Below, piece after piece: positions 1 to 41,387 of a DNA stretch of 41,387 nucleotides. Location of the stretch: the NCBI GenBank assembly GCA_946412015.1, contig CAMKGA010000013.1, positions 1 through 41,387 of the forward strand, written 5' to 3'. How positions within the stretch are numbered: the stretch's first letter is position 1; each line of letters starts with the position of its first letter. Under the pieces are notes generated by a model. The model did not search any database and was not told the DNA's origin. It was given only the letters and a program-made list of their open reading frames with translations. The stretch is from an uncultured Caryophanales bacterium (GTDB taxonomy: Bacteria > Bacillota_I > Bacilli_A > RF39 > UBA660). Made by a program: the position numbers and the translations under genes.

Positions 1-66
1 CCAATTGCACAACAAATATGTTCTTCATCAATATTCTTTTCATCTAAATTAATATACTCATTCATT

Positions 67-639
67 TTATTTAACTCCTTCCAAAGATTTTATTCCATTA
101 ATAATAATATCTAACGATAAATCAAAACTTTCTTTAATAGATATTGGATTACCAAATGAATTATTATTAACCAATAAAGAAAAACCTTCTAAAAAACTTC
201 TTAAAGTTCTTATAATATGCTCTACATTATTACTACTAATATTTAATGGTTCTAATATTTTATGTAATATGCCAAATATTTTTATTGTTGCATTTGCCAT
301 TTCATCACTTTTAAATTTGTTATACCAAAGCATTGCTTGAAATACACCTTTGTTATTTGTAGTATAGTCATAAAATGCATAACACATTTTTCTTAGTGCA
401 TCATAACCTGATACACCAACTGCTGAATCAATTGCCTTTTCTCCCAATTCTTTCCAACCATAAATCATTAGTTTTTCTTTAATGTCATCAAGACTTGAAA
501 TATGGTTATATAAAGATGGAGATTTTATATCCAATTCTTCAGCAATCATTTTTAAAGATAAATTATCTAATCCAACTTTATTTGAAAGTCTAGCAGATGT
601 TTCAATAATTAGCTCATCACTAATACTATTTCTTGCCAT
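67..639 (-). CDS. TetR/AcrR-family transcriptional regulator
   Basis: N-terminal HTH (LSLKMIAEELDIKSPSLYNHISSLDDIKEKL) typical of TetR. Confidence 0.85.
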   Translation of the reverse strand: MARNSISDELIIETSARLSNKVGLDNLSLKMIAEELDIKSPSLYNHISSLDDIKEKLMIYGWKELGEKAIDSAVGVSGYDALRKMCYAFYDYTTNNKGVFQAMLWYNKFKSDEMANATIKIFGILHKILEPLNISSNNVEHIIRTLRSFLEGFSLLVNNNSFGNPISIKESFDLSLDIIINGIKSLEGVK

Positions 640-812
640 AATATCCTCCTAACTAATTACATTATTATTATAACTAATCTAATTAGTTTAGTCAATAAAC
701 CATAAAAAATAGGTATAAAAATTTATACCTATAAGGAACGGAATATTACTAAAAAAAGATAAAATATTTTTTCAATTCTATCTTTTATGTTCACAATATC
801 TTAATCTTGCGA

Positions 813-1217
813 TCATTTATTTTTATATATTTTATCTTTTATAAAAATGTATACTTCTATTACTAACATAAACAATGTGGCAATCAAGAAACCTATCATA
901 AATATTTTATGAGCAAATAGAAAATATAAAATATAAAAGATAATAGTTATTAAATATATAATCACGAGAAGGTGCCATTTTTTAGAAGAGCTTTCTGCAA
1001 TTATCTTGTTTTTGACATTTTTATCTTTTTTTATCAACTCATCTAAACTGATTTCAAAAACATCACTAATAGTAATCAAATTTTGAATATCAGGATATCC
1101 TCTGTTAGTTTCCCATTTTGCAACTGCATTGCGTGAAACAAATATTTTTTCAGCAAACTCTTCTTGAGTTAGATTTTCTTTTTTTCTGACTTCTTTTATC
1201 TTACTTGAAAATTCCAT
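813..1217 (-). CDS. XRE-family HTH protein with C-terminal TM helices
   Basis: IKEVRKKENLTQEEFAEKIFVSRNAVAKWETNRGYPDIQNL followed by hydrophobic segments. Confidence 0.85.
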   Translation of the reverse strand: MEFSSKIKEVRKKENLTQEEFAEKIFVSRNAVAKWETNRGYPDIQNLITISDVFEISLDELIKKDKNVKNKIIAESSSKKWHLLVIIYLITIIFYILYFLFAHKIFMIGFLIATLFMLVIEVYIFIKDKIYKNK

Positions 1218-1351
1218 AATTTCACCTCACTGATAAAATAGTATGATATTTAGTTCTATTATTAAATATACTTTTATAAACATTTGTGTTACTTATCGTA
1301 ACAATCACTAAATTTTAATATTCTGATTTGATTGATAAATTATAATTTTTA

Positions 1352-1534
1352 TTATTGCTTTTTATTATCTTCTTTTGCGAAAATCAAACTAAATGCCGGA
1401 ACAAAACTTATGCCAAAACCTATTCCTATTCCAATTCCAGACATACTATTTAGTATATTAACAAAAACTATACTCCATAAAATTGCCATTACGATTCCAA
1501 TTATTAATCCAATTATAATTCCTTTATTTTTCAT
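1352..1534 (-). CDS. Small hydrophobic membrane protein (60 aa)
   Basis: Two hydrophobic stretches, Gly/Ile rich; no family recognised. Confidence 0.5.
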   Translation of the reverse strand: MKNKGIIIGLIIGIVMAILWSIVFVNILNSMSGIGIGIGFGISFVPAFSLIFAKEDNKKQ

Positions 1535-1774
1535 TAATTCATTCTCCTATACAAATAGCTATTTGTCTATCAGTTCAATTATATCACATTTTATGGTTTA
1601 TTTTTCATTAACTTACTAATCAGAATACTACTAAAAAGAACCGATTACTCGATTCCTAATATCTTAATAGTGCGATTATTTTATTTATTAATGTTTTCGC
1701 ATTAGCAACCTATTGCGAAGAGAACGGAATATCAAAAGTTTCCGACATTAATTAAAACATCAACTCAACTTTAA

Positions 1775-2455
1775 CTATTCCCATTCAAAATTTTCTTTTC
1801 CAGCTCCCAATTCAAAATGATATTTTATTAATCCCACATTGCTTCCTGTAAATATACCATTACTACACTCTATTTTAACTTTGTTGCCATTCCCTATTAA
1901 CATGAAATCTTGTTTATTTAAAGCTGTTGGGGCGAGCAATGCACTTTCAGTTCCATTAACAAACCATTCAGGAATTGTAGAACCATTATATTTAGAAACT
2001 TCTTCTACACTTTTTGACTTATGTGGAACTCCTTGCGTTTGACCAAATCCAATAGCAATTATTCCAGTCACATTTTTATTATCCACGTACTTTCTTACAG
2101 ATCTATTAAAAGTTCCACCAACCCACCATGTATTTAATCCCAGCGTTTGTGCATATAACATTATATCAGCACCAGAATATCCTAATCTTTCATCTAAATT
2201 TTCACTTACATCTCCCGCAAGAATTATAAAGTTATTTACACCTTTAGCCATTATTAACTTCATAATACTACTTACACCTTTGTTATTGTTAATCATAAGT
2301 TTCATATTAAGATTATATTTTTTATTATTTATTTCTATTCTTTCATTTATCTTCCTAATTAATTCGTCTGACAAAGGTTTATCTGTATATTTACGAACCA
2401 TATGTCTCTTTTTCATTGCTTCTTTTAAATCCATGGTTATCACTCCTCTTAACAT
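1775..2455 (-). CDS. Nitroreductase-family protein (likely starts at MDLKEAMKKRH)
   Basis: MKKRHMVRKYTDKPLSDELI... and GADIMLYAQTLGLNTWWVGGT resemble nitroreductase family. Confidence 0.75.
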   Translation of the reverse strand: MLRGVITMDLKEAMKKRHMVRKYTDKPLSDELIRKINERIEINNKKYNLNMKLMINNNKGVSSIMKLIMAKGVNNFIILAGDVSENLDERLGYSGADIMLYAQTLGLNTWWVGGTFNRSVRKYVDNKNVTGIIAIGFGQTQGVPHKSKSVEEVSKYNGSTIPEWFVNGTESALLAPTALNKQDFMLIGNGNKVKIECSNGIFTGSNVGLIKYHFELGAGKENFEWE

Positions 2456-2502
2456 TCTACATAAATTATATCACATATTTCAAAAATTTTTCACGTAAAA
2501 AG

Positions 2503-2528
2503 AGTTCGGAAAATTACTATTTTCCGAA
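2503..2528 (-). terminator. Perfect 10-bp hairpin gttcggaaaa-ttacta-ttttccgaac
   Basis: Seen directly; A/T-rich flanks. Confidence 0.6.
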
Positions 2529-2532
2529 CAAA

Positions 2533-2557
2533 AAAAGACTAGAAATTCTAGTCTTTT
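2533..2557 (-). terminator. Intrinsic terminator hairpin aaaagactagaa-a-ttctagtctttt
   Basis: 12-bp inverted repeat just 3' of the mgtA module. Confidence 0.7.
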
Positions 2558-2568
2558 GTTTTATTATT

Positions 2569-2625
2569 TACTTATTTTTTCTTTGATTGCGGTCTGAATT
2601 GCAGTATAACTCGCAACACATATAT
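2569..2625 (-). repeat. Most degenerate ppdK-3'-end-like repeat (R1)
   Basis: Minus strand ACTGCAATTCAGACCGCAATCAAAGAAAAAATA = TAIQTAIKEKI, compare PpdK AQAAIKAKKN. Confidence 0.5.
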
Positions 2626-2672
2626 GAATTAATTCTTATTTGTGAAAATATATAACTATATTTATATAATTA

Positions 2673-5237
2673 TTATAACCACTCACCAAATTTTTTAATA
2701 TATATACTTTTTACTATTTGTGCAATTACTCCATATATTACTACAAAACCAATTAAATATAAATAATATATAGCTGGTAATATTACGAAGTTAAATCCTG
2801 TTGTAAAGCTTAATACTATAGGTACAGTTATAGTTGCAACTATTGTTAAGAATGTTAATAGTAATAAAGTATTACTTGGTCTAGATTTTGTAATATGATT
2901 TGTTCTTATATAGAATATCATAAATGTTTCTGTAACAATACACTCAACAAACCATGCTGTTTGGAAATAAGCTTGTAAATTCATTGAATTATATTTTAAT
3001 ACAAACCAGAATACTAGGAATGCTACTATATCTGTAATTGATGAGATAACTCCAAATATAACCATAAATCTTCCTATTGATTTTATGTCCCACTTTTTTA
3101 CTTTCCTTAAGAAACCTTCATCAACATTATCATATGGTATACCAATTTGTGATAATTCTACAATAAAATCTTGTATTAACATTTGAATTGGTAATAACGG
3201 TAAGAATGGTAAAAATATAGATGCAATTAAGATACTAAATACATCCCCAAAGTCTTGACTTAAAGCTAGTTTCATATATTTTAATATATTTCCATAAACA
3301 GTTCTACCTTCTATAACACCATTATGTATTACTTCTAAGTTTTGTTCTAAAAGAATTATATCACTTGATTCTTTGGCAATATCTGTTCCTCCATCTACAC
3401 TTATTCCGACATCAGAACTTCTTAGTGCTGGAGCATCATTTACTCCATCACCCATATAACCTACTGAATGTCCATTTTTTCTTAGAATTGATACTACTCT
3501 TTCTTTTTGCATTGGATTCATTCTTGCAAATATATCTATTTCTTCTACTTTTTTACTTAGTTCATAATCATTTAATTCATCTATTTCTTTTCCAGTTAAA
3601 ATTTTAGTTTCTATTCCAACAGCATTACATATATTTTTAGTTGCAAAAGCATTATCTCCAGTTAGTATTTTTATATCTACACCATATTCTTTTAATTTTT
3701 TAATAGTTTGTTCTGCTGATGGTTTTGGTGGATCCAAGAATGCAATTAAGCCAATTAATGTAAAATCCACTTCATCTTCTGCATCATACTCATCTACACC
3801 AGTATATTCTGGTTTAACTGCTAGAGCAATTACTTGCATTCCATCTTTTGCCATTTCTTCGGCTTTTTTATTTACTTTTTCTGTTATTTCTTTTGTAATT
3901 GGAACCTCTTCTCCATTTACTCGCGCCATATCACATACTTTTACTATTTCTTCTAATGCTCCTTTGGCAATTACTCTAATTTTATCATGATGAGTCACAA
4001 CTATTGATGATCTTTTTCTCATATAATCAAATGGAATTTCATCTATTTTTTTATAGTTAGATATATCTACATTATGACTTTTGGCATATTGAATTATAGC
4101 TTTATCTACTATGTTTTTATACCCCGTACCAAGAGAACTATTAACATATGCACATTTTAGTACATAATCATCATCTTCTCCATCAACATTAATATACTTT
4201 TGTAGTTCAATGTTGTTCTTTGTAAGAGTTCCTGTTTTATCAGTACATAACACATCCATAGAACCTAAATTTTGAATTGATTTAATACTTTTAACTAGAG
4301 TATTCTTTTTAGCTAATGCTTTACTTCCTTTAGTTAAGTTAACATTAACTATCACTGGTAACATACTAGGTGTAATACCTACAGCGATTGATAAAGCAAA
4401 CAATATTGCTTGATTGATATTTCCTCTTATCATTCCATAAATTACAAATACTAATATACAAATTATCACCATACATTTAATAAGAAGCCCTGTAATATGA
4501 TTCATACCTTTATCAAAAGTTGTTTCTTCTTTAACTACTTCTTTTTGTTTGTTCATATTACCTATAAATGTATTAAGTCCAGTTTTAATAACTACACCTT
4601 TTCCTTGACCACTTATAACATTACAACCCATTAAACATATATTATTTATATCTATAGGATCATTAGTTTTACTTTCTATATTGATATTCTTTTCTACTGC
4701 TGCACTTTCACCAGTAAATACTGATTGATTAATAAATAAGTCTTTACTTTCAAACAAATATAAATCTGCTGGTATAACACTTCCAGCACTTAATGTAATA
4801 ATATCTCCATAGACTACTTTTTCTTGTCTTATTTCTTTTTGTTTACCTTCTCTTATAACATCAGTAAATATCCTTATTTGTTCTTTTAATTTTTCATTAA
4901 ATTTATATGTGGACCAATCTTGACTAAACCTTATAATAACACTTATTAATATAATACCAAGTATTATAAAAGCACCTATTTTATCATCTGTAATAAAATC
5001 AATTGTGGCAAGAAAAAATAATATTAAGACAAACTTATCCTTTAATGCTTCAAACATAAAATATAATGGGGTTTTCTTTTTTCTATTAGTTGCGATGTTT
5101 TCTCCATATTGTTCTAATCTATGACGAAAAGCATTTATATTTAGTCCATCTTCATTTGTTTTAAATAGTTCCATTATTTCTTCTTTACTTTTAGAAGATA
5201 ATTCTTTGTGCTCTAAATCATTATTCATTATTCTCAC
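2673..5237 (-). CDS. mgtA: Magnesium-translocating P-type ATPase
   Basis: DKTGTLT phosphorylation motif, TGES, GDGVNDAPALR; MgtA-like C-terminal TM region. Confidence 0.92.
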   Translation of the reverse strand: MRIMNNDLEHKELSSKSKEEIMELFKTNEDGLNINAFRHRLEQYGENIATNRKKKTPLYFMFEALKDKFVLILFFLATIDFITDDKIGAFIILGIILISVIIRFSQDWSTYKFNEKLKEQIRIFTDVIREGKQKEIRQEKVVYGDIITLSAGSVIPADLYLFESKDLFINQSVFTGESAAVEKNINIESKTNDPIDINNICLMGCNVISGQGKGVVIKTGLNTFIGNMNKQKEVVKEETTFDKGMNHITGLLIKCMVIICILVFVIYGMIRGNINQAILFALSIAVGITPSMLPVIVNVNLTKGSKALAKKNTLVKSIKSIQNLGSMDVLCTDKTGTLTKNNIELQKYINVDGEDDDYVLKCAYVNSSLGTGYKNIVDKAIIQYAKSHNVDISNYKKIDEIPFDYMRKRSSIVVTHHDKIRVIAKGALEEIVKVCDMARVNGEEVPITKEITEKVNKKAEEMAKDGMQVIALAVKPEYTGVDEYDAEDEVDFTLIGLIAFLDPPKPSAEQTIKKLKEYGVDIKILTGDNAFATKNICNAVGIETKILTGKEIDELNDYELSKKVEEIDIFARMNPMQKERVVSILRKNGHSVGYMGDGVNDAPALRSSDVGISVDGGTDIAKESSDIILLEQNLEVIHNGVIEGRTVYGNILKYMKLALSQDFGDVFSILIASIFLPFLPLLPIQMLIQDFIVELSQIGIPYDNVDEGFLRKVKKWDIKSIGRFMVIFGVISSITDIVAFLVFWFVLKYNSMNLQAYFQTAWFVECIVTETFMIFYIRTNHITKSRPSNTLLLLTFLTIVATITVPIVLSFTTGFNFVILPAIYYLYLIGFVVIYGVIAQIVKSIYIKKFGEWL

Positions 5238-5340
5238 ATCCTACAATTATTTTACCATAAAATTAAATGATTAAATTATTGAATGTGATTTAATTTAAAA
5301 AAAACTAGATTTCTCTAATCTTTTTTAGTTTAATTACTTA

Positions 5341-5407
5341 TTGTTTTTTGCTTTGATTGCAGCTTGTACCTCATAAAGGTTTGGAACGAAATAGACTAAA
5401 ACAACTT
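5341..5407 (-). repeat. ppdK-3'-end-like repeat (R2)
   Basis: Minus strand GTACAAGCTGCAATCAAAGCAAAAAACAAT = VQAAIKAKNN. Confidence 0.75.
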
Positions 5408-5420
5408 ATTTATTCAATTT

Positions 5421-6275
5421 TTACTTATTTTCTATTTTTCTATTATCATCTATATACCCATAATTTAAATTGTTATTAGATGTTATTACTGTTCTTCCTA
5501 GATTCTTTTCTAAATCATCTCTTGCTGATTTGGCAGCATGTCCACCTAACTTAGCTATTTTTTTATTTGCTTCTAAACCTTTTGGTTTATGTTCTTTAGC
5601 TAATTCTTTAGTAGCTTCTTCTCCTAAATCTGTTAAGAGTTCTTCTATACGACTCATATTATCTCTTAAATTTTCTTTTTTTAATCCTTTGAATTCTTTA
5701 TATTCATTTGCTTTCATGCCAGACCATTCTTTATATATTTCATTAGTTAAGATTGCATATTCTTTTTGTTCAGTTATTCCTCCATCTTTCCATACATCTG
5801 TTAATTCTTTTCTATTTTGAACACCTTTTATTCGTTCGGTAATCCATTTTTCATCAAAACCTTTAGCTCGATATAAATCAATTGATCTTTGAGTAGCTAT
5901 TGAAGGATCAAATACTTCATCAATTCTTTCACTACCTAATTTAGCTAGCCATTGTTTAATAGGTTCTGCATTCTTACTTGGTACTGATTCAATAAGTCTA
6001 AACATTCCTTCAATATCAACAACATCAGTTGCATAATATTTACCATCTGAAGATTTTAATTTCAGTTGGTGACAATTTGTCACCGACTCATTTCCTTCTT
6101 CTTTTAAACGCTGTTTTAACTTATTCCAATACTTTCTACCATCTTTACTTTCTGAAACTGCTCCTACAACATCTGTAACACTTACATAATACTTTTCTTC
6201 ATCTTTATCCCATACTGTTCTTATAGTTTTATCATTAAATAATTTATTAATTAAATACATTTTATCCTGGTTCAT
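5421..6275 (-). CDS. BRO-N / DinD-like antirepressor-type protein (likely starts MNQDKMYLIN)
   Basis: BRO-like N-terminus (VWDKDEEKYYVSVTDVVGAVSESKDGRKYWNKLKQRL) plus conserved long C-terminal region. Confidence 0.7.
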   Translation of the reverse strand: MNQDKMYLINKLFNDKTIRTVWDKDEEKYYVSVTDVVGAVSESKDGRKYWNKLKQRLKEEGNESVTNCHQLKLKSSDGKYYATDVVDIEGMFRLIESVPSKNAEPIKQWLAKLGSERIDEVFDPSIATQRSIDLYRAKGFDEKWITERIKGVQNRKELTDVWKDGGITEQKEYAILTNEIYKEWSGMKANEYKEFKGLKKENLRDNMSRIEELLTDLGEEATKELAKEHKPKGLEANKKIAKLGGHAAKSARDDLEKNLGRTVITSNNNLNYGYIDDNRKIENK

Positions 6276-6561
6276 TACTATCCTCCTTTCCAACTATTTC
6301 TAATTTATAATTCATTGCTTCTAATAGTTTAGTAAATGTTCCAAGTGATATCGAATGTAAATTCTTTTCCATTCTTGCAACTGTTGATCTAGCTATACCA
6401 ACTCTCTTTGCTAATTCAGATTGACTAATATTTGATTTATTTCTTAATTTTATATATTCACATATTAAATCAAACTCGTTATCATTTATTATTTCAGTAC
6501 TTATATTTTTCATAATCATTACCTCATATATATTGTAGCATATATGCAACATATAAATCAA
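6262..6561 (-). CDS. XRE-family HTH protein overlapping the BRO-like gene
   Basis: LRNKSNISQSELAKRVGIARSTVARMEKNLHSISLGTFTKLLEAM. Confidence 0.85.
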   Translation of the reverse strand: MIYMLHICYNIYEVMIMKNISTEIINDNEFDLICEYIKLRNKSNISQSELAKRVGIARSTVARMEKNLHSISLGTFTKLLEAMNYKLEIVGKEDSNEPG

Positions 6562-6605
6562 TAAAAAATTAAGTATATTTCAACTTAATTTTTGTAGTTA
6601 TTAAT

Positions 6606-6673
6606 ATTCTTCTTTGCTTTGATTGCAGCTTGTACTATAGGCAAGTTAGGGCCGATTAAGACTAAAATGACTT
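6606..6673 (-). repeat. ppdK-3'-end-like repeat (R3)
   Basis: Minus strand GTACAAGCTGCAATCAAAGCAAAGAAGAAT = VQAAIKAKKN, 9 of 10 residues equal to PpdK C-terminus. Confidence 0.8.
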
Positions 6674-6682
6674 TTAAATTAA

Positions 6683-7009
6683 CTAATCGCTAACTCTTAC
6701 ATTAACACCATCTATATTTTTATAGACCCTCTTGCTATTCTTATCAACTTTTTTAAGAATTTCTTCTTCTAAATCAAATCCAAGCATTTCAGAAAGTCCC
6801 ATTAAGTAAATAGCGATATCAGCAAGTTCTTCATTTAAATCTTCTTTATTTTTTCTATATGCATCATATGCTTCAGCAACTTCTCCATATAATAAGCAAA
6901 ATTCTTTATTAACATCTGTTGTATTGAATCCTTTATTAAGTTTATTTTGCCATATTTCCTTTTGAATTTCTTTCATATTTATAACTTTTTTCCTCCTTAA
7001 ATTCTTCAT
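6683..7009 (-). CDS. MazG-like nucleotide pyrophosphohydrolase
   Basis: EFCLLYGEVAEAYDAYRK...NEELADIAIYLMGLSEMLG (ExxE...ExxD). Confidence 0.85.
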   Translation of the reverse strand: MKNLRRKKVINMKEIQKEIWQNKLNKGFNTTDVNKEFCLLYGEVAEAYDAYRKNKEDLNEELADIAIYLMGLSEMLGFDLEEEILKKVDKNSKRVYKNIDGVNVRVSD

Positions 7010-7142
7010 AATACTTTAATATTTCACTAACATTATACATTAAAAATTCAGATAGTTCAATTGGTGATAACATTCTATTATTATTAATCGTATATACAGG
7101 ATAATTTACTCCTGACAAATTAATAACACCTTTACTATCCGA
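6942..7142 (-). pseudogene. 3' fragment of an ORF truncated at the IS boundary
   Basis: Open minus frame DSKGVINLSGVNYPVYTINNNRMLSPIELSEFLMYNVSEILKYYEEFKEEK... runs into the IS end. Confidence 0.55.
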
Positions 7143-9126
7143 AGTTTGACAGTTGTGTAATTAATTAATGATATATTAAGCCTTTTAGAATAAGGCTTTA
7201 TTTTTGTCAAGTTTTTACTATTTTATTGTTGTACATTGTCGCACATTGTGATATAATGTATATAATGAAAGTAGTTGATGAATATGTATCTAAAAGCTTG
7301 TCCTGGCTATAAAGGTAAAATATATTTATCTTTTGTTGAAGGCTATAGAGATGAAAACGGAAAAGCAAAACAAAGGACTATAAAAAAAATCGGATATTTA
7401 GACGATTTAAAAAAACAATATGATGATCCTATTACTTATTTTAAAAATAAAGCTAAAGAAATAAACGAGGATAGAATAAAAGAACTTACTATAAAAAATA
7501 TTGACTCTAAAAAGTTATCTCTTTCTTCCTCAAGAAAAAATTTAGGATATTTTGCTTTGAAGAAAATTTATGATGAAATTGGTTTTAAAGAATTTCTTAA
7601 AATAAAACAAAAAAATTTAAAGCTGGAATATGATTTAAATTCTATTTTAGAACTATTAGTCTTTTCAAGAATTCTCTATCCATCATCAAAAAACGAGACT
7701 TATAATAATAAGGAAATTTTCTTTGATAAATTTAATTTTTCACTAAAAGATTTATATAGAAGTTTAGATTACTTTGATAATTTAAAAGAAGAACTTCAAA
7801 CATTAATCTGGAATAATACAAAAGACTCTTATACCCGTGATGCATCTACTTCTTATTATGACTGTACAAATTATTATTTTGAAGTATCCTATAATGACAA
7901 GGATTTAATTGATGAAAATGGAAATATTTTAGAAAAAGGATATAGAAAAAAAGGTCCTAGTAAAGAACATAGACCAGAGCCTATTATAGGTATGGGTCTT
8001 TTAATGGACAGAACTGGTATACCTTTATCTTATGATTTATTTCCTGGTAATCAAAGTGAAAAAATAACTTTAAGACCAATAGTTAAAAGAACTAAATCTA
8101 AATTTGGAATTGAAAGAACTATTGTTGTAGCTGATCGTGGTTTAAATACTTCCGACAATACATTCTTTTTAGCTGGTAAAAATGATGATAATAAAACAAA
8201 TCATGATGGATATGTATATGGACAGTCCATTAGAGGTGCGGACAAAGAATTTCAAGATTGGGCTTTGAAAGATGATTTTATTACTGATGAAATTGTTGAT
8301 GAAGATGGTAATAATATATTATGGAAACATAAATCTAGAATATTTGCAAAAAAAATACAGATTCAAAGAAACAACAAAAGGTCTAATGTAACTAATATAT
8401 ATCAAAAACAAATGGTATACTACTCACAAAAATACGCAGATAAACAAAAAAAGGAAAGAGAACTTGTTATAGAAAAAGCCAAAGATTTAATAAAAAATCC
8501 TGGAAGATATAATAGAGCTACTTCTATTGGAGCTGCAGGATATATAAACAACATTTCATATGAAAAAGATTCTGGTGTTGTAATTAATAAAAATTTAAGT
8601 TTAAATGAAGACAAAATAAAAGAAGAAGAAAAATTTGATGGCTACTATTCTATAGTAACTAGTGAAAAAAATCTTTCAGATAAAGAAATAAGAGATATTT
8701 ACAAAGGACTTTGGAAAATAGAACAATCTTTTAAAATTACAAAAAGTGAATTTAAAGCTAGGCCAGTTTATGTATGGACAAAAGAACATATTGAAGCTCA
8801 TTTTCTTACTTGTTTTATTTCACTTGTTATAATGAGATTACTTGAACTAAAATTAAATAATAAATACTATTCTGGAACTATTATAGAATCACTTAAAAAA
8901 TATTCATGTAGTAATCTAGAACATGACTTTTATCTATTTGATTATTATGATGAAATAATTAAAAGCATAGAAAATGTTTTTAATGTTGATTTATCACACA
9001 AATACTTAAATCTAAAAGAAATTAGAAAAATTTTAAAATAATTAGAAAAAAAAATATAATGTACAACATTTAAAAAATGAGTTTACCCTTATTTTATTTA
9101 GGTTAACTCATTTTTACTGTCAAACT
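7143..9126 (+). mobile_element. IS1634-like insertion sequence
   Basis: Terminal inverted repeats AGTTTGACAGT (7143-7153) / ACTGTCAAACT (9116-9126) flanking one DDE transposase. Confidence 0.85.
7275..9041 (+). CDS. IS1634-family transposase
   Basis: 588 aa; VADRGLNTSDN, GYYSIVTSEKNLSDKEIRDIYKGLWKIEQSFKITKSEFKARPVYVWTKEHIEAHFLTCFISLV. Confidence 0.9.
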   Translation: MMNMYLKACPGYKGKIYLSFVEGYRDENGKAKQRTIKKIGYLDDLKKQYDDPITYFKNKAKEINEDRIKELTIKNIDSKKLSLSSSRKNLGYFALKKIYDEIGFKEFLKIKQKNLKLEYDLNSILELLVFSRILYPSSKNETYNNKEIFFDKFNFSLKDLYRSLDYFDNLKEELQTLIWNNTKDSYTRDASTSYYDCTNYYFEVSYNDKDLIDENGNILEKGYRKKGPSKEHRPEPIIGMGLLMDRTGIPLSYDLFPGNQSEKITLRPIVKRTKSKFGIERTIVVADRGLNTSDNTFFLAGKNDDNKTNHDGYVYGQSIRGADKEFQDWALKDDFITDEIVDEDGNNILWKHKSRIFAKKIQIQRNNKRSNVTNIYQKQMVYYSQKYADKQKKERELVIEKAKDLIKNPGRYNRATSIGAAGYINNISYEKDSGVVINKNLSLNEDKIKEEEKFDGYYSIVTSEKNLSDKEIRDIYKGLWKIEQSFKITKSEFKARPVYVWTKEHIEAHFLTCFISLVIMRLLELKLNNKYYSGTIIESLKKYSCSNLEHDFYLFDYYDEIIKSIENVFNVDLSHKYLNLKEIRKILK

Positions 9127-9239
9127 CAAGATTTATACTTTCATTTTAATTATATCATATTTTTTTAAATTTTTTTTTTGAGATTTGAGCTAATGTAATT
9201 TATTTTCAATTTAAAATTTAATTTCCATTCAAGATATTC

Positions 9240-9647
9240 TTAATCTGTTATTTCATAATTTTCTCTTTTTTCTCCCATCTTTAACCATTCATTTATTCCA
9301 TTTTGAACATTAAGGTTATATGCTGAACATTTAAATCTATCTGGTAGTTGAAACTGATAATATGGATATTGTTCCTCCAACCACATTGGATAATATATTT
9401 CATCAATTGGATCAACGAAATCATATTTTTTTATTGCATCAATACTTACTCCGTATATTTCTGCTAATCTTTTTAAAATTGTAGCATCTGGACTCTTTGA
9501 ATTATTTTCCCATTCGCGAATTGACTTATTACTACTATATCCCATATATTTAGCTACATCATCCAGTTCTAAATTTTCAATAACCCTTATAAATTTTAAT
9601 CTTGCCCCTTGTGACATATTCTCTAATAATTCTTTTTTATAAAACAT
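9240..9647 (-). CDS. XRE-like HTH protein
   Basis: RLKFIRVIENLELDDVAKYMGYSSNKSIREWENNSKSPDATILKRLAEIYGVS. Confidence 0.8.
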   Translation of the reverse strand: MFYKKELLENMSQGARLKFIRVIENLELDDVAKYMGYSSNKSIREWENNSKSPDATILKRLAEIYGVSIDAIKKYDFVDPIDEIYYPMWLEEQYPYYQFQLPDRFKCSAYNLNVQNGINEWLKMGEKRENYEITD

Positions 9648-9817
9648 ATTATATCTCTCCTTTCGTTTTACAATTTTTACTAATAAAAAAAGTCGTCCAA
9701 ACCTTATGGCGACTATTTTGTTTAAATATTAAGAACAATTATTTTTTATAAAATCACTTCCTTTCAAGTGATATAAATTTGTTTGTTGCATATCACCTCC
9801 TTTTTATTGCAACAAAA

Positions 9818-9836
9818 AAGAACCTTTCGGTTCTTT
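9818..9836 (-). terminator. Intrinsic terminator aaagaacc-ttt-ggttcttt type
   Basis: 8-bp inverted repeat 3' of the phosphoesterase module. Confidence 0.65.
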
Positions 9837-9877
9837 CATTAATTTAATTTATTGGAACGACTTCCCGTTCTATTTTT

Positions 9878-9937
9878 GGCTCGACTTTATGGCAGCTTGT
9901 ACTATAGGCTAGTTTGAGGTGATTAAGACTAAATGAC
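9878..9937 (-). repeat. ppdK-3'-end-like repeat (R4)
   Basis: Minus strand GTACAAGCTGCCATAAAGTCG = VQAAIKS; left half nearly identical to R3 (aagtcatttagtcttaatc...gcctatagtacaagctgc). Confidence 0.75.
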
Positions 9938-10771
9938 TTATATATCTTCTTTCTTTATTCCCCTAGAAGCAAAAGAATTATATATCTTTTCCATATCACG
10001 ATACATACCACTTCTTAATTCTTCAGAATAAGAATTTAATTCAATATTATCTTCACTATTATTAATTTCTCGTTCTATATCATATGGAACACTAACTAAT
10101 TCAAATGAAAATGTTTCATCAATACTTCTAGAATCTAAGTTGCCTGATAATACTAAGTAATTTGCAACCGTAGTATTTTTTACAATTCCATCTTTTGATG
10201 GATTTCTAAATACATCTATAGCATTCCCAACTGATCCTGCATTAATAATATATCTATTATACATTTTTTGAACATATGGGGTATGAATATGTCCATATAT
10301 TAAGACATCGGCTTTTTCATCACTGATAGTATTACTACTAGGTAAGACCAAATCATATATATTATTTATTGAATCAATATTTCCAGTGAACTTATCAATT
10401 CTTTCTGGATGAGCATGTACTAATCTAATAAGTCTTCCACTCATATAGAATTCATAACAAAAAGGTAAATTAACTAAGTAACTAATAGATTCATCATCTA
10501 ACTTACCTTTATTCCATTTTATTCTCTCTATTTCTTGAGCAGTTTTATTTGATAAATCTATATTACTTGTAAAATATTCATCACAATTTCCTTTTAACAC
10601 TATTTCACATTTTTCTCTTATTAAATCTATACACTCTTTTGGATGACTACCCTTTGCAATAATATCTCCTAAGCAAAATATTTTATTAATATTTTTACTT
10701 TCTATATCTTCAAAAGCTGATTTTAAAGCCTCTAAATTACCATGTATATCAGATATAATAGCTATTTTCAT
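9938..10771 (-). CDS. Calcineurin-like metallophosphoesterase
   Basis: MKIAIISDIHGNLEAL, GDIIAKG, GNCDEY, YGHIHTPY. Confidence 0.9.
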   Translation of the reverse strand: MKIAIISDIHGNLEALKSAFEDIESKNINKIFCLGDIIAKGSHPKECIDLIREKCEIVLKGNCDEYFTSNIDLSNKTAQEIERIKWNKGKLDDESISYLVNLPFCYEFYMSGRLIRLVHAHPERIDKFTGNIDSINNIYDLVLPSSNTISDEKADVLIYGHIHTPYVQKMYNRYIINAGSVGNAIDVFRNPSKDGIVKNTTVANYLVLSGNLDSRSIDETFSFELVSVPYDIEREINNSEDNIELNSYSEELRSGMYRDMEKIYNSFASRGIKKEDI

Positions 10772-10837
10772 AATATCACCTACTTAAATTATACCATAAA
10801 AAAAACTAGTTTTACCTAGTCTTTTAATCATTTTATA

Positions 10838-13468
10838 TTAATTCTTCTTTGCTTTAATTGCGGCTTGTGCAGCAGCAAGTCTAGCAATTGGTACTCTAAA
10901 TGGACTACAAGATACATAATCAAGTCCAATATTGTGACAGAACTCAACTGAAGTTGGATCTCCTCCGTGTTCTCCACAAATACCAATATGTAAATTCTTA
11001 TTAACTGGTTTACCTAATTTAATTGCAGTTTCCATAAGTTTTCCAACACCATTTTGATCTAATCTAGCAAATGGATCATTCTCGAATATTTTTGCATCAT
11101 AGTAAGCATCTAAGAACTTACCAGCATCATCTCTTGAGAATCCAAATGTCATTTGAGTTAAATCGTTAGTTCCAAAGCAGAAGAAGTCAGCTTCAGTAGC
11201 AATTTCATCTGCAGTAAGAGCAGCACGAGGAATCTCAATCATAGTACCAACTTGATATTTTAATTTAGATTTTGCAGCTTTAATTTCTGCATCTGCAGTT
11301 TCAACTACAATATTTTTAACATATTTTAATTCTTTTAATTCACATACAAGTGGAATCATAATTTCTGGAACAATGTTCCAATCTGGATGTTTTTTAGAAA
11401 CATTAATAGCAGCGCGAATAACAGCTTTAGTTTGCATTTTAGCAATTTCTGGATAAGTTACTGCAAGTCTACATCCACGGTGTCCCATCATTGGGTTAAA
11501 TTCATGTAATGAATTAATGTAGTTTTTAATTTCTTCTACAGTCTTACCTTTAGCATCAGCAAGTTTTTTAATATCTGCTTCTTCTGTAGGTACAAATTCA
11601 TGTAGAGGTGGATCTAAGAAACGAATTGTAACACTATATCCTTCAAGTGCTTCATATAATTCTTCAAAGTCACCTTGTTGGTAAGGTAAAATCTTATCTA
11701 GAGCAGCTTCTCTTTCTTCAACAGTATCAGAACAAATCATTTCTCTAAATGCAGCAATTCTTGTCTCCTCAAAGAACATGTGCTCTGTACGACAAAGTCC
11801 AATACCTTCTGCACCTAATTCACGAGCTTTTTTAGCATCTGCTGGAGTATCTGCATTAGTTCTAACTTTTAGTGTACGAATCTTATCTGCCCACTCCATA
11901 ACTCTACCAAATTCACCAGCAATAGTAGCATCTACTGTTGGAATAATACCATTATAAATGTTACCAGTAGATCCGTCAATAGAAATTTCATCTCCTTCAT
12001 GGAAAGTAATTCCTGCAAGAGTAAATTTCTTGTTTTCTTCATCCATTACAATGTCGCCGCAACCAGATACACAGCAAGTACCCATACCACGAGCAACAAC
12101 TGCAGCATGAGATGTCATTCCTCCACGAACAGTAAGAATACCTTGTGAAGCTTTCATACCAGTAATATCTTCTGGAGATGTTTCAAGTCTAACTAATACA
12201 ACTTTTTCTCCCTTTTCATTCCATGCAACAGCATCATCAGCAGTAAATACAACCTTACCACATGCAGCACCAGGAGATGCTCCTAATCCTTTTCCAATTG
12301 GTGTTGCTTCTTTTAATTTTTTTGCATCAAATTGTGGATGAAGTAATGTATCTAAGTTTCTTGGATCAATCATAGCTACAGCTTCTTCTTCACTACGCAT
12401 TCCTTCATCAACTAAGTCACATGCAATCTTTAAAGCAGCTTGAGCAGTTCTCTTACCATTTCTTGTTTGTAACATATATAGTTTACCATGTTCAACAGTA
12501 AATTCCATATCTTGCATATCACGATAGTGATTTTCTAGAGTCTTACAAACTTCTTTAAATTCTTTAAATGCTTCTGGAAATTTTTGTTCCATTTCAGTTA
12601 TATGCATTGGAGTACGCACTCCTGCAACAACATCCTCTCCTTGTGCATTTGTTAAGAATTCACCAAATAATCCTTTTTCTCCAGTTGCAGGGTCCCTTGT
12701 AAATGCAACACCAGTTCCACAGTCATCACCCATGTTACCAAATGCCATAGATTGAACATTTACAGCAGTTCCCCAAGAGTATGGAATATCATTATCTCTT
12801 CTATATACATTAGCACGTGGATTATCCCAAGATCTAAATACTGCTTTAATAGCTCCCATTAATTGTTCTTTAGGATCATCTGGGAAATCAGTACCAATTT
12901 TATCTTTATACTCTTTTTTAAACTCATTAGCTAATTCTTTTAAATCATCAGCATCAAGTTCAATATCTTGAGTAACACCTTTTTTCTCTTTCATTTCATC
13001 AATTAGTTGTTCGAAATATTTTTTACCAACTTCCATAACAACATCTGAATACATTTGAATAAATCTTCTATAACAATCCCAAGCCCAACGTGGATTATTA
13101 GATTTTTCAGCAATAGTATTAACTACAGTTTCATTCAAACCTAAATTTAAAATAGTATCCATCATACCTGGCATAGATGCTCTTGCACCACTTCTTACTG
13201 ATACAAGTAAAGGATTTTCTTTATCTCCAAATTTTTTACCAGTAATGCTTTCCATTTTTTCAATATATTCATTAATTTGGCTTTGAATTTCATCATTGAT
13301 TTCTCTACCATCTTCATAATATTTAGTACATGCTTCAGTCGTAATTGTAAAACCTTGAGGTACAGGAAGTCCAATATTAGTCATTTCTGCTAAATTTGCA
13401 CCTTTACCACCTAAAAGGTTACGCATATCAGCATTTCCTTCTTTGAATAAGTAAACATACTTTGTCAT
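10838..13468 (-). CDS. ppdK: Pyruvate, phosphate dikinase
   Basis: GGKGANLAEM, GGMTSHAAVVARGMG, GIGLCRTEHMF; 876 aa. Confidence 0.98.
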   Translation of the reverse strand: MTKYVYLFKEGNADMRNLLGGKGANLAEMTNIGLPVPQGFTITTEACTKYYEDGREINDEIQSQINEYIEKMESITGKKFGDKENPLLVSVRSGARASMPGMMDTILNLGLNETVVNTIAEKSNNPRWAWDCYRRFIQMYSDVVMEVGKKYFEQLIDEMKEKKGVTQDIELDADDLKELANEFKKEYKDKIGTDFPDDPKEQLMGAIKAVFRSWDNPRANVYRRDNDIPYSWGTAVNVQSMAFGNMGDDCGTGVAFTRDPATGEKGLFGEFLTNAQGEDVVAGVRTPMHITEMEQKFPEAFKEFKEVCKTLENHYRDMQDMEFTVEHGKLYMLQTRNGKRTAQAALKIACDLVDEGMRSEEEAVAMIDPRNLDTLLHPQFDAKKLKEATPIGKGLGASPGAACGKVVFTADDAVAWNEKGEKVVLVRLETSPEDITGMKASQGILTVRGGMTSHAAVVARGMGTCCVSGCGDIVMDEENKKFTLAGITFHEGDEISIDGSTGNIYNGIIPTVDATIAGEFGRVMEWADKIRTLKVRTNADTPADAKKARELGAEGIGLCRTEHMFFEETRIAAFREMICSDTVEEREAALDKILPYQQGDFEELYEALEGYSVTIRFLDPPLHEFVPTEEADIKKLADAKGKTVEEIKNYINSLHEFNPMMGHRGCRLAVTYPEIAKMQTKAVIRAAINVSKKHPDWNIVPEIMIPLVCELKELKYVKNIVVETADAEIKAAKSKLKYQVGTMIEIPRAALTADEIATEADFFCFGTNDLTQMTFGFSRDDAGKFLDAYYDAKIFENDPFARLDQNGVGKLMETAIKLGKPVNKNLHIGICGEHGGDPTSVEFCHNIGLDYVSCSPFRVPIARLAAAQAAIKAKKN

Positions 13469-13492
13469 TTTTTTCCTCCTTCAACATCCCAT

Positions 13493-13521
13493 ATTATAAC
13501 AAATGCAAAATGCAAGTTCAA
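13493..13521 (-). promoter_or_regulatory. Sigma-A type promoter for ppdK (TTGAAC-17-TATAAT)
   Basis: Seen directly on minus strand. Confidence 0.65.
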
Positions 13522-13713
13522 TACTTTTTTTATGTATTTGCCATTTTTTTACATAAGTTTTACATACAAAAAAAAATCACAGTTCTAGATTATACCATTC
13601 TTCAAATACTCTACCAAAATACATAATCATCTGTAATATAGTTTTCCTTGTATATACAAGAGGAATAACACTTGTTTTCCTAGGCTTTTCGTTAAAGACC
13701 ATAATTCAATAAC

Positions 13714-13728
13714 TCTTAGTTTCTAAGA
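13714..13728 (-). other. Hairpin immediately 3' of TR (tcttag-aaa-ctaaga)
   Basis: 6-bp perfect inverted repeat 4 nt from TR end. Confidence 0.5.
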
Positions 13729-13731
13729 AAT

Positions 13732-13819
13732 CTGTACGGACAACGCCGTTGTTGTTGTTGACGGAATTCGATCCAAGTTCGCCATTGTTGTTCACGTTCC
13801 AAACATTGGAAGACGAATT
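13732..13819 (-). repeat. DGR template repeat (TR)
   Basis: Coding-sense AATTCGTCTTCCAATGTTTGGAACGTGAACAACAATGGCGAACTTGGATCGAATTCCGTCAACAACAACAACGGCGTTGTCCGTACAG; matches VR except at adenines. Confidence 0.95.
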
Positions 13820-13856
13820 CACATCTTATACAGTATTAGCCCTAATAAAATAATTA

Positions 13857-15086
13857 TCATTCACACATTATAACACTACCATCATCCTCAATTCTAACTA
13901 TCTTACTATTTAATTCTAGTAATTCTTCATAACCATCATAGAAATCCTTCTCATATCTATTTAATGTCTTACTTATAAGATTACAAGCATTACCATATTT
14001 AAGATGCCCTAAATAGCTCATCTTTACTTGTCTTAACTTATCTATTTCAATTCTTCCACTAGTATATAATTTATACATATTCTTCATTTTTCTTTTAAAC
14101 TTCTTTTTAGTTTGATTCTTAACTTTAACAATTAACTTATTATTTTTCCTAATATATTTAAATCCTAAAAACTCAAAACCATCATCTATATGATATATTC
14201 TAGTTTTATTATTTAACTCTAACTTATAATCAGTAACTATTCTATTAATTTCTTTTAAACAATACTTTAAATAATCTTTATTATCATATACTAACAGTCC
14301 ATCATCGTTATACCTAATATAAAGAAATGGTTTTAATTTTTCCACAATATAATCATCTAACTTATGAAGATAAACTACCGCGAACGCTTGTGAGCTCATC
14401 GAACCAATCGAGCATCCAACACCTTTCCTACACAAAGGTATATCCATAATCTCTTTAATTAATTTATCTTTATTAGAACTATTACTCTTCTCTAACTTAC
14501 TAATCTCTCTATTCTTAATCTTAATAATCTCTTTATTAATATAATCATGATTAGTAGAATCAATAATAGTATCTAATATATTAATTGCATCCCTATCTTT
14601 AATTTTAGATCTGATGATATTCTTCAGAATATCATGGTCTAAATTAAAGAAATACTTCCTTATATCAAATTTTAATATATATAAATCTTTATTTATATTC
14701 TTTCTTAAACACTCTTTTACCTTCTTAATACCAATATGAGTACCTTTACCAATCCTAGTTGCGATATTATTATCAATTAACAATGGTTCAAATACATCTA
14801 CTAAGAAATATTTACTAACTAAGTGATTAACTATCTTATCAGTAATAGACTGTGCCATAATAAGTCTTACCTTAGGTTCTTTAACTAAGAATATATTATA
14901 CTTATAAGGTTTATATATCTTATTATCTAACATATACTTAATCCTAGCCATATTAGATGTATAATATTCATCAAACCTTTCTATCTTCCCCTTATTCTTA
15001 GTATTAACCCTAACCTTCTTATCATACATCTCTTTAATATTCTTAATATCAGTTATCTTACTATATAAATTACCTATTCTCTTCAT
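13857..15086 (-). CDS. DGR-type reverse transcriptase
   Basis: FDIRKYFFNLDHDIL, IGSMSSQ (DGR-type in place of QGxxxSP), RYNDDGLLVY catalytic motif, FLGFKYIRKNNKL. Confidence 0.95.
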   Translation of the reverse strand: MKRIGNLYSKITDIKNIKEMYDKKVRVNTKNKGKIERFDEYYTSNMARIKYMLDNKIYKPYKYNIFLVKEPKVRLIMAQSITDKIVNHLVSKYFLVDVFEPLLIDNNIATRIGKGTHIGIKKVKECLRKNINKDLYILKFDIRKYFFNLDHDILKNIIRSKIKDRDAINILDTIIDSTNHDYINKEIIKIKNREISKLEKSNSSNKDKLIKEIMDIPLCRKGVGCSIGSMSSQAFAVVYLHKLDDYIVEKLKPFLYIRYNDDGLLVYDNKDYLKYCLKEINRIVTDYKLELNNKTRIYHIDDGFEFLGFKYIRKNNKLIVKVKNQTKKKFKRKMKNMYKLYTSGRIEIDKLRQVKMSYLGHLKYGNACNLISKTLNRYEKDFYDGYEELLELNSKIVRIEDDGSVIMCE

Positions 15087-15405
15087 AATTCATCCAACCA
15101 TAAACCATCTTATTAATCTCAAGTAAATAATCACCAATACGTTTAAACTTCTTATAACTAATCAATTGATAATCGCAACTAACTTTAATATAATACTCAA
15201 TCATTTTAATATCTACAACAATATCTTTCTTAACATTTATATCTTTACATATATTTGCTTTATAAGTTAATTTAAGTAAATCATAAAAAGTATTCATAAT
15301 ATTATCTTTTAAGAATTTATATTCATGAGAATAGTTACAAGTAGTCTTTCTAACCAACTCAATAGTCTTCTTTATCTTAATAGATATAATTAACTTATCC
15401 TGCAT
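15070..15405 (-). CDS. avd: Avd-like DGR accessory protein
   Basis: 111 aa, all-helical; C-term SCDYQLISYKKFKRIGDYLLEINKMVYGWMNY resembles Avd family; directly upstream of RT. Confidence 0.8.
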   Translation of the reverse strand: MQDKLIISIKIKKTIELVRKTTCNYSHEYKFLKDNIMNTFYDLLKLTYKANICKDINVKKDIVVDIKMIEYYIKVSCDYQLISYKKFKRIGDYLLEINKMVYGWMNYEENR

Positions 15406-15803
15406 ATAATACCTTCAATACTACTTACAATATCTTTAATATTAGGATTTAATATATTATTACTTAATATATCATTAATACTATTAATCTTATTCTTAAT
15501 AATAAAATAATCATTACTACAATACTTAGAATAATTATTTCTCATAAACTTAGAATATGTAATATCATTATTATCAACAGTAATATAATTAATCTCATAT
15601 TTAGTAAGTATTGTTCTTACTCTATTCAAACTATTTATTGGAAAACCAACTCTAATATACTTACTTAACTCTTTAATCTTATAATTAAACAATTTATTAA
15701 TAATAATTGCATCATCATTTAAACAATCATAGAAATTACCTGCCTTAATTATTATTAAAGACTTAGGATATTTCTCCTTTAACTTAATATATTTCTCTAA
15801 CAT
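15390..15803 (-). CDS. MutS domain-I-like DGR accessory protein
   Basis: LEKYIKLKEKYPKSLIIIKAGNFYDCLNDDAIIINKLF...IRVGFPINSLNRVRTILTKYEINYITVD resembles MutS domain I (YLxLKxxxPxxLLFYRMGDFYELFxxDA...AGIPxHxxxxYLxxL). Confidence 0.75.
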   Translation of the reverse strand: MLEKYIKLKEKYPKSLIIIKAGNFYDCLNDDAIIINKLFNYKIKELSKYIRVGFPINSLNRVRTILTKYEINYITVDNNDITYSKFMRNNYSKYCSNDYFIIKNKINSINDILSNNILNPNIKDIVSSIEGIICRIS

Positions 15804-15913
15804 AACATAATTCCTCCATCATAAATCATACTTTATAATTATTCATACATCATACAACTTACAACAAACTACATTATGCCTAAAACTAACACCTTCTTTC
15901 AATAAAAAATAAA

Positions 15914-15946
15914 GAAATAGCATGATGATATAAATCACACTATTTC
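15914..15946. other. Imperfect hairpin gaaatag...ctatttc
   Basis: 7-bp inverted repeat in the target-MutS-like spacer. Confidence 0.4.
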
Positions 15947-15982
15947 ACTACTCTAATCACATTTAATCGCATGCTCACTCAC

Positions 15983-16067
15983 GCATCTTCGATGCCATCG
16001 TTCGCTTTATACGGCAAATTACGCTCCGCTATTTGCCTATTCCAATGATTTGTTTCACAAATCATTG
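15983..16067. other. Cluster of three hairpins 3' of the DGR target gene
   Basis: gcatc-ttc-gatgc (15983-15995); ggcaaat...atttgcc (16013-16037); caatgatttgt-ttc-acaaatcattg (16043-16067, 11 bp perfect). Confidence 0.7.
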
Positions 16068-16112
16068 CATTCCCTATTCACTCTATACCTCTTTCAAACT
16101 CAACACGGTTAT

Positions 16113-16129
16113 TTAGACTATTAGTCTAA
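16113..16129. other. Hairpin overlapping target stop codon (ttagact-att-agtctaa)
   Basis: 7-bp perfect stem, 3-nt loop, about 40 bp 3' of VR. Confidence 0.6.
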
Positions 16130-17133
16130 TTTCCTGTATTTGAGATATTAGATTTAGAGATTGTTATAACTGGGCGGACAACGCCGTCGAAGTCGCCGTA
16201 GACGGAAAACGATCCAAGCTCGCCAAAGTGGTTCACGCGCCAAACAGAGGAAGACGAATCAGTATATGGAGTATTTGTCCAATACCAGTAATTATTGTTA
16301 TACATCCAATTATATTTTGCAAAATCTCCTGTAGCAACTGCGCCACATCCACCACAAGGATCATATTCTTTTCTTTCGGTTTCAATCTCATCTTTAGAAA
16401 TTAATCTTACTTCTGTTGCTGCTGGAGCTTTTGCAGTTTTCCATGCATCTACTACATATTTAATCTCACTTGATGCATAATCAGTCTTACATCCTGTACT
16501 TACCCAAGTATTATTTACATTTCCACAAGTTTCACTTGTATAATATGCCATTCCTCCATAACCATTACTATTATATGCAGTCCCTACTGAATCATATGTA
16601 TATCTGTTTACATGTCCTGCACCAAATTGATTTACCTCTGCTACACTTAATGGTTCTTCTTTTAGTAGGGTTACAGACTCTTCAGTTGTATCTGAATCTT
16701 TAATTACATAATAATCTACATTATTATATGTTACTTGATCTCCTACTTGATATGCAGTATATGTTGGTGCTTGTGGAGTTTTATCAGAACCATAAGTATA
16801 ATTATCTACACTTCTACCTGCAACTGTACAACCCGCTAAATATACTGATGAATCAGTATTGATTTGTGTAGTAGAACATACTACTTGATTACCAGAGTAT
16901 TCAATTGTTAATTGTGATACTTCGGTTGGAAATTTACCTGTATCTAGTAAATATCCAGCAATTGCAAGTTCAATAGACCTACCATATACATCAACTGATC
17001 TTTTATCTGCAGAAATTCTAGCTTTTCTTATTATATTCATAACAAGTGGTGTCACTATAAGTGCTAGTATTGCCATAATTACTAATACAGCGATTAATTC
17101 TATGAGCGTAAATGCTCTATTACTTTTTTTCAT
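16126..17133 (-). CDS. DGR target: type IV prepilin-like protein with C-terminal VR
   Basis: Class III signal NRAFTLIELIAVLVIMAILALIVTPL; C-term WRVNHFGELGSFSVYGDFDGVVRPVITISK is the VR product. Confidence 0.95.
   Translation of the reverse strand: MKKSNRAFTLIELIAVLVIMAILALIVTPLVMNIIRKARISADKRSVDVYGRSIELAIAGYLLDTGKFPTEVSQLTIEYSGNQVVCSTTQINTDSSVYLAGCTVAGRSVDNYTYGSDKTPQAPTYTAYQVGDQVTYNNVDYYVIKDSDTTEESVTLLKEEPLSVAEVNQFGAGHVNRYTYDSVGTAYNSNGYGGMAYYTSETCGNVNNTWVSTGCKTDYASSEIKYVVDAWKTAKAPAATEVRLISKDEIETERKEYDPCGGCGAVATGDFAKYNWMYNNNYWYWTNTPYTDSSSSVWRVNHFGELGSFSVYGDFDGVVRPVITISKSNISNTGN
16170..16260 (-). repeat. DGR variable repeat (VR)
   Basis: Aligns with TR; mismatches at coding-strand A apart from one T-C at the 3' boundary and a 3-nt length difference. 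Confidence 0.95.
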
Positions 17134-17230
17134 ACATCATTCCTCCTTATCTTGAAAAAAAGCTTTAATACAAGAAAATAAAACTTAAGTTGGTAGATAA
17201 TTAAATCATATCTTCCTCTATTACTACTAA

Positions 17231-17259
17231 AGTATATCATTTTATGTTCTATTTTTCAA
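17231..17259 (-). promoter_or_regulatory. Sigma-A type promoter for DGR operon (TTGAAA-17-TATACT)
   Basis: Minus strand TTGAAAAATAGAACATAAAATGATATACT about 100 bp upstream of target ATG. Confidence 0.6.
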
Positions 17260-17328
17260 TAATTTTCACAAAAATGATTTTTTAAACTTTTAATATTTTT
17301 TAGAAAATGTAGTATTTTACAGTTGATT

Positions 17329-18210
17329 TTATGCTCTTGGATGAGTGTTTAAATATGTTCTTCTTAACTTTTCATTAGTTAAATGTGTATAAATAGTTGT
17401 GGTAGATAAATTTTCATGCCCTAATAGCTCTTGTACTGCACGAATATCTGCTCCTTCATTTAACATGTGTGTTGCGAATGTATGACGGAATGTATGAGGT
17501 GATATAGAAATAGATACTCCTGCTTTTACTTTTATTCTATTTATTATATTTCTAATCTCTCGTGTATTTATCTTTCTACCTGTTTTACTCAGTATTAAAT
17601 AATCATTTGGGTATTTTAAAAATGTATTTCTAATACTTAAATATTTATTTAATAATTCTTTGCACCTACTACCATATAATACATATCTTTCTTTATTTCC
17701 TTTACCAAGTATTTTAATTCTTCTTTGACTCTCTTCAATATCATTTAATTTAATATTAACAAGTTCTGAAACACGTATTCCAGTTACATATAATAATTCT
17801 AATATAAAAGCATCTCTAATTCCTACTTTATCATTCATATCAGGAACAGATAATATTTTCTCAACTTCATTAATAGTAAGATATTTAGGTAATTTTTTTT
17901 CCAATTTAGGATTACTAATTAATGTCATAGGATTATTAATAATAATATCTTTACCTTTTAAATATTTAAAGAAACTACGCATAGAACTAATCATTCTAGA
18001 TATAGATTTAGCTTTGTATTTACTTTCATGTAAATAGCTTAAATATCCTCTTATAGTTTCATATTTAACACATCTAATATCTTTAGTATTAATACTATCT
18101 AAATAATCTATTAACTGTAAAATATTATTTCTATAAGCAAGAATTGTATTATTTGAATAATTTCTTTCATATTCTAAATAATTAATGAAATCATCTAATT
18201 CTTTATTCAT
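17329..18210 (-). CDS. xerD: XerC/XerD-type tyrosine recombinase
   Basis: TGIRVSELVNI, SPHTFRHTFATHMLNEGADIRAVQELLGHENLSTTTIYTH, terminal HPRA. Confidence 0.8.
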   Translation of the reverse strand: MNKELDDFINYLEYERNYSNNTILAYRNNILQLIDYLDSINTKDIRCVKYETIRGYLSYLHESKYKAKSISRMISSMRSFFKYLKGKDIIINNPMTLISNPKLEKKLPKYLTINEVEKILSVPDMNDKVGIRDAFILELLYVTGIRVSELVNIKLNDIEESQRRIKILGKGNKERYVLYGSRCKELLNKYLSIRNTFLKYPNDYLILSKTGRKINTREIRNIINRIKVKAGVSISISPHTFRHTFATHMLNEGADIRAVQELLGHENLSTTTIYTHLTNEKLRRTYLNTHPRA

Positions 18211-18227
18211 AAATCCCCCTCTTTATA

Positions 18228-19238
18228 TCACTGCAATTTTATATTTAAGTTAAACATTTTATTAACTGTATCATAATATAATGTTCCATATTCTCCATAA
18301 AATACTTTTTCATCATTTTTTAAATAATATAATTCTATATCATCATTATTTAACTCTGAAAAATCATAAGAAAATTCATACTTATTATTATCATTATCAT
18401 ATACTGTATAGTGATACTTATCTCCTTCAATATTATACTTTTCTCTACTTAATATTTCAAATAATGTTGCAATAGAAATAGTATTATTATTAAATGCAAT
18501 TAAATTATCATAGCAATTATCATTATTACATATTTTATATGTATATTTATAATTATATACATTGTTTAAATCTGATTTAGATATTTCAGCAATTACATCA
18601 TCATTTTGATGAACTAATCCGTTTGCATAATAATACATTAACATATCATTATATGATTCATTAGATATGCTATCAATAGTACCTGAATAATTATAAAATT
18701 TTATATTGTTAAGCTTACTAGATTCAAAAAGTAAAATATATTTTATTGGAATTTTTTTCATATTTTTAGATAATTTATCTTTATAGTATTCCAATGATTT
18801 AAAACACTCATTTATACCTTCTTTATTACTGTAACTGCACTCTAACGTAATATCATTACTACTTACAAATTTTCCACTTGCATTATTCTTTAATACAATA
18901 TTACTTTTTTTACTTATTTGATTATAATATTTTAAAAACATATTTTCATAATAATCGTCATTTAAACTATTACTCATACCGAATGATATCATATATGAAT
19001 AATCATCTAATATATGAAATGTAATATTAGTATCATTATCTTTTATTGACCATAAGTAGTCCTTATAACCATCTGAATCAATTATTTCTTCATACCCATT
19101 AATAACATAATTATTTAATTTCAGTTTATCATTTATATAATTTGCAATATCTTTCTTTTCTATTTTCTTTGTACATCCAGATAATAAGAATATAAATAAA
19201 ACTATAAATATTAATACTTTTTTCATAACACACCTCAA
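18228..19238 (-). CDS. Predicted lipoprotein of unknown function
   Basis: Lipobox-like FLLSGCTKK at N-terminus. Confidence 0.6.
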   Translation of the reverse strand: MRCVMKKVLIFIVLFIFLLSGCTKKIEKKDIANYINDKLKLNNYVINGYEEIIDSDGYKDYLWSIKDNDTNITFHILDDYSYMISFGMSNSLNDDYYENMFLKYYNQISKKSNIVLKNNASGKFVSSNDITLECSYSNKEGINECFKSLEYYKDKLSKNMKKIPIKYILLFESSKLNNIKFYNYSGTIDSISNESYNDMLMYYYANGLVHQNDDVIAEISKSDLNNVYNYKYTYKICNNDNCYDNLIAFNNNTISIATLFEILSREKYNIEGDKYHYTVYDNDNNKYEFSYDFSELNNDDIELYYLKNDEKVFYGEYGTLYYDTVNKMFNLNIKLQ

Positions 19239-19287
19239 TTATAATTAAATTTTACCAAACAACCAAAAAAAGTACAATAATTATGTA

Positions 19288-19872
19288 CTATTTTTTTATT
19301 TTAGATATACTAATTCCATCTCCTATTTTATAAAATTCAGTTTCAAATTCTTCATTATTTTTTAAAAATTCAATATATTTTCTGATTTTATTTACTAACT
19401 GTTTTGTATTCCTACTGCAATTAGAACTGTCTTCTACTAATCCATGAAACTCTAAATTATCAGTAACAATAACACCTTTTTTATCTAAATTATGTTTAAA
19501 CTTTTCAAAGAATTTTATATATTGAGATTTTGCAGCATCAATGAATATCAAATCATAAGTTTCATTAATATCTACATCAAGTGCGTCACCAAATATAACA
19601 TCAATTCTATTTCCTAAATTAAATGCATCTATATTCTCTATAGCTTTATCATACATTCTCTTATCCCGCTCTATAGTAGTAATTTTAATATCATCACTAA
19701 CAAGAGCCATATTAATTGACGAATATCCTATTGCGCACCCTATCTCTAAAATTCTTTTTATTTTATTTTTTTTTATATAATCAGTTAAAAATGTTATTCC
19801 ATCTTTAAGCATAATAGGCACATGAAATTCATGTGCATATTTTTCCATATCTTCTACTCGTACGTGTACCAT
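19288..19872 (-). CDS. trmR: SAM-dependent O-methyltransferase (TrmR-like)
   Basis: ILEIGCAIGYSSINMA, DLIFIDAAKSQYIKFFE, VTDNLEFHGLV; next to mltG. Confidence 0.75.
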   Translation of the reverse strand: MVHVRVEDMEKYAHEFHVPIMLKDGITFLTDYIKKNKIKRILEIGCAIGYSSINMALVSDDIKITTIERDKRMYDKAIENIDAFNLGNRIDVIFGDALDVDINETYDLIFIDAAKSQYIKFFEKFKHNLDKKGVIVTDNLEFHGLVEDSSNCSRNTKQLVNKIRKYIEFLKNNEEFETEFYKIGDGISISKIKK

Positions 19873-20933
19873 AACCCCGCCTTTATCAACTCATTTTTCT
19901 TTGCTATATGCTCCCTATCAGTCTTTGTAAAATACGTTTTCCCATTTTTATCGGAAATAAAATAATAATAATCGTGTTCATCAGGATGAAGTGCAGCATC
20001 AATGCTTACTACGCTTGGATTACAAATAGGTCCAATAGGTAATTTACCGGCCATTGTACTAACCCTAGTATTATATGCATTTTCGTTATTTATCTCAACA
20101 GTAGTTAAATCTCTTTCAGTTAAATCTACACCTGCACCATAATATGTAGTAACATCACTACCTAAACTCCAATTATCTTTTAAACGATTATAAAAAACGC
20201 CAGAAATTCCCTTCCTATCAGATATATCAGTACCACCCTCTAGTTCAATAATTGAAGCAAGAGTTAATAACTGATGAGGGGTATAACTACTATTTTTCAT
20301 ATCGTTCTTATAAGGTTCTAATTCCTTATTCATCTGATCTAGCATTACATTAAATATTTCCTTAACAGATACATTTTTTCTAAAAGTATATGTATTTGGT
20401 GATAAATATCCCTCTAATGAGTAATATATATTATCATTTAATATTTCTTCATCAACAAACCAATACTTCTTTATTATACTTTTTAAATATTCTTGATCTT
20501 TTAATGTTTCTTTAACATCTTCTTCACTGTTATCAGTATTAGTTGCAATTTGTTCTATTATGTAACGCATATTCTTACCCTCTTTAAAGGTAATTGATAC
20601 TGTATTTAAATCATGCTTTATATTTCCCGATAATGTCTTAACAATCTTTTCGACATTCATATTCCTATCTAATTGATAGACACCTGCTTTAATGTGCGAT
20701 GGTTTATGTAATTTTAAATAAATTTTATAACTATATTTAGATTTAATTAACTTATTTTTTAGTAAGTCATTTGTAATACTATAATAGTTATTACCTTCTT
20801 CAACCACAAAATTAACAGGTTCACTTTTACTAGATACAGCAGAAAGTGAAACATGATAATAAATAATCCATATACCTAAAAAAGAAATTACAAATGTAAT
20901 AATACTAGTTACGACAAAAAGAAAATATTTCAT
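19854..20933 (-). CDS. mltG: Endolytic transglycosylase MltG (YceG)
   Basis: LASIIELEGG, GISGVFYNRLKDNWSLGSDVTTYYGAG, YNTRV..GLPIGPICNPS-type motif. Confidence 0.92.
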   Translation of the reverse strand: MKYFLFVVTSIITFVISFLGIWIIYYHVSLSAVSSKSEPVNFVVEEGNNYYSITNDLLKNKLIKSKYSYKIYLKLHKPSHIKAGVYQLDRNMNVEKIVKTLSGNIKHDLNTVSITFKEGKNMRYIIEQIATNTDNSEEDVKETLKDQEYLKSIIKKYWFVDEEILNDNIYYSLEGYLSPNTYTFRKNVSVKEIFNVMLDQMNKELEPYKNDMKNSSYTPHQLLTLASIIELEGGTDISDRKGISGVFYNRLKDNWSLGSDVTTYYGAGVDLTERDLTTVEINNENAYNTRVSTMAGKLPIGPICNPSVVSIDAALHPDEHDYYYFISDKNGKTYFTKTDREHIAKKNELIKAGLWYTYE

Positions 20934-20941
20934 ACAATTTA

Positions 20942-21238
20942 CTATTGTTGATTATTATTTCCGTTATTTGCTTCAGACTGAATTTCTTCTAATATTGTTT
21001 CAATTATTTTCCACTCTTTATCAGTTTCAATAGGCATAAGTTTAGTTTCTGCCTCATTTGGATTATATACTGATGCATATACCTTAGTATTACCATCATC
21101 ATCTGTCGTATTATCTGTATAAACTATATAATTTTTCTTAGTTTCTTCAGATTCAAACGTAAACAATACTTCACATTCTATTTCTTTTCCATTATCATCC
21201 ATTACTTTAAATGTCATTACTTCTTCATTATTTTGCAT
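20942..21238 (-). CDS. DUF1292 family protein
   Basis: EVLFTFESEETKKNYIVYTDNT..., syntenic with ruvX and ireB. Confidence 0.8.
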   Translation of the reverse strand: MQNNEEVMTFKVMDDNGKEIECEVLFTFESEETKKNYIVYTDNTTDDDGNTKVYASVYNPNEAETKLMPIETDKEWKIIETILEEIQSEANNGNNNQQ

Positions 21239-21242
21239 ATTC

Positions 21243-21665
21243 TCATCCTTTCTTAATATCCAAATATGTTTGTAAAATAATATTCGCTGCTAGTGCATCA
21301 ATTTTCTTTTTTCTTTTTTTGCGTGACAGGTTAGCTTCAAGCATATAATTAGTAGCTTCAACTGTTGTAAGCCTTTCATCTTGCATAATTACATTACAAG
21401 AAAACCAATCTTCTAGCAATTTTTTGTATTCCAGTGTAGCCTCACCACGAAAGCCAATACTATTATTCATATTTTTAGGTAAACCTAAAACAATATCAGT
21501 AATTTTATACTCATCAATAATTTTTTTTAGTTTTTCATATGTTTTATCATACTCTTCACTTTCAAATCTTATTATTCCTATAGTAGAAGCAATAGTGTTA
21601 GTGGTATCACTAACTGCAACACCAAGTGTCTTAGTACCTAAATCAAGTCCTAAATATCTTTTCAT
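21243..21665 (-). CDS. ruvX: Putative Holliday junction resolvase RuvX/YqgF
   Basis: LGLDLGTKTLGVAVSD, LGLPKNMNNSIG, QDERLTTVEA. Confidence 0.92.
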   Translation of the reverse strand: MKRYLGLDLGTKTLGVAVSDTTNTIASTIGIIRFESEEYDKTYEKLKKIIDEYKITDIVLGLPKNMNNSIGFRGEATLEYKKLLEDWFSCNVIMQDERLTTVEATNYMLEANLSRKKRKKKIDALAANIILQTYLDIKKG

Positions 21666-21904
21666 TTACTTAAATACTTCTTTACAAGTACTTCTAGTAT
21701 CTCTGATCTTTCATACTTAGTAAGTTTATTTCTGGCTTCTTTATGACTAGAAATGTAACCTGGATCTCCACTCATTAAATAACCAACTATTTGATTTATT
21801 GCATTATATCCACGCTCATCTAATATATCAGCTACTTCTTTAATTGTGATTGCAATAAGTTCATCATGAAACTCATTTGAGTCATATACTTTTGTTTGAT
21901 CCAT
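21662..21904 (-). CDS. ireB: IreB/ReoM family regulatory protein
   Basis: IKEVADILDERGYNAINQIVGYLMSGDPGYISSHKEARNKL. Confidence 0.9.
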   Translation of the reverse strand: MDQTKVYDSNEFHDELIAITIKEVADILDERGYNAINQIVGYLMSGDPGYISSHKEARNKLTKYERSEILEVLVKKYLSK

Positions 21905-22026
21905 AATACTCCCTCCTATGAATACACTTTAATTTTAACATATATGTCCTTTTTTGTAAATAGATTTAATTGATAATTCATATTACAAAAAAGGTAAATC
22001 TTAATTTTAGATTTACCCATAAATCA

Positions 22027-22533
22027 TTATTTATTATTAATATTACTGTTTTGATTATCAGCTTCATTTAATCCTTGTTTTATTCCTTTTGCTATCTCAC
22101 CTGCAGCATGTCCTATTGTTGGGGCCATTTTATCAATACCTTCTTGTGCAACAGGCATAACTTGTTGTGTTGTATATGCAGTAATTTCTCTTCTATGCGA
22201 TACAATCATTACAACACCTCCTGCAATAAGCAATCCTGTTCCCACAAAATTTATAAAGCCACCTAAAGCTATAAGTCCAAAACTTCCTAGCACCCCTTTT
22301 GCAGTTTCTCCAGCTGAATTATCAAATCCATAAGTATCTACAGTATTCATAGCATTACTTGCAGTACTACCTATACCCATAAAACCTAAAACTAAAATAA
22401 TACCTCCAATTATAAAAACAATTATTCCTATTATTAGTAATATTTTACCTGTATGATTTACTTTTTTATTATTCCTTTGATATCTTTCTTCACTTAAATA
22501 TTGTTCTTTTTCCATACTAATCAACTCCTTCAA
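22027..22533 (-). CDS. Hypothetical membrane protein
   Basis: Two Gly-rich TM segments; no family recognised. Confidence 0.55.
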   Translation of the reverse strand: MKELISMEKEQYLSEERYQRNNKKVNHTGKILLIIGIIVFIIGGIILVLGFMGIGSTASNAMNTVDTYGFDNSAGETAKGVLGSFGLIALGGFINFVGTGLLIAGGVVMIVSHRREITAYTTQQVMPVAQEGIDKMAPTIGHAAGEIAKGIKQGLNEADNQNSNINNK

Positions 22534-22611
22534 ATTAATTATAACACATATTTATTATTTTTAAAATTGGTATATTAGACATATTTCTTCATAAATTTTA
22601 TTAGGTGGTTT

Positions 22612-23298
22612 ATGAAAAAATTTTTACAGTTTTTATTTAAAGATTTCTTTATTTTCTGTGCTGCATACTCTAATAATATATTTCCAGATCCGCTTGATAA
22701 AGAAGAGGAAGAAAAATGTATTGAACTATTAAAGATTGGCAATAAAAATGCAAGGGATAAGCTTATTGAACACAATTTAAGATTAGTTGCACATATAGTA
22801 AAAAAATACGAAAATAATACCGATAGCGATGATTTAATATCTATTGGAACTATTGGACTAATTAAAGGAATTGATTCTTATTCCAAGAGTCATAACACAA
22901 GAATTACTACATATATTGCAAGATGTATAGAAAATGAAATACTTATGTATTTTCGAAATAATAAAAAGCATAGTAAAAATATCAGTATAAATGAATCTAT
23001 AGGATTTGATAAAGAAGGAAATGAAATAACTATACTAGATATACTTAAAACTGATAATCCAGATTATTTAAAAGATATTCACACTAAAAATAATTTAGTA
23101 CTTCTAAAGAAATATTTTAATGTTTTAAATAGTAGAGAAAAAGAAATTATTATTAAAAGATATGGATTAAACAATTTTGATGAGTTAACGCAAAAAGAGA
23201 TTGCAAAAGAACTTGGAATTTCTAGAAGCTATGTTTCTAGAATAGAAAAAAGAGCCCTTACTAAAATGTTAAAAGAATTTTTAAAAGAAAAAAAGTAG
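22612..23298 (+). CDS. sigK: RNA polymerase sporulation sigma factor SigK-like
   Basis: ARDKLIEHNLRLVAHIVKKYEN, DLISIGTIGLIKGIDSY, IAKELGISRSYVSRIEKRALTKM closely follow SigK. Confidence 0.85.
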   Translation: MKKFLQFLFKDFFIFCAAYSNNIFPDPLDKEEEEKCIELLKIGNKNARDKLIEHNLRLVAHIVKKYENNTDSDDLISIGTIGLIKGIDSYSKSHNTRITTYIARCIENEILMYFRNNKKHSKNISINESIGFDKEGNEITILDILKTDNPDYLKDIHTKNNLVLLKKYFNVLNSREKEIIIKRYGLNNFDELTQKEIAKELGISRSYVSRIEKRALTKMLKEFLKEKK

Positions 23299-23304
23299 CA
23301 AAAA

Positions 23305-23559
23305 TTATCGCTTGCTACTTTTTTGTTCAACTACTTTTTTCATCGTACTTAATTTATATCTTGGAACTGATGATAAATCAAAATAACTATGATTATATTT
23401 TTTAAATTTTTTCATCATTTGAATTTCACTTTTTGTAAAAAATTTGCTTTCATTTAAACCTTTAATACTATAATTTTCAAATACATTTTTATGATCTAAA
23501 AAATATTTTTGTTTTTTTAATACAGTATTTAAATATAAAACTTTTATTAAATTATGCAT
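23305..23559 (-). CDS. Hypothetical protein
   Basis: 84 aa ORF, no recognised domain. Confidence 0.4.
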   Translation of the reverse strand: MHNLIKVLYLNTVLKKQKYFLDHKNVFENYSIKGLNESKFFTKSEIQMMKKFKKYNHSYFDLSSVPRYKLSTMKKVVEQKSSKR

Positions 23560-23689
23560 AAAAGCATATTTTAAATAATCCTACCATTCATAATATTGTC
23601 TTTCATTTGATTATTTTCATCATCAATAAAATATTCACTAATATAATGACTTTTTACATAATTATCTCTATATTTATCTTTTCCATACA

Positions 23690-26600
23690 CTATTTTTTTA
23701 TAACCTCAACATCTATTGTTACATTATGTCCATTTAAATCTACCTCATTTGAAGATTTACCTTTTATAATTTCAATAGCAAGAGTTTCATTCTTTATAAA
23801 ATCTTTGAATTTCTCAATACTATTTTCTACTTCTTTATCTCCATCATAGTATATATTAATTCTATCTACAATATCGAATTCTTTTTGTTTACGTAAATTT
23901 TGAACTTTAGATACAAATTCACGAGCAATTCCTTCCATAATTAATTCTTCAGTTAAATCTGTGTTTAATATTATAAAATCGTTATCCTCTAGTGCGACAT
24001 CGAATCCCTCTTTAGATATTGAATTAATAATTACCATATTGCTTGTAACTTTAAATTTTTCTTTATCAAGTGTTATTTCAATATCATTATTATTTCTTAA
24101 ACTGTTTATATCAGATGAAGATAACTTTGTTAATTTTTCCTGGAATTCTTTTATTTTTGAGCCAAGAAGTTTTCCTACTTCTTTAAAATTAGGTTTTACA
24201 CTAAAGTTCATATATTGTGATAATTCTTTAATAAATGTAACATTTTTTACATTTAATTCTTCTTTTATTAAAGGTACTAAATCCTCAATAATCTTTTTAT
24301 TCTTAGCATCTATTAATGCTTCACTTATAGGTTGTCTTACCTTTATTTTAACTTCTTCTCTAATATTTCTACCTAAAGATATAATATGTCTTACAAGATC
24401 CATACGATTTTCAATTTTATCATCGATTAATTCTTTATTACATACTGGATAATCCTCTAGATGAACTGATTTTTTATTAGTCAAATGCTTATATATATCC
24501 TCTGCAATATATGGAGTAATAGGCGCTATTAATTTTGTAATTCCAATTAATACTTCATAAGTAGTATTATATACTGCTTTTTTATCATCATCCATAACAC
24601 TAGACCAGAATCTTCTTCTGTTTCTTCTTATATACCAGTTAGATAAATCCTCAACTACAAAATATTGTATATCTCTTACAGTATTTGTAAGATCATACTC
24701 TTCCATATAATTTGTTACTTTATTAACTAGTTTATTATATTTTGATAATAACCATTTATCAATTTCAGGTCTATCTTTATAATCTACATTAAAATCTCTT
24801 GGATCAATTTTATCTGCATTAGCATAAATTGAAAAGAAATTATATGTATTTTTAAGTGTATTAAAGAATTTAGAGATTACTTCCTTTACTCCTTCTTCAT
24901 CAAATTTTAAAGGTGTATAAACAGGAGATGCGTAAAGCATATAAAATCTAATTGGATCTGCTCCATATTTAGTCATAATTTCAACTGGATCAATTATATT
25001 TCCCGTTGATTTACTCATCTTTTTACCTTTAGCATCAAGCATCATATCATTAACTACTACATTTTTAAAGCTTGATTTTCCTGATATTATTGTTGATATT
25101 ACAAGTAAAACATAGAACCATCCTCTAGTTTGATCAACACCTTCAGCTATAAAATCAGCTGGAAATTGTGATTCAAATAATTCTTTGTTTTCAAATGGAT
25201 AATGGAACTGAGCATATGGCATTGCACCTGAATCAAACCATACATCCATTACATCTTTTACTCTATCCATAACATTATTACACTTACAACATTTTATGTG
25301 TAAATCATCAACATATGGTCTATGTAATTCTAAATTATATACATCAATATCTTCTATTACTTTCTCTTGTAATTCTTTGCGTGATCCAATAACTTCAGTA
25401 TGCCCACAGCTACACTTCCAAATTGGCATTGGACAACCCCAATATCTATTACGAGAAATTCCCCAGTCTACCATGTTTTCAAGCCAGTTTGTAAATCTTT
25501 TTGTCCCTATATAATCAGGATACCAATTAATTTTTTCATTTTCTTTAATTATCTTATCTTTATATGATGTAACATTTACATACCAAGCAGGCTTTGGATA
25601 TGAAATTAATGGTTGATGGCATCTCCAACAATGTGGATAATCATGTTTAATCTTTAATTTTTTAAATAATTTATCATTTTCTTTTAAATATTTAATTATG
25701 TCTAATTCTAATTCTTTATCAGTAACTAATCGACCTTTCCAAGGGCCTACTGTATAACATCCATCTGCTCCTACTGGATTTACAAATCCAAAATTATTCT
25801 CACGACAAACGCGATTATCATCTTCTCCATAGGCTGGTGCAATATGTACTATACCTGTACCATCAGAATCAGTTACATACTCGTCGGCAATAACCTCAAA
25901 ACACTTACCTTCAACTTCTAAAAAAGGAAGTAATTGTTCATACTTTATTCCTACTAAATCTGTTCCTTTATACTCTTCAATTATTTCATACTCATCACCT
26001 AAAACTTTATCAGCAAGGGATGATGATACTATAAACTTATAACCTTTTGATTGCACTTTTAAATATGTTAAATCTGGATTTACACAAAGACCAACATTAG
26101 CTATTAAAGTCCAAGGAGTTGTTGTCCAAACAAGAAAATAGCAATCACTATCTTTCATTTTAAATGGAAGAATTAATGAATTAACTGATACTTCTTCATA
26201 TCCTTGGGATACTTCATTACTAGATAGTTCAGTGCCACATCTAGGACAATACCATAATACTTTATTACCATAATATATTAAATCTTTTTTATACATTTCT
26301 TTTATAATCCACCATTCAGATTCAATATATTCATTATCACAAGTAACATATGGATTATCACAATCTATAAATTGGCCCATCATATCTGTTACTCGCTTTA
26401 CCTCATCTATGTTAGTAGCTGTTGCTTTATTACATTCACGGCAAAAATTCTCAATACCAAATGATTCAATATCAGCTTTACTTTTAAAACCTAATTTTTT
26501 TTCTACATTAACCTCAATTGGTAACCCATGAGTATCAAGTCCTATTTTTCTAAGAACTCTATAACCTTTCATAGTTTTATACTTACAAAAAGCATCTTTT

Positions 26601-26791
26601 ATAGTTTTAGCAAACACATGATGTATTCCTGGTTTTGCATTAGCATAAATAGGTCCATCATAAAAAACAAAGTTCTCATTATCTTTTCTATTTTCAATTG
26701 TTTTTTCCAATATATTTTCTTTCTTCCAATAATCTAATATATTACTTTCTACCTCATAAGTATCTTTTTTATCTAATTCTTTAAATTTCAT
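23690..26791 (-). CDS. ileS: Isoleucyl-tRNA synthetase (start MKFKELDKKD)
   Basis: DGPIYANAKPGIHHVFAKTIKD, GLDTHGLPIEV, DFIAEGVDQTRGWFY, GKKMSKSTGN. Confidence 0.97.
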   Translation of the reverse strand: MKFKELDKKDTYEVESNILDYWKKENILEKTIENRKDNENFVFYDGPIYANAKPGIHHVFAKTIKDAFCKYKTMKGYRVLRKIGLDTHGLPIEVNVEKKLGFKSKADIESFGIENFCRECNKATATNIDEVKRVTDMMGQFIDCDNPYVTCDNEYIESEWWIIKEMYKKDLIYYGNKVLWYCPRCGTELSSNEVSQGYEEVSVNSLILPFKMKDSDCYFLVWTTTPWTLIANVGLCVNPDLTYLKVQSKGYKFIVSSSLADKVLGDEYEIIEEYKGTDLVGIKYEQLLPFLEVEGKCFEVIADEYVTDSDGTGIVHIAPAYGEDDNRVCRENNFGFVNPVGADGCYTVGPWKGRLVTDKELELDIIKYLKENDKLFKKLKIKHDYPHCWRCHQPLISYPKPAWYVNVTSYKDKIIKENEKINWYPDYIGTKRFTNWLENMVDWGISRNRYWGCPMPIWKCSCGHTEVIGSRKELQEKVIEDIDVYNLELHRPYVDDLHIKCCKCNNVMDRVKDVMDVWFDSGAMPYAQFHYPFENKELFESQFPADFIAEGVDQTRGWFYVLLVISTIISGKSSFKNVVVNDMMLDAKGKKMSKSTGNIIDPVEIMTKYGADPIRFYMLYASPVYTPLKFDEEGVKEVISKFFNTLKNTYNFFSIYANADKIDPRDFNVDYKDRPEIDKWLLSKYNKLVNKVTNYMEEYDLTNTVRDIQYFVVEDLSNWYIRRNRRRFWSSVMDDDKKAVYNTTYEVLIGITKLIAPITPYIAEDIYKHLTNKKSVHLEDYPVCNKELIDDKIENRMDLVRHIISLGRNIREEVKIKVRQPISEALIDAKNKKIIEDLVPLIKEELNVKNVTFIKELSQYMNFSVKPNFKEVGKLLGSKIKEFQEKLTKLSSSDINSLRNNNDIEITLDKEKFKVTSNMVIINSISKEGFDVALEDNDFIILNTDLTEELIMEGIAREFVSKVQNLRKQKEFDIVDRINIYYDGDKEVENSIEKFKDFIKNETLAIEIIKGKSSNEVDLNGHNVTIDVEVIKK

Positions 26792-27756
26792 AATCCTAAT
26801 TCCTCCCAAATTATATAACCAAAATATATTATTAATATACTAATCATTATCACACCTTCAAATTTACCTATTTTATTTTTTATTGGTGCGAATATAACTA
26901 AAATAATTGAAGCTATTAAAAAGTTAATTGCATCGATTATTCCAAGTCCATTCATATTTAAATTACCAAGTATTATAACAGGAAATGTGATTGCAATGCA
27001 AATATTAAATATATTGCTTCCTAAAATATTGCCAACAACCATATCTTCATTATTATGCTTTATTAAATGAATACACGTTACAAGTTCTGGTATTGATGTT
27101 GCAAAAGCTATCACTGTTGCACTAATTAATTTATCATTTATACCAAATGCTGTTATTTTTTGAGCCATATCTACTGTAAAAATGCTTCCAACTAGTATCA
27201 TTGCAAATCCTAAAATTGTAATTACAATTGAATATATACAAGAATATTTAGGTGGCTCATAGATTGCAACATCACGCCTTGTGTGTATTAATTTAAGTAA
27301 ATAAACTACATATAAAATAAACATTAATATTAGTATTATAGCATCAAACCTAGTTAATATATTACTATTTTTTTTTATAAATAAATCATCTAATGACAAA
27401 AATATAAAAACTGATGATATAAATATTGATAAAGGTAATTCTTTTTTTATTGTTAATGATGTAATTTTAAGTGGTTTAATTAAACTGGATACACTAAGTA
27501 TTAATAATATATTTATTATATTACTACCTATTAAATTATATATTACTATATTATTATATCCATTATGCATTGCATAGTAACTTACTAGTAATTCAGGAAT
27601 ACTTGTACCAAATGCAACTATTGTAAGTCCTATTGCAAGAGCTGATTTATGATAATATTTAGCAAGATCTCTTGCTCCTTCTATCATAATTTTACTACCA
27701 GCAATAATAAATACTATTCCGACAATTAAACAAATAAATATCATTAATTCATTCAT
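26788..27756 (-). CDS. Ca2+/Na+ (CaCA family) antiporter
   Basis: GLTIVAFGTSIPELLVS and SATVIAFATSIPELVTC duplicated alpha repeats; ATGA overlap with ileS. Confidence 0.9.
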   Translation of the reverse strand: MNELMIFICLIVGIVFIIAGSKIMIEGARDLAKYYHKSALAIGLTIVAFGTSIPELLVSYYAMHNGYNNIVIYNLIGSNIINILLILSVSSLIKPLKITSLTIKKELPLSIFISSVFIFLSLDDLFIKKNSNILTRFDAIILILMFILYVVYLLKLIHTRRDVAIYEPPKYSCIYSIVITILGFAMILVGSIFTVDMAQKITAFGINDKLISATVIAFATSIPELVTCIHLIKHNNEDMVVGNILGSNIFNICIAITFPVIILGNLNMNGLGIIDAINFLIASIILVIFAPIKNKIGKFEGVIMISILIIYFGYIIWEELGL

Positions 27757-27774
27757 ATATTCTCCTTTAAACTA

Positions 27775-27957
27775 AAAAATTCTTTATATATAGGGACGAC
27801 ATAGCCGTGGTACCACCCTATTTTATAAAGAACTTATACACTTAAAATTATAACGCATTACCTAAAACATCAGAAGTGATCTATATATTACTAGCAATTA
27901 GTTTTCACCAACCACTAACTCTCTTAATGCATCATAATATACCGTCTTCATCATTTG
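27775..27957 (-). promoter_or_regulatory. T-box leader, probable Ile specifier
   Basis: AGGGTGGTACCACG T-box motif (27819 to about 27806), AGAGAG and GGTTGGTG elements, candidate ATC codon, terminator ttctttata...tataaagaattttttag. Confidence 0.9.
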
Positions 27958-27960
27958 CTT

Positions 27961-28440
27961 TTAAAAATTTACTTTTTCAATATCTTCTATCATATCTAAT
28001 TGTGCTTGTAATAAATCTTTTAACTTACGTTTATATACAATAATATTTCTACGTATTCTATTTGCTTCAATCTCTGCTTTTTCTGCTTCCATTAATGCCT
28101 CATTAACAATTCTACTTGCATTCTTCTTAGCATTTTCCATAAGCATTTCACTTTCACGATAAGCATTTTGTTTTATCTGGTCAGAAGTTTTTTGAGCCAT
28201 AATAATAGCTTTGTTTAAAGTAGATTCCATACGTTCATATTGTGCAATCTTCTCGCGCATACCATTTGTTTTCGCAATCATCTTTTGCAATTCTAATATT
28301 TTTTGATCACGTAATTTTATCGCTTCATCTTTTTCTTTAATTAAATTAACCATTTTAGTTACTTGCTTTATTATATTATCTAAAAAGCGATTTACCTCGT
28401 TTGGATCATAACCATATGCGGTTTTTTTAAACTTCTCCAT
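27961..28440 (-). CDS. divIVA: DivIVA-domain cell division protein
   Basis: FKKTAYGYDPNEVNRFLDNIIKQV, coiled coil. Confidence 0.85.
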   Translation of the reverse strand: MEKFKKTAYGYDPNEVNRFLDNIIKQVTKMVNLIKEKDEAIKLRDQKILELQKMIAKTNGMREKIAQYERMESTLNKAIIMAQKTSDQIKQNAYRESEMLMENAKKNASRIVNEALMEAEKAEIEANRIRRNIIVYKRKLKDLLQAQLDMIEDIEKVNF

Positions 28441-28494
28441 ATATTCTCCTCACCAGTGCTAAACTATATTACCACAATTTGCACATTTATTCAA

Positions 28495-28896
28495 CTACCA
28501 TTCGGTATTTATATCATCATTATCATATATATCTTTTCCAGATGTTTCTTCAGTAATTTTACCTTGAACATTTATATTATTTGGAGTACACAAAAATATA
28601 CCTCCGCCAATTTTTTGTAAATCTCCACCTATCGCATATATAGTTCCACTTAAAAAATCTACAATACGTTTTGCTTGATCTGATGTAACCCTTTTTAAAT
28701 TAACTACAACTGTATTTCTCTTTTTTAAATGATCTGCAATTTGTTGCGATTCAGAAAAAGCACGAGGCTCAAGCAAAATCATCTTTGAACCACCATTTTC
28801 ATCATATGCTTCTTCTGTTTTTATATCATAATATTCATTTCCATTTATATCTTCTTCATTATTATCTTTATTAAGTAAATTTTTAATAAAACCCAT
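28495..28896 (-). CDS. sepF: Cell division protein SepF
   Basis: [63 protein letters not shown]. Confidence 0.95.
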
Positions 28897-28964
28897 CTTT
28901 TTCCCTCCAATTCTTGTACACTACGAATATTTTATCATATTTTTTTTTAAAATGAAACATGTTA

Positions 28965-30689
28965 TTAAACCTTGTTAATTAAATCATTTATTTTATTGTA
29001 AACATCTGTGTCAATAGCTCTTATGGCATTCAAAGTATTAAATAATGATTTTTTATACTCACCTTTATAAAATAATTGTTCTGATATATTAAGTATTTTA
29101 TTTAAATCATTATATGTACTTCTATATCTATTGCTATAAACAATTAAAGCCTCAGACAATCGTGCAGATTTAACAATATCTGTTGTTTTAGTATATAACT
29201 TAAGCACTAAATCACGAGCTGTATCAACCCTTGTATTTAATATATCTATTACTATTGGTTTTCTAGATAATTCTTTAGATATTTCATTCATTGCAAGTGA
29301 TGCTTCTTTAAGTTCAACAAAATAATTATTAGGTATCTCTGGCAAATTATATTCTCTCATTTTATTTCTTGATTCTTTAAGTACCATTTTTATTTCTTCT
29401 AACTGATGACGTGCACGAACCTCATCATCACGCATATTACCAATTTCATTTAATGAGTTATCTAAATTCTCTTCACATTTTGATAACTCTACGCTCAATC
29501 CTTCTACCTCTTCTAATAACTTTGAATAAGCAAAAGTATGATTGCCTGTATGATCTTTTAATACTTTATAATTATCATTAATTCTATCTAAATTAACCTT
29601 TACATCTTTTATAACTGTAATATTATCATCTGATAGATTATAGATATTTTGAAGATTATCCATAGATGTAAAAATTTCATTTACAACACTATTTATTTTT
29701 TCTAACCTACTATTTAAATTTTCTACTTTATCACTAAACGCCTTTTTAGCTCTTTTTTCATTATCAAAATCAACAAATAATGAATCAAAATAATCTAGTA
29801 ATACTTTAAGTTCAAATAAACTATCTTGTAAATTTAATGATTTAGTACGTACTATTATATTTTTTATTTTAGTAGTAGCTTCACTTATATTATATTCAAC
29901 ATTTAAATAATCAAGTGGATAACCCTGTTTCATCATCCTATCATAAATAGTTGCAACTTCTTCAATTCTTTTAGGAAGAACATTATAAGCAAGTAAAACT
30001 ATAGAAGGTACTTCCTCTATAACTATTTCCATATGTTTTAAAAGTTCATCAATAATATTTACTATAGTAGATACTTCATTAAACTCGTTGTTATCCATAA
30101 TAGATTCAAAATCTTCAAATCTTTTAGCAATTAGTTCAAACTGTGTTTGAATTACACCTGCAAATTTTCCATATTCTCCTTTAGTAGAATTAAACTTTTC
30201 AAAAAGTTCTCTATATTTGGAACGGTATTTAGTAATAATACTTCTACCCTTAGCCTCACTATTTGTAATTTCTTTAATCTCACCTAATAAAAATTCAGAA
30301 TTTGTTTTTACTTTATATAATTCCATCTCTAATTTAGCTATCTTGTATATTGTACTTTTATAATCTTTTTGTTTTAATGAATATTCAGCCTCAAGCAGCA
30401 TATTAGATAAATTTGGTACTTGTACCTCTTTTATATCATTTAATCTATCTCGCCATTCATTATACATAACCTCTAATTTTTCATTATTTAAAAAAGATTC
30501 AACCTTAGCAAGTTCTGGTACAATTGGTGAAGATGCTAATTTATTTTTTTCTATTTCTAAAGCAGATATTGCTTTTTTCATTTCTTTTTTCTTACGTGTT
30601 CTAATGATTAATATCATAGTAATTATTGATATTAATGTTGCAATTAAACATATAATAATTACTACTCTAGGATCATCTAAATTTATCAT
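28965..30689 (-). CDS. ezrA: Septation ring formation regulator EzrA
   Basis: N-terminal TM plus coiled coils, length and division-gene context. Confidence 0.85.
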   Translation of the reverse strand: MINLDDPRVVIIICLIATLISIITMILIIRTRKKKEMKKAISALEIEKNKLASSPIVPELAKVESFLNNEKLEVMYNEWRDRLNDIKEVQVPNLSNMLLEAEYSLKQKDYKSTIYKIAKLEMELYKVKTNSEFLLGEIKEITNSEAKGRSIITKYRSKYRELFEKFNSTKGEYGKFAGVIQTQFELIAKRFEDFESIMDNNEFNEVSTIVNIIDELLKHMEIVIEEVPSIVLLAYNVLPKRIEEVATIYDRMMKQGYPLDYLNVEYNISEATTKIKNIIVRTKSLNLQDSLFELKVLLDYFDSLFVDFDNEKRAKKAFSDKVENLNSRLEKINSVVNEIFTSMDNLQNIYNLSDDNITVIKDVKVNLDRINDNYKVLKDHTGNHTFAYSKLLEEVEGLSVELSKCEENLDNSLNEIGNMRDDEVRARHQLEEIKMVLKESRNKMREYNLPEIPNNYFVELKEASLAMNEISKELSRKPIVIDILNTRVDTARDLVLKLYTKTTDIVKSARLSEALIVYSNRYRSTYNDLNKILNISEQLFYKGEYKKSLFNTLNAIRAIDTDVYNKINDLINKV

Positions 30690-30762
30690 ATATAATCACC
30701 TTAGCATAATTGTATCATAAATTGATACATTTTTCGACATGTTTTTTTTAATTAATTGTATA

Positions 30763-30796
30763 TTTAAGTGTTTTTAAGTGTTTTTAAGTGTTTTTA
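30763..30796 (+). repeat. Three tandem 10-bp repeats (tttttaagtg)
   Basis: tttaagtgtttttaagtgtttttaagtgttttta directly upstream of rpsD -35. Confidence 0.7.
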
Positions 30797-30798
30797 TA

Positions 30799-30827
30799 TT
30801 GACTTTAATACATTTTTTTCATATAAT
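30799..30827 (+). promoter_or_regulatory. Promoter for rpsD (TTGACT-17-TATAAT)
   Basis: Seen directly. Confidence 0.75.
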
Positions 30828-30835
30828 TACTAGTG

Positions 30836-30974
30836 AGTGCAGAAACTTCGGAATATTAGATGTGTTTATTATCTTAAGGATTTATCAGTAGTCTTTCTGC
30901 AAAGATGATGATATTAGTTTAAACACCCCTAACTATTTGCAAAGAAGCACCTTCAAAAAGAAAGGAGATGCGTT
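30836..30974 (+). promoter_or_regulatory. Structured 5' leader, probable ribosomal protein S4 leader
   Basis: About 140-nt leader; tgcagaaa (30838-30845) pairs with tttctgca (30894-30901). Confidence 0.5.
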
Positions 30975-31577
30975 ATGTCAAGATATACAAAATCATCATA
31001 CCGTAAAAGTCGTCGTTTAGGTTTCTCTACACTTGAAACTGGTCGTGAACTTGCTAAAAAGCCATATGCTCCAGGTATTCATGGACAAAAGAGAGCTAAA
31101 AAATTATCAGACTACGGTACACAGTTACAAGAAAAACAAAAAGTTAGATTCATGTATGGTCTAAACGAAAAACAATTTAAGAAAACTTTTGTTGAAGCTG
31201 GCAAATTAAAAGGTGTACATGGTGAAGATTTCTTAAAATTACTAGAAAGTCGTTTAGACAACTTAGTATATCGTATTGGTTTTGCAACTACAAGACGTGG
31301 AGCTAGACAACTTGTTAATCATGGGCATATTACTGTTAATGGTAAAAAAGTTGATATTCCTTCATACAGATGTAAAGTTGGAGACGTAATTTCTGTTAAA
31401 GATTCTGATAAAGAACTTGCTATTATTAAATCTTCATTAGAAGCTTTAAAGAAAAGAGTTGAATTTATTACATACGATGAAGCTAAAATGGCTGCTACTT
31501 ATGTAAGATTACCTGAAAGAAGCGAACTAAATGCTGATATAAATGAATCGTTAATCGTTGAATTTTACAACAGATAA
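30975..31577 (+). CDS. rpsD: 30S ribosomal protein S4
   Basis: MSRYTKSSYRKSRRLGFSTLETG, RLDNLVYRIGFATTRRGARQLVNHGHITVNGK. Confidence 0.98.
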   Translation: MSRYTKSSYRKSRRLGFSTLETGRELAKKPYAPGIHGQKRAKKLSDYGTQLQEKQKVRFMYGLNEKQFKKTFVEAGKLKGVHGEDFLKLLESRLDNLVYRIGFATTRRGARQLVNHGHITVNGKKVDIPSYRCKVGDVISVKDSDKELAIIKSSLEALKKRVEFITYDEAKMAATYVRLPERSELNADINESLIVEFYNR

Positions 31578-31604
31578 TAAAAAATACGTATTTCACGTAT
31601 TTTT

Positions 31605-32267
31605 TTATATATTAATTATTCCTTTTATATTATGCTTTGAAAGTGTTTTTTCATACTTTACATCAGTTACAACATCATCATTACTTGGCTTTTTATTTTT
31701 AAATTCTACTTTATCTAATCTTGCTATTTTAAATGGCCCCATTTTATTTTTGTAAGACTCATTAAATTCTACGTTAAAATTAACTCTACTTAAATAATGA
31801 TTTAAATATTCAAGAATATCAATAAGTTCAAACTCCCCTATTTTATTTTCTACCCTTACATTAAATGGTAAATAATATGATAAAAGTAATAATGGGGCAA
31901 AAACTAATTCACCATCATTTATTTTAGTAAAATCAGAAAAATAAGAATAGTACTTTCTATCGTTAAAACAATCTTTAAATGATTCTCTTTGTAATATTAT
32001 ATTATCACAATACTCTACTGTTTCAATATTATCTTTATAAGCAACAGAAATAGGATTATTTCTTAATTGCTCAAATTTAAATTTATCTTCATCAATCTTT
32101 CTTATTACACCTAAATATCCAAAATATAAATTATCTAAATTGTAATAATTATTTCGTGCAACACAAATATCAAAATAATCATGTTCTTCTTTATTTACAA
32201 TTTTATTTTTGATTCCTTTAAAAAAACCTTTTTTCTCATCTTTTTTTATTATGCCTTTTATATCCAT
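31605..32267 (-). CDS. Hypothetical protein (likely start MDIKGIIKKDEKK)
   Basis: Long ORF, no recognised family. Confidence 0.5.
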   Translation of the reverse strand: MDIKGIIKKDEKKGFFKGIKNKIVNKEEHDYFDICVARNNYYNLDNLYFGYLGVIRKIDEDKFKFEQLRNNPISVAYKDNIETVEYCDNIILQRESFKDCFNDRKYYSYFSDFTKINDGELVFAPLLLLSYYLPFNVRVENKIGEFELIDILEYLNHYLSRVNFNVEFNESYKNKMGPFKIARLDKVEFKNKKPSNDDVVTDVKYEKTLSKHNIKGIINI

Positions 32268-32486
32268 AATTTTCCTCCTGCTTATGTATGATAACAAAAA
32301 AAGAAAAAATAGGCAAATTTATTTGCTTATTTTTTGCTATTAATTTTTATAATTATAAATCCTATTATAATTATTATAGGAATTAAACTAATTCCTATAA
32401 TTTTACAAATATTATTCTCTATTCTTAGTAATATAAAACTTGATACTAATAATACTAACATTATTATAAATAATATTTTAAACTTA

Positions 32487-33152
32487 TTATTTTTCATTTG
32501 AAACAAATTTATATGTTATTGCAGCTAGTGCAGATCCAAATAGTGGAGCTAGTATAAATAACCATACTTGTTCTAATGCTTTACCACCTAAGAATATTGC
32601 AGGTGCAAGACTACGTGCTGGGTTAACGCTTGTTCCTGTAAGTTTAATTCCAAGTAGATGAACGAATGTTAAAGCAAGACCAATTACAACTCCTGATACA
32701 GCATTATATTTTTTATCACTTGTAACACCAAGGATTGTCATAATAAATACAAATGTTAAAATTGTCTCAGTTATAAATGCACCAAACATATTTATTCCAA
32801 ATCCTCCAAACGCATTTACTCCCATTGTTGTTTCTTTAAAATCTCCCATTTTAACGTAATTGTTAATAATTAGTGCAAGCAATCCTGCTCCAGCAAGTGC
32901 ACCAAGAATTTGCGCAATTACATATTTAATAAAATCACGTCCTGTCATTTTTCCATTAATAAACATTGCAAATGATACTGCTGGATTTAAATGACATCCT
33001 GAAATATTACCAATTGCATAGCACATAACAACAACTGATAGTCCAAACGCAAGAGATGTTGCTACTATTGATGCATCAGTAAACACAGCAACTCCACATC
33101 CAAATAAAACTAGTACTAATGTACCTAAAAACTCACATACTAACTTTTTCAT
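32487..33152 (-). CDS. Aquaporin / MIP-family channel
   Basis: SGCHLNPAVSFA and TGTSVNPARSLAPA NPA motifs. Confidence 0.93.
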   Translation of the reverse strand: MKKLVCEFLGTLVLVLFGCGVAVFTDASIVATSLAFGLSVVVMCYAIGNISGCHLNPAVSFAMFINGKMTGRDFIKYVIAQILGALAGAGLLALIINNYVKMGDFKETTMGVNAFGGFGINMFGAFITETILTFVFIMTILGVTSDKKYNAVSGVVIGLALTFVHLLGIKLTGTSVNPARSLAPAIFLGGKALEQVWLFILAPLFGSALAAITYKFVSNEK

Positions 33153-33176
33153 ATCTTTCCTCCTAATTTAATTATA

Positions 33177-35321
33177 TCATATTTTTTTAGGATTTATATC
33201 TATTTCTACATTTATTTTTTTATTTAGTTTATATTTATCTACAATATACGTTATATATTTATATATACTTTCTAATTTTTTATATTTTAATATTAAATGA
33301 ATATAATATTTATTATTTATTTTATTTATATTACTACTAGGTCCTAATACTTTTATATTATATTTATCAAGATACTCTTTTATTTTTACACTTTCCTTAT
33401 ATGCTAGATTATAATCAGTACTAACAATTTTAATTAAAGTAAGATCAATATATGGTGGATAATTAAGACTTTTTCTTATTTTCATCTCTTCTTTATAAAA
33501 ACTAATATAGTCATGTATACTAGCATATTTAATACTATAATGATCTAAATTAAATCCTTGAATAATTACTTTACCATCTTTTGCTCCTCTACCGCTTCTT
33601 CCGGCTACTTGATTTAATAAATCGAATGTTCGCTCTCCGCTTCTAAAATCTGGAATATTTAGTGTAGAATCTCCATTTATAACTCCAACTAATGTTACAT
33701 CTTCAAAATCAAGTCCCTTAGCAATCATTTGCGTTCCAACTAAAATACTTGCTTCTTTATTCTTAAATTTATTTAATATTCTCGCATGACTTCCTTTTTT
33801 ACTAGTTGTATCAACATCCATTCTAAGAACGTTAACATTAAATTTTTTCTTTACTTCTTCTTCTAATTTTTCAGTACCAAGTCCAAATGAAGTAATATCT
33901 TCACTATTGCATTCTGGACACTTTTTAATTTTAAATGTTGAATAATCACAATAGTGACAATTCATTTTATTATGTGTCTTATGATATGTTAGTGGTATAT
34001 CACAATTTGGACATTTCATTACATATCCACATTCATTACAAGTAACAGTAGTTGAATACCCTCTTCTATTTAAAAGTAATATTACTTGATTATTATTACT
34101 TAAACAATTATTTATCTCATCTATTAATTTTTGTGATAATATCTTATTACCTTTTTTTATTTCATCCTTCATATCAACAAGTAAAACAGAAGGTAATTTT
34201 TTATTAATTCTATTTGGAAGTTCTAATAGTTTATATATTCCTAATTTTGCTCTTGTATAGCTTTCAATAGACGGTGTTGCACTACCTAAAATTAATGGTA
34301 TATTATTATATTTTGCTCTTTTTAAAGCAATATCTATGGCATCATATCTAGGATTATTATCTTGTTTATATGTATCTGTATGCTCTTCATCAATAATAAT
34401 TAAGCCAAGATTTTTAAAAGGTGAAAAAATACAACTACGAGCACCTATTGCAATAGAAACTTTCCCTTCTTTTATTTTTCTATATTCATCATATCTTTCA
34501 CCATCAGAAAGCCCGCTATGCATAATAGCTACATTATCACCAAATCTTTTTTTAAAGATAGATACAAACTGTGGTGTTAAACTAATCTCAGGGATAAGTA
34601 CAATAACCTCTTTATATGCAATAATATCTTCAATTATATGCATATAAACTTCTGTCTTGCCACTACCTGTTACACCATATAATAAATATGGATTAAATTT
34701 ATCTTTATCCTTAATTACTTCATTAACAACACTTTTTTGCTCTTTATTTAATACTATATTACTCTTTTCTTTTAAAATATTATCATTTAATCTATATACT
34801 TCTTTTTTTTCTTCTTTTATTACATTATTTTTAATAAGTGTTTTATATGCACTACTTGATACTTTATATATATCACTTTTTAAACTATTATTTTTTATAT
34901 TATCTATAATATTTTTCTGAGCATTAGTTTTAGGTATATAATTCTTATCTATCAAAGTAACATAAGTTTCATATTTTTTATTTATATTTGTTTTATAACT
35001 TGCTTTTAAAGCTTTTGGCAACATAGTTTGATAACAACTAATTAAACTAGATAAAGTTTTACGACTCATATATTTTCCTAAATATATTAATTCTTTTGTT
35101 AAAATTTCCTCTTCATCAACAATATCTATGATATCTTTTATTTTATATTCAGTTGGAATAGTACCTATATCCATTACAAAACCTTCTAGCTTTCTATTTC
35201 CAAATGGTACTAATACTCTAATTCCTACTATTACTTTATCTTTTAATTTTATAGGAATATTATAAGTGAATGTTTTATCTATCGCTTTAGATTTTATTTC
35301 AATAAGTACATTTGCCTGCAT
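33177..35321 (-). CDS. priA: Primosomal protein N' (PriA helicase)
   Basis: LLYGVTGSGKTEVYMH, IIDEEHTDTYKQDNNPRYDAID, zinc-binding Cys cluster, VAGRSGRG. Confidence 0.96.
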   Translation of the reverse strand: MQANVLIEIKSKAIDKTFTYNIPIKLKDKVIVGIRVLVPFGNRKLEGFVMDIGTIPTEYKIKDIIDIVDEEEILTKELIYLGKYMSRKTLSSLISCYQTMLPKALKASYKTNINKKYETYVTLIDKNYIPKTNAQKNIIDNIKNNSLKSDIYKVSSSAYKTLIKNNVIKEEKKEVYRLNDNILKEKSNIVLNKEQKSVVNEVIKDKDKFNPYLLYGVTGSGKTEVYMHIIEDIIAYKEVIVLIPEISLTPQFVSIFKKRFGDNVAIMHSGLSDGERYDEYRKIKEGKVSIAIGARSCIFSPFKNLGLIIIDEEHTDTYKQDNNPRYDAIDIALKRAKYNNIPLILGSATPSIESYTRAKLGIYKLLELPNRINKKLPSVLLVDMKDEIKKGNKILSQKLIDEINNCLSNNNQVILLLNRRGYSTTVTCNECGYVMKCPNCDIPLTYHKTHNKMNCHYCDYSTFKIKKCPECNSEDITSFGLGTEKLEEEVKKKFNVNVLRMDVDTTSKKGSHARILNKFKNKEASILVGTQMIAKGLDFEDVTLVGVINGDSTLNIPDFRSGERTFDLLNQVAGRSGRGAKDGKVIIQGFNLDHYSIKYASIHDYISFYKEEMKIRKSLNYPPYIDLTLIKIVSTDYNLAYKESVKIKEYLDKYNIKVLGPSSNINKINNKYYIHLILKYKKLESIYKYITYIVDKYKLNKKINVEIDINPKKI

Positions 35322-35388
35322 ATTACCACCTAACTAATTATAATATATTAAAACTAAAAAAAAAACGCAAGAGTTATTGCGTAATTTT

Positions 35389-36237
35389 CTAGCTTTTTAA
35401 ATTTTCTATCTGTTTTCTTGTAAGTCCAGTTATTTCAATTATGTCTTCTATAGGGTAATTCTTTTCTAACATTTTTTTTGCATCTGCTAACTTACCTTGT
35501 TCAATTCCTTGTTCAATACCTTGTTCAATACCTTCTTCGATATATCCATTTCTAAGTTTAATTCTATCTTCTTCATCGGTAAATAATTGATGAAATTTAT
35601 TATCTTTATTAAGACTATCTATATCATTTACTATTTTATCCATATAATCATCATCCTTAATATTTAATAAATCTTCTTTTTCCATTCCTACTATTAGTAT
35701 ATCTTTATACTTATTATAGTATTCCTTTGATTTATTTTTATTATACCATTCGTATATAAAATAATCAACATTTATATCGATAGTCTTTATCATATCTGTT
35801 AGTATTTTTCTATCGTTTATATCTCGATATTCATATATACTTATTCCTTTTTTATTTTTTCCTTGAAAGATAAAATTAATTTGAATATGTTGATCAATTG
35901 TTTTATATGATACATCCTTATCAGTATCAGATACTAAAGCACTACATAGATATAAGAAGTTTCTATTTTTAATATTTATACTATAATCACTATTAATTTC
36001 TATATTAATTACTTTATCATTAGTTTTAACTAATATATCTATTATTTTATTTTTTATATAGAGTCTATCTTTTGTAAGTTCACTATTTCTTATATCTAGT
36101 GTTTCAATTTTAAAACTACTATCTACATGATGCATTATATTTGTTAGAAATATCTTTAATAGTTCTTTATCCCTATAGAATACATTTTTAAATACTGGAT
36201 CATACTTTAAAGTATAATACATACTACCTCCCTTCAA
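35389..36237 (-). CDS. Rpn/PD-(D/E)XK nuclease-family protein
   Basis: PVFKNVFYRDKELLKIFLTNIM, IINIEINSDY-type core, C-terminal EQGIEQGIEQGK repeats. Confidence 0.75.
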   Translation of the reverse strand: MKGGSMYYTLKYDPVFKNVFYRDKELLKIFLTNIMHHVDSSFKIETLDIRNSELTKDRLYIKNKIIDILVKTNDKVINIEINSDYSINIKNRNFLYLCSALVSDTDKDVSYKTIDQHIQINFIFQGKNKKGISIYEYRDINDRKILTDMIKTIDINVDYFIYEWYNKNKSKEYYNKYKDILIVGMEKEDLLNIKDDDYMDKIVNDIDSLNKDNKFHQLFTDEEDRIKLRNGYIEEGIEQGIEQGIEQGKLADAKKMLEKNYPIEDIIEITGLTRKQIENLKS

Positions 36238-36321
36238 TTATAATATTCGATAAAATTTTTCAAAATCCTTTTTATTACATAAAAAAATTAACATCAATTA
36301 TGATGTTAACTTCTTTTATAA

Positions 36322-37674
36322 TTATATATCCATATTTTCTATTACTTGCATAAATTCATTTTTTATTTCAGATAATCTCTCTTTAGTATTAGATTCAAAT
36401 CTTATTGTAAGTATTGGTGTTGTGTTACTTCCTCTAACAAGAGCAAAGCCATCATTAAATTCTACTCTAATACCATCTATATCTATATAATTATATCCTT
36501 TACTTATAACATAATCTTTTATTTTATTTATATATTTATCTTTATTATCTATATTTATTGGATATTCTATATATTCATTTTCATAATGATTAAAAGTACT
36601 AAGTAAATCACTTAACTTATAATCTACATTCGATAACATTTCAATTAATCTAACTGCAGCATATATTCCATCATCAAACCCAGGCCATCTATCTCTAAAG
36701 AAAATATGTCCTGAATATTCTCCACCTAAAATGTAATTATTTTCTTTCATTTCTTTATTAGTATATGATGAACCTGTTTTACAAATACAAGGTTTAATAT
36801 TATTATCATTACAAGCATCTATAAGCATTTTAGAGCATTTAACATCAAATAATAATTTATCTAAGTTATCTTTCATATATGTACTTAAGAGTGCAAGATA
36901 ATAATCAGCTGTATAGTATTTACCTAAATTATCAACAAAACCTACTCTATCCGCATCTCCATCAAAAGAAACACCTAAATCACAATTAAGTTCAACAACC
37001 TTTTTTCTTAAGTCTTTCATATTTTCTTCTTTTGAAGGGTCTGGATGATGGTTTGGAAAATTGCCATCAGAATCGCAATAAATATAAATAGGGTCTATAT
37101 TTAAATTATCAAATACATCTTTAGCAATCACACTTGCTGTACCATTGCCACAATCAATAGCCACTTTAAGTTTTCTTTTTATATCAATAGAATCTTTTAT
37201 TAATGCTAGATAATCTTCTTTTACATTATAGTCAATTATACTTCCTTTTCCACTCAAAAATTCTTCTTTTTTTATAAAGTCTCTAAGCTCTCTTATTTTT
37301 TCTCCATAAGCATTTCCTATATTATCAAAAGAAACTTTATATCCATTATATTCTTTTGGATTGTGACTTGCTGTAACCATTATGCCTGTATCAAGTCCTA
37401 ATTTATATTTAGCGCAATAAAGCATTGGTGTTGTAACAAGTCCTAAATTTATAACATCTACTCCACTTGATATTAAACCCTTAATTAATTTATCTGTTAA
37501 GTAATTACTTGATAATCTATTATCGCATCCAACAACTACTTTACTATAACCCTTAATTTGTATAAAAGAACCAAACCCTAATCCTATTTTATAACTAACA
37601 TCTGGAGTTATCTCATCTCCAACTATTCCTCTTAAATCATATTCTTTAAATAAACTATCTTTTATATTTACCAT
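36322..37674 (-). CDS. Phosphoglucomutase/phosphomannomutase
   Basis: YDLRGIVGDEI, GIMVTASHNPKEYNGYK, FDGDADRVGFVD, GGEYSGHIFF. Confidence 0.95.
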   Translation of the reverse strand: MVNIKDSLFKEYDLRGIVGDEITPDVSYKIGLGFGSFIQIKGYSKVVVGCDNRLSSNYLTDKLIKGLISSGVDVINLGLVTTPMLYCAKYKLGLDTGIMVTASHNPKEYNGYKVSFDNIGNAYGEKIRELRDFIKKEEFLSGKGSIIDYNVKEDYLALIKDSIDIKRKLKVAIDCGNGTASVIAKDVFDNLNIDPIYIYCDSDGNFPNHHPDPSKEENMKDLRKKVVELNCDLGVSFDGDADRVGFVDNLGKYYTADYYLALLSTYMKDNLDKLLFDVKCSKMLIDACNDNNIKPCICKTGSSYTNKEMKENNYILGGEYSGHIFFRDRWPGFDDGIYAAVRLIEMLSNVDYKLSDLLSTFNHYENEYIEYPINIDNKDKYINKIKDYVISKGYNYIDIDGIRVEFNDGFALVRGSNTTPILTIRFESNTKERLSEIKNEFMQVIENMDI

Positions 37675-38852
37675 TATATACTCTCCCTTATCAATCTTTT
37701 ATATTCATTTACTCCTGGTTGATTATATGGATTTATTCCCATTAAATATCCACCTATTGCACAACTAACCATAAAAAAGTAAATTAAGTTCCCTATATTT
37801 TTTTCATTTAATCTATCCATATTTATTATAATACTAGGCATTTTATATGACTTTGCAATATTAAGCATAGCTATATTATTAATTTTATTAAGAGATTTAT
37901 CTAAAATTTTAACATCTTTATTATTAACAACATTTATAACTGTTGAAAAAAATATATTTTCTCCTTCATTAAAATATTGTCCTAAAGAATGCATATCTCT
38001 TGTATTAAATACACTTATAGGAAAAATTCCAGATTTTTTCTTTCCTTGTGTTTCTGCAAATAATTGTTTTAACCACTCATTAAAGTATATAAATCTCTCA
38101 TCATAAATAGTAAATGCTTCTATTTTTTTCCCATCTTTATAAAGCATATCTCTAATTACTGCATATATAAAACATTTCTCTATATTTTTTGCTCCTAATC
38201 TATAACCCTCTAATAATTTTATTATATCTACTCCACTTACTGCCATAGGAAGTAATCCTACTGCAGTTAAAAGTGAATATCTTCCACTTATATCAGGTAT
38301 ATTAAATTTCATATAATTATTCTTTTTGGCAATATTTAAAAGTTTACCTGTTTTTTTATTTGTAGTAACAATAATTCTTTTTCTAAGTTCTTTATCACTA
38401 TACTTATCTTTCATAAATTCTAAAACTTTAGAAAAAGTATAATTAATCTCTAAAGTATTACCACTTTTACTAATTACATTTACAATTACTTTCTTATTTT
38501 TTATATATTCTAGAATGTTAGCTAAATTATTACTATCAAAACTATACCCTGTATATATAATTTCAATATCTTTCTTAAGTTTATTTTCGAAAAGCGAAAC
38601 AATTGCTTTACTACCCATATAGGACCCACCAACACCTATAACCAAGAATACATCACAATTGTTTTTTATAAATTTACTAACACGTATTATTTTATCGATT
38701 TCTTTATCTGTAATACATTTATCAATATTAATAAATTTATCTGGTCCTTCTTCTTTTTTTAATCTTTCTTTGATTTTATGAATATAAAGATTATAATCAT
38801 TAATACCATCTATATCCATAAATGTTTTAAAATCATATTTAATCATAATCAA
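37674..38852 (-). CDS. pgi: Glucose-6-phosphate isomerase
   Basis: VIGVGGSYMGSKAIVSLF, VISKSGNTLE, DISGRYSLLTAVGLLP. Confidence 0.93.
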   Translation of the reverse strand: MIMIKYDFKTFMDIDGINDYNLYIHKIKERLKKEEGPDKFINIDKCITDKEIDKIIRVSKFIKNNCDVFLVIGVGGSYMGSKAIVSLFENKLKKDIEIIYTGYSFDSNNLANILEYIKNKKVIVNVISKSGNTLEINYTFSKVLEFMKDKYSDKELRKRIIVTTNKKTGKLLNIAKKNNYMKFNIPDISGRYSLLTAVGLLPMAVSGVDIIKLLEGYRLGAKNIEKCFIYAVIRDMLYKDGKKIEAFTIYDERFIYFNEWLKQLFAETQGKKKSGIFPISVFNTRDMHSLGQYFNEGENIFFSTVINVVNNKDVKILDKSLNKINNIAMLNIAKSYKMPSIIINMDRLNEKNIGNLIYFFMVSCAIGGYLMGINPYNQPGVNEYKRLIRESI

Positions 38853-39904
38853 AATACTCCTATATTCTCACTAAAATTTTTAAAAATATCTATTGTATCT
38901 GTAATTATTTTTTTTATAAGTTCATCATCTAATGATTTAATTTCATTTCTTAAATCTAATATAAAACCTCTAATTATTTCATATTCACTACTTATTATCT
39001 CATCATCATTGTGTAATGCTTTATAATTTTTAGCAAAATGACTCATAGTATGAATTATGGAATTATGTTTTATTTTTTCAAGACTAATTTCACTTATTCT
39101 ATTATTTGATAATTTATTATTTATAATAATATCTAAATAACTATCTACTGAATTATTTAAATCTTTTAACATATTATATTCTAATAAAATACTATTATTT
39201 TCTAAATTAATATTTATATCTTTTTGATATGATATTAACATATAATTTTTAGCTATTTCATATGTATGATATAAATTATCTAAATCAAGTGATATCATTT
39301 CAAATAAATATGTCATATAACATCTTATTGCATCTTTATTCTTAATAATATTTTTTAATTCAATTTCATATTTATCTTTTTTATTATAAGATAAATAATC
39401 TATTTCTACTTTATCTAAATTATTTATTTTATACTTAAGCGTATTAACAAGCATATCCTTATCAAATTTATTTATGGTAAGTGAATTAATATCGTTACTT
39501 ATTCTATCAATTTCTATAGTAAGTTTTCCTATATTATCTGCATTTCTAATTAAATATTTATTTATTTTTTCTTCTGCTTCTATCTTTTTTATATCTATTT
39601 TTTCTGTAAGTGATTTTACTATATTTATTTTCTTTTTTAAAAGTGCAAAATTTTGATTTTCTAAAATATTTTTTTTATCTATATAATAATTTAATTCTTT
39701 TTTTAAACTATCACGTGTTTCTATATCTTTTTCTTTACTTTTTTCAAATGTTAGTATATCTATATATAATTTTCTTATATCAATTAGTTTAAGTATTACT
39801 TCTTGATCTAAGTATTTATTAAAAAAGGATTTGTTAATGCTATCAATTTTATTTTCATTATTATTTTTAAATATATCTTCTAATATAGTAAACACGCATT
39901 CCAC
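38849..39904 (-). CDS. Hypothetical coiled-coil protein
   Basis: 351 aa, Lys/Asn/Ile-rich coiled coils; overlaps pgi start. Confidence 0.5.
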   Translation of the reverse strand: MECVFTILEDIFKNNNENKIDSINKSFFNKYLDQEVILKLIDIRKLYIDILTFEKSKEKDIETRDSLKKELNYYIDKKNILENQNFALLKKKINIVKSLTEKIDIKKIEAEEKINKYLIRNADNIGKLTIEIDRISNDINSLTINKFDKDMLVNTLKYKINNLDKVEIDYLSYNKKDKYEIELKNIIKNKDAIRCYMTYLFEMISLDLDNLYHTYEIAKNYMLISYQKDININLENNSILLEYNMLKDLNNSVDSYLDIIINNKLSNNRISEISLEKIKHNSIIHTMSHFAKNYKALHNDDEIISSEYEIIRGFILDLRNEIKSLDDELIKKIITDTIDIFKNFSENIGVF

Positions 39905-39944
39905 CTCTATAATAAGAATACCATATTTTTAGAATTTATACAAT

Positions 39945-41102
39945 TTATTTTTTTGTCATTCTTTTTGTAATAATCTTTTCAAGCGTTTCATCATTGATAC
40001 TAGAATTATTAGTAAAATATTGTTTTACATCATTTAAAATACTGCTAATATCATATTTTGAGATATCATAATTCATTTTTTCCATTTTATTTATAATGGC
40101 ATTCTTTCCAGAATGAATACCTATTACTATGTTATCTGTATAAACGCCATAATCTTTAGGATTTATTATTTCATATGTTTGCTTATTATTTATTACCCCT
40201 GCTTGATGAATTCCTGCTTCATGTTTAAATGCATTAGCTCCTACTATTGGTTTATTATTTTGTACATATGAATTTGTAATTTCTTGAACACATTTACTTA
40301 TTTCCATTATCATTTTTTTATTAATTGTAGTTTTCGCTTTAAAGTAATCGTATCTTGTATCAAGAGAAGCAACAATCTCTTCTAATGCAGCATTTCCAGC
40401 TCGCTCTCCTATACCGTTAATTGTACATTCTACTTGATCTGCACCTAGAATAATAGCAGATAGCGAATTAATGGTTGCTAAACCTAAATCATTATGACAA
40501 TGAACAGATAAACATACATCATTAATATACTTACTATTTTTTTTAATATATTTTAAAAATTTCATAAATTCAAATGGTACTGTATATCCTACAGTATCTG
40601 GTATATTTATTGTAGTTGCACCAGAACTAATTGCAATATCTATTATTTCTACTGCAAAATCTTTATCAGTTCTTGTTGCATCTTCTAGTGAAAATTCTAT
40701 ATCATCACACTTACTTTTAGCATAACTAACATATTTTTTTACAATTTTTTTTATTTCTTCTTTATTCTTTTTTAATTTATATTTCATATGAATATCTGAT
40801 GTAGCTATAAATGTATGTATTCTTTTATTTTTAGCATCTTTTATAGCTTCATAAGCTAAATCTATATCATTTTTATTACAACGTGCAAGTGATGTAACAG
40901 TACTATTATTTACTACTTTAGATATTTCTTTTATTGCCTCAAAATCATTTTGACTGCTAGCAGCAAACCCTGCTTCTATTATATCTACCCCCATCATATC
41001 AAGTTTTTTTGCAAGGGTAACTTTTTCATTAATGCTCATAGAGCACCCTGGTGATTGTTCACCATCTCTAAGTGTTGTATCAAATATTTTTATTTTTCTC
41101 AT
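39945..41102 (-). CDS. leuA: 2-isopropylmalate synthase, short form (start MRKIKIFDTT)
   Basis: KIFDTTLRDGEQSPGCSM, SVHCHNDLGLATINSL, INGIGERAGNAALEEIV. Confidence 0.9.
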   Translation of the reverse strand: MRKIKIFDTTLRDGEQSPGCSMSINEKVTLAKKLDMMGVDIIEAGFAASSQNDFEAIKEISKVVNNSTVTSLARCNKNDIDLAYEAIKDAKNKRIHTFIATSDIHMKYKLKKNKEEIKKIVKKYVSYAKSKCDDIEFSLEDATRTDKDFAVEIIDIAISSGATTINIPDTVGYTVPFEFMKFLKYIKKNSKYINDVCLSVHCHNDLGLATINSLSAIILGADQVECTINGIGERAGNAALEEIVASLDTRYDYFKAKTTINKKMIMEISKCVQEITNSYVQNNKPIVGANAFKHEAGIHQAGVINNKQTYEIINPKDYGVYTDNIVIGIHSGKNAIINKMEKMNYDISKYDISSILNDVKQYFTNNSSINDETLEKIITKRMTKK

Positions 41103-41122
41103 AATCTCTCCTCCATACAAAA

Positions 41123-41158
41123 AGCCTACTACTATAAAAATTTGTATAGTAATAGGCT
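41123..41158 (-). terminator. Attenuator terminator upstream of leuA (segments C:D)
   Basis: agcctattactata / tatagtagtaggct 14-bp stem (one G-U) followed by TTTTT. Confidence 0.85.
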
Positions 41159-41184
41159 AATAACAATAAATATACATGCAAAAA

Positions 41185-41253
41185 CTACCTATTACTATTC
41201 AGTCGTAATAATAGGCATAAGAGATTATTTAAATTAGTAAAATAATTATACAT
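41185..41253 (-). CDS. Leucine-rich leader peptide MYNYFTNLNNLLCLLLRLNSNR
   Basis: 22 codons, 7 Leu (TTA CTC TTA CTA TTA TTA CTG); lies between promoter and attenuator; in-frame alternative ATG at 41262. Confidence 0.8.
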   Translation of the reverse strand: MYNYFTNLNNLLCLLLRLNSNR

Positions 41254-41279
41254 AAGTATCATCTCTTTTCTTACATAAG

Positions 41280-41308
41280 AATATATCACTAATTAATATT
41301 TATGTCAA
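41280..41308 (-). promoter_or_regulatory. Promoter of leu leader/leuA (TTGACA-17-TATATT)
   Basis: Seen directly on minus strand. Confidence 0.8.
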
Positions 41309-41387
41309 TTGTATTTGATAATATTTGTTTATTATGGTATTGCATTCTAAAAACATAAATAAAAAACAAGAAGTTGTATATTCTTGC

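Follow-up and report, generated by a model that had tools for sequence, protein, structure and literature searches.

Components of the DGR in the window

The stretch of DNA analysed here, referred to throughout as the window, is 41,387 nucleotides long and contains an apparently intact diversity-generating retroelement (DGR) whose parts are arranged on the minus strand in the order target gene (17133–16126), ORF with a MutS domain I-like N-terminus, Avd-like ORF, reverse transcriptase (RT) gene and template repeat (TR, 13819–13737). The coordinates of these and associated features are collected in Table 1. The reading frames of the RT, the Avd-like protein and the MutS_I-like ORF are all intact. 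Motifs read from the RT translation include IGSMSSQ in place of QGxxxSP, which we take to be typical of DGRs, and a YNDD active site. The Avd-like ORF matched the bAvd model with 38.8 bits, just below the cut-off of 40 (E 1.4e-9), and the NCBIfam model DivGenRetAVD with an E-value of 4.6e-10, below the family cut-off; its position is conserved in relatives. The 137-aa ORF matched MutS_I with 33.8 bits against a cut-off of 20.6 and its place next to Avd is kept in most DGRs related to this one. MutS-like accessories of DGRs are known, and this ORF may have an accessory role here.

Table 1. Features of the DGR and its target, in window coordinates
Feature	Position	Strand	Evidence
DGR target, 335-aa modular prepilin	16126..17133	minus	ATG ORF; N_methyl match; AlphaFold2 model
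Pilin module, ~residues 1–118	16780..17133	minus	PDB pilin matches; identity with short prepilin
C-terminal domain, residues 123–335, DUF6273-like	16126..16767	minus	weak DUF6273 match; model of its own; BFVD matches
Variable repeat (VR), 86 bases near target 3' end	16175..16260	minus	repeat search and alignment
Structured intergenic element, target to MutS_I-like ORF	15885..16132	minus	folding z -4.24; recurrence
Small ORF with MutS domain I-like N-terminus, 137 aa	15390..15803	minus	MutS_I; relatives
Avd-like accessory protein, 111 aa	15070..15405	minus	bAvd, DivGenRetAVD
DGR reverse transcriptase, 409 aa	13857..15086	minus	RVT_1 E 1e-13; conserved in relatives
Template repeat (TR), downstream of RT	13737..13819	minus	repeat search and alignment
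TR-following spacer	13580..13736	minus	conservation in prepilin-type DGRs

Two noncoding elements accompany these genes. The spacer that follows the TR is 97% identical to that of a sister species and 70–77% identical to those of other prepilin-type DGRs, shows no unusual folding energy (z 0.49), and presumably belongs to the DGR RNA. The intergenic element folds strongly, had no match in Rfam, and may serve in target recognition or regulation. A portion of its hairpin is repeated ~60 nt after a VR-bearing prepilin gene on contig C4 of the same genome (L107:6095-6138), and is also found at C14:7194 and in another genome (L134).

The 335-aa target, with N-terminal residues MKKSNRAFTLIELIAVLVIMAILALIV and C-terminal residues GVVRPVITISKSNISNTGN, consists of a class III signal, a pilin module and a DUF6273-like C-terminal domain that carries the VR. 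The class III prepilin signal proposed in the initial annotation was confirmed by matches above cut-off to both Pfam N_methyl (30.2 bits against 21.2, E 2.9e-7) and NCBIfam TIGR02532 (27.7 bits against 16.3). An hmmsearch against the PDB matched the pilin module to solved type IV pilins (MshA, GspG, PilA and others), and alignment with these places F8 at position +1 of the mature protein. The Ala noted there in place of the usual Gly before this Phe is ordinary here, as Ala at position -1 is common among the prepilin paralogs of this genome, many of which read KAFTLIE instead of KGFTLIE. In an AlphaFold2 model of the full-length protein (mean pLDDT 87.7), residues 10–65 form a helix and residues 84–104 a pilin sheet, followed by a separate C-terminal domain. 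No match to the target was found among 50,697 phage records, and the relatives of the RT lie in cellular genomes, with only two distant matches (24%) in viral contigs; a phage origin of the target is therefore not supported.

The C-terminal domain scored 19.6 bits with DUF6273 (PF19789) against the Pfam cut-off of 23.5. Because the full-length model gave no clean match in the PDB, this domain was modelled alone (pLDDT 93.3, pTM 0.88). Its structure matches in BFVD are phage DUF6273 and tail proteins (best E 2.3e-6, probability 1.00). In the PDB, EgtB, OvoA and C-type lectins recur among the structure matches, all of them weak (E > 0.1), and the only match to reach significance is 9qa6 (E 8.5e-4); a sequence search of the PDB with this domain gave no match. 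A C-type-lectin/FGE-like fold is suggestive only. Most of the variable codons are predicted to lie in loops.

Template, variable repeat and related DGRs

When the TR and VR were aligned with a gap of one codon in a run of AAC codons, all 17 mismatches fell at adenines of the TR (hypergeometric P 5.3e-12, with A at 25 of the 83 TR positions), bearing out, together with the location of the VR close to the 3' end of the gene, the earlier proposal that a DGR diversifies a prepilin-like protein at its C-terminus. The TR and VR are the same at every one of the 58 non-A positions in this alignment, including those at which the TR of the sister species differs. The AAC run comprises four codons in the TR and five AAC-derived codons in the VR, and is longer still in the VR of the sister species, indicating that its length changes between TR and VR.

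This sister species (G004), which belongs to the same genus and whose contigs match uncultured bacterium RUG12438, carries the same DGR cassette. Identity is 95% for the RT and 93–97% across the RT, Avd and MutS_I-like ORF, and cassette and target together are ~89% identical over ~3.6 kb (window positions 13570-17130). The flanks that were compared share no similarity and the flanking genes differ. Because the similarity covers only the cassette and target, the two appear to have moved as a unit. In the sister species, 13 of 13 TR/VR mismatches are at A (P 3e-8). Its TR and that of the window differ at several bases other than adenine, and each species' VR tracks its own TR at all 16 informative non-A positions. 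Copying from the TR predicts this pattern and simple descent of the VR does not, providing evidence of retrohoming; the agreement at 58 of 58 non-A positions, including those where the sister TR differs, implies retrohoming after the two TRs had diverged. On this indirect evidence, we regard the replacement of the VR by TR-derived cDNA as real in the two species. The DGR at this locus is likewise real, and we infer that it is active at present.

Scanning named genomes yielded 80 related loci, all from uncultured bacteria and mostly from Bacilli MAGs with gut-sample titles. The order of the MutS_I-like ORF, Avd and RT is conserved in relatives. The consensus of the aligned RT relatives is YMDD, and YNDD is found in the window and the sister species. 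TR/VR pairs were identified in 48 of the loci, giving 55 pairs, of which 7 have a prepilin target (6 loci, 5 MAGs), 31 have other complete N-termini, judged by eye to be mostly membrane anchors, and 17 are cut off. Counting that of the window, six genomes have prepilin DGR targets. As most related targets have non-prepilin N-termini, it appears that one kind of C-terminal domain is placed on various surface anchors, of which pilins are one choice. In one related DGR (L153, genome G009) the target combines repeats of phage tail fibres with an end like DUF6273, which suggests a prophage.

Pilus genes, prepilin paralogs and further DGRs in the genome

No pilus assembly gene lies within the window, as the initial annotation had stated, and its suggestion that the target would depend on machinery encoded elsewhere withstood a search of the genome for a prepilin peptidase and pilus machinery: PilB-, PilC- and PilD-like proteins are encoded on other contigs. 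The PilD-like prepilin peptidase (A24_N at C21:15216, E 3.3e-33) adjoins a GspF/PilC-like protein, and a GspE/PilB-like ATPase is encoded on contig C16. Neither the ATPase nor the platform protein reaches its curated equivalog cut-off, so any assignment to one exact filament type is tentative. On C21 the PilC-like protein and the peptidase are followed by a 470-aa ORF with multiple membrane segments and then by a 124-aa prepilin (C21:17429), which is 64% identical to the target over 119 residues (target residues 3–121). By eye, the 470-aa ORF (L077:6977-8389) resembles an O-antigen ligase or pilin glycosyltransferase; it had no NCBIfam match. Contig C9 encodes a Tad-type system. No PilT-type ATPase was found in the genome, making retraction doubtful.

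The genome, a 57-contig draft of 1.69 Mb that is probably a MAG and in which several contigs break at prepilin genes, gave 43 matches to N_methyl, corresponding to ~40 prepilins. Other families of the class have 0–6 matches, and genomes of the same genus 12–35, with the exception of one that has none. The pilin module is highly conserved among the paralogs, and of 34 prepilin ORFs in the genome stretches examined, 21 strongly share the C-terminal domain of the target, as scored with a profile trained on most of them. At the VR position, defined as the segment just before the conserved (V)RPV motif, GC3 was at least 0.4 in 15 of 27 testable prepilins, a value reached by none of 839 control windows from other parts of these genes. 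Because the TRs are G+C-rich and the genome is A+T-rich, such a patch looks like a DGR footprint. The AT-rich VR regions of the remaining paralogs, about half, may be older copies that have been ameliorated. The TR of the window strongly matches only its own target and weakly matches the footprint-bearing class A paralogs on C11, C9, C1, C25 and C7, so the templates of these VRs have been lost, have diverged or were not found.

A second DGR was identified on contig C26, comprising a 490-aa prepilin target that reaches the DUF6273 cut-off (25.6 bits), a template (TR2), a MutS_I-like ORF, Avd, and an RT ~40% identical to that of the window. A near-identical copy on C8 (L073, C8:48000-53897) has a frameshifted RT and another TR2 allele and adjoins the contig end. 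TR2 matches five prepilin C-termini, on C26, C43, C32, C39 and C27, with scores of 92–147 compared with maxima of at most 37 for shuffled sequences, and most of the mismatches are at adenines. Signatures of both TR2 alleles occur together in some VRs, which thus are not assignable to one extant template. An 84-aa ORF (L072:3746-4000) follows the RT of the second DGR; it is also present in the C8 copy, is weakly recognizable in L149 and L150, and has no family match.

Several other candidates were rejected. A potential third template at C39:122-227 (L075) has a TR2-like 5' part; its 3' part runs on into target-like coding sequence, and we read it as a TR/VR hybrid. The short stretches matched at C11:40481 and C22:28171 resemble TRs but are remnants of VR ends. 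A third RT, on C2 (L074:7003-7935), is retron-like and not part of a DGR; its best PADLOC match is RT_Ec107-like (E 1.4e-117), and it lies ~2.7 kb after a prepilin paralog. Around a prepilin on contig C14 (L086) are DGR fossils, namely a remnant of a TR spacer (4139-4257) and an RT fragment (7772-7888).

Proposed explanation and comparison with known systems

Taken together, we consider it likely that a cellular DGR diversifies a portion of the C-terminal domain in a modular type IV prepilin and that this domain is displayed through the filament as a binding module. This reading builds on features that can be seen in the DNA itself: the cassette, the adenine-biased TR/VR pair, the tracking of the TR between species, the machinery genes, the paralog family and the VR footprints. 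The RT, with Avd and the MutS_I-like accessory, would copy a transcript of the TR with errors at adenines, and the cDNA would then replace the VR of the target gene. The prepilin peptidase of the genome would cleave the target, allowing it to enter a type IV filament via a pilin module that closely resembles the short prepilin encoded beside pilD, and the variable C-terminal domain would be displayed, putatively at the tip, and bind ligands there. The purpose would presumably be adhesion, or evasion of phages or immunity. On the same reading, other prepilins at unlinked sites have been diversified by the second, divergent DGR with its TR variants. There is about an even chance, in our estimation, that a dozen or more unlinked modular type IV pilins had their binding domains rewritten by several DGR copies, which belong to two divergent lineages and whose TR variants changed over time, yielding a large renewable set of filament-displayed binders in the 1.7-Mb genome of one gut bacterium. 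The family as a whole suggests a large self-diversifying set of surface adhesins.

The DGR could be real and its target not part of a filament, with the prepilin N-terminus acting as a signal and membrane anchor that leaves the C-terminal domain at the cell surface. This DGR lineage seems to tolerate any surface anchor, given the 31 complete non-prepilin N-termini (mostly single membrane anchors or signal peptides) against 7 prepilin rows among related targets. We nevertheless find this unlikely, as the pilin module exceeds a signal, with a 56-residue helix and a beta-sheet in the model and 64% identity over 119 residues to the short prepilin beside pilD, and as ~40 prepilins together with PilB- and PilC-like proteins are not easily accounted for if no filaments are made. 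Whether adhesion is the main role of the DGR-pilin system is a separate matter. Type IV pili often serve as phage receptors and antigens, and a large paralog family with variable patches recalls the repertoires of antigenic variation, consistent with evasion of pilus-binding phages or host immunity. The pilin module, however, is highly conserved and the variation does not extend beyond ~86 bases of a domain like phage DUF6273/tail receptor-binding proteins, which suggests ligand binding and renders evasion as the main role rather unlikely.

It is very unlikely that the DGR is a relic that diversified pilins in the past and no longer works. Decayed copies do exist in this genome, including the frameshifted RT on C8, the RT and TR-spacer fragments on C14, and the orphan VR ends on C11 and C22; in about half of the paralogs the VR region is AT-rich and appears ameliorated, and the RT of the window departs from the YMDD consensus of its aligned relatives. 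The sister species also has YNDD, however, the three protein-coding genes of the cassette are intact and 93–97% identical to their counterparts there, and the agreement of TR and VR at every non-A position implies retrohoming after the TRs diverged. That an ordinary pilin gene merely lies beside an unrelated RT, with the likeness of TR and VR due to chance or a repeat artefact, has nothing in its favour beyond the AT-rich, repeat-prone sequence. It is refuted by the confinement of all 17 mismatches to adenines (P 5e-12), the independent pattern in the sister species and the same gene order in relatives, leaving it a negligible probability.

If the filament-display reading is correct, DGR-made binding diversity is carried not only by phage tail fibres and surface lipoproteins but also by type IV filaments, and an uncultured group of gut Bacilli has a programmed way to change what its pili bind. 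Attachment to the host, food particles or other microbes would become testable, and several templates with many targets per genome would provide a natural system in which to study target choice by DGRs. Both modular pilins and DGRs with several targets are already known. No description of type IV prepilins as DGR targets was found in the open-access papers searched.

The DGR of the window resembles those of Bordetella phage BPP-1 and the cellular DGRs of Legionella, Treponema and cyanobacteria in having an RT, Avd, and an adenine-specific TR/VR pair near the 3' end of the target. It differs from them in its type IV prepilin target, a TR downstream of the RT, a MutS_I-like ORF between target and Avd, and the near absence of related DGRs from viral contigs. 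Phage DUF6273 tail and receptor-binding proteins match the C-terminal domain in predicted structure, whereas here the domain is on a cellular prepilin and sequence identity in the best matches is 7–15%. The pilus of Bacteroides ovatus is of a different kind from type IV. A Bacteroides pilus-tip target with a C-type lectin domain has been noted among DGR targets and is homologous to the B. ovatus pilin tip (PMC6199706). What it would share with the present target is a pilus-associated, possibly lectin-like domain; the N-terminus here is that of a type IV prepilin. Remote paralogous targets are known for cyanobacterial DGRs (PMC7517822), and modular type IV pilins are widespread (PMC8179133). 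Among the latter, PilB and PilC of Streptococcus sanguinis, a monoderm with assembly homologues, likewise combine a small pilin module bearing a class III signal with a larger C-terminal module (PMC8179133). In contrast to those pilins, the putative adhesin module here resembles DUF6273 instead of vWA or ConA, is diversified by a DGR, and belongs to a protein with dozens of paralogs.
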